DNA from: a virus
Virus record (IMG/VR): IMGVR_UViG_3300037010_000715
Span: 1-39,587 of that record
DNA: 39,587 bases
Direction: 5' to 3' (one strand)
Shown here: positions 1 to 39,587 of the stretch, piece after piece
How positions within the stretch are numbered: the stretch's first letter is position 1
Layout of the letters: each line of letters opens with the position of its first letter
Notes under the pieces: model-generated
The model's database searches: none
Seen by the model: only the letters and a program-made list of their open reading frames with translations
What the model was told of the DNA's origin: nothing
Position numbers and translations under genes: made by a program

Positions 1-155
1 AGTAGATTTAGTAAATTCTAAAATAATAAACGCTAAAACACTTGAAGAGTTACAAACTATGTTTAAAGCATTAACTCCATTAGAGCAAAGAATAGCTACT
101 GAATTAAAAGATAAATTAAAATTAACGCTTAAATAAAATGGAAGGCACAACACAT
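1..155. repeat. Terminal direct repeat, left copy
   Basis: Bases 1-155 recur at 39433-39587 with one difference: position 127 is G here and A at 39559, a silent change in a threonine codon of the ERF gene. A short overlap like this is the usual sign of a circular or circularly permuted molecule assembled as a linear contig. The repeat itself is probably an assembly overlap rather than a biological terminal repeat, because it starts and ends inside genes. Confidence 0.9.
2..136 (+). CDS. ERF single-strand annealing protein, C-terminal fragment (repeat copy)
   Basis: These 44 codons plus stop duplicate the C-terminal end of the ERF gene at 39035-39568. The gene is cut by the contig start and not biologically truncated: on the circular molecule it is whole. 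The fragment holds only the helical tail after the annealing core. Confidence 0.85.
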   Translation, partial: VDLVNSKIINAKTLEELQTMFKALTPLEQRIATELKDKLKLTLK

Positions 156-296
156 ATATTAGAATTAGTTAAAAAAGAAATAATTGAAATAGAGGAATCT
201 ATTGTTTATCATAAAAATAAACTAATTATTTTGGAGCTTAAACTAGAAGATTTACAACATAGGGAACAAAATTTAATTAATTATTTAAACTCGTAA
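138..296 (+). CDS. Small coiled-coil-like protein (52 aa), unknown
   Basis: An ATG one base after the ERF stop opens a 52-codon frame rich in Glu, Lys, Leu and Ile with heptad-like spacing, so probably one long helix. It sits between ERF and the RusA-like gene in a tightly packed run, which suggests co-transcription with the recombination genes. I do not recognise a family. The start is also present in the right-hand terminal repeat at 39570. Confidence 0.6.
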   Translation: MEGTTHILELVKKEIIEIEESIVYHKNKLIILELKLEDLQHREQNLINYLNS

Positions 297-301
297 ATAT
301 T

Positions 302-514
302 ATGAATGTAGCTAATATTACAATATCGGAAAGTGATTATCAAAACCTCCTCTTAAATGGTGCATTTATCGACATCAAATTAATATCGGTAAAAATTATG
401 CCAGACGATAGCGAGATTAAAGAAAATGAATCATATAAATTGGCTATTAAAAACTATAAAAAAGCTAGGGACGTTAAAGAAACTATTGCTTTTAATCTTT
501 TAACAAACAAGTAA
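302..514 (+). CDS. Hypothetical protein (70 aa)
   Basis: A 70-residue soluble protein of mixed composition, five bases after the preceding stop. It has no cysteine motif, signal or membrane segment. Position in the recombination operon is the only clue to its role; no family is recognised. Confidence 0.6.
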   Translation: MNVANITISESDYQNLLLNGAFIDIKLISVKIMPDDSEIKENESYKLAIKNYKKARDVKETIAFNLLTNK

Positions 515-515
515 T

Positions 516-629
516 ATGAAATACCCGATAACATACGAGGAGTGGTGCAAGTTACCAAGGACTATTAAAGCTATGAAAATAATTATGAAGGATTGGGATA
601 ATAGTAAACAGTTAAAGTTAGAGTTATGA
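516..629 (+). CDS. Hypothetical small basic protein (37 aa)
   Basis: A short frame that starts one base after the previous stop and ends in an ATGA overlap with the next gene, the pattern of translational coupling. The product is Lys/Trp-rich (WCKLPR near the N terminus). No function can be assigned. Confidence 0.45.
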   Translation: MKYPITYEEWCKLPRTIKAMKIIMKDWDNSKQLKLEL

Positions 630-772
630 TAAGTTTTATAACTCAATTCGCATCAGCCAAACGACAAAAGAAACGCCTAATATACGATGCACAATATAAC
701 CGCTATCTTGTTACCCATTCTAAAGTCTGGCAAACGTGGTATAAATGTTCGCTAATAAAAAATTTTGTATGA
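626..772 (+). CDS. Hypothetical small basic protein (48 aa)
   Basis: Begins in an ATGA overlap with the 37-residue gene upstream and ends in another ATGA overlap with the RusA-like gene. The chain of stop-start overlaps supports real coding despite the length. The product is rich in Lys, Arg, Gln and Tyr and could bind nucleic acid. Unknown family. Confidence 0.5.
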   Translation: MISFITQFASAKRQKKRLIYDAQYNRYLVTHSKVWQTWYKCSLIKNFV

Positions 773-1089
773 TAAAAGTAAACATAAAACCACTAAGCAT
801 TAATGAAGCATATCGAGGTTACAGAATTAGAACACCTAAATATAACTGTTATATAAGCAATGTAATGATGATGCTCCCTAATAGCTTTATTATGCCTAAA
901 ACGGATATTAAACTATGTTTAGAGTTTGGATTTAGTAACTCAGGTTCTGACATAGATAATTGTTGCAAACCATTTATAGATTGTTTAGTTAAAAAATATG
1001 GCATTGATGACAGATACATAATTGAATTAACAGTAATAAAAAGAATAGTTAAAAAGGGAGAAGAATATATTTTATTCAACTTTTATTAA
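769..1089 (+). CDS. RusA-like Holliday junction resolvase
   Basis: This 106-residue protein matches the RusA family in length and motif order. An N-terminal IKPLSINEAYRG segment is followed by a central acidic core, SDIDNCCKPFIDCL and then GIDDRYI, carrying the aspartates that bind metal in RusA. The family cleaves four-way DNA junctions made by recombination, which fits its place between ERF and the replication genes. I chose the ATG at 769 because it overlaps the previous stop as ATGA; an in-frame ATG at 745 would add eight residues. It is the last gene before the first leader-type promoter. Confidence 0.85.
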   Translation: MIKVNIKPLSINEAYRGYRIRTPKYNCYISNVMMMLPNSFIMPKTDIKLCLEFGFSNSGSDIDNCCKPFIDCLVKKYGIDDRYIIELTVIKRIVKKGEEYILFNFY

Positions 1090-1095
1090 AATAAA

Positions 1096-1127
1096 TTTGT
1101 TTATTAAAATAATTATGTTTTAATTTG
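1096..1127 (+). promoter_or_regulatory. Bacteroidota-type early promoter (leader 1)
   Basis: A -33 box TTTG (1096-1099), a 20-base spacer and a -7 box TTAATTTG (1120-1127), one mismatch from TAnnTTTG. The same spacing recurs at 4042-4073 and 38896-38926, each time just before the same two-hairpin leader. The position of the transcription start is inferred. Confidence 0.65.
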
Positions 1128-1151
1128 CAAACAGATTACAAAGAGTAATTT

Positions 1152-1236
1152 ATTGGACGTTGCAGACCAATCAAAAATTTAGTCAAATAGACTAATAGAA
1201 CCCATTAGAACGAACTGCAACTCGTTTTAGTGGGTT
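1152..1236 (+). promoter_or_regulatory. Kissing-loop RNA leader, copy 1
   Basis: Hairpin 1 is ATTGG/CCAAT (1152-1156, 1167-1171) with a loop containing GTTGCAG (1159-1165). Hairpin 2 is a 15-bp stem with two G-U pairs (1199-1213 with 1222-1236) and an 8-base loop containing CTGCAAC (1215-1221), the exact complement of loop 1. Hairpin 2 is followed by a T-rich stretch and then, 17 bases on, the helicase ATG. Two further copies with different but internally complementary loops occur at 4077 and 38935. Function is inferred to be attenuation, antitermination or protein-mediated control. Confidence 0.75.
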
Positions 1237-1253
1237 TCTTATTTTATAAAATT

Positions 1254-2618
1254 ATGGAATACCAAAAATTTTTAGAAAACAAAAAACATTCAATAGGTAA
1301 TTTTGGATTTAATTCAAATTACATTCCTGAAATTGCTTTTGATTTTCAAAAACACATTATTGAAAAAGCTATCTTAAAAGGTAGAACAGCTATTTTTGCC
1401 GATACTGGTTTAGGTAAAACATTAATCCAATTATCAATAGCTAAAAATATAATTAATCATACTAATAAAAAAGTATTGATTTTAACACCTTTAGCGGTTG
1501 CTTTTCAATTTATTTTAGAAGCTGAAAAGTTAGGTATTGATGATGTTGAATATTCAAAAGACGGTAAACATACTAAAAAAATAGTTGTATGTAATTACGA
1601 GCGTTTGCATTACTTTAATGAAAATGATTTTGTAGGTGTTATTTTAGATGAAAGTTCTATATTAAAAAACTTTGACGGTAAAATTAAAAATTCAATTACA
1701 TCATTTATTAAAAAGATTCCTTATAGATTTTTATCAACTGCAACACCTAGCCCAAATGATTATATTGAATTAGGTACAAGTAGCGAAGCATTAGGATATT
1801 TAGGGTATACCGATATGTTAAGTAAGTTTTTTAAAAACAATGGTAATTCTATTGATATTAGACACGCTGGATGTGAATGGTATATTAAACCTCATGCCGA
1901 GAATGATTTTTGGAAATGGGTATCACAATGGGCTATATCAATTCGTAAACCAAGTGATTTAGGTTTTAGTGATGAAAAATATGATTTGCCAGACTTAATA
2001 GAAAATAAACACATGGTAAAAAATAATGCTATTTTAAATTCAGCAAATAATCAAATGCAAATGTTTAATATGCCAGCCGTTAATTTTTTTGATATTAAAA
2101 AAGAAACTCGTAATACATTAAACGAAAGATGCGAAAAGGCTTTTGATTTAGCTAGTAAACATGATACTAGCGTTTATTGGGTTAACTTAAATGATGAAGC
2201 TAAACTATTAAAACAATTAGATAAAAACTCATACGAGATTAAAGGGGCTATGACTATTGATCAGAAAGAAGAAATGTTAATAGGATTTGCAAAAGGTGAT
2301 ATTAAAAAACTAATTACTAAAACTAAAATAACCGCTTTTGGTTTAAATTGGCAGCATTGCAACCACACTACATATTTTCCTACTTATTCATATGAGCAAT
2401 ATTATCAAGCTATTAGAAGGTTTTGGAGATTTGGACAAAAGAATAATGTAACAGTTGACTTAGTTTTATCAGATGGTCAAACTAGAATAATGGATAGTTT
2501 ATCAGTAAAAAAACAAAAGGCAAACGATATGTTTACAAAGCTATCACAAAATGTAAATAGTATTTATGAAATACAAAAAAGAGAGTTCACAAAAGAAATA
2601 ATTAAACCTAAATTTTAA
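1254..2618 (+). CDS. SNF2/DEAH-type helicase
   Basis: A 454-residue superfamily 2 ATPase. Visible motifs: Walker A DTGLGKT at 50-56, motif II LDES at 131-134, motif III TATP at 162-165, and an arginine-finger motif VI QAIRRFWRFGQ at 385-395. The run TATPSPNDYIELG and the RKPSDLGF segment near 231-238 mark the phage family usually found beside a DNA methyltransferase, as here. The start at 1254 follows leader 1; an upstream in-frame codon at 1230 lies inside the leader hairpin and is unlikely. Role: DNA translocation or remodelling in replication, recombination or protection from host restriction; the exact job is not known. Confidence 0.88.
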   Translation: MEYQKFLENKKHSIGNFGFNSNYIPEIAFDFQKHIIEKAILKGRTAIFADTGLGKTLIQLSIAKNIINHTNKKVLILTPLAVAFQFILEAEKLGIDDVEYSKDGKHTKKIVVCNYERLHYFNENDFVGVILDESSILKNFDGKIKNSITSFIKKIPYRFLSTATPSPNDYIELGTSSEALGYLGYTDMLSKFFKNNGNSIDIRHAGCEWYIKPHAENDFWKWVSQWAISIRKPSDLGFSDEKYDLPDLIENKHMVKNNAILNSANNQMQMFNMPAVNFFDIKKETRNTLNERCEKAFDLASKHDTSVYWVNLNDEAKLLKQLDKNSYEIKGAMTIDQKEEMLIGFAKGDIKKLITKTKITAFGLNWQHCNHTTYFPTYSYEQYYQAIRRFWRFGQKNNVTVDLVLSDGQTRIMDSLSVKKQKANDMFTKLSQNVNSIYEIQKREFTKEIIKPKF

Positions 2619-2632
2619 AAACAAAAAACAAA

Positions 2633-3679
2633 ATGGAAAACAAAGTAAAAGACCAAGTAGTCACAGAAAATTATGCTATTTACAACTCAGATTGTATGTT
2701 AGTATTACCAACTTTAGAAACTGAAAGCATTGATTTATCAGTTTACAGTCCTCCATTTGCAGGGCTATACAACTATTCAAGTAGTGAAAATGACTTTAGT
2801 AATTGTGAAAGTAAAGAACAGTTTTTAGACCAGTACGAATTTTTGATAAAAGAGATTGCAAGGGTTACTAAAAAAGGACGTATTACCGCTGTTCATGTTA
2901 CTGATGTATTTGATAATACTTGTCGTTTGTGGGATTTTCCACACGAAGTAATTAGACTACATGAGAAATATGGTTTTGAATATCGTAATCGTATTACAAT
3001 TTGGAAAGAGCCTTTGAAAGTTCGTATGCGTACAATGGTACAATCTTTAATGCATAAATTTATTGTAGAAGATAGCACAAAATGTTTTACGGCTATGCCC
3101 GATTATGTATTGATATTTACTAAAAAAGGAGAAAATGAAGTTCCTGTAACACACGAAAACGGATTAAAATATTATGCTGGTGAAACTCCAATTTTACAAA
3201 ACATTTTAAGAGCTTGGAATAATGCAAATGATTCTGATTTTAACGAAGCTCAATTATGGGAATATTTAAACACTAAATTTATAAACCATGAAGACCCAAA
3301 ATCAAATAAATTAAGTCATTACATTTGGCAGCGGTACGCTAGTTCTGTATGGGATGATATTAGAATAGACCACATTTTACCATTTAGAGATTCTAAAGAG
3401 GAAGATGATGAAAAGCATGTTCACCCTTTACAATTAGATGTAATTGATAGAATAGTAATGTTATATTCAAATCCTAATGAAGTTGTTTTAACTCCGTTTA
3501 TGGGTGTTGGTAGTGAGGTTTATAGTCCTATTTCATTAGGTCGTAAAGCTATTGGAATTGAATTAAAAGATAGCTACTTTAAACAAGCTAAAATAAATTT
3601 ATCTTTAGTTGAAAAAAGATTTATTGAAAGTGCTAAACAAGTTAATTTATTTGAATCTGAAAATTTAGAAAGTTTATGA
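2633..3679 (+). CDS. DNA N4/N6 (amino) methyltransferase
   Basis: 348 residues with catalytic motif IV SPPF at 39-42 near the N terminus and the AdoMet-binding motif I FMGVGS at 289-294 near the C terminus. This order is typical of beta-class amino methyltransferases that make N4-methylcytosine or N6-methyladenine. The stretch between carries the target-recognition part. Located 14 bases after the helicase and probably co-transcribed from leader 1. No cognate endonuclease is present, so it more likely protects phage DNA or marks it than forms a restriction system. Target sequence cannot be read from the protein. Confidence 0.9.
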   Translation: MENKVKDQVVTENYAIYNSDCMLVLPTLETESIDLSVYSPPFAGLYNYSSSENDFSNCESKEQFLDQYEFLIKEIARVTKKGRITAVHVTDVFDNTCRLWDFPHEVIRLHEKYGFEYRNRITIWKEPLKVRMRTMVQSLMHKFIVEDSTKCFTAMPDYVLIFTKKGENEVPVTHENGLKYYAGETPILQNILRAWNNANDSDFNEAQLWEYLNTKFINHEDPKSNKLSHYIWQRYASSVWDDIRIDHILPFRDSKEEDDEKHVHPLQLDVIDRIVMLYSNPNEVVLTPFMGVGSEVYSPISLGRKAIGIELKDSYFKQAKINLSLVEKRFIESAKQVNLFESENLESL

Positions 3680-3954
3680 TACAAACAGAAACCCAAGTAT
3701 TTATAGCCCTAATTAAAGGAGTAGTTGAGCAATCGACTACTCTTACTGGGGAGTATAAACAGAAACTCAAACAAGAGTTTAATATCTGGCAAAAGCAAGG
3801 TTTTAAAATTGTAGAAGAATTAGAAAAACAAAATAAGGTAAATGAAGAATATGTAAACGATATAACTGATATTTATCATAATATTAACCTAGAAATTAAA
3901 AAGACATTAAATGCAAAATTTAGAAACCCTCAACCTCCCAAACGCATCAATTGA
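3676..3954 (+). CDS. Hypothetical helical protein (92 aa)
   Basis: Starts in an ATGA overlap with the methyltransferase, so it is probably translationally coupled to it. The sequence is mostly amphipathic helix with many Lys, Glu and Gln and ends in the basic, proline-containing tail NPQPPKRIN. No family is recognised. Coupling hints at a partner role with the helicase-methyltransferase pair. Confidence 0.6.
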   Translation: MIQTETQVFIALIKGVVEQSTTLTGEYKQKLKQEFNIWQKQGFKIVEELEKQNKVNEEYVNDITDIYHNINLEIKKTLNAKFRNPQPPKRIN

Positions 3955-4060
3955 TAAAATACAAAACGAATGTTACATAACGATTGACAATAAAAAATTA
4001 CAGATTAAACCTAGTAAATTTATGTTAAATAGTAAAATAAATTTGGATATTAAAAAGTAA
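3911..4060 (+). CDS. Hypothetical small protein (49 aa), overlapping
   Basis: A frame of 49 codons from an ATG inside the end of the 92-residue gene (44-base overlap). It is the only open frame covering 3955-4060. Its end contains the -33 box of the leader 2 promoter. The overlap is longer than usual here, so it may be a chance frame. Confidence 0.35.
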   Translation: MQNLETLNLPNASIDKIQNECYITIDNKKLQIKPSKFMLNSKINLDIKK

Positions 4061-4073
4061 TTGATTAATTTTG
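4042..4073 (+). promoter_or_regulatory. Bacteroidota-type early promoter (leader 2)
   Basis: TTTG at 4042-4045, 20-base spacer, and a perfect -7 box TAATTTTG at 4066-4073. It is the best of the three leader promoters and directly precedes the two-hairpin RNA. Confidence 0.72.
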
Positions 4074-4076
4074 TAA

Positions 4077-4158
4077 AGTTGTCTGGAAGCAACTCAATAA
4101 AAAAATTACTTAAAAACCTTCATTCTGCGTGTCTTCCAGCACAAAGTTTGGAGGTTTT
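4077..4158 (+). promoter_or_regulatory. Kissing-loop RNA leader, copy 2
   Basis: Hairpin 1: AGTTG/CAACT (4077-4081, 4090-4094) closing the 8-base loop TCTGGAAG. Hairpin 2: a 19-base arm pair (4113-4131 with 4140-4158) with two 2x2 internal loops, closing the 8-base loop TCTTCCAG. Seven loop bases, CTGGAAG and CTTCCAG, are complementary. A T-run follows and the next ATG is 16 bases after the stem. Same architecture as 1152 and 38935 with unrelated loop sequence. Confidence 0.78.
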
Positions 4159-4174
4159 TGCATTTAAAAAAAAT

Positions 4175-4351
4175 ATGAAAACAAAAGTTAAATTTTTAGG
4201 TTGTGATAACTTATTAGAATTAGAAAGTACAGTTAATCAATTTCTTACAACAATTAATGCAGATTACTTAGTCGATATTAAATATTCAAGTGTTTTGAAT
4301 AATGAAGAATATTATATTACTTGTTTAATAACTTATATAATTTCTGACTAA
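4175..4351 (+). CDS. Cse60-like small protein (58 aa)
   Basis: A 58-residue protein beginning MKTKVKFLG and continuing with a helix, VDIKYS and a final beta strand. This layout resembles the small Cse60 (DUF2758) family, whose function is unknown; the similarity is by eye only. The ATG at 4175 is chosen because the upstream in-frame TTG at 4061 lies in the promoter. It is the first gene behind leader 2 and shares one base with the next gene. Confidence 0.5.
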   Translation: MKTKVKFLGCDNLLELESTVNQFLTTINADYLVDIKYSSVLNNEEYYITCLITYIISD

Positions 4352-5043
4352 TGGCAAGGCAACAACAAAATACAGTAGATTATTTTCCTTTTTTATGTAA
4401 AGAAGGTGAGGCTATGTTTTATATTGAGAATAAATATGGTAATGATGGGTATGCCACTTGGATTAAGATTTTAAGACAATTAGCAGTTACAAATTATCAT
4501 TATTTAAACTTATCTGAGTATAAAAGTAGGGCATTTTTAAGTTCAAAATGTAAGGTATCTGAAGAAAAATTGATTGAAATTATAACAGACTTATGTTTTA
4601 TTGGAGAATTTAATAAGGAACTTTGGGAGCAAAATAGAATAGTTTTTAGTGAAAAATTCATTGAAAATATTAAGGACGCATATTCTAGAAGAAAGAATGA
4701 ATGTGTCAATATGTTTACATTATGCGTACATTTAAACGCAATGAACGTGCAAAGTGCATACATTTTAGATCAAAGTGCATACGCAAACCCTAAAAAACAA
4801 GACATTAATCCGTATAGTATAGTAGAGTATAGTATAGTAAAGGATAGTAAAGTAAATAAGAGTAAAGTAGAAAATACGATTGAAACTTTTTTTGATGAAG
4901 ATTACCAACTCGAATATATTTTAGATGAAGGTGTAAAAATTTACGGAGCACCCTATCAAATTAAAACTGGTGGCATGTCTAACCAAGCTATAAAAGTTCA
5001 TTGTCAAACTTACAATTTAAAATACCCAAAATCTAATGGTTAG
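4351..5043 (+). CDS. Lin1244/DUF4373-type replication protein
   Basis: 230 residues. The N-terminal half (DYFPFLCKEGEAM, then a compact helical fold up to about residue 125) matches the Lin1244/Lin1753 N-terminal domain seen in phage replisome-organiser proteins. Residues 155-174 are a linker of four pentapeptides (YSIVE, YSIVK, DSKVN, KSKVE) encoded by 15-bp DNA repeats, followed by a C-terminal part that may bind the helicase. By analogy with lambda O, it may bind its own internal repeats as the origin. It overlaps the primase-helicase gene by eight bases. Confidence 0.75.
   Translation: MARQQQNTVDYFPFLCKEGEAMFYIENKYGNDGYATWIKILRQLAVTNYHYLNLSEYKSRAFLSSKCKVSEEKLIEIITDLCFIGEFNKELWEQNRIVFSEKFIENIKDAYSRRKNECVNMFTLCVHLNAMNVQSAYILDQSAYANPKKQDINPYSIVEYSIVKDSKVNKSKVENTIETFFDEDYQLEYILDEGVKIYGAPYQIKTGGMSNQAIKVHCQTYNLKYPKSNG
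4813..4872 (+). repeat. Four 15-bp iteron-like direct repeats (candidate origin)
   Basis: Units start at 4813, 4828, 4843 and 4858 with exact 15-bp period: TATAGTATAGTAGAG, TATAGTATAGTAAAG, GATAGTAAAGTAAAT and AAGAGTAAAGTAGAA. The first two share 12 identical leading bases; the last two have diverged. They lie inside a predicted replication initiator gene, the usual place of phage iterons. Because 15 is a multiple of three they also make a pentapeptide repeat, so selection on protein alone is the rival explanation. Confidence 0.6.
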
Positions 5044-6850
5044 TATTCAATTATTTTATGCCTTAGGCATCGAACCAAAAAACAATAACGGATTTCAACA
5101 AAAGTGTAAATGTCCTAATTGCAAAACAATAGGTAAACAAAATTATCAAGATCTTTGTTTATCTGTAAATTTAGACAATGGATTATACAATTGTCATAAA
5201 TGCGGATGGAATGGATGCGTGGTTAAAGGAGAAACTAAAAGCTATCAAAAACCGATTAGAACTAATTTTACAGCTTTAAGTGATGAAGGATTAGCAATGT
5301 TTACTTCTAGAGGTATTAGTCAAGTAGTGGTTAAGGCGAATAAAATAATGCAGGAATTTGACTTTATCGTTTTCCCTTATTTCAGAAATAACGAACTAAT
5401 CAATAAAAAAAATAGAAGCTTAAAAACTAAGGATTTTAGACAAGCTAAAGATGCTGAAGCTATTATTTACAATTATGATAGGGTTAAAAACGAAAAGGAA
5501 ATAATTATTTGTGAAGGTGAATTTGATTGTATGGCTTTTGAAATGGCAGGATTTACAAACGTAACTTCAGTTAATCAAGGTGCTCCAAACGAAAACGATA
5601 AAAATATTGATAAAAAACTTGAATGTATCACAAATTGCTATGAAGTTTTTGAACAAGCAGAAACTATTTTTATCGCAGTCGATAAGGATGCAAACGGTTT
5701 ACGTTTAGAAAATGAATTGATTAGACGTTTAGGCTCTGAAAAATGTAAAGTAATATCTTTTCCTATTGGCTGTAAGGACGCTAACGATGTTTTGTTAAAG
5801 GATTGTAAGGAAACTTTAATTGAATGCTTTAAACAAGCTAAACAAGTTAAAATTGAGGGTATATTTACTTTAGATGACGTAAAAGATTCAATGTTAAAAA
5901 CATTTACTGAAGGTAAACGAAGGGGAGAAACTACTCATTGGTTTAGATTAAATGAAAATTATACACATCGTTTAGGAGAAATTACTCTTTGGACTGGTTA
6001 CATGAATGAAGGTAAATCTACTTTTTTAAAGCAAATATTATTAGCTAAGGCATATTTTGATGACTGGAAAATAGGCGTATTTAGTCCTGAAGACTTCCCT
6101 GCTGATGAATTTTACGACGATTTAATTCACATGCTTGTTGGTAAAAGTACTGATACTTATGATAAACACGTTATGGAAAGGGCTGAATATAATGATGCTA
6201 TCGACGTAATTAAAAAGAAATTCTTTTATGTTTATCCTGAAAAGGATTTTAGTTGGGAGTCTATTGAGGCTAAAATGTTATACTTAGTTAGAAAGCAAGG
6301 TATAAAAGCTATTATTTTAGATCCATACAATCAATTCGACCACCAAATAGGTAACGGAAGGGAAGACCTTTATATCTCTAAATTTATGGCAAAACTTAAA
6401 AGATTCGCTATAATTAACGATGTTGCAATTCATTTAGTGGCTCATCAAACAACTCCTATTTATGTTGCTGGTCAAAATTATCCACAACCAAATGCTTATA
6501 AAATTAAGGGAGGCGGAACTTTTGCGGATAAAGCCGATAATGTTATATTTATTTGGAGGCAATACAGGTGTACAGATCCAACTAATCCTTCAGTAATATT
6601 TGGAGCTGATAAAATTAAGAAGCAAAGATTAGTAGGTCAATTAGGGCAAAAGGAATTTCATTTTGATTATTTACAAAATAGGTATTATTTAGAAAATAAA
6701 AACCCTTTCTTTGAAGTTAAAATGAAACAATCAAATGTTTTTGAACAACCTAATAAACTTCAGGATAATACAGATTTTGTAAACCAAAGACAATTACCAA
6801 AGGAACCCGATTTAATAACCAACAGCGGGCACGATGAAACCGCTTTTTAA
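5036..6850 (+). CDS. Bifunctional primase-helicase
   Basis: 604 residues with three modules in order. A zinc finger has CPNC (Cys26, Cys29) and CHKC (Cys53, Cys56). A TOPRIM domain has CEGEFD (Glu160) and AVDKDANG (Asp216, Asp218). A RecA-like DnaB-family helicase has Walker A GYMNEGKST at 321-329, Walker B IILDP, and HLVAHQ. This is the T7 gp4/Twinkle arrangement: it primes and unwinds at the fork. It overlaps the DUF4373-type gene by eight bases, forming a replication cassette. The phage encodes no DNA polymerase that I can find, so host polymerase is presumably used. Confidence 0.92.
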   Translation: MVSIQLFYALGIEPKNNNGFQQKCKCPNCKTIGKQNYQDLCLSVNLDNGLYNCHKCGWNGCVVKGETKSYQKPIRTNFTALSDEGLAMFTSRGISQVVVKANKIMQEFDFIVFPYFRNNELINKKNRSLKTKDFRQAKDAEAIIYNYDRVKNEKEIIICEGEFDCMAFEMAGFTNVTSVNQGAPNENDKNIDKKLECITNCYEVFEQAETIFIAVDKDANGLRLENELIRRLGSEKCKVISFPIGCKDANDVLLKDCKETLIECFKQAKQVKIEGIFTLDDVKDSMLKTFTEGKRRGETTHWFRLNENYTHRLGEITLWTGYMNEGKSTFLKQILLAKAYFDDWKIGVFSPEDFPADEFYDDLIHMLVGKSTDTYDKHVMERAEYNDAIDVIKKKFFYVYPEKDFSWESIEAKMLYLVRKQGIKAIILDPYNQFDHQIGNGREDLYISKFMAKLKRFAIINDVAIHLVAHQTTPIYVAGQNYPQPNAYKIKGGGTFADKADNVIFIWRQYRCTDPTNPSVIFGADKIKKQRLVGQLGQKEFHFDYLQNRYYLENKNPFFEVKMKQSNVFEQPNKLQDNTDFVNQRQLPKEPDLITNSGHDETAF

Positions 6851-6892
6851 AAACTAAAAGAGATAAAACTATTAAATAAATAACCAAAGATT

Positions 6893-7174
6893 ATGAAAAA
6901 AAGTAAAGAGTACGCATCTAAAATAGTAGAGGTTGCATATCACGAAGTATTACCAAATAAAGAAACGGTACCTAAAATAGTAGATGCACTTATTACTGAA
7001 TACGCAGAACAACAAATAAAAGAACTTCAATCTTTATTGGATTTAAGCAATCTGCAATTAAAGTCAAGTAAGCAAGATGTTAAAGAACTCAAAGATGAGA
7101 TTGAAAAAACTAAACAATGGAATCTTGAATTAGTTTACGCTAACAAATTTATGTCAATAGATAGTCATAAATAA
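6893..7174 (+). CDS. Hypothetical coiled-coil protein (93 aa)
   Basis: A 93-residue acidic protein whose second half (from about residue 40) is a long coiled coil with repeated Leu/Lys/Glu heptads. It follows the primase-helicase by 42 bases in the same direction. No family is recognised. Confidence 0.6.
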   Translation: MKKSKEYASKIVEVAYHEVLPNKETVPKIVDALITEYAEQQIKELQSLLDLSNLQLKSSKQDVKELKDEIEKTKQWNLELVYANKFMSIDSHK

Positions 7175-7203
7175 CCCAAACAACCAACTAAAAACTAAAA
7201 GAG

Positions 7204-7290
7204 ATGAAAGCCTTTGAGATACTATACATCGCTCCAATCTGCCAAAAAATAACACTAAATAATTGGCAGTTTGTTATTTATTGTAATTAA
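7204..7290 (+). CDS. Possible tiny peptide (28 aa)
   Basis: An ATG at 7204 opens 28 codons. It overlaps a hairpin made by CTGCCAA (7239-7245) and TTGGCAG (7263-7269), followed by TTTG and an AT-rich stretch. The hairpin may be the functional element (a weak terminator of the replication operon) and the frame accidental. The same AAACTAAAAGAGAT sequence precedes both this ATG and the region before 6893. Confidence 0.25.
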   Translation: MKAFEILYIAPICQKITLNNWQFVIYCN

Positions 7291-7301
7291 AATTAAAAAA
7301 T

Positions 7302-7430
7302 ATGCGTTCAAAATTTGATAAAAAACTTACAAAAGTAAGTAAAATAAGAAAAGTTATAAAACTTTGTAAAAAAAATAAATACGTTAAACTAATAGATATA
7401 TTTAATTATGATATGTTTTATCGTAATTAG
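7302..7430 (+). CDS. Hypothetical basic peptide (42 aa)
   Basis: 42 codons with about a third Lys or Arg in the first 30 residues, ending at 7430 just before the -7 box of the lipoprotein promoter. A nucleic-acid-binding role would fit the charge but is only a guess. Confidence 0.4.
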   Translation: MRSKFDKKLTKVSKIRKVIKLCKKNKYVKLIDIFNYDMFYRN

Positions 7431-7433
7431 TTG

Positions 7434-7441
7434 TATATTTG
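7434..7441 (+). promoter_or_regulatory. -7 promoter box of the lipoprotein gene
   Basis: A perfect TATATTTG lies only four bases before the ATG at 7446. No good -33 box is visible 20 bases upstream. If used, the mRNA would be leaderless or nearly so. Confidence 0.45.
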
Positions 7442-7445
7442 TTTT

Positions 7446-7775
7446 ATGAAATATTTATTTATCATATTATTATTTGCATTAAGTTGCAAAAAAAAAGAAA
7501 GTGCTAAACCCTTAGAGGTTGCTAATGTTGAGGTTTATTGTAAATCGGCTAATGCAACGGTTAATACTAATATTTTAGAAACTATCAACACGCAACATTT
7601 TAATAAATCGTTTGAAGTTAGCGATCCCGAAATAGTAATATACGTTAAAAACAATGTTAAGTCAAGTAATGACAGCATAAATATTAAAGTTACTTATTTA
7701 GGTATTACTAAACAACAAGGCATGAAGTGCGTTAATACTATTGGTAATGTTGGATTTCAATTAAGTAGTTTTTAG
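7446..7775 (+). CDS. Predicted lipoprotein (109 aa)
   Basis: The N terminus is MK followed by a hydrophobic run and a lipobox ending ALSC, then KKKES; cysteine 14 would be acylated by the host and the protein anchored in a membrane. The remaining 90 residues are beta-rich with no named domain. It lies between replication and packaging and has its own -7 box. Some phages make an early lipoprotein that blocks the receptor against superinfection (as T5 Llp does); that role is an inference from signal, promoter and position only. An upstream in-frame TTG at 7431 lies in the promoter and is rejected as start. Confidence 0.7.
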   Translation: MKYLFIILLFALSCKKKESAKPLEVANVEVYCKSANATVNTNILETINTQHFNKSFEVSDPEIVIYVKNNVKSSNDSINIKVTYLGITKQQGMKCVNTIGNVGFQLSSF

Positions 7776-7777
7776 TA

Positions 7778-8254
7778 ATGGCAACAAAGCCAAATAAAGA
7801 AAATATTATAACTGAAATTCTTATACTACTTGAAAAGGGTATAAGTTACACTGAATGCATCAAAGTAATTCAAAGTAAATCAAAGTTAGTAGAATCAACT
7901 TTTGCGTCTTATTGGAAAATAGCCAATCAAAGACATTTAGAGGTGCAACAAGCCACGCAAAAAGCAATAGCTGAACAATCTACCGTTAATGACATAGAGC
8001 GTCTTAAAATCGGTATTTTAAATAAAACAGAGGCTTTGAAGATTTTAACTGAAATTGCAAAAGAACCTTTAAAAGAATCTGCTATGGGTATGGTTTCGGC
8101 TAAAACAGAACAAATATCAGCTATTAAAACTATTTCAGAGTTGCAAGGGTGGAATAGCCCTATTAAAACAGATAACACAAATGTTAATTTAAATAGTGAA
8201 TTATCTAAAGAAGATATTGATAAATTAGCTAAAAGTCTTAATGAAAAGTATTAA
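7778..8254 (+). CDS. terS: Terminase small subunit (putative)
   Basis: 158 residues directly upstream of the large terminase with a one-base overlap. The N-terminal 50 residues can form a helix-turn-helix (KGISYTECIKVI). The C-terminal AIKTISELQGWNSP segment matches the usual end of small terminases in this phage group. It would recognise phage DNA for packaging and load the large subunit. The assignment rests on context plus these two segments. Confidence 0.75.
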   Translation: MATKPNKENIITEILILLEKGISYTECIKVIQSKSKLVESTFASYWKIANQRHLEVQQATQKAIAEQSTVNDIERLKIGILNKTEALKILTEIAKEPLKESAMGMVSAKTEQISAIKTISELQGWNSPIKTDNTNVNLNSELSKEDIDKLAKSLNEKY

Positions 8255-9684
8255 TGACACCCGAATATATAAAAGAATTAAAGGTTGCTAAGTATCAATG
8301 CTTAACATCTACTTTATTTTTTTCTCGCTATTTCTTTAAAAAACGTTTCAATCGAAAATTTGTTATTGGTGAACATCATAAAATTATTTCAGATATTTTA
8401 GATAGAGTAATTAGTGGTGAATTAAAGAAAGTAATTATTAACATTGCGCCACGTTATGGAAAGACTGAATTAGCAGTTAAAAACTTTATTGCTCGCGGGT
8501 TATCAATTAATCCTAGTGCCAGATTTATACATTTATCTTATTCTGATGATTTAGCTTTGGATAATTCTGATGAGGTAAGGGAATTAATTAAAAGTGCTGA
8601 ATATCAGGAAATGTTCCCAAATGTTAAAATTAAGCCTAAATCAGATAGTAAAAAGAAATGGTATACTTCAGAAGATGGCGGAGTTTATGCTACAAGTGCT
8701 GCAGGTCAAGTAACTGGATTTGGAGCTGGTCAAGTTGACAATGAAGACGAAATTATAGATAGCTTCTTTGTTGGTAAAGATGGTCAATTATTTGGCGGTG
8801 CTTTAATTATTGACGACCCTATAAAACCAGAAGATGCCGATAGTGATAATGTTAGGGAGCGTGTTAACCAACGTTTTGATAGTACAATTCGTAATCGTGT
8901 TAATAGTAGAAATACGCCTATTATTATTATTATGCAAAGGTTACACGAAAAGGATTTGTGCGGATATTTAATTGATCAAGAGCCTGGCGAATGGACTGTA
9001 ATATCTTTACCATGCCTAAAAGAAGATGGGACTGCTTTATGGGAATTTAAGCATACGGTTGATGAACTAAATAAAATTAAAGCGAATAATAAAATTGTTT
9101 TTGAAAGACAATACCAGCAAAGCCCTAAGCCATTAGAGGGGCTAATGTTTCCAGAAAATGAGTTAAGATATTATAAACCAAATGATATATTGAAGTTTGA
9201 AACCTCAATAGCTTATGCGGATATTGCGGATGAAGGCGAAGATAATTTAAGCGCGCCAGTAGGTCGTAATATTGGAAGTGATATTTATATTACTGATGTT
9301 ACATTTTGTCGTGAAAATACAGGCGTTACTTTACCAATGGTAGCGGATATGTTTAAACGCAACTTAACTACTTATGCAAGGGTAGAAAGTAATGCTATGG
9401 GTGCCATGTTTAATCGTGAGTTAACTAAATTAGTGCCAAATACTAAATGTTTACCAGCTCATTCAAGTACTAATAAATTTACTCGTATTTTAATGGATGC
9501 GGTGTTTATTAAAAAATATTGTGTATTTATACATCCAGACTATCAAACATTACAATATAAAGCATTTATGAAAGAATTAACAAGTTATTTAGCTAATGGT
9601 AAAAGTAAGCATGATGATGCGCCTGACAGTATGAGTGGCTTAGCAATGTTTATTCGCGCAATGTTGCCTAAATATTATTTGTAA
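8254..9684 (+). CDS. terL: Terminase large subunit
   Basis: 476 residues. The ATPase domain has a Walker A-like APRYGKTE at 65-72 and Walker B LIIDDP at 184-189. The C-terminal RNase H-like nuclease has Asp323 in AYADIAD and a late acidic motif HDDAPD at 453-458. It drives DNA into the procapsid and cuts concatemers or headful lengths. The circularly permuted look of the contig fits headful packaging but does not prove it. The next structural gene, portal, is on the other strand, which is unusual. Confidence 0.93.
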   Translation: MTPEYIKELKVAKYQCLTSTLFFSRYFFKKRFNRKFVIGEHHKIISDILDRVISGELKKVIINIAPRYGKTELAVKNFIARGLSINPSARFIHLSYSDDLALDNSDEVRELIKSAEYQEMFPNVKIKPKSDSKKKWYTSEDGGVYATSAAGQVTGFGAGQVDNEDEIIDSFFVGKDGQLFGGALIIDDPIKPEDADSDNVRERVNQRFDSTIRNRVNSRNTPIIIIMQRLHEKDLCGYLIDQEPGEWTVISLPCLKEDGTALWEFKHTVDELNKIKANNKIVFERQYQQSPKPLEGLMFPENELRYYKPNDILKFETSIAYADIADEGEDNLSAPVGRNIGSDIYITDVTFCRENTGVTLPMVADMFKRNLTTYARVESNAMGAMFNRELTKLVPNTKCLPAHSSTNKFTRILMDAVFIKKYCVFIHPDYQTLQYKAFMKELTSYLANGKSKHDDAPDSMSGLAMFIRAMLPKYYL

Positions 9685-9688
9685 TTAC

Positions 9689-9696
9689 TATATTTG
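9689..9696 (+). promoter_or_regulatory. -7 promoter box after terL
   Basis: A perfect TATATTTG four bases before an ATG, with a partial -33 element (TTG) 22 bases upstream. It could drive the 38-residue membrane peptide gene as a near-leaderless transcript. Confidence 0.4.
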
Positions 9697-9700
9697 TATA

Positions 9701-9817
9701 ATGAAACATCACAAACAAATAATAAATTTCATTATTGCATGGGTGTTAATAATCTTTGCTATTAAAATAGTTTATGAAGTAGTGGTGTTTAGCGCTAAAG
9801 TATTAAATAATTTTTAA
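9701..9817 (+). CDS. Small membrane peptide (38 aa)
   Basis: 38 codons starting MKHHKQ, then about 20 hydrophobic residues and a short tail, so one likely transmembrane helix. It fills the gap between terL and the convergent portal gene and ends on the base before the portal stop. A consensus -7 box lies just upstream. Function unknown. Confidence 0.45.
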   Translation: MKHHKQIINFIIAWVLIIFAIKIVYEVVVFSAKVLNNF

Positions 9818-11041
9818 CTACTTACCAAACTGAGCAACCAAACGAGTATTTGCATCCTGCGGTGTAATAATACCACTACTTACCAAAGAATTTAAGGCAG
9901 TGCTAACAGTATTAAATGTATTTGCCGTTTCAACTTTATCAGTTTGTAAGTATGGTAAATGACTATAATCTAAGACTAATCGACTACCTTTATCAATACC
10001 TATAAAAGTACTTAAAGCCTGAGTAAATCCATCGGCATAAGGCACAACCGTATCGTTGTGCGTTTGAATTAATCCATGCTTTAGATTTTCATAAGTTGAA
10101 TTAATAAATAAGTTTTGATTAACTCCTAAAACGTTAAGAATAGTAATAAAATTAGCCTCTATTTGTTCCATTAACAACAAGTCTTTTGTTGGGTAACTCA
10201 TAGGTGACCACGTAACCGATCCAGTCGTAATATGTATTTTCTTTTGTCCGTCTTCTATTCCGTTTTCATTTCTATAAGTTGCTTCAAGTTCTTTTTTCTC
10301 TTCTGGCGTCATAGGCAATGCACCCATAGCATCTTTACTTTGAGAGCTTAACACGCCTATTCCACCTTTCTCAGTACTAATACAATTTAAGTATTGACTC
10401 GCAGCAACCGTATTACTTAAAGGGTATTTCATAGCTTGTAAAGGACTAAAACCAATTAAGTTATTATCTAAGTCGCTAATCTTTGACCATAAAATTTGAT
10501 TTACTTCGAAAGTTTTTTTAGTACCGTTTTCGTCATATTCATAATTACTTACAATACCTTCAAGTGTCACCTGATCGAATAATTTGCCAGTTAATTTAGG
10601 TTTAATATTTGCTGAACTAATATTTAATAAACTTTGTGGTGTAGTGCTTAATCTACTTGCGCTATTTTTATAAATGAACTGATTACCATATACGATAAGC
10701 TGAGTTAAGTATTGTTTTAAGAACGGGTTTTGCCCTTGTAATATGTTTGGATTCTCTAATAATTTAGCAACATCTGGAGGTAATGGCAATACTTCATTAC
10801 TACCTATTTTTTGTAGCATGAATTTACCATTTGCGAACATAGCCCCTAATTTATCTACTGGCGTTCTTAGTTGTGGAATGGTATTATACAAGTCGTAAGG
10901 TACTTGGGTATTAATATAAACCTCACCTTTATTTATTTGGTAATTAATTCGACTATCAAAATACTGTTTTCTTTGGTTCTTTTTATTAAACAAAGCACCA
11001 AAGCGCTCGATAAAGTTTAAATCTTGATAATTTGATTGCAT
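9818..11041 (-). CDS. Portal protein (HK97-type)
   Basis: 407 residues on the minus strand, of a length usual for HK97-type portals. The N-terminal part has VPYDLYNTIPQLRTPVDKLG. The middle has the conserved ISDLDNNLIGFSPLQAM stretch and the C-terminal third has LMEQIEANFITILNVLGVN and YENLKHG, all typical portal segments. It forms the dodecameric ring for DNA entry and tail joining. Every other recognised gene here is on the plus strand; the portal alone is inverted between terL and the protease. It therefore needs its own transcript, probably from the -7 box at 11079-11086. Confidence 0.88.
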   Translation of the reverse strand: MQSNYQDLNFIERFGALFNKKNQRKQYFDSRINYQINKGEVYINTQVPYDLYNTIPQLRTPVDKLGAMFANGKFMLQKIGSNEVLPLPPDVAKLLENPNILQGQNPFLKQYLTQLIVYGNQFIYKNSASRLSTTPQSLLNISSANIKPKLTGKLFDQVTLEGIVSNYEYDENGTKKTFEVNQILWSKISDLDNNLIGFSPLQAMKYPLSNTVAASQYLNCISTEKGGIGVLSSQSKDAMGALPMTPEEKKELEATYRNENGIEDGQKKIHITTGSVTWSPMSYPTKDLLLMEQIEANFITILNVLGVNQNLFINSTYENLKHGLIQTHNDTVVPYADGFTQALSTFIGIDKGSRLVLDYSHLPYLQTDKVETANTFNTVSTALNSLVSSGIITPQDANTRLVAQFGK

Positions 11042-11076
11042 TATTTACTAATTTAGTTTATATTAATTGCATTAAT

Positions 11077-11109
11077 TGCAAAAATACAAATTATTTTTAT
11101 ATAAATTTG
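11077..11109 (+). promoter_or_regulatory. Candidate plus-strand promoter for head genes
   Basis: TAAATTTG at 11102-11109 matches the -7 consensus, with TTG at 11077-11079, 22 bases upstream. The 134-base gap between divergent portal and head genes would then be a two-way promoter region. Spacing is slightly longer than in the leader promoters. Confidence 0.45.
11079..11086 (-). promoter_or_regulatory. Candidate minus-strand promoter box for portal
   Basis: On the minus strand this reads TATTTTTG, a full TAnnTTTG match, 38 bases before the portal ATG. No TTTG lies at the expected -33 position, so the call is weak. Confidence 0.4.
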
Positions 11110-11175
11110 CATATATTAATATTAATAGTTATTTTTACGCAAAGTTTTTGTGATAAATACGCAACACTTTATTAA

Positions 11176-11271
11176 ATGGGAAAAGAAAAAACACTTACGC
11201 CTGAGCAAATTAAAGCTATTAAGGCTACTAAAAATGCTATTATTAACGCTAATCTAACCGTTAATAAGTAA
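11176..11271 (+). CDS. Hypothetical small protein (31 aa)
   Basis: 31 codons, Lys/Ala/Asn-rich, ending in a one-base overlap with the protease gene (TAATGG). It could be an upstream coupling peptide for the protease. No family is recognised. Confidence 0.45.
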   Translation: MGKEKTLTPEQIKAIKATKNAIINANLTVNK

Positions 11272-12107
11272 TGGATATTCCAAACTTTGATACTCACGAA
11301 AAACTTTTTAAATTCCTTAAGGAAAATAAGAGTTTATTAATTGCAAATAAAAAGTCAGGCATGAAACGTGCCGATTCAGTTTCTTTTAAACCGCCTGTTG
11401 AAAAATCACAAAGTAACAAAGCTGGATTAGATGTTTTAGAAACTGTTGACTTAGAAAAAATAAAAGTTAGTGTTGTAATTAATACCACTAATATAATGGA
11501 TTCACATGATGACGTCCACATGGTTGGTATTTGGAATAAATCACTAAAAGAACAACGCTCACTATATTTATTGCAAGAGCATCAAATGACATTCGATAAT
11601 ATAATTACTGATGAATTAGATGCCTCAGTAAAAATGTTATCATGGAAGGCTTTAGGTTTTCCAGAGTTTATGGGTACTACTCAATCATTAATATTTGATG
11701 CAATAATTGACTCCGACCGTAACGAAAAGATGTTTGATAATTATCTAAAAGGATATGTTAAAAATCATTCAGTTGGTATGCAATACGTTAATCTTTATTT
11801 ATGTATGAATTCTAAAGAGTCTATGTATAGTGAAGAGAAATCGAATTGGGATAAATATATTTTACAAGTAGTTAATTCAGATAAAGCAATTGAGAAAGGA
11901 TATTTTTGGGCAGTTACAGAAGCTAAAATTATTGAAGGCTCAGCCGTTCCAATTGGTTCTAATTATGCAACTCCTACACTTTCAGTAAGTGCAACAAATA
12001 TTATTGAAGCCGAAACTATCACTTCAAGTAAAACAGAGCCGTTGAAAAACACTCAATTAATCAAAGAACAATTATATTATTTAACTAACAATTTAAAACT
12101 ATCGTAA
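11271..12107 (+). CDS. Prohead maturation protease (putative)
   Basis: 278 residues immediately before the major capsid gene, sharing one base with it. Family-like signatures are EHQM (His104), NHSVGM (His166, Ser167) and IIEGSAVPIGSNYATP near residues 216-231, as in HK97-type (U35/S78) prohead proteases with a Ser-His catalytic pair. It would cleave the N-terminal scaffolding part of the capsid protein during maturation. The long C-terminal tail after the core is probably removed by self-cleavage. Confidence 0.82.
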   Translation: MDIPNFDTHEKLFKFLKENKSLLIANKKSGMKRADSVSFKPPVEKSQSNKAGLDVLETVDLEKIKVSVVINTTNIMDSHDDVHMVGIWNKSLKEQRSLYLLQEHQMTFDNIITDELDASVKMLSWKALGFPEFMGTTQSLIFDAIIDSDRNEKMFDNYLKGYVKNHSVGMQYVNLYLCMNSKESMYSEEKSNWDKYILQVVNSDKAIEKGYFWAVTEAKIIEGSAVPIGSNYATPTLSVSATNIIEAETITSSKTEPLKNTQLIKEQLYYLTNNLKLS

Positions 12108-13354
12108 TGAACGAAGAACAAATCGCAGCGCAAAACGCGCTTATAGTAAAATTAAAAGCAGAAGTTGAAGGGCTTATTGCATCAAAAAACTTCGCTGGAT
12201 TAGCTGAGGTAGAATTATTAAAAAAAGGTTTAGAAGCTTCTATTAAAGCAGAAGATTTTGAAGCTGTAAAAGTAGAGGCTATTCGTTTAGCTTCAGAAGT
12301 TAAAGCCTTAAAAGAAAATTCAAGTAACTTTGATAAAGATAAATCTTTAAAAGGTCAATTAACTAAATTTATTAATGATAACCACGAAAAAATTAAACAA
12401 GCGTTCCATTCTGGGTCGGGTGTTGTTGAGTTTAAAGTGGTAGGTGATATGTCAACAGCTTCTGCAACTGTTCCCGATGGTATTCCAACATTACAAGGGG
12501 TTCAGGTTGCGCCTCCTTCAAATGTTAATTTGCGTACAACTATTACTGATGGATTAGTTTCTGTTTTTAACACTAACTTAGCATCTTATCCGTATACTGA
12601 AACATCTGCAAAAGATGGCGATTATACTTTTTTATTAGAAGGTGGTACTAAGCAAGAGATTGACTTTACAATCGCTACACGTTATGCAGCGCCTAAGAAA
12701 TTAGCAGCATGGGAAAAATTAACAGAAGAGTCTATTAATGATATCCCCGGTTTAATTTCAATTGCATACGATTACTTAAGAAAAAAACATGATTTAAAAC
12801 GCCAAAACGGCATTTTATTTGGTGACGGTATAGGAGCTAATTTAAAAGGAGCTACAACTTACGGACGTGTATTTAGTGCTGGTGCATTAGCTAATACAGT
12901 AGTAAGTCCTAACTTTATGGATGTTGTAAATGCTGCAATTACAGATATTTTCACAACTCATAATTATACTGACGAAATGCCTTACATGGCTAACTTAGTA
13001 ATGATACACCCAAATGATTTTTATACGCAATTAGTTGCTGCTAAAGATGGTTTTGGTCATCCATTATATCCAATGGCTTCTTTATTTAACCGTGTTGTAA
13101 TTGGTGGTGCTACTATCGTACCATTTGAAGACATTCCAACTGGTAAAATATTTGTAGCGGATATGAGTAAGTACAACACTACTAACTTTGTTCCATACAC
13201 AGTAAAAATTGGTGTTGTTAATGATGACTTTATTAAAAATCAATTTGTTATTTTAGGAGAAAGCCGTTTACATGGCTTCGTTAAAAAACTAGATGAACAA
13301 GCATTTTTGTATGACGATATCGCTACAATTAAAGCAGCAATTACTTTAGTATAA
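12107..13354 (+). CDS. Major capsid protein (HK97 fold)
   Basis: 415 residues. The first 105 or so form a charged coiled coil, the delta/scaffold domain usually clipped by the protease. The rest has the HK97 capsid pattern, including VNLRTTITDG, WEKLTEESINDIPGL, a long spine-helix region and FGDG. It follows the protease with a one-base overlap. A GC-rich hairpin comes seven bases after the stop, consistent with partial termination that sets high capsid yield. Confidence 0.9.
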   Translation: MNEEQIAAQNALIVKLKAEVEGLIASKNFAGLAEVELLKKGLEASIKAEDFEAVKVEAIRLASEVKALKENSSNFDKDKSLKGQLTKFINDNHEKIKQAFHSGSGVVEFKVVGDMSTASATVPDGIPTLQGVQVAPPSNVNLRTTITDGLVSVFNTNLASYPYTETSAKDGDYTFLLEGGTKQEIDFTIATRYAAPKKLAAWEKLTEESINDIPGLISIAYDYLRKKHDLKRQNGILFGDGIGANLKGATTYGRVFSAGALANTVVSPNFMDVVNAAITDIFTTHNYTDEMPYMANLVMIHPNDFYTQLVAAKDGFGHPLYPMASLFNRVVIGGATIVPFEDIPTGKIFVADMSKYNTTNFVPYTVKIGVVNDDFIKNQFVILGESRLHGFVKKLDEQAFLYDDIATIKAAITLV

Positions 13355-13360
13355 TTAACT

Positions 13361-13384
13361 AGCCCCTGAGTAAAATCGGGGGCT
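13361..13384 (+). terminator. Hairpin after the capsid gene (partial terminator)
   Basis: AGCCCC (13361-13366) pairs with GGGGCT (13379-13384) around a 12-base loop. The following T-tract is weak, so it may act as a leaky terminator or an mRNA-stabilising hairpin. Confidence 0.5.
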
Positions 13385-13397
13385 TAATTTAAAAACA

Positions 13398-13601
13398 ATG
13401 GCAAAGAAAAATATAATACCAAAAAAGGATGTTAAGATATTGAAAGTATCAGACTTAAAATCTAAAAAAGAGGAAGTTGTAACGATTGAAATAATTAAAG
13501 ATTTATCAATTTTTAAGATTGGAGATACAAAACAACTACCTAAAAGTTTAGCAAATCAAATGGTAAAATTAGGAAATGCCAAAATTATTAACACAAACTA
13601 A
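13398..13601 (+). CDS. Hypothetical small basic protein (67 aa)
   Basis: 67 residues: a Lys-rich N terminus, then a beta-rich second half resembling small head-assembly proteins often found after capsid genes. No specific family is recognised; it may be a head-associated or connector-linked protein. Confidence 0.55.
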   Translation: MAKKNIIPKKDVKILKVSDLKSKKEEVVTIEIIKDLSIFKIGDTKQLPKSLANQMVKLGNAKIINTN

Positions 13602-13610
13602 AAAGAAATA

Positions 13611-14384
13611 ATGAAAAAACTATTTTCAATACTAGCATTAATTTGCTTTACGATTGGCTTAAATGCTCAAACCGTATCAACAATGGTATTAAGTGCTACA
13701 CACTTTACCAATACAACTGCTGTAACTGCTACACTTCAAACTAAATCAGTATGCGGTAACGTGTCTATTCAAGCAATAGCTACTAAATCAACTGGAACAG
13801 TTGCTGGTACAATAACAGTAAGCGCATCACTTGATAATGTAACATTTGTATCTTTAACCTCAAATACATTAGCTTTAACTGATGTTGCAAGTCAAGGATC
13901 TATATTTACATATTCATCTAATCCTTACTTATATTGGAAAGTTACATTTACAGGAACTGGCACAATGGATGCTGTTGCAAGTGCTTCTTTATTTACAAGT
14001 GGTGCTACTAACGCTCATGCCACTATACCATTAACAAGTCCAACGGCTTCGACAAGTGCTTCAACTACTAATACAGCAACTTCTTATATAACCTTACCAG
14101 TTCAATTATGGTACAATAATATAACAATTCAAAGCATTGTAACTAAAGTATCTGGAACAGTAGGCGGTACAGTAACATTACAAGTATCTGATGACGGAAC
14201 TAATTTTGTAACTATTAATTCAAGTTATGTAAATAAAACAACTTACACACCTACTGACATTGCAGTTAATTCAGACTTCTTTATTGTAACTGGTTCACCT
14301 TATCGTTATTATAGGCTAAGTTATACAGGTACAGGCACTATGAGTGCGACGCATAAAGGTTATTTATTACCGAATAAAAACTAA
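13611..14384 (+). CDS. Sec-signal protein with duplicated beta domain
   Basis: 257 residues. The first 20 form a classic Sec signal: KK, a hydrophobic core, and the cleavage-type end LNAQ common in Bacteroidota. The mature part is a tandem duplication of a Thr/Ser-rich beta domain (about residues 45-125 and 165-250). Shared segments are ATKSTGTVAGTITV versus VTKVSGTVGGTVTL, and FTGTGTM versus YTGTGTM. Similar repeats occur in virion decoration-like proteins, which fits the spot after the capsid gene. A cytoplasmically assembled virion protein would not need export, so it may instead act on or outside the host envelope. Confidence 0.7.
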   Translation: MKKLFSILALICFTIGLNAQTVSTMVLSATHFTNTTAVTATLQTKSVCGNVSIQAIATKSTGTVAGTITVSASLDNVTFVSLTSNTLALTDVASQGSIFTYSSNPYLYWKVTFTGTGTMDAVASASLFTSGATNAHATIPLTSPTASTSASTTNTATSYITLPVQLWYNNITIQSIVTKVSGTVGGTVTLQVSDDGTNFVTINSSYVNKTTYTPTDIAVNSDFFIVTGSPYRYYRLSYTGTGTMSATHKGYLLPNKN

Positions 14385-14395
14385 ATACTAAATAT

Positions 14396-14469
14396 TGCGC
14401 CTTAGAGAAGCGGTTCATCTCGCCAGACTCATTATCTGGAAATCATTGGTTCGATTCCAATAGGCGCTA
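14396..14469 (+). tRNA. tRNA with CAU anticodon
   Basis: A full 74-base cloverleaf. Acceptor stem: GCGCCT (14397-14402) with AGGCGC (14462-14467) plus a T1:T72 mismatch. D stem: GAGA/TCTC with GG in the loop. Anticodon stem: CCAGA/TCTGG around loop CTCATTA (anticodon 14430-14432). T arm: ATTGG/CCAAT with loop TTCGATT. U8, A9, U33 and the TTC are canonical. CAU means Met or, with lysidine, Ile. The unpaired 1:72 and A11:U24 recall initiator tRNA, but the GGG/CCC anticodon-stem pairs are absent and U37 is odd. CCA is not encoded. Confidence 0.85.
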
Positions 14470-14482
14470 CTAAGAAATAATT

Positions 14483-15001
14483 ATGGCTAAAATAGTTCAA
14501 ATATCAGATTTTAAAGGAAAGTATCAAGTGTCACAAAACGCATTTGATGTTACTTCTTTTCAATCTTTTATTGACAAATATGAGCGTAAATATTTATATG
14601 ATTTATTAGGGGTTACTCTTGGGGACTTGTTGTTAGCGGATATTACTACCCCCTTCGCAGTCCCAACAACATTAATTTACCAAACTATTTTTAATGAGTT
14701 AAATTTAGATAACACTTCTTTTTGTAGACAAATTAGAAGTAACGGTATTAAAGAAATGCTTTTAGGCTTTATTTACTTTGAATATATAAGAAGTAAAGCG
14801 GTTGTAAATACGCCAGTAGGTTCTGTAATAGCTCAAAATGAAGTTAGTATTATTGCCGATTGGAATAGTACTGGATTATATGCTAACTATAATGAAGCTA
14901 TTAAATCTTACCAATCAATTCAAAGATACATTTTATTAAATTCAGTTAGTTATACAGACTTTTATGGGTCAAATAAATCATATAACCACCAATTGATTTA
15001 A
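14483..15001 (+). CDS. Putative head-tail connector/adaptor protein
   Basis: 172 residues, mostly helical, beginning MAKIVQISDFKGKYQV with a conserved FIDKYERKYLYDLLG element. The position, first gene after the capsid block and before tail genes, is that of head-completion or adaptor proteins (HK97 gp6-like), and the size fits. The family match is by general appearance only. It abuts the next gene with a one-base overlap. Confidence 0.6.
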   Translation: MAKIVQISDFKGKYQVSQNAFDVTSFQSFIDKYERKYLYDLLGVTLGDLLLADITTPFAVPTTLIYQTIFNELNLDNTSFCRQIRSNGIKEMLLGFIYFEYIRSKAVVNTPVGSVIAQNEVSIIADWNSTGLYANYNEAIKSYQSIQRYILLNSVSYTDFYGSNKSYNHQLI

Positions 15002-15948
15002 TGACTAATAACCAAACATATAATCGTTTACTACCAATCATTAACCAGATTGATAAGGGTATAGTGTGCCAAAGTGTTACGGCCAATATTGACGGCACAT
15101 TTACTTTTTTATGTAAAGATACTGGATATTTAACTGCTGGGTATAATATTACTATTGGATTATTAGCTTATACGGTTGTTTCCTTTGATTGTAACGTGTC
15201 AATAACTGTAAGTGGTGCAAGTTTACCCACAGTATTAACGTTTGATTTATACCCACCTATTTACAAGCATGGTACTATTACTAAAGTAGCAAGTGAATTA
15301 AATACATTAACAGATTTTAAGCAAAGAACGCCTTTAATATTTTTACATGAAATAGTTGAGGAGAAATATCATTTTGACCCATTAGATGCCATTGATACTG
15401 ATTCCGATGTTCGTTTATATTTCTTAACAAATTGTAACATAAAAGACTGGACTCAATTACAAGGAGACACATTAGGCGTACAGCCTATGCGTAATTTATG
15501 GAATCGTTTTATTGTTGCTTTAGTAAATAGTCAGTATGTAAGTGACATGACTGGCATTGGAAGTGTAAAGAATTACAATGTATTCGGAAACATAAACGAC
15601 AACGGAACTGTTAAAAATATATTTAATGATTTTTTAAGTGGTGTTCAAGCAAAAATAACTATTCCATTTTTAAGAGATTGTGATTGTTGCGACACGAATA
15701 CTTTAGATAATCGACCAGCTCCTGCCTATGTTTATAATAATTTAGGCGTTATTTTAGCAGTTCTTTATTCAAATCAAACATATACAGTAGTAAGTGGTGG
15801 CGCTTGTGCAGACGTAACAATTCAAAATATAATTACAGGGGCTACAATAACAACAGTTGCAAGTGGTGGAACTTACCAAGTAGAACAACTAACAGAAATA
15901 ATTGACACAATAGATTCAAATACAACAACAATAATTGATCCAATATAA
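15001..15948 (+). CDS. Putative neck or tail-completion protein
   Basis: 315 residues, beta-rich ends with a central part containing FLHEIVEEKYHFDPLD and a CDCC cysteine cluster near residue 226. It lies between the adaptor and the likely tail-tube gene. I do not recognise the family; the call rests on gene order. Confidence 0.5.
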   Translation: MTNNQTYNRLLPIINQIDKGIVCQSVTANIDGTFTFLCKDTGYLTAGYNITIGLLAYTVVSFDCNVSITVSGASLPTVLTFDLYPPIYKHGTITKVASELNTLTDFKQRTPLIFLHEIVEEKYHFDPLDAIDTDSDVRLYFLTNCNIKDWTQLQGDTLGVQPMRNLWNRFIVALVNSQYVSDMTGIGSVKNYNVFGNINDNGTVKNIFNDFLSGVQAKITIPFLRDCDCCDTNTLDNRPAPAYVYNNLGVILAVLYSNQTYTVVSGGACADVTIQNIITGATITTVASGGTYQVEQLTEIIDTIDSNTTTIIDPI

Positions 15949-15970
15949 ACCCTAAAAAACCAAAAAAATA

Positions 15971-16903
15971 ATGTCAACATTATGCTCATGTACATCAACG
16001 TACAACAACACAGGCTTACCAAATTGTATTGGTGAGCTAATTAAAGACTCTCAAAAATTAATTATGGTTTCTCGCTACAACAATGCAGGAACTTTAAACA
16101 AAATTACATTACCAGCAACTTTAAATGCTGCTTATTTTAGCGCATTAGTTACAAATGCAGACCGCTCGGTTCGTTGGTATCCGTTACCAAAACACGTTAA
16201 CTCTGAAATTTCAAAAGATACTTCAGTATTTGAAACTGCAACCGATGGGACTAAGCAATTTATCCATGAAGGAGTAAGTAACTTTAAATGCACTTATTTT
16301 AGTAAACAACCATCTTTTTTATCAATTTTAAAAGGTGGAAGATGTACTGATATGGCTGTTTATATCGTCGATAAGAACGGGGCATTAGTTGGTTTATCTA
16401 ACAATGAATCAAATGTATTGTATCCATTCGCATTGAATAAAAATACAGCTGATGCTATTTACAAATGGGCTACTGCTTCAACTGGCTCTAACATAGAGTA
16501 TATGTTTGAATTTGATACTAATCAAAAAGATGAAGAGATTGTTAAAATTGATTCTGCAGATATGGTTTCAGTTAATTTATTAAACTTAGATGGTTTAATT
16601 GATGCTAAAGTTTCTTATACATCAACAGGGCAAACTTCAATGGTTGTAAAATTATTTGCAGTAGGCGGTTCGGTTGCAACTCCAGTGGCAATACAAGGGT
16701 TGTTAGCTGCTAACTTTGCTTTATACAACGTAACAACTTCTGGTGCAGTAACTGTTGTAACTGCTGTAGAAAGTACCGTAACGCCCGGCACTTATACTTT
16801 AACTTATGCCTCTCAAACGATTGGTAATGTTATTCGTTTAACTCCAAATTACGCTAAGTATGACTTTACAGATGTAATTGCTACTACTTCAGTTGTTGTT
16901 TAA
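15971..16903 (+). CDS. Putative major tail protein
   Basis: 310 residues. The N-terminal two thirds look like a tube protein, ending in a region with DEEIVKIDSADMVSVNLLNLDG. The last 90 residues form an Ig-like Thr/Val-rich domain, a common add-on of tail-tube proteins. It lies between neck genes and the small genes before the tape measure. A strong terminator 20 bases downstream fits a highly expressed virion gene. Confidence 0.6.
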   Translation: MSTLCSCTSTYNNTGLPNCIGELIKDSQKLIMVSRYNNAGTLNKITLPATLNAAYFSALVTNADRSVRWYPLPKHVNSEISKDTSVFETATDGTKQFIHEGVSNFKCTYFSKQPSFLSILKGGRCTDMAVYIVDKNGALVGLSNNESNVLYPFALNKNTADAIYKWATASTGSNIEYMFEFDTNQKDEEIVKIDSADMVSVNLLNLDGLIDAKVSYTSTGQTSMVVKLFAVGGSVATPVAIQGLLAANFALYNVTTSGAVTVVTAVESTVTPGTYTLTYASQTIGNVIRLTPNYAKYDFTDVIATTSVVV

Positions 16904-16923
16904 TCAAATAGGAATATAAACTT

Positions 16924-16954
16924 AAAAAGCCTTATCAAATCGGTAAGGCTTTTT
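16924..16954 (+). terminator. Strong intrinsic terminator after the tail-tube gene
   Basis: AAAAAGCCTTA (16924-16934) pairs perfectly with TAAGGCTTTTT (16944-16954) around a 9-base loop and runs into T residues. Probably separates abundant tube mRNA from weaker downstream tail transcripts. Confidence 0.88.
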
Positions 16955-16968
16955 TTAAAACTAAAATA

Positions 16969-17151
16969 ATGGAATATTATAAAGGAATTATACATATTGA
17001 GTCATCAAAAAGTATGACTAAAGAACAAATTTTTGAAGCGGTTAAAAGCGGATTAACTGAAGATTTTGAAGAGTTTTATTTAGGTTTAACGAAAGTAAAC
17101 GGAACTTATGAGAGCCTTGACAAACCTAGCACTAAGAGTAAAAAGTCTTAA
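16969..17151 (+). CDS. Hypothetical protein (60 aa)
   Basis: 60 residues with an acidic helical middle and a Lys/Ser tail. Its last 44 bases overlap the next gene in another frame. In siphophages this slot often holds small tail-assembly proteins; nothing more specific can be said. Confidence 0.6.
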   Translation: MEYYKGIIHIESSKSMTKEQIFEAVKSGLTEDFEEFYLGLTKVNGTYESLDKPSTKSKKS

Positions 17152-17554
17152 TGTAAATGATATGATTCATGAGTTAAGTGAAAACAACGACTTTATGGAT
17201 TTTATTATTGAACTAAATACTGTTAACCAACTTTACGATAAGGGAGTTAACTCTAAAGGTGACAGTATAGGTGAGTATTCGCCAATGACTAAAGGAATAA
17301 AACAAGAGGAGGGAAAGCCATACGACCACGTTACATTAAATGATACTGGAGCATTTTATGAGTCATTCAGAGTTTATTTAAACGGACAAAATCAATTTGT
17401 TATTACCGCCGATGTTATAAAAGATACAAGCGATTTAATAACGGATTGGGGCAAAGAGATACTAGGATTAAATGAAGACTCATTAAAGTTATTAAGAGAA
17501 AAGGCTAAGCAAATTTTGATACCATACGTTAAAAAAATAATACTTACAAGATGA
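17108..17554 (+). CDS. Conserved phage morphogenesis protein (putative tail completion)
   Basis: 148 residues with the pattern ELNTVNQLYDKGVNSKGDSIG, YSPMTKGIK and DHVTLNDTGAFYESFRV, which I recognise as a family common in Bacteroidota phage structural modules, probably a virion or tail-completion component. The start at 17108 keeps the family-like N terminus (ALTNLALRVKSLN) despite a 44-base overlap. The alternative ATG at 17162 would remove it. Confidence 0.65.
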   Translation: MRALTNLALRVKSLNVNDMIHELSENNDFMDFIIELNTVNQLYDKGVNSKGDSIGEYSPMTKGIKQEEGKPYDHVTLNDTGAFYESFRVYLNGQNQFVITADVIKDTSDLITDWGKEILGLNEDSLKLLREKAKQILIPYVKKIILTR

Positions 17555-17898
17555 TACTTTCTAAAACAACGGATATACTAACTATTAATTTAGGAGCGTC
17601 TAAAACGACTAACGAATTAGACTGTTACGTTATCAGTAATACTAACGGGGTAACAACTTCTAGTGTGTTTCATACGTCGGGATTAAATGCGGTTAATCTT
17701 GTTTTAGCAAGTACGATTAATAATAAATTATCTGAATTAGTTTTTTTAAACGTGTTTAATTCGGATACAATTACACATACGGTTATAATAAAATTAAATA
17801 CTTATAAAGTTAAAATATTTGAAATGTTAGTAGGTGATAGTATGACTTATTCAAATGGAATTTTTCAAATGTATGATGTTAAAGGAATAAAAAAATAA
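17551..17898 (+). CDS. Small beta-rich virion-like protein (115 aa)
   Basis: 115 residues starting in an ATGA overlap with the previous gene. Strand-rich, with TTDILTINLG near the start. It resembles small structural proteins of Bacteroidota phages that lie upstream of the tape measure. Specific role unknown. Confidence 0.55.
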   Translation: MILSKTTDILTINLGASKTTNELDCYVISNTNGVTTSSVFHTSGLNAVNLVLASTINNKLSELVFLNVFNSDTITHTVIIKLNTYKVKIFEMLVGDSMTYSNGIFQMYDVKGIKK

Positions 17899-17901
17899 AA
17901 T

Positions 17902-18342
17902 ATGTACGCTTCAATTGATGAAATGCCCATTTATAACTGGTTTAAATGTGTCGAATTAAAAGACTATTCATATTGTGCAAAGGATAGATTAAAATCGGAT
18001 TTAGAAGCATGTCAAATAAAGTTTAGTGAATTATACGCTGAGTATGTGGATACGTTTGGAATAAGTCAACAATTGCAAGATATTTTATGTTTACAAAACG
18101 AAATACTTGTACTAAAAATTGATATGGTACTTACAAATGATAGGGCGTATAAAACATTTATAGAATTAAAGGAATTAGAATTAGCCGATAAATTAAATGT
18201 AAAGCAATCAAAAACAAATACGGCAAAAGTAGCTATCGAAAAGTATTTAGGCTTTAGATTGAATGAGAAAGAGGTTACAGTTAAAGAATATTATGATTAC
18301 TTACAAGCGATAAAAGAAGATAATGGCAGAGCAACCAATTAA
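17902..18342 (+). CDS. Putative tail assembly chaperone (by position)
   Basis: 146 residues, helical, with ADKLNVKQSK and an acidic C terminus. It is the last gene before the tape measure and overlaps it by 20 bases. That is the place of tail assembly chaperones, which coat the tape-measure protein during tail assembly. I see no convincing slippery site for the frameshift typical of such genes. Confidence 0.45.
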   Translation: MYASIDEMPIYNWFKCVELKDYSYCAKDRLKSDLEACQIKFSELYAEYVDTFGISQQLQDILCLQNEILVLKIDMVLTNDRAYKTFIELKELELADKLNVKQSKTNTAKVAIEKYLGFRLNEKEVTVKEYYDYLQAIKEDNGRATN

Positions 18343-21124
18343 TAGTGACCAAATTATTGACCCTAAATTTTTAGATATTGCTATTGCAAAAGCTAACGAA
18401 TTTCTTATTGTAAATAAGGAGTTGACCGATGTATTAAAAACTAATTTAGGTATTACTAAACAATCTTTATCTAACATTAAGATAAATAATTCAGCCGATT
18501 TAAAACAACAAGCATTTTTAACGGCCGAGGCTGCAAAAGAATTAAAGAATTTAGAAGCATTAAAAAAAGCGGCGGCACAAACTGAACAGGCTTTACAAAA
18601 AGTAGAGCAAGAACGAATTAGAACAAATCGAGAACTTGCAAAAAGTGAAGCAGAATATAATAGGCAAATAACTAAAAACACTAAAGATGTCCAAGTTGCA
18701 ACAAATGCTTATGATGCATTAAAAAAGAAATACAATGACTTATCTCGTGCCCAAATGGAATTGGATGCAAGAGGTAGGAATACTGGCGTTGTATTTAGAG
18801 GTATTCAGCAAGAGGCTCTTAATCTTAGAGCTGAATTAGATAGAGTAGAGCAAGGCGCTGGACGTTTTCAAAGAAATGTAGGTAATTATACAAGTACATT
18901 TAATGGATTAGGAAACTCGGTTAATCAATTAACTAGAGAGATGCCAGCGTTTGCAGTATCAATGAATACTGGTTTTTTAGCTATATCAAATAACTTACCC
19001 ATATTTTTTGACCAATTACAAAAAATTAATGCTGAAAATGCTATTTTATTAAAACAAGGTAAACCAATTGAATCTGTATTTTCTAAATTAGGAGGTGCTA
19101 TATTTTCAATGGGTAGTTTATTAAGTGTTGGCGTTACACTATTGACTATATTTGGTGGAAAAATAGTAAAAGTAATTGGAAGCTTATTTGATAGCGCTGA
19201 TGCTTTTACGTTAAATGCAGAAGCTTTAAAAGAGTATACTGACGCCTTGAATAACGTGCAGAATGCACAGGACGATTTAGATAAATCAATTGGAAGCTTA
19301 CAAAAACAGTTAATTGCACAAGAGGGGTTAATTGGTAAGGCTGGTGATGCTCAATTAGAAGCATTAGATAAGTTAGGAGACCAATATATTGATAGGGAAA
19401 AGAAGCGTAAAATTGAAGTAGGTAAAATAATTACAGCTCAATTAAAAGATGGAGAAAAAGAAGTTGATATTGAGGTAAAAAAAGTAAATGGAATTACTGA
19501 AATAAGAAGAAAAGGAAGTGAAGAAGTTATTCGATTAAATGCTGATGCTAATAAAATTTTAACTAATTATTCTGGATTTTTTCATAAAGAAATACAAACA
19601 CAAAATGAAAAAGCAATTCAAGATAAATTAGATATTTTAAATCGTGAGGATGCTATTTATAAAAAGAAATTAGATGATGAATATGCCTACAGATTACAAA
19701 TAGATTACCAAGATTATAAAGCGGATAAAGCAAAGAAAAAAGCTAAAGAAAAAGACTTAATTGATTTAACGGATAGAATTATTAAGCAAAATATACTTAA
19801 TGAAAGTGATACAAAACAAAGAGCTGAATCAATGGCTAAGTTTGATGAACGCATAGCTATTAAAGAAGTTAACCGTATAAATGCAACATGGAAACAAAAA
19901 CAATTATTAATATTAGCTATTCAACAAGATACGATTAATAATTTAATTAAAATTGATGAAGATTATACTAAAAAAGAGCAAGATATTATTAATAAAAACT
20001 TTGAGGAAAAGAATGCTATTGCTGATATAAATATTAAAGCTACTCACAAAGTAATTGAAGATAATAGAGATTTTGAATTATGGACATTAGAACAACAATA
20101 TAATGAAGAAAAGGCAAAAGGAGATAAAGCTAGTAAAGCTAAATTAATAAAGCTTAATCAATTAATTTTAGACAAAAAAGCATTATTAATACAAGCCAGA
20201 GCCGATGAAGAAAAGGAAGGTAAAACAGACTTTGAAAAAACAGCTATTCAAAATAAAGCGGATATCGATATAAAGAAACTGAAATTAGATAGTCAAAAAA
20301 AGGATGCTGATGATAATGATAAATTTAGGGCTGAACAGTTAAAAAAAGATATGATTTTTGCATCTAAAATAATTGATGCAATTGCAAAAGCAGAAGCTGA
20401 AAAAAGCAAGGTAAGAGTTGAAGGTTTTGACCGTGCAATTAAAGACGAAGAAAAAAATATTGAAACTCAGAGAAATTTAGCGCAACGTGGGTTAAAAAAT
20501 ACTTTAGCAGAGGAGGAGGCTCGTAAAATTCAATTAGAACGCCAAAAAGAGGAGGAGAAACAAAAAGAAATTAAACGACAAAAGGCTTTAGCATTCTTTA
20601 AATTATTTGCTAGTTACGCTGAGAAAGACCCAAACACAGCCTTACAAAATGCATTAAAAGATACTATTATTGCTGAGGCGGTTAGTGCTGCATTTATTGA
20701 TGGTACTGAAAACGTTGGAAAAGATGCGCAATTTACTGGCAATAAATTTAAAAACGGTCAAGATGGTTATATTGCTAAATTCGACGGCGACGAAAGGATA
20801 ATTAACCCAGAGCAAAATCGAATGATTGGCAATTTATCGAATGAAGCCCTAGCGGATTTAGCATACAAGCATAATAACGGCTTATTAGATACTGCAAAAT
20901 ATGGAGTTATACAAAGCTCTGACTTTGGAAGTAATATCGCTAATTCAGCTTTATTGATGGCTACAATACAAACAAATAAACGATTAGAAAGTTTAGAACA
21001 AGCGATTAATAATAAACCAGTACCGAACTTTGAATTTGATAAATACGGTGACTTTATTAAAGAAGTTATTGAGGGAGGATTTACTAAAAGAACAACTATT
21101 ATACAAAATAAACCACGTATTTAA
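18323..21124 (+). CDS. Tape measure protein
   Basis: 933 residues, the second longest tail gene. Residues 1-190 and 410-760 are long charged coiled coils. A hydrophobic stretch around 255-285 (MGSLLSVGVTLLTIFGG) is the membrane-active type seen in tape measures. The C-terminal part has FDGDERIINPEQNRMIGN. It sets tail length and is ejected ahead of DNA. At roughly 0.15 nm per residue it predicts a tail of about 140 nm. It overlaps the preceding gene by 20 bases. Confidence 0.87.
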   Translation: MAEQPINSDQIIDPKFLDIAIAKANEFLIVNKELTDVLKTNLGITKQSLSNIKINNSADLKQQAFLTAEAAKELKNLEALKKAAAQTEQALQKVEQERIRTNRELAKSEAEYNRQITKNTKDVQVATNAYDALKKKYNDLSRAQMELDARGRNTGVVFRGIQQEALNLRAELDRVEQGAGRFQRNVGNYTSTFNGLGNSVNQLTREMPAFAVSMNTGFLAISNNLPIFFDQLQKINAENAILLKQGKPIESVFSKLGGAIFSMGSLLSVGVTLLTIFGGKIVKVIGSLFDSADAFTLNAEALKEYTDALNNVQNAQDDLDKSIGSLQKQLIAQEGLIGKAGDAQLEALDKLGDQYIDREKKRKIEVGKIITAQLKDGEKEVDIEVKKVNGITEIRRKGSEEVIRLNADANKILTNYSGFFHKEIQTQNEKAIQDKLDILNREDAIYKKKLDDEYAYRLQIDYQDYKADKAKKKAKEKDLIDLTDRIIKQNILNESDTKQRAESMAKFDERIAIKEVNRINATWKQKQLLILAIQQDTINNLIKIDEDYTKKEQDIINKNFEEKNAIADINIKATHKVIEDNRDFELWTLEQQYNEEKAKGDKASKAKLIKLNQLILDKKALLIQARADEEKEGKTDFEKTAIQNKADIDIKKLKLDSQKKDADDNDKFRAEQLKKDMIFASKIIDAIAKAEAEKSKVRVEGFDRAIKDEEKNIETQRNLAQRGLKNTLAEEEARKIQLERQKEEEKQKEIKRQKALAFFKLFASYAEKDPNTALQNALKDTIIAEAVSAAFIDGTENVGKDAQFTGNKFKNGQDGYIAKFDGDERIINPEQNRMIGNLSNEALADLAYKHNNGLLDTAKYGVIQSSDFGSNIANSALLMATIQTNKRLESLEQAINNKPVPNFEFDKYGDFIKEVIEGGFTKRTTIIQNKPRI

Positions 21125-21126
21125 TT

Positions 21127-23016
21127 ATGGCTACTAATATAAATTTTTACTTAAATTCAACACTTGTTAACCCTCCATTAAATTGGCAACAAATTGATAT
21201 TGAATTAAATTTTGATAAAGATAAAGCGAATTTACAAGGGCAAACATCTATTACAGAGTGGATATGGGTAAATGAGAATGCTGAATTTATAAACCAATGG
21301 CTTGAAGATGGTAAAACTACAGGCGTTGGAGTGTTGGAAGGCATACCGTTAACTATTGATGTTGAAAGAAGTGGTGTTGTTGAAAACGTATTCACTGGAT
21401 ATTTAGATTTAACAACGTGTTTATTTGGTACAAATAGATGCTCAGTAAAAGCAATTAAAACAAATGGAATTGATTGGTTAAATGATGTTGCTGATGGGTT
21501 TACGCTTGATTATTTAAAAGATATTGGATTAATAACAAGTTCAGATTATCAATACATGCCATATATTATTAATTCAGTTCCTAATTACGTTGAGGCTGCA
21601 GTTAGTGTCTTAGGTGTATATGTAATGGTAAAAGAAATTAAGACAGCCATTCAAAGGATATTAGATTTCGTTGTTGAGATACCTATCTATTATGTTTTTT
21701 CAACTTATATTAAGTTAATTCTTTATATTATTTACTTAATATTATTGATTATAGCATTGATAAAGCTGGTTAAAGCAATTATATTATTGATTATACAGCC
21801 TGTTAAATATCATGCTTGTATGTCGATTAAATCACAATTAGAGAAAGGTGCAAGTTATTTAGAGATGACATTTGAAAGTCCTATTTTAAATGAAGCCCCT
21901 TATAATAATGCTTATATTTTACCTCAAAAATATTTTAATCCAATTAATAAAAAAGAAAAGCAACTATTTGGATTTACAGAGCCGTCAATTACCCAGGAGG
22001 GGTTTTATAAAGGTACATTTGGTAACTTATTAAGAGAATGTAAGAAGTTATTTAACGCTAAAGTCATGATAGTTGGTAATAAAATTATGTTGGTTCGTGA
22101 TGATTATTCTACTTCAACAAATATTTATACACTTAATAGACCGTCAAATAACTACGATTATAGACATCCTACATTTAACGTTAATACAGACCAATTTAGA
22201 GCAAATTATTTAATATCATTTCAAACTGATAGCGTAGATAAAAATACAATTCAGGACTATTTAGGCACTTCATATCAGGTTATTTTAGAGCCATTAAGGG
22301 TAAATAATACGAATATGCGTTTAATGAAAGGGCTTGAAGAAATACGGTTAGAGTTCGCCTTAGCTAAAAGAAAGAATGATTTAACTGTTCCTGAAAATAT
22401 TTTAAATGAATTTTTAAAGATATTCGATGTTATTGCTGGAGCATTAGTAAAAGTTGTTAATGCTATTATTACAGTATTAAATAAAATCATTGCGCTTGTT
22501 AATAATATTCTAAAAAAATTAGCATCAATTGGAATTAAAATGAATTTCAAATTACCCGAGATCCCTAAAGTTGATATGCCTAATTTCAAAAGTATTTTTG
22601 CAAATAGAATAGGGATGTTGAAAATTGAAACTGACATTATCAGTGTGCCTAAAATATTTATTATGAATGTTGCTGGGGCATCTAAAAATAATAAAATTGA
22701 TGTTGCAAATGACCAGTATTTTAGCGGAAAATACATATATAATAACTTTCATTTTATTAATTCATTTGTGCCAAGTTCTGAAAAGCCAAACGCAAACCAA
22801 TATTATTTAGAAAGTTTTGAAAAGGTACCGTTTTCTTTTGCCGAATATGAACAAGTTAAAGAAAATAATAGTATATTTACAGACGACGGAGAAGATGCTA
22901 TTGTTGACTCTTTAAAATGGAATGTTTTTAATCAAACAGCCGATTTAAAGATAAGGATTAATAGACTTTATACTAATAATTTAAAAGAAACATTCTTAGA
23001 GCCTAATGGAAAGTAA
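21127..23016 (+). CDS. Tail-tip/distal tail protein with hydrophobic segments
   Basis: 629 residues directly after the tape measure, the position of distal tail or baseplate-hub proteins. The N-terminal 150 residues are beta-rich (INFYLNSTLVNPPLNW). Residues 155-226 form a very hydrophobic block with several potential membrane helices (IIYLILLIIALIKLVKAIIL), and a second one lies near 415-465. Hydrophobic inserts are unusual in a hub protein and may insert into the host envelope during DNA entry. The C terminus returns to beta-rich sequence. Confidence 0.6.
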   Translation: MATNINFYLNSTLVNPPLNWQQIDIELNFDKDKANLQGQTSITEWIWVNENAEFINQWLEDGKTTGVGVLEGIPLTIDVERSGVVENVFTGYLDLTTCLFGTNRCSVKAIKTNGIDWLNDVADGFTLDYLKDIGLITSSDYQYMPYIINSVPNYVEAAVSVLGVYVMVKEIKTAIQRILDFVVEIPIYYVFSTYIKLILYIIYLILLIIALIKLVKAIILLIIQPVKYHACMSIKSQLEKGASYLEMTFESPILNEAPYNNAYILPQKYFNPINKKEKQLFGFTEPSITQEGFYKGTFGNLLRECKKLFNAKVMIVGNKIMLVRDDYSTSTNIYTLNRPSNNYDYRHPTFNVNTDQFRANYLISFQTDSVDKNTIQDYLGTSYQVILEPLRVNNTNMRLMKGLEEIRLEFALAKRKNDLTVPENILNEFLKIFDVIAGALVKVVNAIITVLNKIIALVNNILKKLASIGIKMNFKLPEIPKVDMPNFKSIFANRIGMLKIETDIISVPKIFIMNVAGASKNNKIDVANDQYFSGKYIYNNFHFINSFVPSSEKPNANQYYLESFEKVPFSFAEYEQVKENNSIFTDDGEDAIVDSLKWNVFNQTADLKIRINRLYTNNLKETFLEPNGK

Positions 23017-23227
23017 TGAAGCTAAAATACATTTAGATAACATGATGAGTGGTATCAATGGTATAACCGCTATGTTAGATAGTGGTTTTGAAGGTCTTAA
23101 AAAAAATATGACTAACGAACAAGCTAAAGAATTTGAAACGGCTTTAAAAAATTCTAACTTAGATTCTCACATTGCAGAGTTTGAAAAAACAGCATTAGAT
23201 TTAAAATCAAAATTAAATATTGATTAA
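23006..23227 (+). CDS. Hypothetical helical protein (73 aa)
   Basis: 73 residues, alpha-helical, starting in an 11-base overlap with the tail-tip gene and sharing one base with the next. The tight overlaps support a small tail-assembly component. No family is recognised. Confidence 0.6.
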   Translation: MESNEAKIHLDNMMSGINGITAMLDSGFEGLKKNMTNEQAKEFETALKNSNLDSHIAEFEKTALDLKSKLNID

Positions 23228-26200
23228 TGGGAGTTTACGTTAATTCAATTACATATACAAATCCTTTAGATAGTAATCCTGTTAGTTGGCCATTATTAAA
23301 CGTTGGCGATGAGGTTTTAATTACTCATAATATTTCGGTTAAAGAATTTACATTAGCGTCAACTGTAACACCTTGGATTGTAAACAATACTGACGGTTAT
23401 ATTGGTACTGGTTGGATTACTGGTGGCGACTTTTCAAAATTAATGGTAGGCGATACTGTTATGCTTTGGAATTATAATTTAGGAGTTGTAAATATTGCAT
23501 CGGCTACAATTATTGACAAACTTTCAGCAACCGAAATAAGAATAAATACATCTGGAGGTTACCCGAATAACGACCCTTGGATTGAAAATGTTATGTCGGT
23601 TACAATGCCAATAACGGCTTTAACTTACAAATATAATTGGATTGAAAACGCAGAGGCCACTAACTATTATTCAAAAGTAGACGGAAGCACTCATAATGCA
23701 ACTATTACAGGGCTTAATCCTGCTGGGGCTGGTACTAATAAACCAATGGCATGGACTAATTCAGTACCATCTCAAATTGGAAGTGTTGTAGTTGATGAAA
23801 CAAGCCTTACAACAACATTAATTTATAGTTCAAACTTTGCTATTAAACATACAACTAGGGTGACTCCTACGATGTTAGCTGAGCAATGGGATGATATTTA
23901 CGCTGGAATAAAACCAGATTATTTCTTTAATCTTAATTGCTTAAAAGCTATTTTTTATTACCAAGCGTACTATTTTGTAACTGACCCTAATCATATTCAT
24001 ATTTTAGAAAGTGATACAACGTTAGGAAATACAGGACATTTTAACGAAAGTTGGAATACAAACTTAACGAATTATTATATTGAGAATATTATTTATACTG
24101 ATGTTGCAACTGCTACAGTAGTTTCAAAAGCAACATTAAAACCAACATTTACAGACTTTGAATTTTATGTTAGAAATACAATAGATAGTCCATTTGTTGC
24201 GGGACAAACGAGATTAATAGTTAATTTTGCTAAAGCCCCTTATGATGAGATAGAGTACCAAGGGAATTCAAGAGATTTAAAACATAACTTTGTTTGGGAT
24301 AGCAAATTATTAACATGTGCATTAGTTCCAGTTGCTGTTGACGGAGATAATTATTCAGACGTTAATATGCGTTCAATAAGTGGTTTAAAAGCTACTTATG
24401 TAAGTGCAACAAGTGTTAAAATAACAGGGCGTTTAGCTTTTACATCTCAAAGTATATCTGTTTTTGAAGAGTCTGAAGAACCTCGTTATATGTTTTGGGT
24501 ATCAGTTCAAGAAAGAGCAAAGGTAGGAGCTTTAAGCGATAGAGTAAATTTAAAAGTTGATTTTAGTAAATTCTTTTATCAAACTGATTTCCCTAATTTA
24601 ATTACTTATAACGTATCAAAACTTGTGCCTAGTACAGTAAATACATTAGCGACTGGGTATGTAGCCATAAACGATACATTTTCGGAGGATGAGATTGTGG
24701 GATATAATCAAGTAACTGTAGGAACTGACCCATTAGTTACATCATGCTTATTAACTAAATTTACTGGTCGTATTATCGCTAAAAATTATACAACAAATGA
24801 AGAATTTACTTTAGAAAGTAAAACATTATTATTACCAGCTACGCCAATAGTTAGTGGATTTCAAAACTTTAATTTATCACAGCCTCGTAATTTTCATGTT
24901 CCAACTACTGAAATAAGAAAAAATATAAAAGCTAAGGCAGACACAACGCTAGGCGATTATACTTTTGCGTTTCCGTTTTTAGTGCGTTGGGAGTATTGGA
25001 AAAGTTTACTATCTGTTAATTCATTTTTCTTTGATTCGACAAAACCTTTAAACGGATTTAACCACCAATGGACACGATTTAATAATAATGCTTATGCTGG
25101 TGATTGGTATCTTAAATATGAGTGTGAAATTTCAGCTAAAGTAAATGGAAGTAATGCAAGTTATATAGGTGGTTCTTCATTTACAAATTTTGATAGAAAT
25201 TTATCAATCACTGGAATATCAGGAGTTATTGATACTTATGATGCATCGACGTTAACCGCTTTAGTTAGTGGTGGTGTTAAATATATTTTAGGGTATGCAA
25301 ATACTAGAGTAAAAGCAACATTTACAAGGGATATTGCATGGACAAAGCCAACAATAATTATAGGAATTGAAGTTTTTGAGTCTGGTGGAGTTGACGGAAA
25401 ACGTCGCATACATTCTGATTGGGCTAGTGATTCAGATACTTGGTTTATTCCTTTGGCTGGAGTTGGTGCTAATAAAGTAAAAGTAACAACTGCTGGAGGC
25501 GTAACTTATGGTGAGTGTGATTTAGATTTCACTAAAATATCGGCTTTAGTTGGTTCACCTAAATGGAAAATAACAGGTAGGGTTTATGATACAGTAGGGG
25601 CTACTTTGTCAATAACTGATGGCTTTGGATATTTAAGAAGTCAAAATGTATTTATGATTCCTACTGATCCTATTCCTACTGAAACAATAGTTACTTCTCA
25701 TGTTACTACTGATTGTTGTAGCGATTTAGTTTGGCGTGTTTTAGCTGATGCGGATTCAACTTTAGATTTGAAAAATGACAAAACATCATTCTTACAATGG
25801 TTTAATAAAGACGCTATAAATACTGCGGTTGTAAAATTAGTTAAGCCAGATTTAACAGAGGTTACTTTAACAGCATCTACACTTTACGGTACGCCTTACG
25901 ATTACGGATTTAAAACAAATAGTAAGAATGAAAAATTAGTAGGCTATTTAATTGACTGGCATTTGATTTTATTAGCGTTTGGCGATGGTATTTATTCGAT
26001 TAAATTTTATGTAACTACTATTTTTGGAGGCGCTAAAACAATAACTGAAAAATCGTATTGCTTAAAACAATATACTGAAGCGAGAGCAGACGGAACAGTA
26101 AGAGTTGAGTATAATCAAAAAGGGATGTTAGGGGATAGTAAAATAGATGAGTTACTTCGTGATTATGCTGACTTGACATGGTACCAACAACATCGTTTTG

Positions 26201-26541
26201 ATGGGGTATTTCACTACACTAATTCGACTTATAAAAGTGAGGATATTCAATATAAAAACGGTCAATTAGTTACTGTAGAAGATGAACAATCAGCAGAATT
26301 TTCTTTAAAATTAAAAGGAATACCATCTTTTAAACATGATATTTTAAGAACTGATATTTTAATGGCTGATGAAACATTGATTACTGATTATAATATTCGT
26401 AACTTTGATAATTATTTTAAGAAAAGTGTAAAAAAGAGTGGAAGTTATGATCCTAAATGGTATCCTTTACAGTCAGATATTGCGCCAGTTGAATTGAAAT
26501 TTAAACAAGCATTTAATAATTTAAAAAAATTTAGAAGTTAA
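23227..26541 (+). CDS. Large tail protein (putative host-recognition component)
   Basis: 1104 residues, the largest protein here, almost entirely beta-rich with many Thr, Asn, Tyr and Trp, as in tail-tip and receptor-binding proteins. A DCCSD cysteine cluster lies near residue 827. The C-terminal 200 residues differ, with charged segments and SYDPKWYPLQSDIAP. Between the hub gene and the fibre genes, it probably forms the side or tip of the tail. No enzymatic motif is visible. Confidence 0.6.
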   Translation: MGVYVNSITYTNPLDSNPVSWPLLNVGDEVLITHNISVKEFTLASTVTPWIVNNTDGYIGTGWITGGDFSKLMVGDTVMLWNYNLGVVNIASATIIDKLSATEIRINTSGGYPNNDPWIENVMSVTMPITALTYKYNWIENAEATNYYSKVDGSTHNATITGLNPAGAGTNKPMAWTNSVPSQIGSVVVDETSLTTTLIYSSNFAIKHTTRVTPTMLAEQWDDIYAGIKPDYFFNLNCLKAIFYYQAYYFVTDPNHIHILESDTTLGNTGHFNESWNTNLTNYYIENIIYTDVATATVVSKATLKPTFTDFEFYVRNTIDSPFVAGQTRLIVNFAKAPYDEIEYQGNSRDLKHNFVWDSKLLTCALVPVAVDGDNYSDVNMRSISGLKATYVSATSVKITGRLAFTSQSISVFEESEEPRYMFWVSVQERAKVGALSDRVNLKVDFSKFFYQTDFPNLITYNVSKLVPSTVNTLATGYVAINDTFSEDEIVGYNQVTVGTDPLVTSCLLTKFTGRIIAKNYTTNEEFTLESKTLLLPATPIVSGFQNFNLSQPRNFHVPTTEIRKNIKAKADTTLGDYTFAFPFLVRWEYWKSLLSVNSFFFDSTKPLNGFNHQWTRFNNNAYAGDWYLKYECEISAKVNGSNASYIGGSSFTNFDRNLSITGISGVIDTYDASTLTALVSGGVKYILGYANTRVKATFTRDIAWTKPTIIIGIEVFESGGVDGKRRIHSDWASDSDTWFIPLAGVGANKVKVTTAGGVTYGECDLDFTKISALVGSPKWKITGRVYDTVGATLSITDGFGYLRSQNVFMIPTDPIPTETIVTSHVTTDCCSDLVWRVLADADSTLDLKNDKTSFLQWFNKDAINTAVVKLVKPDLTEVTLTASTLYGTPYDYGFKTNSKNEKLVGYLIDWHLILLAFGDGIYSIKFYVTTIFGGAKTITEKSYCLKQYTEARADGTVRVEYNQKGMLGDSKIDELLRDYADLTWYQQHRFDGVFHYTNSTYKSEDIQYKNGQLVTVEDEQSAEFSLKLKGIPSFKHDILRTDILMADETLITDYNIRNFDNYFKKSVKKSGSYDPKWYPLQSDIAPVELKFKQAFNNLKKFRS

Positions 26542-28118
26542 TGGCAAATGCTGAGATAAGACAAGGATATAAAAACGTTGCTTGGTTCACCGCTAATCCA
26601 ACACTTGTATTGAAACAAGGGCAAAGAGTAAATTTAGAGCAAACAGGAACTTATAAATTAGGCGACGGCGTAACTCAATTATCCGCTTTATCTTTTTTGG
26701 GTACTACTTACACATTAACAACCGCAGAAATTGGTACAATAATTAACGGATCAAGTTCAGCAACTCCAAATGATACCGATTTAGTAATGTCGGTTGAAAG
26801 TTCAATTGCTAAGAAAAACACATGGACTCAAATTAAAGCATTTTTAAAGACTTATTTTGATACAATTTACACTACAACATCGGCAGTTGCTAGTCAAATA
26901 AGTACGGCATTAAGTGGGTATTTAACAAGTACGACCGCGGCTAGTACTTACCAAACTATACTAGGATATACGTCTGAGAATGTAGCCAACAAATCAAGTT
27001 CATACACAGTAAGTTCAACTACTACTTATGCAAATACAAAGGCTTTAATTGATGGTTTAGGAACTAAACAAGATACTGGAAGTTATGAAGTTACTGCTAA
27101 CAAAGATGCAACTAGTGGTTATGCTGGTCTAACCCTATTTAAAATAAACTTTAAAAACGTTTCCAATACATTTACTAGCTTTTTTACAAATAGCAATATA
27201 GTAAGTAGAACTTATACTTTTCAAGATAGGGATGGAACAATAGCGGATAATACTGATTTAGGAACTAAACAAGATACTTTAGTTTCATTAACAAATATCC
27301 GTACAGTTAACGGCTCAACATTATTAGGTAGTACTGATTTAGCGGTTGGTACTATCTTAGGAAGTGTAGGAATAACCGCAACATTCGGTACGCCAGTACC
27401 TTATGGAAGTGGGGTGGATAATACGGTAACAAGTAGTCCTTTTTGGAGTGTTTACAATAGTGGGACTCAAACAAAACAAGTATTAGCTAATACTTCAACA
27501 AGCCAACAGCAAGCTTATGCATTTGAAGAAAATGGTAATTATAGTGGTTTTTTTAGATATGGTAGTGCTTTTGTCGCAAGTAATTTTTCAGGGACTTCAT
27601 TTACGAAATCTAATGTTTTATCAATTGAAAGTGGGAATAGTTTATCAAATCCAATCATTTTATTAGGCACTCCAATTATTCATGGAATAGGCGCAACATC
27701 AACAAACGTAGCAACTCGACATGATGCGACTGGATGGCGACAAGGCACAATGGCCGATATTCATACTTCAAATTTAAACCCATTTACAGTACAAGGTAAA
27801 TCATATTTTGGATCAAATACTTTAGCTACCGCTTTTGTAGACATTGAACCTAGTATTGTAGGTAATGCTGGATTAAGAATAAGAACAGGCGTTGCACCAA
27901 CCGCACCAAATGAAGGCGATACATATCAAGATGGTACTAATATGTACATTTATATGTCGAGTAGTTGGGTTCGATTAAATGGAGATACTCAATCAAATTT
28001 AGCATCAGTAAATTTAGCAATCCCAGCAAATAATAGTTTAATAGTAGTTAGAAAATTCAAAGTAAATTCAGGTATAAAATTAATAATAGGCTCAGGTAGT
28101 CGCTTTAAAATTCAATAA
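26541..28118 (+). CDS. Tail fibre-like protein
   Basis: 525 residues. The N terminus has the pattern of phage fibre attachment domains (EIRQGYKNVAWFTANP, then GTYKLGDG). The middle has TLLGSTDLAVG, as in trimeric fibre shafts, and the rest is Ser/Thr/Gly-rich. It likely binds the cell surface. It shares one base with the upstream tail gene. Confidence 0.7.
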   Translation: MANAEIRQGYKNVAWFTANPTLVLKQGQRVNLEQTGTYKLGDGVTQLSALSFLGTTYTLTTAEIGTIINGSSSATPNDTDLVMSVESSIAKKNTWTQIKAFLKTYFDTIYTTTSAVASQISTALSGYLTSTTAASTYQTILGYTSENVANKSSSYTVSSTTTYANTKALIDGLGTKQDTGSYEVTANKDATSGYAGLTLFKINFKNVSNTFTSFFTNSNIVSRTYTFQDRDGTIADNTDLGTKQDTLVSLTNIRTVNGSTLLGSTDLAVGTILGSVGITATFGTPVPYGSGVDNTVTSSPFWSVYNSGTQTKQVLANTSTSQQQAYAFEENGNYSGFFRYGSAFVASNFSGTSFTKSNVLSIESGNSLSNPIILLGTPIIHGIGATSTNVATRHDATGWRQGTMADIHTSNLNPFTVQGKSYFGSNTLATAFVDIEPSIVGNAGLRIRTGVAPTAPNEGDTYQDGTNMYIYMSSSWVRLNGDTQSNLASVNLAIPANNSLIVVRKFKVNSGIKLIIGSGSRFKIQ

Positions 28119-28119
28119 A

Positions 28120-28710
28120 ATGGCAGAAATAAATTTAACGGCAATAGCCGCAACATCAATTTCAACTCCAGCAGCAGGGGTTGAGGCAGTTTATATAGAC
28201 TTAACAACTAAAAGACTAGCATCTAAAAATGACGCTGGTGTAGTTAGTGATTATGCTGATTTAACTAGCACTCAAACATTGGCTGGTAAAACTTTAACAA
28301 CTCCAAATATCGGAGCCGCAACTGGGACATCTTTAGTTGCAACAGGCATTATAACTTCATCTGGTATTACTGGAATTGGTTACGCTACAGGCGCAGGGGG
28401 TACGGTTACACAAGCAACTTCAAAAGTAACGGCATTTACTTTATCAAAAGTAACAGGTACTATTACTTTCGCTGCTGATGCTTTAGCTGCTGATACTTCA
28501 ACCGCTGGAGCAGTTTGGACAAATACGGCAATTGCTGCAACTGATATGGTTATTTTTACTCATGTTTCGGGAGGTACTTTAGGCGGTTATAATATAGCTT
28601 GTTTACCTGCTGCTGGTAGTGCAACTATTTATTTAAGAAATATTACTCCTGGTTCTTTATCCGAAGCACCTGTATTTAGATTTACAGTTATTAAATCAGT
28701 AAACGCATAG
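28120..28710 (+). CDS. Second tail fibre-like protein
   Basis: 196 residues with the fibre signature STQTLAGKTLTTPNIG followed by a Gly/Thr-rich beta region. It starts two bases after the first fibre gene. Probably a short fibre or fibre-tip subunit. Confidence 0.65.
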   Translation: MAEINLTAIAATSISTPAAGVEAVYIDLTTKRLASKNDAGVVSDYADLTSTQTLAGKTLTTPNIGAATGTSLVATGIITSSGITGIGYATGAGGTVTQATSKVTAFTLSKVTGTITFAADALAADTSTAGAVWTNTAIAATDMVIFTHVSGGTLGGYNIACLPAAGSATIYLRNITPGSLSEAPVFRFTVIKSVNA

Positions 28711-28712
28711 TT

Positions 28713-28937
28713 ATGAAATACGAATTAACAGAACAACCGATAAATATTACAGAAACCGAAATAGATGCCAATAGTTATTCGGCTACTATTACTATTTTTA
28801 TAAAAACAACTGATGGAATAAGTCCTTCATTTAACAAGCAAATTGAGGTTATTAGCACAAACGCTATGACTGGATTTGAAGTCGATGAACAACGTAATAA
28901 GGCGGTTAATGATTATATTTTAGAAATAAATAAATAA
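28713..28937 (+). CDS. Hypothetical protein (74 aa)
   Basis: 74 residues, beta-rich in the middle (YSATITIFIKTT). It is the last gene before the lysis block and may be a fibre accessory or chaperone. No family is recognised. Confidence 0.55.
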   Translation: MKYELTEQPINITETEIDANSYSATITIFIKTTDGISPSFNKQIEVISTNAMTGFEVDEQRNKAVNDYILEINK

Positions 28938-28943
28938 CTTTTT

Positions 28944-29204
28944 ATGACCGCACAAAAACAACTATTAACACTTGAAAATGCTGTAAAATTAGGCACATTA
29001 ATAGTTGTTGTATTAACTAATTACTTTGCTACTAAATCGGACATTCGAGATTTAACAACAGAGAAACGTTTTGAAATTACACATATTCAATATCAGTTAG
29101 ATGAACTTAAAGATTGTTGCAATGAAAGGCAACCTAAACAATTAGTATTTAACCAAAGTCAGGCAATTTTGCCTAATGGTATTAACTTAGAAAATGAGAA
29201 CTGA
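28944..29204 (+). CDS. Single-pass membrane protein (86 aa)
   Basis: 86 residues: a short N-terminal helix, one transmembrane segment around residues 18-33 (LGTLIVVVLTNYFATK), a coiled-coil-like stretch and a CC pair near 55. Located just upstream of the amidase with a one-base overlap, it may be a holin, antiholin or inner-membrane spanin partner. Confidence 0.55.
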   Translation: MTAQKQLLTLENAVKLGTLIVVVLTNYFATKSDIRDLTTEKRFEITHIQYQLDELKDCCNERQPKQLVFNQSQAILPNGINLENEN

Positions 29205-29794
29205 TGTTAAACAACGATCAATATTTTAGAGAAAAGTTTTTAAAAACTCAAATAGTTTTACACCACACAGCGAGTGGAAGTAATGCTGATAATGTTATTC
29301 ATGGCTGGAATTTTAACCCAGAAAGAATTGGAGCATCTTATTTAATTGATGGACTAGGAGTTGTTAAAAAAGCGTTTGAACCAGAATATTGGGCTTACCA
29401 TTTAGGGTTAAAAACAGCCGATAATGTTAAGTTAAACAAGTCAAGTATTGGTATTGAAGTATGTAATTGGGGACAGCTAATTAAGAAAGGAAATGAATTT
29501 TACAACTATGTTAATAAAGTAGTTCCTGAAAATGAAGTTGTGCAAATAGCTAAATTCAGAGGTTTTGAATTTTACCATAAATATAATGACTTACAAATAG
29601 CATCACTTAAAAAATTAATTTTAGAGTTATGTGTAAAGTTTGGAATTGATAAAAAATATAATTCAGATATGTTTGATATTTCACAAAATGCTTTAAGTGG
29701 TGTTAACGGAATTTATACCCATGTATCTTATCGAAATGATAAAAACGATATGAGTCCCCAATTTAATTTAATAGAAATGCTAAAATCTTTATAA
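29204..29794 (+). CDS. N-acetylmuramoyl-L-alanine amidase (endolysin)
   Basis: 196 residues with the Amidase_2 zinc site: VLHHTAS (His20, His21), the central SYLIDGLGVV and IGIEVCNWG, and a late histidine in YTHVSYRND. It cuts the amide link between muramic acid and the stem peptide at lysis. There is no signal peptide, so it needs the neighbouring holin. It sits between two membrane-protein genes with one-base overlaps, a compact lysis cassette. Confidence 0.9.
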   Translation: MLNNDQYFREKFLKTQIVLHHTASGSNADNVIHGWNFNPERIGASYLIDGLGVVKKAFEPEYWAYHLGLKTADNVKLNKSSIGIEVCNWGQLIKKGNEFYNYVNKVVPENEVVQIAKFRGFEFYHKYNDLQIASLKKLILELCVKFGIDKKYNSDMFDISQNALSGVNGIYTHVSYRNDKNDMSPQFNLIEMLKSL

Positions 29795-30033
29795 TGAAAA
29801 ACATATTTAAAAACATATTCGCATCATTAGACAATCATAACTTAGGTTACTCAGGACGTAAATTAACAGCCTTATTTGCAATATTAATGGGTGCTTGTGT
29901 AACTTATACATTACCTTTAGAAGTACGCTTACACGCATTGTATTCGTGGCAAATGTTAGCTTTATTATGTTTAGGCATTATTACAGTCGAGCAAATAATT
30001 AAATTAAAAAATAGTAACGATAAACCAGAATAA
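29794..30033 (+). CDS. Holin-like membrane protein
   Basis: 79 residues with two hydrophobic helices (about 24-42 and 51-68) separated by a short turn, and a charged C terminus, the layout of two-pass holins. It follows the endolysin with a one-base overlap and precedes a terminator. It would form the inner-membrane hole that releases the amidase. Confidence 0.7.
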   Translation: MKNIFKNIFASLDNHNLGYSGRKLTALFAILMGACVTYTLPLEVRLHALYSWQMLALLCLGIITVEQIIKLKNSNDKPE

Positions 30034-30055
30034 AGTATTATATTTAATTTTATTA

Positions 30056-30084
30056 AAAACTCAATCTTTACCAGGTTGGGTTTT
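30056..30084 (+). terminator. Intrinsic terminator at end of the late operon
   Basis: A 12-bp stem (30056-30067 with 30073-30084, including G-U pairs) with a 5-base loop TTACC, followed by more T residues. It lies 22 bases after the holin stop. Confidence 0.82.
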
Positions 30085-30101
30085 TTTATTTCTAAAATAA
30101 A

Positions 30102-30143
30102 TTAAAATAATTATAATTATATCAAATATTATGTTTATATTTG
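30102..30143 (+). promoter_or_regulatory. Promoter with shared 17-bp upstream element (copy A)
   Basis: TTAAAATAATTATAATT (30102-30118), 17 bases of spacer, then -7 box TATATTTG (30136-30143). The same 17 bases occur at 31809-31825, 16 bases before another TATATTTG. No TTTG -33 box is present, so this may be a separate promoter class. Confidence 0.6.
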
Positions 30144-30160
30144 TAGAATAAAATAAAACT

Positions 30161-30457
30161 ATGATAAAAAAAAGAATTTATGTAAGTGGTAAAATTACAG
30201 GATTACCAATTGAAGTGGCTTATCAATCTTTTTATAATGCTGAAAAATTACTAATAAATTTAGGACTTGATACTGTTAATCCAATGACATTAAACCACGA
30301 TCACGATTTAAGTTGGGAAAATTATATGCGTGTCGATTTAATCGCATTATTAAAATGCACACATATTTATATGCTTAAAAATTGGCATACTTCAAAAGGA
30401 GCTAATATCGAGTATAATTTAGCAAAAGATTTAAACTTAACAATAATATTTGAATAA
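30161..30457 (+). CDS. DUF4406 / nucleoside deoxyribosyltransferase-like protein
   Basis: 98 residues with the DUF4406 pattern: YVSGKITG at the N terminus, FYNAEKLLINLGLDTVNPM, and HTSKGANIEYNLAKDL near the end. The fold is related to nucleoside 2-deoxyribosyltransferases, which bind nucleotides. Catalytic activity is unproven. It is the first gene behind promoter copy A and overlaps the next by one base. Confidence 0.8.
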   Translation: MIKKRIYVSGKITGLPIEVAYQSFYNAEKLLINLGLDTVNPMTLNHDHDLSWENYMRVDLIALLKCTHIYMLKNWHTSKGANIEYNLAKDLNLTIIFE

Positions 30458-30636
30458 TGACAAAACTAAAAAAAGACGGCAAGCCTAAAAAAAGCGGTTG
30501 TGCTAAAGGTGAGAATCGAGGGCAGGGACGTAAACCAATTCCTAAAGAAGATAAGGCTGTGCCAATGTCAATCAGTATCAAAGGCAATGAAGAGAAAAAA
30601 CTTTTTGAAGAGTTTAAACTAAAATTGAAAAGATAA
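30457..30636 (+). CDS. Small basic protein (59 aa)
   Basis: 59 residues. The N-terminal third is rich in Lys, Gly and Arg (RGQGRKPIP), followed by a strand (VPMSISIKG) and a helix, which recalls small ribbon-helix-helix or plasmid-type DNA-binding proteins. One-base overlaps on both sides mark an operon with the DUF4406 and spanin-like genes. Confidence 0.55.
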   Translation: MTKLKKDGKPKKSGCAKGENRGQGRKPIPKEDKAVPMSISIKGNEEKKLFEEFKLKLKR

Positions 30637-31184
30637 TGGAAATGAAACAACTATATAAACCAGCATTAGGCATATTCATTTTAGTAATGATATGCCTAGC
30701 ATTGAAAGGATGCAATAAAACTCCAATTAACAACAAAACGGACATAGCAATTACAGACGATAAAGCTGCTGAACAAATTGCAGGATATAATTATAACCAA
30801 GCATCAAATAAAGTAAAGATAGTTGAAAAGCTAATTCCTATTTATAAGGATCGTTGGAAAACTAAATACGACACTATTTATAAACAAGCTCCAGATACTT
30901 GCCATTACTATTTAAGTAAGTTAAATGCTGAGAAAAACGCATCTGATAGCATAAACGATATAGTAATTAAATCATACGGTAACCTTATAAACGCTGGTAT
31001 AATTTACCAAGCTAAAAAAGATAGTGTGATTTTAAAACAAGATGTTGCATTGAAATCTAAAGATACGGTTATTGATAGCTTAACCCGAAGTAAAAAAAAG
31101 TATTTTAAAGGATTTCGACATGGTTTTATTAGCGGTGTTATTGTTAGTGGAGCGGTCAATGTAGGTAGTAAATTTGTTAACTAA
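30636..31184 (+). CDS. Spanin-like envelope protein (putative u-spanin)
   Basis: 182 residues. The N terminus has a hydrophobic stretch ending ALKGC, a possible lipobox with Cys26. The middle is a Lys/Asp-rich coiled region with a single CHYY. The C terminus carries a weak hydrophobic segment (FISGVIVSGAVNVG). A lipidated N terminus plus C-terminal membrane helix is the plan of unimolecular spanins, which fuse inner and outer membrane after endolysin action. Lys at position -2 of the lipobox is atypical, so an ordinary N-terminal anchor (Rz-like) is the alternative. Confidence 0.5.
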   Translation: MEMKQLYKPALGIFILVMICLALKGCNKTPINNKTDIAITDDKAAEQIAGYNYNQASNKVKIVEKLIPIYKDRWKTKYDTIYKQAPDTCHYYLSKLNAEKNASDSINDIVIKSYGNLINAGIIYQAKKDSVILKQDVALKSKDTVIDSLTRSKKKYFKGFRHGFISGVIVSGAVNVGSKFVN

Positions 31185-31296
31185 ATAAGATAGGGAAAAA
31201 ACGCAGTTACATGCTTGGCGTATTATCAGTAGGCGCTTAAATTAAAAACGAAATGACACACGAATAAAAAATTAACTATATGAAAATACAATAAAT

Positions 31297-31461
31297 ATGG
31301 AAACTTTTATAAAATAATTTGAACTACTTAATAATTTATCACTGCAAATCTTTTCATCAACTATTAACTTTGAATCAGAGTATATGAAATCTAAAGAGCG
31401 AATTTTTAATGAATATAAAAGAGTTAAATATTTTAGAAATGAGAAACTGTTCAGTTGGTAG
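31297..31461 (+). pseudogene. Small ORF broken by an in-frame TAA
   Basis: ATG at 31297 reads six codons to a TAA at 31315-31317, then continues open in the same frame for 47 codons to the TAG at 31459. The downstream part has ordinary composition (FESEYMKSKERIFNEYKRVK). An internal ATG at 31384 could still give about 25 residues. The surrounding 31185-31540 has no other gene I can support: 31185-31296 shows nothing recognisable. Confidence 0.4.
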
Positions 31462-31468
31462 CAATTTA

Positions 31469-31526
31469 ATATAACGAGTTGCATATAGGCGAATGAACAA
31501 ATAGCGTTGGAATTGTGCGGTTGGAT
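31469..31526 (+). repeat. Degenerate attC-like site (attC0, doubtful)
   Basis: An R''-like ATATAAC (31469-31475) and an R'-like GTTGGAT (31520-31526) flank a 44-base stretch with only about five pairs, GCATA with TGTGC. It follows the broken ORF and precedes a small gene. It may be a decayed cassette junction; pairing is too weak to be sure. Confidence 0.3.
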
Positions 31527-31540
31527 TAAATACTAAAATT

Positions 31541-31720
31541 ATGTTTGAAAAAATAAAAATAGAAGATGTTAATTTATCAAAATTAAAGGTTGGAGATTAC
31601 TTTGTTATTAAGGATTTCGCAATAGAAACAAAACATACAAGTTGGTTCAACGGAACTAATTTTGATAGTTCTAAGATTAAATATGTACTGATTCAGTATG
31701 TTGGACAAACTGACGTATAA
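31541..31720 (+). CDS. Hypothetical protein (59 aa)
   Basis: 59 residues with a short N-terminal helix and beta-like KVGDYFVIKDF. Its stop lies inside GTATAACTACTCGCTAA, a sequence repeated at the other end of the cassette array (37937-37953), so this gene may be an old cassette cargo. No family is recognised. Confidence 0.5.
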   Translation: MFEKIKIEDVNLSKLKVGDYFVIKDFAIETKHTSWFNGTNFDSSKIKYVLIQYVGQTDV

Positions 31721-31808
31721 CTACTCGCTAATCGTAACTAAAAGGTACACAAAACTAAAGTTATTAAATGTCCTTTTTAATTAGAATCATTATAAATATC
31801 ATTTTATT

Positions 31809-31849
31809 TTAAAATAATTATAATTTAATTAAAATAAAGTGTATATTTG
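31809..31849 (+). promoter_or_regulatory. Promoter with shared 17-bp upstream element (copy B)
   Basis: Same TTAAAATAATTATAATT (31809-31825) as copy A, then -7 box TATATTTG (31842-31849). It would drive the four small phage genes before the cassette array and perhaps read into the cassettes. Confidence 0.6.
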
Positions 31850-31879
31850 TACCATATTAATCAATTAAAATAAAACGAA

Positions 31880-32023
31880 ATGGAATACGCTACAGTTAAA
31901 CAAATAGGTAAAAATACATTTGCAGTTGTTGATAGTGCTAATCAATGCCGATTTTGCACACCTTCAGAATTAAAAGCAAATAACTTTTTAAAGAAATTAT
32001 TAAAACAAGCTAACCAAAACTAA
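31880..32023 (+). CDS. Hypothetical protein (47 aa)
   Basis: 47 residues, basic at the end, with CRFC in the middle. First gene behind promoter copy B, leader about 30 bases. Unknown family. Confidence 0.5.
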   Translation: MEYATVKQIGKNTFAVVDSANQCRFCTPSELKANNFLKKLLKQANQN

Positions 32024-32024
32024 G

Positions 32025-32177
32025 ATGAAAATAACCACAAAAAAAATAGTAAAGGTATTAGAGGAAAAATATAATTACCTAAAAAATGACAAAGATATTG
32101 AAATGATAGTTAAAGACACGTTAAAAATCGTTGATAGCATTTTAATTTATCATAAAAATATATCAATTAAAAAATAA
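32025..32177 (+). CDS. Hypothetical helical protein (50 aa)
   Basis: 50 residues, Lys/Ile/Asp-rich and helical, one base after the previous stop and overlapping the next start by one base. Unknown; coupling suggests real expression. Confidence 0.5.
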   Translation: MKITTKKIVKVLEEKYNYLKNDKDIEMIVKDTLKIVDSILIYHKNISIKK

Positions 32178-32329
32178 TGGAAATAATAATAGGCAATGAA
32201 TACAGATATTGCAATAATATAGATTGTATTGTAATAAAAAAAGATAGTACTCATGTTTTAATTAAATTAAATAATAGTACTTTATTAGCAACACCACACA
32301 GTTTACTTGATATTAACTATAAAAACTAA
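32177..32329 (+). CDS. Hypothetical beta-rich protein (50 aa)
   Basis: 50 residues, beta-like, beginning MEIIIGNEYRY with an SH3-like feel. It starts on the last base of the previous stop codon. No family assigned. Confidence 0.5.
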   Translation: MEIIIGNEYRYCNNIDCIVIKKDSTHVLIKLNNSTLLATPHSLLDINYKN

Positions 32330-32333
32330 AACT

Positions 32334-32588
32334 ATGAAAGACCAATTATTAAACGAAGGTTTAACCGCCACAGAAAACAAGCACATGACAATCTCAGACT
32401 TAAAGACGGGTTTGTTGTTAGTATTAGGGTTTCTTTTATGTATTGCAATTTGCACTACTGGACACTACTATACAAAGGCTAAAAATATGGAGCATCGATT
32501 TAATCAATGTAGTGAAATCGAAGCTATTAATCAAGCAACGATTAACGAACTTACTCACGATAATATGAATCTTGTTAATGCGAAATAA
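32334..32588 (+). CDS. Single-pass membrane protein (84 aa)
   Basis: 84 residues with a transmembrane helix at about 26-43 (LLLVLGFLLCIAICTTG) and a charged C-terminal part. The ATG at 32334 is used because the in-frame TTG at 32307 lies within the preceding gene. Its stop codon forms part of the first attC-like site, so it marks the phage-array boundary. Confidence 0.6.
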   Translation: MKDQLLNEGLTATENKHMTISDLKTGLLLVLGFLLCIAICTTGHYYTKAKNMEHRFNQCSEIEAINQATINELTHDNMNLVNAK

Positions 32589-32667
32589 GGGACGGGGCTT
32601 GTAGCTGAAATAAACCTAACAACGCTATTTTAACACTTCCGCTTTTTGCCACAAGGTTGTGTTAGTT
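32583..32667 (+). repeat. attC1 (left end, R'' degenerate)
   Basis: R' is GTTAGTT (32661-32667). GCCACAAGG pairs with the left-arm CTTGTAGC region. The R'' position reads AAATAAG instead of xxxxAAC and coincides with the stop of the membrane-protein gene. The site is nearly identical to attC7 over about 72 bases. Confidence 0.65.
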
Positions 32668-32701
32668 TACAGTAAAATAAACCAAATTAAAATAAAAAAA
32701 T

Positions 32702-32983
32702 ATGAATTATCAATCACAAGAAGAACACGATTATTATGAAAACGGAGCTGCACAAGTGCAGGCTGAATATGAACAACAAGAGTCTTATTATGAATTTTTA
32801 AATCAGTTAATTAAAAACGAAAAATATCAACTGCACGCTATTTATGTTGCTTTAGACACGTTAAGTAGTGCTGGAAATAAAGATTTTAATCCTGCAATGA
32901 GTTTTTTAGTTGATTTAAAAAATATATTAGAAATACCAAAAGAGCCAATTACACAAAAAGATATTGATGAAATGCCTTTTTAG
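32702..32983 (+). CDS. Cassette 1 cargo: hypothetical acidic protein (93 aa)
   Basis: 93 residues, very acidic and Tyr/Gln/Glu-rich at the N terminus (EEHDYYENGAAQVQAEYEQQ), then helical. The acidic charge and size would suit a DNA-mimic or inhibitor protein, but that is speculation. It is the only gene between attC1 and attC2. Confidence 0.65.
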   Translation: MNYQSQEEHDYYENGAAQVQAEYEQQESYYEFLNQLIKNEKYQLHAIYVALDTLSSAGNKDFNPAMSFLVDLKNILEIPKEPITQKDIDEMPF

Positions 32984-33034
32984 CAAAACTATATCAGCAT
33001 CAGAAAAGTAAACATCAAAGGTTTATTTTATTGA

Positions 33035-33127
33035 AACTAACGGTTGGCAATATGAAACGGTTGCCTTGTAAGACGTTTCAATTTTAGTAATAGCTTAATG
33101 GCAACTGTTTTATATTGCTTGTTAGGA
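33035..33127 (+). repeat. attC2
   Basis: R'' AACTAAC, R' GTTAGGA. Arms GCAATATGAAACGGTTGCC and GGCAACTGTTTTATATTGC pair over 19 bases with two G-U pairs. R'' is complementary to the start of cassette 1 (AGTT). Confidence 0.85.
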
Positions 33128-33142
33128 ACAGTACGATTTATT

Positions 33143-33313
33143 ATGGAACAATTAACTTGGAAAATTGATTTAAACGCTAAATGCCCACATTGTGGGGAGG
33201 AAGATACACACACGTTTTATTTAAACGCAGATACTTTAATTTGTGATAAATGCAATAAAGAGTTTAATATCGAATTGTGGGCGAAAGATATTGAGGTAAG
33301 ATGCAGTAAGTAA
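33143..33313 (+). CDS. Cassette 2 cargo: zinc-ribbon protein (56 aa)
   Basis: 56 residues with CPHC (Cys14, Cys17) and CDKC (Cys35, Cys38), a four-cysteine zinc ribbon. Small ribbons of this kind bind nucleic acid or proteins. The ATG at 33143 lies after the attC2 R' box; a longer in-frame start at 33098 lies within the attC2 arm and is less likely. Confidence 0.65.
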   Translation: MEQLTWKIDLNAKCPHCGEEDTHTFYLNADTLICDKCNKEFNIELWAKDIEVRCSK

Positions 33314-33323
33314 TTTTTATTGT

Positions 33324-33453
33324 GTCTAACGTTCCGCAGCTAAACGAGGTGGCGTTTTCCACTACAAAATATTATTAAAAACACAAATTATGAATACAGA
33401 AAAAATGCCCTTAGAAAACAAAAATGAGCCATCTTGTTTAGGTGCTGTTAGCG
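33324..33453 (+). repeat. attC3
   Basis: R'' GTCTAAC, R' GTTAGCG. Arms GCAGCTAAACGAGGTGGC and GCCATCTTGTTTAGGTGC pair along most of 18 bases. The central spacer is long and contains the start codon of the next ORF. R'' is not a perfect complement of the cassette 2 start (AGGA). Confidence 0.82.
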
Positions 33454-33599
33454 GTAGTGCTTTTGAAAAAATAATTAAATTATATGAAAACTCTTTAAAT
33501 TGGGATTTTGATGGTACAGCATGGTTGAGTGCAACGAATTATGAGGAATCGCAGAAAGAATTTAAAGAACAATTAATAAAAATACTAAACACTCTTTAG
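33390..33599 (+). CDS. Cassette 3 cargo: hypothetical protein, ORF starts inside attC3
   Basis: 69 codons starting at an ATG in the attC3 spacer. About 20 residues are encoded by the attC itself and the frame runs through the R' box into cassette 3. There is no in-frame ATG after the cassette boundary, so the cargo is either translated from the attC or is a truncated gene. The cassette part reads FEKIIKLYENSLNWDFDGTA. Unknown function. Confidence 0.5.
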   Translation: MNTEKMPLENKNEPSCLGAVSGSAFEKIIKLYENSLNWDFDGTAWLSATNYEESQKEFKEQLIKILNTL

Positions 33600-33605
33600 T
33601 ATTAC

Positions 33606-33682
33606 CGCTAACGTTAAAAATAAACGATGGTGGCGTATGCGGTTACATAATTTCAGCCACTATTGTTTATTGATTGTTGCCA
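33606..33682 (+). repeat. attC4
   Basis: R'' CGCTAAC, R' GTTGCCA. Arms AATAAACGATGGTGGC and GCCACTATTGTTTATT pair over 16 bases with two G-U pairs. TACCGCT before AAC complements AGCGGTA at the start of cassette 3. Confidence 0.85.
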
Positions 33683-33712
33683 GTAGTACGGATTTTTAAA
33701 ACAAATTATTTT

Positions 33713-34564
33713 ATGAATGTATTAAGTTTATTTGATGGTATGAGTTGCGGACAGATTGCACTCGATAATTTAGGAATAAAAGTAGATAATTACTTTGCTA
33801 GTGAAATTAAAAAACACGCAATACAATGTACTAAAGATAATTTTCCAAACACAAAACATATTGGAGATGTAACGAAAGTAAAAGCTATTGATTTGCCTAA
33901 AATTGATTTGTTGATAGGTGGAAGTCCTTGTCAAGATTTTAGTCGTGCAAATAGTGTTCGTGATGGTTTACAGGGTATGAAATCAATGTTATTTTATGAA
34001 TACATACGATTACTTGAAGAAACGAAACCAAAATACTATTTACTCGAAAATGTGATAATGGATGATATAGGCTACAGTACAATATCCGATTTATTAGGAA
34101 CTGAACCTGTAAGATTATGCGGATCGAAAGTAAGCGGGGCATTAAGAGATAGATTGTTCTGGACTAATATTGGACCTGAAAGATTTGATTTGTTTGGAAA
34201 CCGAAAAAGTGCAATACCACAACCGAGAGATAAAAAAATATTATTGAATGATGTTTTAGAATACGGATATTCAGACAAAAAGAAACATACTTGTTTAAAT
34301 ACAAGTTGTGGCCGAGATGCTAACCAAAGATATATGTTGCACCGATACGCAACTACTGGAATGACAACAATAATTTATACAGACGAAACTATGGATGAAA
34401 GTAAAGGAGTGAGATATTGCACTCAAACAGAATTAGAAAAACTGCACAATATCCCAATAGGTTATACAAAAAACCTAAATAAAGCGCAAGCTGGTAATTT
34501 AATAGGCGATGGTTGGAATGTAGGGATTGTGGAGCACATTTTCTCTTATATGCAATTAACGTAG
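33713..34564 (+). CDS. Cassette 4 cargo: DNA C5-cytosine methyltransferase
   Basis: 283 residues with the ordered motifs of the family: motif I FDGMSCG at 7-13, motif IV GGSPCQDFS with catalytic Cys73, motif VI ENV at 112-114, a DRLFW motif VIII-like element, and the C-terminal GNLIGDGWNVGIVEHI of motifs IX-X. The target-recognition part is short. It would methylate cytosine to 5-methylcytosine, protecting DNA from host restriction. It is the largest cargo and the only clear enzyme with a known reaction. The ATG at 33713 follows attC4 by 30 bases; the earlier in-frame TTG lies inside attC4. Confidence 0.92.
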   Translation: MNVLSLFDGMSCGQIALDNLGIKVDNYFASEIKKHAIQCTKDNFPNTKHIGDVTKVKAIDLPKIDLLIGGSPCQDFSRANSVRDGLQGMKSMLFYEYIRLLEETKPKYYLLENVIMDDIGYSTISDLLGTEPVRLCGSKVSGALRDRLFWTNIGPERFDLFGNRKSAIPQPRDKKILLNDVLEYGYSDKKKHTCLNTSCGRDANQRYMLHRYATTGMTTIIYTDETMDESKGVRYCTQTELEKLHNIPIGYTKNLNKAQAGNLIGDGWNVGIVEHIFSYMQLT

Positions 34565-34570
34565 TATTAC

Positions 34571-34664
34571 TGGCAACGGTTGGGTGTATGAGAAGGTTTG
34601 CTTATATAAACTTTCAAATTACCACTAAACTTAATAGCAAACTTTCTTATACACCTTGTTATAA
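34571..34664 (+). repeat. attC5
   Basis: R'' TGGCAAC, R' GTTATAA. Arms GGTGTATGAGAAGGTTTGC and GCAAACTTTCTTATACACC pair over 19 bases with two G-U pairs. TACTGGC before AAC complements GCCAGTA at the start of cassette 4. Confidence 0.87.
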
Positions 34665-34688
34665 GTATGTAAATTAAATTTATTAGAT

Positions 34689-34889
34689 ATGGAAACACAA
34701 CACAAATACAATGCTTGGAAAGCCAAATCAAATGGCGAACCAATAGAAGGGACTGATAGAATATTTAATGGTGTTAGCAAAAGAGCAATAATTAAACATT
34801 TGGCTTTCGAGGAAGATGTTGAACATCAACATAATGATATGATAGTTAGATGTAAAGATGGAACAATGTGGTGTGTTTCTCAAATTTAA
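34689..34889 (+). CDS. Cassette 5 cargo: hypothetical protein (66 aa)
   Basis: 66 residues with AWKAKSNGEPIEG, an acidic middle (EEDVEHQHND) and a beta-like end. No family recognised. Single gene between attC5 and attC6. Confidence 0.6.
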   Translation: METQHKYNAWKAKSNGEPIEGTDRIFNGVSKRAIIKHLAFEEDVEHQHNDMIVRCKDGTMWCVSQI

Positions 34890-34897
34890 TTTATTAC

Positions 34898-34977
34898 TTA
34901 TAACGTTACGAAGCTAAAAGCTGACCGCCTTTATTATCGGTTAGGTGATGGCGGTTTGATTTTAGATTGTGTTAGGT
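34898..34977 (+). repeat. attC6
   Basis: R'' TTATAAC, R' GTTAGGT. CCGCC/GGCGG and CTAAAA/TTTTAG pair across an internal loop. TACTTAT before AAC complements ATAAGTA at the start of cassette 5. Confidence 0.8.
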
Positions 34978-35036
34978 GTCTGGTTTTAAAACGAATGAGT
35001 GCAAATAGAATAGTAAAACATATAATTTAAAGTAAA

Positions 35037-35270
35037 ATGGAAAAAAAGAAAAAATATCAATTCCTGTTTTTTTATACAGATTCTGGCGAATGCGGAGAAA
35101 CTAAAGAATACTTGGCTAGTAGTATTAAAACAGCTTGTAGAAAATTTCATAATTGGAGAGAAAACACAAGAAACGAAAGACCTTTTGATGTATTGGATTA
35201 TGAAGTGAGATTAGGTGAAGACTTTATTAATATATCAGAAATAGAAATAATAAAAAAATATTTAAACTAG
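35037..35270 (+). CDS. Cassette 6 cargo: hypothetical protein (77 aa)
   Basis: 77 residues, Lys-rich start then FLFFYTDSGECGE, a helix with CRKFHNWRE, and an acidic end. It looks like a compact alpha/beta fold. No family recognised. About 45 bases separate its stop from attC7, longer than in most cassettes. Confidence 0.6.
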   Translation: MEKKKKYQFLFFYTDSGECGETKEYLASSIKTACRKFHNWRENTRNERPFDVLDYEVRLGEDFINISEIEIIKKYLN

Positions 35271-35315
35271 CTACAACGTTATATAAACACAGGTGGGGAG
35301 GGTTTTAAAACTTGC

Positions 35316-35400
35316 ACATAACGGACGGGGCTTGTGGCTGAAATAAACCAAACAACGCTATTTTAGCACTTCTGCTTTTTGCCACAAGGTTGTGTTATAA
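35316..35400 (+). repeat. attC7
   Basis: R'' ACATAAC, R' GTTATAA. CTTGTGGC pairs with GCCACAAG. The inner region matches attC1 at all but about four of 72 bases. R'' is one base off the complement of the cassette 6 start (AGGT). Confidence 0.8.
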
Positions 35401-35432
35401 GCCGTTTATTATTAACGATAAAACCAAATAAA

Positions 35433-35726
35433 ATGATAGTAGATAATATTGGATATTTAAACTTAGAATCTGTTTCAGAATTGGGACATTTTTCAATTTA
35501 CGAAACACATAAGAAAACACAAATACTTGTGAAAAATACAAGTGAAGAAAAACTTACACTTTATTTACCCGATAAAAGTAGATTAGAATTTAAAACAGTT
35601 GAGGATAAAAAGATAGTTAGCGGAGTAAAAGTTTTTGACTCTAAAACAGATTCATTAACCAATATTGATACGGCTAAATGGAATGGGGGGAAACAGATAA
35701 TGTCATACGAAGAATACTATCGTTAA
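35433..35726 (+). CDS. Cassette 7 cargo: hypothetical protein (97 aa)
   Basis: 97 residues, beta-rich (GHFSIYETHKKTQILVK) with the end YEEYYR. The ATG at 35433 is 33 bases after attC7; an in-frame TTG at 35379 is inside the attC arm. Unknown family. Confidence 0.6.
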   Translation: MIVDNIGYLNLESVSELGHFSIYETHKKTQILVKNTSEEKLTLYLPDKSRLEFKTVEDKKIVSGVKVFDSKTDSLTNIDTAKWNGGKQIMSYEEYYR

Positions 35727-35731
35727 ATGGC

Positions 35732-35815
35732 TTATAACGGTTTGCAGCTACACGCAGTTAAAAATAGCGTGGGCATCAGCAAGGGATTTTTAATTGCTTG
35801 TAGGTGCTGTTAGGC
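35732..35815 (+). repeat. attC8
   Basis: R'' TTATAAC, R' GTTAGGC. Arms CAGTTAAAAAT and ATTTTTAATTG are the core of a 20-base imperfect stem. GGCTTAT before AAC complements ATAAGCC at the start of cassette 7. Confidence 0.87.
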
Positions 35816-35862
35816 GATGCTTTTCTTCGGTCAATTTAGTAACAATTTAAAACAAATATAAA

Positions 35863-36300
35863 ATGTCAAACAAAAACAAAATTTTTCTCGGTGGAACTTG
35901 TGCCGAAACAACTTGGAGAAAAGAGTTGATTAGTAAATTAAATTCTATTCCTTATTTCAACCCTGTTGTTGAAGATTGGACACCTGAATGTCAAGCAGTA
36001 GAAATTCAAGAAAAAGAATTTGAATGCAATATTCACTTTTACTGTATAACCAAAGAAATGCAAGGTGTGTTTTCTATTGCAGAAGTTGTGGATAGTGTTC
36101 ATAATAGATTTAAACGAACAATTTTACACGTTATTCCTGATGGATTTGAAAAGGGGCAAATAAAGTCTTTACAAGCAGTTGTTGACTTAATAAATTCTCG
36201 TGGTGGAACTGCTTATGTAGATAATGATTTGTCAAGGTCTGCTCGTGTTCTTAATTACTCATTTTCAAATTACGATGATGCTGTTCAGAGTATCGCCTAA
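35863..36300 (+). CDS. Cassette 8 cargo: nucleoside 2-deoxyribosyltransferase-like protein
   Basis: 145 residues starting with IFLGGTCAETTWRKELI, followed by FNPVVEDWTPECQ, an acidic EIQEKEFEC and a GVFSIAEVVDS helix: the layout of nucleoside 2-deoxyribosyltransferase domain proteins. Such proteins exchange bases on deoxyribonucleosides or serve as nucleotide sensors; activity here is unproven. Its stop codon overlaps the R'' box of attC9, so the cassette is almost all gene. Confidence 0.75.
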   Translation: MSNKNKIFLGGTCAETTWRKELISKLNSIPYFNPVVEDWTPECQAVEIQEKEFECNIHFYCITKEMQGVFSIAEVVDSVHNRFKRTILHVIPDGFEKGQIKSLQAVVDLINSRGGTAYVDNDLSRSARVLNYSFSNYDDAVQSIA

Positions 36301-36372
36301 CGTTATCTAGCCTTGCTTAGTTTGGCTATAAGCAGTTATATAATGCCAAATTGAGCAAGGGTTGTGTTAGTT
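36295..36372 (+). repeat. attC9
   Basis: R'' GCCTAAC, R' GTTAGTT. Arms CCTTGCTTAGTTTGGC and GCCAAATTGAGCAAGG pair over 16 bases with two G-U pairs. ATCGCCT before AAC complements AGGCGAT at the start of cassette 8. Confidence 0.88.
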
Positions 36373-36402
36373 TTTAGGCACTTAATTAAATATAAAAAGA
36401 AT

Positions 36403-36732
36403 ATGAAAATGAAAATAAAAGAAGCAGAATTTAAAACAGTAATGCGTGAATGCAAAGAAAAAATATCAGATTGTATTTATGGATGCGATGAGTGTAAAAA
36501 AGAATTTGAGTCAGACTCTAAATTATCAATAGATATTTTTAGTCAATCTGATAGTACAGAAAATTTAGATTTTTGCTCTTGGGTATGTTTATTAAAACAC
36601 CTACCAAAAGTAGAATGTAATTACTTTGTTAATTTACCTTATTTAAGTTACGATAGCAAAACTAAAGGATGTAACGCTAGTGATTTTATTAACGCAATAG
36701 GTAAAGTTTCCAATAATAGTAATAGTGCTTGA
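36403..36732 (+). CDS. Cassette 9 cargo: cysteine-rich protein (109 aa)
   Basis: 109 residues with CKEKISDCIYGCDECKKEF near the N terminus and two later cysteines (FCSWVC), which could form a zinc site. The ATG at 36403 is used; the in-frame TTG at 36364 lies in attC9. Function unknown. Confidence 0.6.
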   Translation: MKMKIKEAEFKTVMRECKEKISDCIYGCDECKKEFESDSKLSIDIFSQSDSTENLDFCSWVCLLKHLPKVECNYFVNLPYLSYDSKTKGCNASDFINAIGKVSNNSNSA

Positions 36733-36864
36733 AACTAACGGTTCAGGTATTGCCGAAGGCAGGGATTTGAAAGACGAAAGTTTCAACCTTGCACAAATGC
36801 CCAATAGAAGTATAAATGATTAATTAACCGATAATGCCCTGCTTTTGGCAATACCTTGTTAGGT
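36733..36864 (+). repeat. attC10
   Basis: R'' AACTAAC, R' GTTAGGT, about 132 bases. Arms GGTATTGCCGAAGGCAGGG and CCCTGCTTTTGGCAATACC pair over 19 bases. AAACT before AAC complements AGTTT at the start of cassette 9. Confidence 0.88.
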
Positions 36865-36892
36865 GCAGTGCTTCTCACAAACTTAAATAAAA

Positions 36893-37087
36893 ATGGAATA
36901 CTTAAAAATTGCAGAAATCGCTAACAAATGCGAAGTTAAACATCAACAAATTAGCGAACATTACAGAATGATTGGTGCAAACAACCAATTTACAGATGAA
37001 GTTAGAAATGTCTTTTACGCTGACATTAAAGATATGGAGCGTGATTTGAAAACATTAGAAGGTAAACTTAGCAAGTATGTCAAATAG
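36893..37087 (+). CDS. Cassette 10 cargo: hypothetical helical protein (64 aa)
   Basis: 64 residues, all helix, with EVKHQQISEHYRMIG in the first half and a charged coiled end. No family recognised. Confidence 0.6.
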   Translation: MEYLKIAEIANKCEVKHQQISEHYRMIGANNQFTDEVRNVFYADIKDMERDLKTLEGKLSKYVK

Positions 37088-37093
37088 CATTGC

Positions 37094-37173
37094 ACCTAAC
37101 GTTTTGCAGATAATGGCTGGCGGCTTTTTAGCAAACAAAGTATGTAGCCGCTTGACATTAGGTGCTGTTATAG
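37094..37173 (+). repeat. attC11
   Basis: R'' ACCTAAC, R' GTTATAG. TAATG/CATTA and GCGGC/GCCGC pair around an internal loop. TGCACCT before AAC complements AGGTGCA at the start of cassette 10. Confidence 0.84.
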
Positions 37174-37225
37174 GTAGTGCCAAAAGTAAAGACTAAAAGA
37201 ATATTAATAATTAAAACTATAAAAA

Positions 37226-37525
37226 ATGGAAGATTATATTAGTAAAATAGTACAAGATGCTGCTAAAAATTTACAAATTGAAAAGGAAAGACTAATTAAA
37301 TTAAGGATTAAAGAACGTGTTAATGAAGATGTTGATTTAATTTTAGAAGCTCAAAAAAGATTTTCAAAAATAGGTAGAGAGTTTCATTCAAACGACCAAA
37401 GCGAACATTGGTATTGGAACGATGGAACTGAAAATGGATTACATTTAATTAGTTTTTATCAAGATTTTGAGCAGGATTTAATGAGTAAAGATTACAAATT
37501 TAATGCAGGTTTTAAATATCGTTAA
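37226..37525 (+). CDS. Cassette 11 cargo: hypothetical protein (99 aa)
   Basis: 99 residues: an N-terminal charged helix (KERLIKLRIKERVNED), then aromatic-rich sequence with SEHWYWNDGTENG. No family recognised. Confidence 0.6.
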   Translation: MEDYISKIVQDAAKNLQIEKERLIKLRIKERVNEDVDLILEAQKRFSKIGREFHSNDQSEHWYWNDGTENGLHLISFYQDFEQDLMSKDYKFNAGFKYR

Positions 37526-37552
37526 TTATATAAGAAGGTTAAAAGGCATTAC

Positions 37553-37643
37553 ATATAACGGTTTGCGGCTAAAAGCAGTTGCCTATTAACAAATACTGCT
37601 TGATAACACGCTTATCTGCAATTGCTTTTAGCCTTTGTTATAA
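37553..37643 (+). repeat. attC12
   Basis: R'' ATATAAC, R' GTTATAA. Arms GGCTAAAAGCAGTTGC and GCAATTGCTTTTAGCC pair over 16 bases. GGCATTACATAT complements ATAGGTAGTGCC at the start of cassette 11 at 10 of 12 positions. Confidence 0.88.
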
Positions 37644-37663
37644 GCTGATTAAATTTTTTAGTG

Positions 37664-37930
37664 ATGGGGAAAATGACAAAAGAAAAAGCAGAAAAAGTAT
37701 ATGAATTACTTGTAAGCATAGGTGGTGCATATGAGCCAGAAAAAGATAGTTTTATTTACCACCATACAGAAAGTAAAGATGGATGTGGTGAATGGCGTTT
37801 TTCGGGTAAACTTGGATTCGGTGGTAAATACCGAAGTGGTTATAATAGAGTAGATTGTTACAGAGAAGATGAAACGACTGAAATGATTAAATTAATGGAT
37901 GAACTTAACGGTGCGTTGGCAAAAATTTAA
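37664..37930 (+). CDS. Cassette 12 cargo: hypothetical protein (88 aa)
   Basis: 88 residues with a helical start (MTKEKAEKVYELL), then FIYHHTES, CGEWRFSGKLGFGGKYRSG and a C-terminal helix. Possible starts are GTG 37661, ATG 37664 and ATG 37673. No family recognised. Confidence 0.6.
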   Translation: MGKMTKEKAEKVYELLVSIGGAYEPEKDSFIYHHTESKDGCGEWRFSGKLGFGGKYRSGYNRVDCYREDETTEMIKLMDELNGALAKI

Positions 37931-37935
37931 TTTGC

Positions 37936-37994
37936 ATATAACTACTCGCTAAGACTACCTAAAGAAAATAGTATTGATAATCAATAAGTTATAA
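37936..37994 (+). repeat. attC13, half-site at right end of the array
   Basis: R''-like ATATAAC (37936-37942) starts TATAACTACTCGCTAA, also found at 31716-31731. A GTTATAA lies at 37988-37994, but the intervening arms do not pair. It looks like a truncated attC or the right junction with phage DNA. The following 37995-38070 holds only AT-rich sequence with a near-consensus -7 box TATCTTTA (38045-38052). Confidence 0.5.
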
Positions 37995-38070
37995 TATAAT
38001 TAACTAATTTCGTTATATAATTATTATATATCAAATATATTATATATCTTTACAAAAAATATATAAAACT

Positions 38071-38268
38071 ATGAAATCACAAATCGAACTCGAATCAGTC
38101 GAAACAGAATTAAAGCTAATTAAAACACTAATGGCTATTAATGGAATACCAAATAATAACATCCCTTTAATAGTATTAGAGTGCGTTAAGATAGCTGGTA
38201 AAGCAGTTACCTATTTAGATAACGAAACTTTAGAGCAAGTATTTAACCTTAAAAAAACTATTGACTAA
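38071..38268 (+). CDS. Hypothetical helical protein (65 aa)
   Basis: 65 residues, helical, Glu/Leu/Lys-rich. First gene after the array, sharing one base with the next gene. Unknown. Confidence 0.55.
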   Translation: MKSQIELESVETELKLIKTLMAINGIPNNNIPLIVLECVKIAGKAVTYLDNETLEQVFNLKKTID

Positions 38269-38516
38269 TGCACACACCAGAAAATAAAATTAACCCAGAC
38301 TCATTTTATGAAAATGATTTTTTAGACTACGAAGTTTACGACTGTTCAATATGCTCAGAAAAACAAACAACTCTAATTTATAAAGACGCTTTAAGTAGTG
38401 GTAATATATGTGAGGATTGTTTAACCGAACCAGAGTTAGGACACGTTTTAGGATTGAACAAAATAGAATTTGAAAGGTATCAAAATAAATGTAGAACTTT
38501 AAAACCAATTAATTAA
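38268..38516 (+). CDS. Zinc-finger-like protein (82 aa)
   Basis: 82 residues with CSIC (Cys26, Cys29) and CEDC (Cys47, Cys50), a four-cysteine pattern, in an acidic protein. It could be a small regulatory or nucleic-acid-binding factor. Overlaps the previous stop by one base. Confidence 0.6.
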   Translation: MHTPENKINPDSFYENDFLDYEVYDCSICSEKQTTLIYKDALSSGNICEDCLTEPELGHVLGLNKIEFERYQNKCRTLKPIN

Positions 38517-38518
38517 TT

Positions 38519-38875
38519 ATGGTATCAAAAGAAAAATTTATCCCTATATTATCAAAGATAGGATATAAGACACGTAAAAAACTAAGCACGTTCTTAAACA
38601 TTAAAAATGTTAGTGATGCCTTTAGTGGTAACTTTATTAGTGATGAACGCTTTGAGCAGTTACTTGAATTTATGGAATTACAGAAAGTTACTAATTTTAG
38701 TTTTGTTGGATCGGTTGTTGAAAATGACGACGATCAAAAATCACATTTTTTAAGAGAATTAAATAACTTATTTAACTCAAAAGAAATGCAAGATTATGAC
38801 CATAATAAGCAAGGGTTACTATTACAGGAACAAATAAGAATGTACAAGGATATTAATAACAATAAATATAACTAA
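38519..38875 (+). CDS. Putative HTH DNA-binding protein (118 aa)
   Basis: 118 residues. SKIGYKTRKKLSTFLNIKNV followed by SDAFSGNFISDERFEQLLEF has the look of a helix-turn-helix DNA-binding domain (CI-like) at the N terminus, with a charged C-terminal tail. It lies just upstream of the leader 3 promoter and could regulate it. The HTH call is by eye and moderate. Confidence 0.45.
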   Translation: MVSKEKFIPILSKIGYKTRKKLSTFLNIKNVSDAFSGNFISDERFEQLLEFMELQKVTNFSFVGSVVENDDDQKSHFLRELNNLFNSKEMQDYDHNKQGLLLQEQIRMYKDINNNKYN

Positions 38876-38895
38876 CATGGAAAATAAAATAAAAC

Positions 38896-38926
38896 TTGCA
38901 CAATTAAAAAAGATTAATTAATTTTA
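38896..38926 (+). promoter_or_regulatory. Bacteroidota-type early promoter (leader 3)
   Basis: TTG (38896-38898; CTTG instead of TTTG), a 20-base spacer and -7 box TAATTTTA (38919-38926), one mismatch. Same spacing as leaders 1 and 2. Confidence 0.6.
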
Positions 38927-38934
38927 CCGAGTTG

Positions 38935-39012
38935 GACGGTGGAGCGTCATATCAAACAACTAAAATTTTAACCCGATTGCCTGAGGAACTCCACTTCCAA
39001 AGGCGTCGGGTT
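38935..39012 (+). promoter_or_regulatory. Kissing-loop RNA leader, copy 3
   Basis: Hairpin 1: GACG/CGTC (38935-38938, 38945-38948) with loop GTGGAG. Hairpin 2: AACCCGA pairs with TCGGGTT, then a bulge, TGCCT/AGGCG, a 2x2 loop and GG/CC, presenting CTCCAC (38989-38994). Six loop bases are complementary. TTTCTTATTT follows as in leader 1, and the ERF start is 22 bases after the stem. Confidence 0.74.
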
Positions 39013-39034
39013 TCTTATTTAAAAACAAATCATT

Positions 39035-39568
39035 ATGGAAAACAAAACTATTGAAACGTGCTTAATGCAATTTCAAACAGAGATTGGAATCATTAAAAAA
39101 GATTCTAAAAACCCACATTTTAAAAATACCTATGCTAGTTTAGGTCAAATACTAAGCGAAGTAAAACCTATTTTAACAAAGTGTGGATTAGTATTATTAC
39201 AACCTATTGATGCTAATGGTGTTACTACTAAAATATTAATGGCTGGAGGCTCAGAAACGGACTTTGTAGAATCGTTTATTCCTTTACCTATTGGATTAGC
39301 ACCGCAACCTTTAGGCTCTGCAATTACTTATTATAGACGTTATACGTTAAGTTCATTACTAGCTTTAGAAATTGATGATGATGATGCTAGTATGGCTAGT
39401 AAGCCAGTAGAACAAAAACCAACCGCAAACGAAGTAGATTTAGTAAATTCTAAAATAATAAACGCTAAAACACTTGAAGAGTTACAAACTATGTTTAAAG
39501 CATTAACTCCATTAGAGCAAAGAATAGCTACTGAATTAAAAGATAAATTAAAATTAACACTTAAATAA
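39035..39568 (+). CDS. erf: ERF-family single-strand annealing protein
   Basis: 177 residues with the ERF core: NPHFKNTYASLGQIL at about residues 28-42, VKPILTKCGL, and GSAITYYRRYTLSSLLALEIDDDDA at about 90-114. ERF proteins coat single-stranded DNA and anneal complementary strands in phage recombination. They fit with the RusA-like resolvase downstream across the circular junction. It is the first gene behind leader 3. The C-terminal 44 residues are repeated at 2-136. Confidence 0.92.
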   Translation: MENKTIETCLMQFQTEIGIIKKDSKNPHFKNTYASLGQILSEVKPILTKCGLVLLQPIDANGVTTKILMAGGSETDFVESFIPLPIGLAPQPLGSAITYYRRYTLSSLLALEIDDDDASMASKPVEQKPTANEVDLVNSKIINAKTLEELQTMFKALTPLEQRIATELKDKLKLTLK

Positions 39569-39587
39569 AATGGAAGGCACAACACAT
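39433..39587. repeat. Terminal direct repeat, right copy
   Basis: Matches bases 1-155 with one silent difference at 39559. Joining the two gives a continuous operon from ERF into the 52-residue gene at 138. Confidence 0.9.
39570..39587 (+). CDS. Start of the 52-residue gene (repeat copy)
   Basis: Six codons identical to the start of the gene at 138-296, cut by the end of the contig. Confidence 0.7.

Follow-up and report, generated by a model that had tools for sequence, protein, structure and literature searches.

Kissing-loop leader RNAs before replication genes in viruses of Bacteroidota, probably an undescribed RNA switch

What is the role of two hairpins with mutually complementary loops that lie between a viral promoter and a helicase gene? 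The question is raised by one locus in a viral sequence of 39,587 nt, which was analysed over its full length and is called the window here. The kissing-loop leader found at this locus is a real RNA family, with many more members than the window's three, and many viruses of Bacteroidota open some of their replication-gene messages with it. It is probably an undescribed RNA switch, because hairpin 2 looks like a transcription terminator that sits immediately upstream of the gene.

The window has three leaders with kissing loops, at 1092-1253, about 4042-4174 and 38895-39034, all on the plus strand. The leader 1 promoter (1096-1127) is of the Bacteroidota TAnnTTTG type, with TTTG at -33 (1096-1099), a 20-nt spacer and TTAATTTG at -7 (1120-1127). 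Hairpin 1 (1152-1171) has the stem ATTGG (1152-1156)/CCAAT (1167-1171) and the kissing word GTTGCAG (1159-1165). This word is the exact reverse complement of CTGCAAC (1215-1221) in the loop of hairpin 2, as a preliminary description of this DNA had read it. Hairpin 2 (1198-1237) is terminator-like, with a 16-bp stem (1198-1213/1222-1237) and a local dG of -21.4, and the U-rich tract TTTCTTATTTTAT occupies 1235-1247. The gene behind it (1254-2618, plus strand) encodes a DEAD/SNF2-type helicase (Pfam Helicase_C, DEAD). The automatic helicase start at 1230, like the annotated one in Flavobacterium phage hattifnatt9-1 (L020, 9441-9477), falls inside hairpin 2, and the likely ATG lies directly 3' of the leader in both (window 1254; hattifnatt 9477).

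The two further copies named in the preliminary description were found with their loop pairs at 4083-4139 and 38939-38994. Leader 2 has the promoter TTTG-N20-TAATTTTG (4042-4073), a hairpin 1 (4077-4094) with the stem AGTTG/CAACT and the word CTGGAAG (4083-4089), and a terminator-like hairpin 2 (4111-4160) with the word CTTCCAG (4133-4139) and the 3' end GGTTTTTG. Its first gene (4175-4351, plus strand) encodes a 58-aa protein of the Spore_Cse60 family, with a Lin1244-like protein and a primase/helicase encoded downstream. In leader 3, the hairpin 1 (38930-38961) has the outer stem AGTTG/CAACT, the inner stem GACG/CGTC and the word GTGGAG (38939-38944), and the terminator-like hairpin 2 (38970-39012) has the word CTCCAC (38989-38994) and a U-tract to 39019. 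The gene for an ERF single-strand annealing protein follows (39035-39568, plus strand; Pfam ERF). Some details of the preliminary description needed correction. The promoter spacer is 20 nt in all three copies, but the promoter of copy 3 (38895-38926) is degenerate, CTTG-N20-TAATTTTA. The start codons are close, but lie 14, 16 and 22 nt after the end of hairpin 2 instead of 16-22. Both hairpins are present in every copy, but copy 1 folds two small hairpins in addition, a 5' one at 1133-1151 (AGATTAC-AAAGA-GTAATTT), which is absent from most family members, and a linker one at 1179-1195 (TTAGTC-AAATA-GACTAA), which a large subfamily has too. A terminator scan of the window flagged hairpin 2 of leaders 1 and 2. 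Promoters at 7434, 9689, 30136, 31842 and 38045 have no kissing-loop leader.

Other features of the window were noted. It has a 155-nt direct terminal repeat (1-155 = 39433-39587, 99%), into which the ERF gene extends. From this repeat, the contig probably represents a complete genome, either circular or terminally redundant. The portal protein gene (9818-11041) lies on the minus strand, opposite to the remaining structural genes (plus strand); a tRNA-Met (CAT) gene (14396-14470) lies in the structural region. Between 31200 and 38000 about a dozen small plus-strand ORFs are separated by spacers of about 60-140 nt, which start with (Y)TAACG, often end with GTTAGG or GTTATA, contain internal inverted repeats and look like integron attC sites. 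This array, which also holds an apparent DNA cytosine methyltransferase gene (about 33713-34564, by eye), may possibly consist of phage-borne gene cassettes with attC-like spacers.

The window is rich in A+T, and a chance origin of such loops has to be weighed. Many chance matches do arise in loose scans: complementary loops alone gave 35 matches in the window versus 29 in shuffles, and loop complementarity alone was dropped as a detector for lack of selectivity. A strict scan demanded a loop complement of at least 6 nt, three or more of them G+C, a hairpin around each word, a strong hairpin 2 and then a U-tract. It returned exactly the three leaders on the plus strand and none on the minus strand, versus 0.067 per sequence in dinucleotide shuffles of the window. 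A control scan of lactococcal and staphylococcal phages (216 kb) gave one match, which had no promoter. The strand control, the shuffles, the paired loop changes and the blind model recovery described below all contradict chance or an artefact of A+T-rich DNA; it is ruled out for the family as a whole, and we give it practically no credence.

The search for further homologues with covarying loops, which the preliminary description had proposed, was successful. The sample held 397 sequences (5.08 Mb), nearly all phage contigs or phage genomes, gathered via protein homology to helicase, primase, ERF and other genes. The family scan used only the two hairpins and the loop complement and ignored promoter, U-tract and ATG. 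Coding-direction strands yielded 136 distinct elements, versus 31 on the opposite strands. With a TAnnTTTG or TAnnTTCG box within 30 nt, the numbers were 95 distinct leaders versus 4. These promoter-linked leaders have a U-tract in 78 cases and an ATG within 40 nt in 88, and 52 distinct kissing-word pairs occur in the family, mostly of 6 or 7 bp (lengths of 6-9 were searched). The common anatomy is a Bacteroidota promoter, hairpin 1 from about +1, a short linker, hairpin 2 with its U-tract, and the ATG, with an element size of about 95-110 nt. The -7 box ends 2-7 nt upstream of the first hairpin 1 pair in 81 of the 95 leaders, and the aligned leaders have TATATTTG in common 3-5 nt upstream of hairpin 1. 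Because of this spacing, hairpin 1 would begin approximately at the transcription start, assuming that, as at Bacteroidota promoters, transcription starts about 5 nt downstream of the box. The rod length of the kissing complex has a narrow range, mostly 25-35 bp, and is inversely related to linker length (Spearman -0.52). This trade-off fits a kissing complex of limited span, and the assignment of segment ends could be an alternative source of it.

The covariation of the loops was tested on homologues chosen by whole-leader blastn and not by loop complement, which gave 33 distinct loop transitions. At 48 positions both sides had changed with Watson-Crick pairing kept and 172 positions were unchanged, against one one-sided G-U change and 14 mismatches (12 one-sided, 2 two-sided); the claimed covariation is borne out. 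Several of the mismatches were traced to over-extended word ends (GTGAGATTT) or to two misaligned rows (L261, L262). Examples are the step from GTGGAG/CTCCAC to GTAGAG/CTCTAC at 91% identity and that from CCACTAC/GTAGTGG to CTACTAC/GTAGTAG. In a subfamily alignment of 16 sequences, the kissing helix is 100% paired, a figure that is partly circular because the rows were picked by complementarity; five of its seven pairs changed two-sidedly and none one-sidedly, and these two-sided changes are not circular. The covariation score of the whole structure in this alignment was 0.523, versus at most 0.12 in slid controls.

A covariance model (R1) was built from the same 16-sequence alignment, with the window sequence excluded and the kiss not modelled. 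It recovered leader 1 (E=0.0019) and leader 2 (E=0.05) of the window and the leaders of phages 11b and FCV-1. It also uncovered four leaders with kissing loops that the scanner had missed: hattifnatt 14334 (GTGAGACG/CGTCTCAC), FCV-1 40354 (GTAGTGC/GCACTAC), L233 2159 (GGTCAG/CTGACC) and L349 on the minus strand (TCACGAC/GTCGTGA). Other weak matches include plain terminators, one of them at 13302 of the window. Taken together, the comparisons demonstrate evolutionary conservation of the 5' hairpin, the loop-loop pairing, the terminator-like hairpin 2 and the start codon directly after it.

Among cultured Flavobacterium phages, the leader is carried by hattifnatt9-1 (9372, before the helicase gene; 13312, before an HNH gene; 14334), snusmum6-1, 11b (33634) and the myovirus FCV-1 (35875, 40354), so it is experimentally accessible now. 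It is also present on genome contigs of a Lutibacter MAG, where a GTTGCAG leader lies directly upstream of the helicase gene, of a Parabacteroides isolate and of further Bacteroidota MAGs. When cultured phages were searched by blast, the hattifnatt leader matched only hattifnatt and snusmum, and two IMG/VR leaders matched nothing. Host genes were considered as carriers and rejected: in 299 Flavobacteriaceae genomes R1 gave five matches, all plain terminators without a kiss, and the leader therefore looks phage-specific, at the limited sensitivity of a model that represents one subfamily. Because the model matches plain terminators in these genomes, hairpin 2 looks like an intrinsic terminator of the host.

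The genes downstream of the leaders belong to 33 unrelated families, mainly primases (20), primosomal or replication-initiation proteins (14), helicases, ERF proteins, HNH endonucleases and small unknown proteins. Fourteen different loop words precede one and the same primase gene. Some orthologues of the helicase gene have only a bare promoter, and others lie leaderless inside an operon; the leader is therefore an optional promoter-linked module. Autoregulation by one downstream gene product is unlikely with so many unrelated families. Genes for HNH/NUMOD4 and, by eye, GIY-YIG endonucleases have their own kissing-loop leader in L020 (13398), L398 (40457), L338 (4194) and L180 (2881), and are probably freestanding homing endonuclease genes. 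Upstream of helicase genes some variants were seen. In L033 (3610-3790), L103 (about 9880-10000) and L095 (5192), a 5' segment of 10-13 nt, apparently without a stable hairpin of its own, complements the loop of a terminator-like hairpin. At the orthologous position, L040, L042 and L046 have a terminator-like leader of another type, which lacks both a promoter box and kissing loops.

How could such a module act? Hairpin 2 has the form of an intrinsic terminator, a G+C-rich stem followed in most leaders by a U-tract. Our main reading, with a probability of about 0.58, is that the cis-acting 5' leader RNA sets the readthrough of an intrinsic terminator that separates a host-type promoter from the start codon. 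The element would control readthrough, since expression of the gene from its own promoter requires passing hairpin 2. RNA polymerase would initiate at the Bacteroidota promoter, and hairpin 1 would stand almost at the very start of the RNA. As soon as the loop of hairpin 2 has emerged, it would pair with the hairpin 1 loop (6-8 Watson-Crick pairs) before the 3' arm of hairpin 2 and the U-tract are synthesised, and this kiss would set the termination efficiency. Early capture of the loop probably delays closure of the terminator and leads to readthrough, a direction preferred at odds of roughly three to two. For the remaining part of these odds the sign would be opposite, with the kiss reinforcing the terminator until a factor relieves it; because terminator and kiss, each fully formed, can coexist, the kiss could just as well stabilise termination. 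Interruptions occur in some U-tracts (TTTTCTCTTTTT, TTTCTTATTTT), so termination may be weak.

Attenuation had been one option of the preliminary description. Its terminator is there, hairpin 2 being terminator-like in most members, but no alternative antiterminator helix was detected. In the duplex analysis of the 5' domain only loop 2 was targeted (z -4.1, as expected from the selection of the elements), and no complementarity to the hairpin 2 arms and the start-codon region was observed (z +0.3, 0.0, +0.24). The leader is therefore no classical attenuator switch, and both a classical antiterminator helix and start-site sequestration were ruled out by these z-scores. A single phage-encoded partner protein was also sought, and no protein family was common to the window, hattifnatt, 11b and FCV-1 at E<=1e-4, which is a weak negative. 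Because the loop words vary freely and neither an alternative helix nor a shared phage protein was found, a readthrough switch would probably consist of the RNA structure and host RNA polymerase alone. More tentative, and in our view somewhat doubtful, is its specific form: a protein-free switch in which the hairpin at the 5' end of a transcript captures the apical loop of that transcript's own terminator, with interchangeable loop words and several copies per phage. Interchangeable words would allow one phage to run several switches in parallel. At six loci with two leaders (12 cross pairs), all loop cross-matches were at most 3 nt, which is consistent with orthogonal loops within one genome for this small number of pairs. 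We know of no natural regulator described with this protein-free loop-capture design.

Readthrough control has to be weighed against other uses of the same structure. In antitermination like that of put or nut, the kissing rod would bind the polymerase or recruit a factor and confer resistance to this terminator and to later ones. The location of the two hairpins where early transcripts begin, mainly those of replication-gene operons, and the narrow range of rod length would suit this, and HK022 put acts with RNA alone, needing no dedicated protein (PMC9378689). However, hairpin 2 is itself terminator-like and that of put is not, no conserved unpaired motif was noticed by eye in the aligned subfamilies, and the comparison of leader phages yielded no common protein family. 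The copies also precede several separate operons and not just the head of one long early operon, and we consider antitermination rather unlikely.

The start of hairpin 1 at about +1 and the end of hairpin 2, which in most of the first 50 tabulated leaders is no more than 24 nt from the ATG, would also be expected if the locked hairpins protected the mRNA 5' end or positioned ribosomes and termination were incidental. Against this stand the U-tracts, since the best 8-nt window has at least 5 T in 88 of the 95 leaders versus about 28% of random positions. A stable hairpin near the AUG is expected to impede translation, and the 5' domain is not complementary to the start-codon region; such a role is quite unlikely. 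A promoter, a structured RNA and a terminator also form a complete small-RNA unit, which could yield a stable trans-acting RNA of about 100 nt while the downstream gene is served otherwise. This is very improbable: an ORF starts directly after the element in 92 of the 95 leaders, before genes of unrelated families, and the loops are satisfied in cis, vary freely and do not cross-match between neighbouring leaders beyond 3 nt.

The family is apparently undescribed within the sources searched, with no description found in the literature searched. The comparison with Rfam 15 was made as the preliminary description had suggested. At gathering scores only a tRNA in the window was matched and the leaders were not. 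Five relatives searched at E<=1 gave three matches below the gathering score, one to a snoRNA and, in the leader region of L104, two to Thr_leader (E 0.0008, 0.006); the latter overlap on both strands and were judged to be chance. The loop-loop covariation of the family is unusually clean, and it occurs in Flavobacteriia phages and on a Parabacteroides isolate contig, a setting in which little is known of gene regulation. Should the kiss control the terminator, a tertiary loop-loop contact would influence transcription with no competing helix involved, and the loop pairs would be natural interchangeable parts for RNA circuits.

Among known systems, HK022 put had been proposed as the parallel. 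HK022 put has a length of about 70 nt and a V shape that includes an RNA triplex. Its second stem does not serve as a terminator, and its suppression of distant terminators works via the zinc-binding domain of beta'; no loop-loop kiss is mentioned in the structure paper (PMC9378689). Like putL and putR, the leaders are two-hairpin cis RNAs of phages, placed where early transcripts begin and probably linked to transcription elongation. In contrast, they have about 95-110 nt, a terminator-like hairpin 2, kissing loops of free sequence and Bacteroidota hosts, and the resemblance is only loose. Riboswitches and attenuators with a terminator expression platform are also 5' leaders with a terminator just upstream of the start codon, as the terminator-like hairpin is here. 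Unlike them, the leaders have no conserved aptamer core and no mutually exclusive helices, and stand before many unrelated genes. In pT181-type regulation, loop kissing governs a terminator in a 5' leader that has an alternative antiterminator fold, and a separate antisense RNA supplies the partner loop. Kissing hairpin loops are used by these antisense attenuators (PMC3753616). In the leaders, in contrast, both loops are in one RNA and no alternative fold was detected. ColE1 RNA I and RNA II, with Rop, form 6-7 bp kisses between fully complementary loops, which are intermolecular and control plasmid replication. The loop-loop complex of the leaders is similar, whereas their kiss is intramolecular and lies within the leader of the message itself.

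Follow-up and report, generated by a model that had tools for sequence, protein, structure and literature searches.

The promoter-proximal leader at 4042-4174 and its two companion copies

The window (the whole stretch of viral DNA analysed, 39,587 nucleotides) includes a gap at 4042-4174, between a short ORF ending at 4060 and a 58-aa ORF starting at 4175. This gap holds a promoter, two hairpins and a T-tract, and we refer to it as copy 2 because two related leaders occur elsewhere in the window. Copy 2 is a member of a cis-acting 5' leader RNA family in Bacteroidota phages. Its features and the genes behind it are as follows.

4042-4073, + strand: promoter of Bacteroidota sigma-A type, TTTG-N20-TAATTTTG, with the -33 TTTG at 4042-4045, a 20-nt spacer and TAATTTTG at 4066-4073 (from the sequence; box-to-start distance from PMC9723704)
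4077-4094, + strand: H1, the 5'-terminal hairpin (loop 4082-4089; predicted +1 at 4078)
4095-4111, + strand: A-rich single-stranded linker from H1 to H2 (fold, alignment)
4112-4159, + strand: H2, a long terminator-like hairpin with two internal loops and a T5 end
4132-4139, + strand: loop of H2, TCTTCCAG
4175-4351, + strand: first ORF behind the leader, 58 aa, Spore_Cse60 (PF10957; Pfam)
4351-5043, + strand: second ORF behind the leader, Lin1244_N (PF14297; Pfam)

At the DNA level, H1 consists of AGTTG, the loop TCTGGAAG and CAACT (GUUG, UCUGGAAG and CAAC in the RNA), and H2 reads in the RNA as AAAAACCUUCA..GUG, loop UCUUCCAG, CAC..UGGAGGUUUUU, with pairing that continues across the two internal loops. 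Seven bases of the H1 loop (CTGGAAG, 4083-4089) are exactly complementary to seven of the H2 loop (CTTCCAG, 4133-4139), giving CUGGAAG and CUUCCAG in the RNA. The complementarity ends at the loop borders, and we therefore ruled out an extended antiterminator in copy 2 and interpret the pairing as a loop-loop contact, or kiss. A classical, mutually exclusive antiterminator fold was not found; in copy 2, the minimum-energy fold is also the centroid and has no competing stem. The fold of 4076-4174 (RNAfold) has an energy of -24.5 kcal/mol (z -4.17), which was matched by 0 of 200 shuffles, and none of 3000 dinucleotide shuffles of the leader with the promoter box held fixed gave a kissing leader with a T-tract.

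A promoter box of this kind is placed at -12 to -5 in Flavobacterium psychrophilum by PMC9723704. Given this spacing, transcription of copy 2 is predicted to start with the first G in the GUUG stem, at 4078. Thus, H1 would form at the very 5' end of the RNA, as a sequence-only reading of this DNA had proposed, and the position of the promoter does not predict a start downstream of H1. The location of the promoter and of both hairpins given in that reading was confirmed on the sequence and by folding, its long second hairpin was borne out, and the proposed loop-loop contact is supported by the covariation across phages described below. The Lin1244_N gene does sit within the replication cluster, and PF14297 is the former DUF4373 named there; it is the second ORF, and the small Cse60-like ORF comes first. 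The Spore_Cse60 family is known from sporulation, and here it opens a phage replication operon. We also considered melting of H1 by a ribosome on the upstream gene, and rejected it: the stop codon occupies 4058-4060, 17 nt ahead of the start of H1.

Two more leaders were identified near the ends of the window.

1096-1128, + strand: promoter of copy 1, whose box TAATTTGC (1121-1128) matches TAnnTTGY, not TAnnTTTG
1133-1151, + strand: additional 5' hairpin of copy 1, immediately 5' of H1 (fold)
1152-1171, + strand: H1 of copy 1, kissing bases 1159-1165
1198-1237, + strand: H2 of copy 1, terminator-like, kissing bases 1215-1221
1254-2618, + strand: DEAD/SNF2-type helicase ORF behind copy 1 (Pfam)
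38896-38926, + strand: promoter of copy 3, TTG ... TAATTTTA (sequence)
38930-38961, + strand: H1 of copy 3, an outer AGTTG/CAACT plus a nested hairpin, kissing bases 38939-38944
38970-39012, + strand: H2 of copy 3, terminator-like, kissing bases 38989-38994
39035-39568, + strand: ERF single-strand annealing protein ORF behind copy 3 (Pfam)

Both copies had been proposed before and both are real. Copy 1 pairs GTTGCAG with CTGCAAC, and copy 3 pairs GTGGAG with CTCCAC, for six Watson-Crick pairs and one possible G-U. Copy 3 escaped the 7-base detectors; it was spotted by eye and then checked. The box of copy 1 is of the F. psychrophilum TAnnTTGY (SM5) type rather than the sigma-A consensus and thus, judging by this motif, copy 1 may be under the control of a different sigma factor. 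Other features of the window include a tRNA-Met (CAT) gene (14396-14469, + strand) within the structural gene region, and a near, inexact repeat of the ends (about 1-154 and 39434-39587), where the first bases encode the C-terminus of the ERF ORF. No exact end repeat of 21-400 bases is present in the window.

Covariation of the two loops

The kiss was examined with searches in which the loops were left free. The first used the H2 stem of the copy 2 class as its pattern and left the loop and upper stem open as 16 unspecified bases. It matched 17 viral stretches that represent 14 distinct sites, including the one in the window; one site was left out for having too little upstream sequence. At all 13 usable sites the 7-base complement occurs in an upstream hairpin loop at near-constant position, versus 10 of 143 swapped partners. 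The loops include CTGGAAG, GTGGTAG, GTAGGAG, CTAGCAG, GTCGAAG and GTGGAAG. The pattern contained TTTTT, so this search is uninformative on T-tracts. The second search took the H1 stem of another class as its pattern, left 8 loop bases free and matched 36 stretches (24 distinct, 23 of them usable, with one left out for too little downstream sequence). An 8-base complement follows 33-37 nt on in 21 of the 23, compared to 7 of 366 swapped combinations for 8-mers and 10 of 366 for 7-mers, and both of the misses lack a promoter. A pattern of H1 only matched 120 stretches, of which 80 were tested; these are 72 distinct sites, 70 with enough sequence. Here, 6-mer matches were found in 10 of 70 own pairings, versus 8.8% of swapped ones. 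Almost all are chance sites, with essentially one real leader (L139). The remaining stretches were used in later scans only.

In an alignment of 11 sequences of one class, pairing in the kissing helix is 100%, with changes on both sides at three of the seven pairs. The structure plus kiss pairs in 95.6% of cells, a value that falls to 36-54% if the alignment is slid by 1-3 columns, and across the whole structure 31 cells have changed on both sides, versus 9.2 in shuffles. G-U pairs in H2 occur on the sense strand. Because the loops covary, we conclude that the complementarity of seven to eight loop bases is selected; two loops with covarying complementarity, as established here by sequence covariation, are the mark of a cis kissing-loop RNA.

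Relatives of three window proteins were fetched, and each locus was scanned for the architecture using the sense rule and three composition-preserving decoy rules, in which the loop was reversed, complemented or repeated. With the promoter required, the first scan returned 27 sense matches, versus 1, 2 and 1 for the decoys. The final scan (263 loci, 2.62 Mb, both strands) returned 138 versus 54, 25 and 70, and 87 versus 10, 5 and 6 if a T-tract was required. Tight geometry (H1 2-8 nt past the box, kiss distance 44-58) left 77 sites versus 1, 0 and 0 decoys; a T-tract, which was not a condition of that count, is present in 72 of the 77, versus 0, 0 and 0 decoys. The tight limits were derived from the same data and the matches include repeated sequences, so the loop-blind searches are the cleaner tests. 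Several scan matches within coding DNA (e.g., L123, L243) are chance.

Two sets of leaders were used for counts. One, of 61 leaders, was drawn from 111 distinct detector matches by T-tract, distance from the box (0-28 nt) and kiss distance (40-70), with three kept by hand that had no T-tract call (L015, L093, L052) and five removed by hand (two in L014 and one each in L016, L193 and L249). The other, of 31 leaders, was chosen by eye among detector matches for which a T-tract was not required. A link between linker length and stack length was rejected in the latter set (r = -0.21).

Some observations on individual leaders are of interest. One contig (L085) carries the same loops at 4125 (+) and 8090 (-) with different genes behind them, apparently a recent duplication. 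Loops of different leaders could cross-pair within a contig in 2 of 28 ordered pairs, both from this duplicated leader, and between contigs in 5.7%, which is evidence neither for nor against avoidance of cross-pairing among the copies of one phage. Within the 150 nt before position 6001 of L084 there is a possible 10-base complement (AACCGCCAAG/CTTGGCGGTT) with a helicase relative behind; this candidate lacks a clear H1 stem. Inspected by eye, the H2 of L015, L020 and L089 has, beneath the kissing loop, a recurrent UGAA/GGAU internal loop in which G-A mismatches occur in tandem.

Distribution in phages and genes behind the leaders

Leaders were identified in the genomes of cultured Flavobacterium phages. 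Three are present in hattifnatt9-1 (MN812207), ahead of genes at 9441, 13398 and 14488 that include the helicase and the HNH gene, three in snusmum6-1 and two in FCV-1, and one precedes the CDS at 33738 of Flavobacterium phage 11b. The FCV-1 leader was matched over at least 80% in 65 Flavobacterium phage records, mostly from F. columnare. Single detections of uneven strength were made in contigs binned to Lutibacter, Bacteroidales, Prolixibacteraceae and Saprospiraceae; none was detected in Nonlabens phage P12024S. A search of the species-genome collection, which covers 84,980 species of bacteria and archaea, did not yield any match to the class A pattern, and 395 genomes from the order of G005 did not yield any to the long-loop pattern. 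Thus, from these searches, both classes look phage-borne. The original observation on the leader is confirmed, and it is larger in extent than was supposed.

The leaders mostly precede genes for replication, recombination and homing. These encode helicase, primase-like, Lin1244_N, NUMOD4/HNH, ERF, DUF6291 and HTH_36 proteins (ten were assigned using Pfam and the others by their sequence). Other sigma-A-like promoters of the same phages have plain leaders instead.

Rfam release 15 at gathering threshold reports one tRNA and nothing else in the whole window, and nothing in L108, L110 and L112. At a relaxed threshold the best hit to 4060-4185 has an E-value of 1.8, far below gathering scores. We found no description of such a leader in the open-licence literature, although an earlier one may exist in a 2017 survey that reportedly yielded 224 candidate RNAs. 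The leaders appear to form a structured RNA family, so far unlisted, in Bacteroidota phages.

A terminator-like hairpin next to the start codon

The sequence-only reading did not comment on the resemblance of H2 to an intrinsic terminator next to the start codon, nor did it offer a mechanism. As in an attenuator, a stable hairpin (median for H2 -19.8 kcal/mol) with a T-tract lies between the promoter and its gene. In the 31 leaders chosen by eye, a T-run after the stem was found in 29 by regular expression and in the other two by eye, and the start codon is located 11-34 nt past the GC stem of H2, mostly 12-20. The region before the start codon of leader genes is T-rich rather than A-rich as is usual: from -20 to -10, T makes up a fraction of 0.63 ahead of the three leader genes of the window and of 0.27 ahead of 43 other genes. 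In the 61-leader set, which is biased by its selection partly on T-tract and offset, at least 4 of 6 bases past the stem are T in 54, whereas at least 4 of 6 before the stem are A in 30, suggesting that the T-tract is not kept solely for pairing. This argument is comparative and is not drawn from a plain terminator scan, since the latter found 4 sites in 1-9700 (two of them H2 of copies 1 and 2) versus 3.1 expected in shuffles. H2, whose terminal T-tract lies close ahead of the start codon, resembles an intrinsic terminator set between a promoter and its gene. In 47 of 57 cases, the preceding ORF on the same strand ends inside the promoter or no more than 100 nt before it. As the promoter usually abuts or overlaps the upstream stop codon, H2 would usually be the only visible terminator between the two operons.

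The structure of the leader is well supported, and from it we infer a mechanism. The leader probably decides if the genes that follow are read. An unconditional terminator before a gene would be harmful, so a fraction of transcripts must pass. The reading that we rank as most likely, and to which we give a little less than even confidence, is attenuation by a terminator that is nucleated by the transcript's own 5' hairpin. RNA would start from the sigma-A-type promoter at H1 or a few bases from it (in 55 of the 61 leaders, a set limited to 0-28 nt past the box, the first base of H1 lies between -2 and +5 relative to the predicted start), and the loops of H1 and H2 would kiss during transcription. 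Median energies in the same set are -2.4 kcal/mol for H1, -0.6 for the H2 tip and -8.9 for the kiss, the last computed by duplex stacking, not a kissing model. Thus, H1 and the H2 tip are each marginal and the strong kiss probably holds both together. An internal loop lies above the longest H2 helix in 49 of 61 leaders. The kiss does not have to wait for synthesis of the 3' arm of H2 and could therefore nucleate H2, which would then zip down into an intrinsic terminator. The stop signal would thereby depend on the 5' end of the transcript itself, and freeing or occupying H1, whether by a protein, another RNA or transcription speed, would let polymerase through. H2 would also terminate the upstream operon. 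We have less confidence in a further, doubtful reading, a phage-specific class of RNA device in which the first hairpin reads the terminator loop and decides the passage of polymerase without protein or ligand, so that a promoter's own transcripts are parted from upstream read-through.

Next in rank after attenuation is the possibility, which we consider somewhat doubtful, that the kiss has the opposite effect: at the 5' end of promoter-proximal RNA it would let polymerase pass H2, and perhaps later terminators, while H2 stops polymerases that arrive from upstream. The put RNA of phage HK022 lets polymerase pass terminators. The order promoter, H1, terminator, gene demands passage, and the close upstream genes, the position of H1 at the predicted start and the occurrence of as many as three copies in one phage, ahead of separate operons, are all consistent with bypass. 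However, only loop bases take part in the pairing, which H2 can accommodate while closed; the terminator stem is thus not itself blocked, and RNA from upstream read-through would bear the same H1 and H2.

It is unlikely that the kissed hairpins are primarily a shield of the mRNA against 5'-dependent RNases, with the T-tract as a by-product or as a terminator of the upstream operon only. H1 is at the predicted 5' end, but it is weak alone (the median given above, and -0.8 kcal/mol in many class A members), other promoters of these phages do with plain leaders, and a shield would not require a T-tract beside the start codon. Quite improbable is control of translation, in which the complex would alter access to the start codon for ribosomes that work without Shine-Dalgarno pairing. 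The short distance from the H2 stem to the start codon could be taken to suggest this, but H2 does not extend into the start region, the pairing predicted for copy 2 stops short of the start codon (the fold ends at 4174), and the stretch before the start is T-rich in place of the usual A-rich region. Chance, or an inverted repeat that acts at the DNA level and has no RNA role, is barely credible: the H1-only pattern did give almost only chance sites and the loose detectors without geometry also returned decoys, but a chance origin is rejected by own versus swapped loops in the loop-blind searches, alignment covariation, tight-geometry decoy counts and the 0 of 3000 shuffles, and the position on the sense strand behind a promoter and the G-U pairs of H2 speak against an inverted repeat.

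The leader shares features with several known systems. It has the order of intrinsic attenuators (promoter, structured leader, terminator-like hairpin with T-tract, then gene), but no leader peptide, ligand domain or antiterminator stem was found in copy 2, and here it is a 5'-terminal hairpin that would touch the terminator loop. The put RNA, too, places a pair of hairpins close to the 5' end of the transcript in a phage that has more than one copy; the kissing leader differs in carrying a terminator-like hairpin of its own, and we know of no loop-loop pairing in put. In the purine riboswitch two hairpin loops of a leader kiss in cis, as is proposed here, although the kissing leader has no visible conserved ligand core and its loop bases vary freely if they match. 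ColE1 RNA I and RNA II and other antisense kissing pairs use about 7 complementary loop bases, as does the leader (often with an 8-nt loop and one 5' base to spare), but both leader loops are in one RNA, about 50 nt apart. In pyrG-type attenuation in Bacillus the extreme 5' end of the transcript likewise acts on the leader terminator; there, added 5' G residues pair with the terminator stem, whereas in the phage leader a formed hairpin would pair loop to loop.

In summary, copy 2 and its relatives are attenuator-like phage leaders with a covarying kiss between a 5' hairpin and a terminator-like hairpin. The timing of gene expression is little known in Bacteroidota phages, where the family occurs. 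Given that leaders are present in cultured phages (hattifnatt, snusmum, 11b and those that match the FCV-1 leader), the family is testable now. The arrangement of a promoter, a terminator-like hairpin that the 5' hairpin looks designed to grip, and a gene poses the question of how a loop-loop contact alters termination.

Follow-up and report, generated by a model that had tools for sequence, protein, structure and literature searches.

The window is the whole stretch of viral DNA analysed (39,587 nucleotides) and contains a row of attC-type hairpins, each followed by a small open reading frame (ORF) on the plus strand, to which all hairpins and ORFs below belong. A sequence-only reading had placed the array at 32583–37994; its twelve attC-like sites (32583–37643) are confirmed, but the feature starts further left. 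There, a decayed attC remnant (31470–31527), 85% identical to the start of an attC in a related locus (L008, 7752–7808) and missed by the covariance model R1, precedes a 59-aa ORF (31541–31720). According to the ORF list and the sequence, the stop codon of this ORF overlaps the AAC of an attI-like site, anchor copy 1 (31719–31746, AAC|TACTCGCTAATCGTAACTAAAAGGTAC), which agrees with relatives in the anchor and in what lies downstream (87% to L002, 8508–8545) and closes this upstream one-cassette array.

The main array begins with S1 (32583–32667), which is degenerate in R'' (AAG instead of AAC) and missed by R1, yet identical to S7 at 75 of 80 positions; the 93-aa ORF behind it (32702–32983) has no family match. 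S2 (33035–33127; R1 E = 2e-5) precedes a zinc-ribbon-like ORF of 71 aa (33098–33313; Pfam Zn_ribbon_IS1595, E = 1.5e-5, just under the cut-off), the longest reading of which begins within the hairpin. The 130-nt S3 (33324–33453; E = 2e-15) holds in its loop the start codon of a 69-aa ORF (33390–33599), and S4 (33606–33682; E = 7e-5) is followed by a C5 cytosine DNA methyltransferase (33713–34564; Pfam PF00145, E = 1e-30; phrog_116, E = 6e-43). S5 (34571–34664; E = 3e-8), S6 (34898–34977; E = 2e-5) and S7 (35316–35400; E = 0.013) precede ORFs of 66 aa (34689–34889), 77 aa (35037–35270) and 97 aa (35433–35726), respectively. A nucleoside 2-deoxyribosyltransferase-like protein (35863–36300; Pfam PF15891, E = 1.2e-9) follows S8 (35732–35815; E = 7e-9). 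S9 (36295–36372; E = 2e-9), the 132-nt S10 (36733–36864; E = 7e-16) and S11 (37094–37173; E = 6e-8) are accompanied by ORFs of 109 aa (36403–36732), 64 aa (36893–37087) and 99 aa (37226–37525). S12 (37553–37643; E = 2e-10) precedes the last ORF, of 88 aa (37664–37930), which has no hairpin on its 3' side; the right end is formed by anchor copy 2 (37940–37960, AAC|TACTCGCTAAGACTACCT).

The hairpins are recognised as attC sites by a model that contains no phage sequence. R1 was trained on 30 bacterial chromosomal attC of uniform length, in which 17 of 23 base pairs show compensatory changes, while the loops of the twelve window sites vary in length. A covariance search, as called for by the sequence-only reading, recovers eleven of the twelve sites at full length, with paired R/L arms and conserved AAC/GTT boxes; all twelve lie in one orientation within 5.1 kb, and a single match lies outside the array (position 24985, E = 0.022). 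Across 26 viral records, R1 gives more than 70 matches, the best at 113 bits. A structural scanner gives 8 sites a score of at least 19 over 5.5 kb, where dinucleotide shuffles average 0.25. Single-strand folding of isolated sites provides weaker evidence, with z-scores from -2.4 to -3.3 for some sites and near zero for others.

The ends of each cassette carry a further signature. In order, the bases after GTT match their own cassette end exactly over 5, 2, 7, 7, 7, 1, 7, 7, 5, 7, 3 and 3 bases. Nine cassettes had been credited with this complementarity, which is nearly right: eight reach at least five bases, and six of these reach seven. The complementarity is cassette-specific: its summed run of 97 is out of reach of all 100,000 permutations, which average 57.5 and peak at 89. 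Together with the unit insertions and deletions in relatives described below, this marks the cassettes as formerly circular units.

The fixed attI-like end, AAC|TACTCGCTAAGAC, was overlooked in the sequence-only reading. On the minus strand the anchor reads ...GTCTTAGCGAGTA-G|TT and is spaced like an attI site; its AAC-N7-TA spacing occurs in 12 of 14 bacterial attI. Among related loci the right end is constant and the sequence to its left differs; the same anchor is found in phages whose right flanks are unrelated, and further anchor families are seen in other phages. The same 18-bp core terminates the arrays of 17 related viral loci, although the conservation of these first 18 bases is partly a selection effect because most loci were retrieved by an anchor search, five being independent of it (the window, L002, L005, L006 and L008). 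The likeness to bacterial attI is only moderate: a position weight matrix places anchors 1–3 in the top 1–6% of AAC positions, and copy 1 of the window only in the top 10%. The anchor serves as an exchange boundary between relatives and, by comparison with bacterial attI, is a candidate attI. It does not appear to be a host chromosomal attI, which was rejected after a search of 84,980 species genomes gave three exact matches, two of them without an array and one within a metagenome-assembled genome, on a contig that resembles a phage. Upstream of classical intI genes, anchor similarity shows no excess over shuffles.

The polarity of the ORFs distinguishes the viral arrays from bacterial ones. 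In phages the ORFs face the attI-like site in a ratio of 26:1, but in bacteria they mostly face away from attI (6:56 on the same count; p = 1e-15), and 107 of 111 array ORFs lie on the plus strand; the canonical arrangement, with the ORF directed away from attI and attC after the ORF, is not that of the viral arrays. The earlier description of the cassette unit is refined by this reversal, because of which the moving unit is mostly a hairpin plus the following ORF, not an ORF plus the following hairpin.

Near-identical phages have gained, lost and reordered cassettes precisely at the AAC points. L005 and L008 are 100% identical over 909, 2122 and 127 bp, with two clean cassette indels in between, and L002 and L111 share three blocks of 98.6–99.3% identity separated by different cassettes. 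In the case of the cultured Flavobacterium phages mumin6-2 and mumin6-3, the difference is one cassette of 506 bp; a second cultured pair, snork9-1 and mumin, was also compared. In the pairwise comparisons, 28 of 37 ends of homology blocks coincide with AAC in both partners, where a fraction of 0.0046 (about 0.5%) would be expected. One reordering in snork9-1 has its boundary on the GTT side, so units are not always moved as a hairpin with its following ORF. This comparison, which the sequence-only reading had called for, supports its proposal that the array is loaded or reshuffled at cassette boundaries. Its further suggestion, of the phage as a carrier of cassettes from host to host, finds little support: matches to the examined bacterial loci are few and distant, recent copying from chromosomal cassettes is rejected on the same ground, and phages seem to draw the cassettes from a pool largely their own. 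At the level of sequence, the attC identity of the sites, the fixed end, the exchange of units at AAC and the reversal of the ORFs are established.

As the sequence-only reading had stated, the array has no integrase in the window: profile searches find neither IntI (TIGR02249) nor a Phage_integrase domain (PF00589) in the record, and no tyrosine recombinase or Phage_integrase domain is found in 14 of 15 related records (15 of 16 searched, including the window). Such absence is not proof, because virus records may be incomplete. The recombinase is probably supplied by the bacterium, the phages apparently having no such gene, and the attC family points to its kind. R1 was built from loci of a Xer-like Bacteroidota integrase and a second model, R2, from loci of IntI with the I2 domain; phage sites reach 113 bits with R1 and at most 29 bits with R2, which finds zero sites in the window. 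In chromosomes of Bacteroidota, the Xer-like integrase genes adjoin arrays of this attC type, and their products lack the I2 insertion between the catalytic boxes: the boxes are 94–95 aa apart in 28 of 28, against 136 aa in 28 of 28 IntI, in agreement with the alignment. A host Xer-like integron integrase is most likely the enzyme acting on the phage attC and the anchor.

This match to the family beside the I2-less integrase modifies the original proposal of a host integron integrase in trans, which is upheld in its attC array and boundary exchange and refined as to the likely enzyme. That a classical, I2-containing host IntI works the phage sites is unlikely, although an IntI above the NCBI cut-off is present in 105 of 395 sampled Bacteroidota genomes, such tyrosine recombinases accept varied attC, and IntI1 recombined five of six attC of other phages in an assay (PMC9892861); attC beside classical IntI form a different family. 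Considerably less probable is exchange by the phage itself, with ERF, a single-strand annealing protein, or a recombinase that escaped recognition acting on the repeated hairpin ends. An ERF gene does adjoin the array (39035–39568), the roughly 13 bases after AAC common to the hairpins would suffice for short homology, and a recombinase of the phage could be missed in incomplete records. However, the anchor shares only TAAC with attC, yet exchanges stop there to the base; own-end complementarity is expected of circles closed at attC, not of annealing; and ERF-based exchange has no need of a fixed attI-like end. It is very improbable that the array is a piece of a chromosomal array acquired by illegitimate recombination and now inactive, an origin for phage CALINs discussed in Qi et al. 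2023 (PMC9892861) and in keeping with the decayed sites S1 and 31470–31527: the ORFs have the opposite orientation to those of chromosomal arrays, one end site occurs beside unrelated right flanks, and the exact whole-cassette differences refute a static relic for the relatives. Although metagenome assembly yielded the window and most of its relatives, collapsed or joined repeats are refuted as the source of the cassette differences: separately sequenced cultured isolates share this anatomy, with a pair that differs by a single cassette, and unrelated contigs have an end site in common.

Judged by sequence, a family of viruses of Bacteroidota carries a row of small interchangeable genes that are swapped at fixed points, much as integrons exchange genes for antibiotic resistance. 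With good confidence, the window region is regarded as a phage-borne, integrase-less integron with methyltransferase-rich exchangeable genes, which a host integrase would operate in trans. The unit would be an attC hairpin with the ORF 3' of it. Such units would enter, leave and now and then change places at two kinds of AAC, one in the box 5' of the hairpin and the other in the fixed anchor at the right end. The phage would provide attI and cassettes, and a host tyrosine recombinase, most likely the Xer-like integrase from chromosomes with the same attC type, would recombine both in trans. Since the array has its attI-like site at the downstream end, the ORFs would be kept reversed relative to bacterial cassettes and so be read by phage transcription entering from the left. 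We infer the action of the Xer-like enzyme on the phage sites, this direction of transcription and the benefit to the phage.

The cargo comprises DNA methyltransferases, the deoxyribosyltransferase-like protein and small proteins without an assigned role, and has the look of accessory and counter-restriction genes that phages can exchange; many of the cassette genes likely disguise phage DNA from restriction enzymes. Methyltransferase cassettes are present in the window and in cultured Flavobacterium phages, which have several, and the Muminvirus isolates that plate less well on strain LMO6 are reported to be missing a specific methyltransferase (PMC7077304). In the 12 kb of FPSV-S1 that were searched, R1 finds no site, although this phage has a cytosine methylase related to those of the cassettes.

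Phage CALINs were previously known (PMC9892861). Those of Polaribacter phage P12002L and Tetrasphaera phage TJE1, like the window, are attC arrays without integrase and with methyltransferases in their cargo; unlike it, the phages in the consulted portion of that report have two or few sites each, and a fixed attI-like end, cassette turnover among relatives and consistently reversed ORFs are not described there. The paper names no Flavobacterium phage. An R1 scan of P12002L gives zero sites. The attI-like end, the exchange at the AAC point, the ORF reversal and the Xer-linked attC family are the additions made here from related phages. The Bacteroidota sedentary chromosomal integrons with a Xer-like integrase (G075, G212, G116 and G393) share with the window the R1 attC family and the crossover on the AAC side, and their attI has AACT and TA at positions matching the phage anchor, but they possess the integrase gene, ORFs directed away from attI and arrays that reach 20–38 sites per genome. 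Classical integrons (IntI with I2) resemble the phage array in an attI or attI-like site, attC hairpins, circularised cassettes and own-end complementarity; the phage array differs in having no intI, another attC family and reversed ORFs. The Baltic Flavobacterium phages Muminvirus and Lillamyvirus snork (PMC7077304) are like the window in array kind, polarity, a fixed right end (AAC|TACAATATTACATG) and multiple methyltransferase cassettes, and differ in anchor sequence and phage genus; the words "integron" and "integrase" are absent from the text of that paper.

On balance, though by a narrower measure than for the window itself, we favour a general reading in which Bacteroidota phages keep an integron of their own that has a phage attI but no integrase gene and is filled with reversed cassettes from a pool specific to phages. 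A separate class of host integron integrases, able to recombine attC hairpins without an I2 domain, would drive it in trans; the result would be a fast-exchangeable counter-restriction set that alters plating on hosts. The I2 domain is thought to be necessary for cassette capture (PMC7790495); with integron-type arrays adjoining recombinases that lack it, the origin of integron integrases becomes testable, and cultured phage–host pairs are available in which cassette exchange can be watched. If this general reading is true, cassette exchange would be an ongoing, organised part of phage evolution and not an occasional passenger, and would explain methyltransferase differences between close phages that affect plating on neighbouring strains, as among the Muminvirus isolates.

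The window, an IMG/VR virus record of 39,587 bases, has genes for portal, capsid, primase/helicase and ERF proteins of phage type, and the nearest matches of its terminase are in Bacteroides phages and further phage records from the gut. The portal gene (9818–11041, minus strand) lies amid structural genes of the plus strand. From 32583 to 37943, twelve hairpin sites, numbered S1 to S12 from left to right, are each followed by a small plus-strand ORF. The sequence-only reading had taken these hairpins for the attC sites of a cassette array, and the covariance model R1, trained on 30 attC from bacterial chromosomes with no phage sequence and showing compensatory changes in 17 of its 23 pairs, recognizes 11 of the twelve at full length, all on the plus strand (E 7e-16 to 0.013). 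S1, identical to S7 at 75 of 80 positions, is not recognized by R1, and a single off-array match below E 0.1 exists in the window, at 24985 (E 0.022). Furthermore, the complementarity noted between cassette ends is borne out: the bases past GTT match those preceding AAC in the same cassette, up to all ten compared (GTT included), and the observed sum of matches is never equalled in 100,000 trials with shuffled partners. Such own-end complementarity is the footprint of a cassette formerly circular and closed on its own attC.

At its right end, the array has no hairpin after the last ORF and runs directly into a fixed attI-like site, the anchor, AAC|TACTCGCTAAGAC. The same junction closes the arrays of four related viral loci recovered via their ERF gene (L002, L005, L006 and L008), with a different left-hand sequence in each. 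A search with the anchor site yields more viral loci, several with unrelated right flanks; because the site itself served as the query, the conservation of its first 18 bases partly reflects how these loci were selected. In other phages, different sites of this type close the arrays. The window holds two anchor copies, at 31719, after a decayed one-cassette array, and at 37940. The phage of viral locus L014 likewise has its own array-end site twice (15919 and 18496), each copy closing a separate array. At its left end, the L008 array begins at TAAC, adjoining a conserved phage gene.

Among relatives, where the sequence-only reading had proposed to look for them, changes at cassette boundaries are evident. 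Between L005 and L008, three blocks totalling 3.1 kb are 100% identical, and the only differences are two clean indels, both AAC to AAC. L002 and the viral locus L111 share three blocks at 98.6–99.3% identity with different cassettes in between, and L111 has another cassette pair in common with L008. Across 21 phage pairs, 28 of the 37 ends of array homology blocks coincide, in both phages of the pair, with the AAC of an attC or anchor; random positions would do so in 0.46% of cases. The cultured Flavobacterium phages mumin6-2 (L309) and mumin6-3 (L310) differ by a single 506-bp unit, AAC to AAC, and a mumin cassette also occurs at a different place in the cultured phage snork9-1. A three-base change just past GTT (GTTATAGGC at L309 7969–7971, GTTAACCGC in L310), located about 650 bp upstream of the inserted cassette, breaks the own-end complementarity in mumin6-2. 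The hairpin and leader at window 32586–32707 are 91% identical to L002 7391–7512, followed by unrelated ORFs.

In bacterial integrons, the crossover lies on the AAC side of the modelled hairpin, toward attI and the integrase, and phage hairpins are oriented likewise with respect to their anchor; at L008 4237, R1 scores 113.5 bits on the plus strand versus 19.2 on the minus. These polarity calls come from our own scanner and then from a model trained on scanner-chosen sites; the indels and array-end sites are independent of both. The ORFs point toward the anchor in 26 phage cassettes and away in 1, whereas 56 bacterial ORFs point away from attI and 6 toward it (Fisher p = 1e-15, which overstates the evidence because cassettes, not independent lineages, are counted). 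Phage cassettes thus mirror bacterial ones, so that each gene has its attC at the 5' end. Since several phage cassettes place the start codon within the attC loop, as in window S3 (33324–33453, start 33390) and a mumin methyltransferase (L309 7003–7126, start 7055), the hairpin may influence translation.

Of 16 records searched for the Phage_integrase domain, 15 have none, among them the window. The phage attC score poorly with a model built on the attC that adjoin classical IntI genes; they match Bacteroidota chromosomal arrays that end next to a tyrosine recombinase gene whose transcription runs toward the array. Such Xer-like genes lie at L253 3591–4634, L254 2488–3660 and L255 3148–4602 (all minus strand), with further chromosomal loci L278–L307. 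The enzymes are without the approximately 41-residue IntI insertion (I2), called necessary for cassette capture (PMC7790495), and their box spacing is 94–95 residues (28/28) versus 136 in IntI (28/28). A relative is present in 53 of 395 sampled genomes, from species taken as Bacteroidota, and R1-type attC occur in the short flank of 20 of 30 fetched loci. Their attI, 90–126 bp from the integrase stop, starts with AACT in 16 of 16, as do three phage anchor families (anchors 1–3). The Xer-like enzyme is the likely candidate for acting on the phage sites.

Published work already describes phage arrays without an integrase gene (CALINs) and shows that IntI1 recombines phage attC (PMC9892861). In the open-access literature searched, no report was found of phage arrays with a fixed attI-like end, cassette turnover between phages, reversed cassettes, or integron arrays beside an I2-less integrase. 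A chromosomal integron beside a classical intI (L166 11549–12601) contains reversed cassettes, possibly derived from phage, one of them with a Dam methyltransferase of phage type (phrog_111, E 6e-41). On the Empedobacter brevis plasmid NZ_CP043636 (L317 279–1468), the lincosamide nucleotidyltransferase gene lnu(H) is flanked by two R1-type attC, in canonical orientation.

DNA methyltransferases recur as cargo, in window cassette 4 and the viral loci L008, L087, L115 and L025, and mumin6-2 has four such cassettes. In a Baltic phage collection, the Muminvirus isolates that plate less well on LMO6 are reported to lack a specific methyltransferase (PMC7077304), and the annotated regions suggest that this methyltransferase may be an array cassette.

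Follow-up and report, generated by a model that had tools for sequence, protein, structure and literature searches.

Predicted kissing-loop terminator leaders at the heads of replication and recombination operons in Flavobacterium-type phages

Operons for replication and recombination in tens of phages are preceded by a leader in which the loop of a promoter-proximal hairpin is complementary to the loop of an intrinsic-terminator-like hairpin, and in Flavobacterium-type phages this leader looks like a widespread, so far undescribed RNA on/off control. Our comparisons show that the predicted RNA structure of the leaders is under selection and tied to the leader terminator. The reading that we favour, at a probability of roughly 50%, is that the element stands at the 5′ head of a phage replication/recombination operon and attenuates its transcription in cis, with the kiss between the two loops favouring read-through. 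Transcription control in Bacteroidota phages is almost uncharted. The leader recurs in isolated, culturable phages (hattifnatt, snusmum, sniff, Tenacibaculum JQ and Cellulophaga phi10:1), and natural compensatory pairs permit a clean test of whether a kiss on a terminator switches genes on or off without a metabolite, a question that arises equally for the guanidine-IV riboswitch.

The window, the whole stretch of 39,587 nucleotides that was analysed, is a 39.6 kb phage genome in which genes for terminase, portal and major head protein were found. Comparison of the contig ends showed that positions 1-155 and 39433-39587 are alike with one mismatch, which suggests a circular map or terminal redundancy; with these near-identical ends joined, the ERF, helicase and primase operons adjoin across the junction. 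The features of the three leaders are collected in Table 1. For copy 3, ahead of the ERF gene, a first-pass annotation of the DNA had described a GACG-GTGGAG-CGTC hairpin and a bulged long hairpin presenting CTCCAC, and both were found. Unconstrained minimum free energy (MFE) folding of 38929-39020 gives loops that are exactly GUGGAG and CUCCAC, at −29.8 kcal/mol (z −3.9), a stability reached by none of 200 shuffles, and a second closing layer of hairpin 1 (GTTG/CAAC, 38930-38961) is possible. The −7 element is an imperfect fit to the Bacteroidetes promoter consensus, TTTG/TANNTTTG (PMC6847099), and 23 nt separate hairpin 2 from the ERF start codon. An exact 6-nt complement between MFE loops arose in 2 of 2,000 shuffles of this leader, and the leader score was matched in dinucleotide shuffles 1 time in 3,000 for copy 3, 0 in 3,000 for copy 1 and 2 in 3,000 for copy 2.

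Table 1. Predicted features of the three window leaders and their downstream genes, and positions of leaders in isolated phages
Feature	Position	Strand	Details and basis
Copy 3 promoter	38896-38926	+	TTGC (−33), spacer, TAATTTTA (−7); Bacteroidetes type; sequence
Copy 3 hairpin 1	38935-38948	+	GACG-GTGGAG-CGTC; folding and sequence
Copy 3 kissing word, hairpin 1 loop	38939-38944	+	GTGGAG; folding and sequence
Copy 3 hairpin 2	38970-39012	+	bulged, intrinsic-terminator-like; folding, terminator scan
Copy 3 kissing word, apical loop of hairpin 2	38989-38994	+	CTCCAC; folding and sequence
Copy 3 terminator tail	39011-39020	+	T-rich, TTTCTTATTT; sequence
ERF-family single-strand annealing protein gene	39035-39568	+	Pfam PF04404, E=9.8e-19; first gene past copy 3 leader
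Copy 1 promoter	1096-1127	+	TTTG-N-TAATTTG
Copy 1 hairpin 1	1153-1170	+	loop word GTTGCAG, 1159-1165; folding and sequence
Copy 1 hairpin 2	1199-1236	+	loop word CTGCAAC, 1215-1221; T-tail 1235-1245; helicase ATG next
Helicase gene downstream of copy 1	ATG 1254	+	Pfam Helicase_C/DEAD
Copy 2 promoter	4042-4073	+	TTTG-N-TAATTTTG
Copy 2 hairpin 1	4077-4094	+	word CTGGAAG, 4083-4089; folding and sequence
Copy 2 hairpin 2	4113-4158	+	word CTTCCAG, 4133-4139; T-tail 4155-4165; small-ORF ATG next
Small ORF downstream of copy 2	ATG 4175	+	followed by replication initiator and primase-helicase genes
Leaders in Flavobacterium phage hattifnatt9-1	9358 and 14334		
Leaders in Flavobacterium phage snusmum6-1	9708 and 14684		
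Leader in Flavobacterium phage sniff9-2	13525		
Leader in Flavobacterium phage FCV-1	40354		
Leader in Tenacibaculum phage JQ	35961		stem-only covariance model
Leader in Cellulophaga phage phi10:1	10253		stem-only covariance model

Copies 1, 2 and 3 follow one plan with different loop words (GTTGCAG, CTGGAAG and GTGGAG), and their stems have no common sequence; in copy 2 the overlap of the MFE loops is just 5 nt, and the 7-nt word takes in closing bases. The resemblance that had been pointed out between the ends of copies 3 and 1 is present (TCGGGTTTCTTATTT), but the terminators of these leaders end in such a tail in general, not just in those two. The annotation had further placed the three operons under a single RNA-based control, perhaps exerted by a common protein or by RNA polymerase itself. 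The first part stands insofar as a kissing-loop terminator leader lies ahead of all three consecutive operons, beyond chance, and is kept in many relatives. The shared controller fares less well, since each leader has its own loop word and the loop code is therefore private to each. Early timing, attenuation and antitermination are plausible for the three operons.

A promoter-anchored scan of 100 loci of relatives, drawn from the window and IMG/VR, gave 30 sites scoring at least 45, where shuffles gave 0.7, and 25 sites at 48 or above, where shuffles gave none. With more loci and whole phage genomes added, 51 distinct matches reached the cut-off, and dropping the doubtful ones left 43. The kissing words are mostly 6-10 nt long with a usual separation of 38-51 nt, and behind the leaders lie SNF2-type helicases, ERF, and replication/primase-like, methyltransferase-like and endonuclease-like ORFs, most of them assigned from N-terminal sequence only. 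Nekkels_1 holds weaker candidates, and a BLAST search of phage records with the ERF leader gave no match. The leader is not a property of the ERF gene, a possibility that we rejected: ERF orthologues mostly lack it and have coding upstream regions, so that it belongs to operon heads. The RefSeq helicase starts of hattifnatt (9441; L101, NC_048832.1) and snusmum (9791; L102, NC_048841.1) fall inside the leader's terminator hairpin, and homology together with the leader puts the helicase ATG at ~9483 and ~9833, respectively.

The leaders of the window belong to class A, in which the hairpin 1 loop is made of 1-2 bases and a 6-7 nt word and the stem is variable. In class B, hairpin 1 has a conserved stem, AGTTAC...GTAACT, and an 8-nt word with a 6-nt A/T-rich linker after it, and hairpin 2 has two unpaired bases 5′ of its word, usually starting with A; the stem, the A-rich linker and the kiss-flanking bases of this class are kept in sequence, beyond mere pairing. 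Some leaders (L007, L021) are without hairpin 1. Longer complements to the terminator loop are found in L028 (13 nt, upstream of 3778) and in L090 and L098 (~10 nt, upstream of the helicase gene); these have no clear hairpin 1 and possibly form a third leader class. Many class-B terminators carry an internal loop, UGA/GGA (or UGA), between the outer and the inner stem, possibly with tandem G-A pairs or a kink-turn-like bend, and this could be a protein site or could let the short linker span the stack.

Pairing of the two loops is strongly supported. The class-B pattern AGTTACN6ACANNNTAGTAACT, which leaves downstream sequence unconstrained and does not require complementarity, occurs at 31 distinct places in IMG/VR, 23 of them with a promoter just upstream. 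An exact 8/8 loop complement lies 32-39 nt past the stem in 22 of these 23, the one exception being truncated by its contig end, and in none of the eight promoter-less matches; loops swapped among class-B leaders as a control gave no 8/8 match. Across 26 aligned class-B leaders, pairing of the kiss helix is 100%, and double changes occur at five of its eight pairs, although the alignment holds leaders collected with the complement required, so that the class-B pattern and a stem-only model are the cleaner tests. One pair occurs as GC, CG, AU and UA across the same 26 leaders, slid structures reach an overall pairing of only 25-48%, and the covariation score of the kiss is 0.486, compared with 0.146 for shuffles and 0.03-0.09 for slid structures. 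The stem-only covariance model, from which the kiss was left out, found leaders in Tenacibaculum phage JQ, phi10:1, L153/L155 (L153 being an IMG/VR contig), L004 and one Flavobacteriaceae MAG contig, every one with an exact partner of 7-10 nt; its sole match with no partner is non-significant (E 0.16). Moreover, the leaders at hattifnatt 14334 and snusmum 14684 are near-identical, and both kissing words have changed in concert (GTGAGACG/CGTCTCAC versus GTGGAACG/CGTTCCAC).

Two further leaders, L112 (2555-2659) and L139 (5972-6077), are ~5% different elsewhere and have kissing words that differ at four of eight positions on both sides (GCTTCGAC versus GTTCTCAC), a block exchange of the loop code. 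Faster evolution of the kissing words, as in an immunity-type diversification, is unsupported overall, with only isolated block changes such as those of L139 and hattifnatt/snusmum.

The element looks phage-borne. The strict class-B pattern with a promoter has no match in 84,980 bacterial and archaeal genomes, and the covariance model R1 matched a single genome among 299 from one Bacteroidota family (that of a Lutibacter MAG), on a small phage-like contig; we therefore rejected a host regulon for class B, the class that these searches reach, class A having no usable sequence pattern.

Past hairpin 2 the leaders have a median of 6 U among the next 8 nt, and the leaders fit the Bacteroidetes attenuator layout, with a promoter upstream, a GC-rich hairpin with a U-tract, and a start codon shortly downstream. 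We located terminators blind to their loops and scored as a partner any complement of at least 6 nt upstream. A partner is present for 36 of the 75 terminators with an upstream promoter and a downstream ATG (2.1% when shuffled), for 24 of 621 elsewhere that have no promoter, and for 1 of 31 with a promoter and no ATG; leader terminators have a partner ~12 times as often as other terminators. About half of the terminator-like sites with promoter and ATG have no partner, and many of these look like chance calls. Taken as predictions, the promoter, the two hairpins, the terminator signature, the loop complementarity with compensatory evolution, and the restriction to leaders are all shown to be in place.

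In the attenuator that we favour, RNA polymerase would start at the Bacteroidetes-type promoter and have completed hairpin 1 by ~25 nt. It would go on to the 5′ arm and loop of hairpin 2, which, with its U-tract, would form an intrinsic terminator whose end lies 15-50 nt upstream of the first start codon. On its emergence the terminator loop would pair with the hairpin 1 loop in a kissing helix of 6-10 bp, and the rigid complex would most likely delay or strain the closing of the outer terminator stem and thus let some polymerases read through; with the kiss absent or disturbed, transcription would stop and a leader RNA of ~90 nt would be released. We infer the direction of the effect, its trigger and its timing, as well as a working terminator, a kiss that promotes read-through and not termination, and a factor or kinetic condition that sets the balance.

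Antitermination by the kiss is favoured by the architecture of the guanidine-IV riboswitch (mepA/GGAM-1) and by the linker geometry of class B. In guanidine-IV the loop of a 5′ hairpin pairs with the loop of an intrinsic-terminator hairpin and read-through is raised (PMC7736828, PMC11611296); its authors propose that the two kissing hairpins stretch the linker and that the outer terminator pairs fail, leading to antitermination (PMC7736828). The class-B linkers, at 10-13 nt, cannot bridge hairpin 1, kiss and full terminator when these are stacked in a straight line, whereas those of copy 1 (26 nt) and copy 2 (16 nt) are long enough for kiss and full terminator to stack straight, and in copy 3 the fit hinges on the forming of the outer hairpin 1 layer; some MFE-based linker values are over-folded (e.g. 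L014, L008:4097) and not for use singly. With geometry so mixed, kiss and terminator are not necessarily mutually exclusive, and since the kissing words are confined to the loops, clear of the terminator stem, the structure by itself would allow a stabilising role just as well.

Such a role is the basis of the alternative that survives best, in which the kiss clamps the terminator loop and raises termination, and the true output is the compact, nuclease-resistant leader of ~90 nt, as a small RNA of the phage. It would suit class A, where both hairpins and the kiss can coexist, and the fully paired loops with unpaired flanking bases, which recall stable kissing complexes. We nevertheless consider it unlikely, as the leader always lies a few tens of nucleotides ahead of a gene of the same operon, promoter-driven terminators with no following ATG have that single partner among 31, and private loop words do not suggest one common RNA product.

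About as doubtful is a leader of the put or nut kind, held together by the kiss, whose binding to RNA polymerase or to a phage protein confers terminator resistance at hairpin 2 and further downstream. The put RNA of phage HK022, two stem-loops of ~70 nt just past an early promoter, binds RNA polymerase and in this way affects terminators downstream (PMC9378689); like our leaders it stands right after a phage promoter, and it is an RNA-only control of termination in cis. The sequence conservation of class B is what would be expected if something reads the stem, linker and flanking bases, but class A, including the three window copies, has none. Furthermore, put is not described with loop-loop pairing or with a terminator hairpin of its own, let alone with its target terminator as the second hairpin (PMC9378689), and the specific tie of our leaders to a terminator loop would be left unexplained.

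Less probable again is protection of the mRNA 5′ end or a translation-level leader, the kiss shielding that end or shaping the start-codon region and the U-tract being incidental. Hairpin 1 does start within a few nucleotides of the expected start site, and in L007 and L021 a bare 5′ segment is predicted to pair with the terminator loop. However, a simple 5′ hairpin would be enough for protection, nearly all leaders have a terminator-grade stem and U-tract, and partners are concentrated at leader terminators. Chance complementarity of short words in AT-rich hairpins, picked by eye, is already refuted by compensatory evolution and excluded by the shuffles, the class-B pattern, covariation, the blind terminators and the stem-only model, even though an unconstrained scan of the window for hairpin pairs, which we discarded as too noisy in AT-rich DNA also with T-tail filters, yields hundreds of trivial matches.

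A bolder form of the attenuator reading, which we regard as improbable, would make the leaders a large family, so far undescribed, of kinetic switches that consist of RNA only and need no ligand. Each Flavobacteriia phage replication operon would have a loop-loop 'lock' of its own on its terminator, tuned by the speed of leader synthesis and possibly addressable in trans by released leaders. If true, trans action of released leader RNAs could allow copy number to be sensed, or phages that share a word to exclude one another.

Loop complementarity also controls premature termination in P4 CI RNA, P1 c4 and the attenuation systems of plasmids pT181 and pIP501. There it acts in trans via antisense RNA, whereas both partners of the phage leaders lie in one leader, within ~45 nt. 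The kissing complexes of HIV-1 DIS and RNAI/RNAII, which are intermolecular, have fully paired loops of 6-8 nt with unpaired purines beside the kiss; our leaders are like them in loop size, full pairing and the unpaired purines but unrelated in sequence and function. With guanidine-IV the leaders share the pairing of a 5′ hairpin loop with a terminator hairpin loop. They differ from it in their pairing of 6-10 bp, their leader-specific words, which vary freely in pairs, and the lack of a conserved ligand pocket; downstream lie helicase, ERF, replication and nuclease genes in Flavobacteriia phages instead of guanidine exporters. An Rfam 15 cmscan of the whole window at gathering scores returned only a tRNA, the collection being one that may or may not hold guanidine-IV, and permissive scans of copy 3 and the class-B loci gave only irrelevant weak matches. 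By these comparisons the phage leaders appear to be RNA attenuators with a kissing loop, outside the guanidine-IV and put families, and a literature search covering few subscription papers and no supplements found no description of such leaders in Bacteroidota phages.

Elsewhere in the window, the portal gene (9818-11041) is on the minus strand between the plus-strand genes for terminase (8254-9684) and major head protein (12107-13354), an inversion or an unusual layout. The region 32300-38070 contains about a dozen small ORFs spaced by imperfect inverted repeats of 80-150 nt, whose ends, e.g. TATAACGGTTTGCAG...GCTGTTAGGC, are similar to integron attC sites. This is possibly a gene-cassette array within a phage, and it holds a C5 cytosine methylase domain (33674-34561) and a nucleoside deoxyribosyltransferase-like protein.
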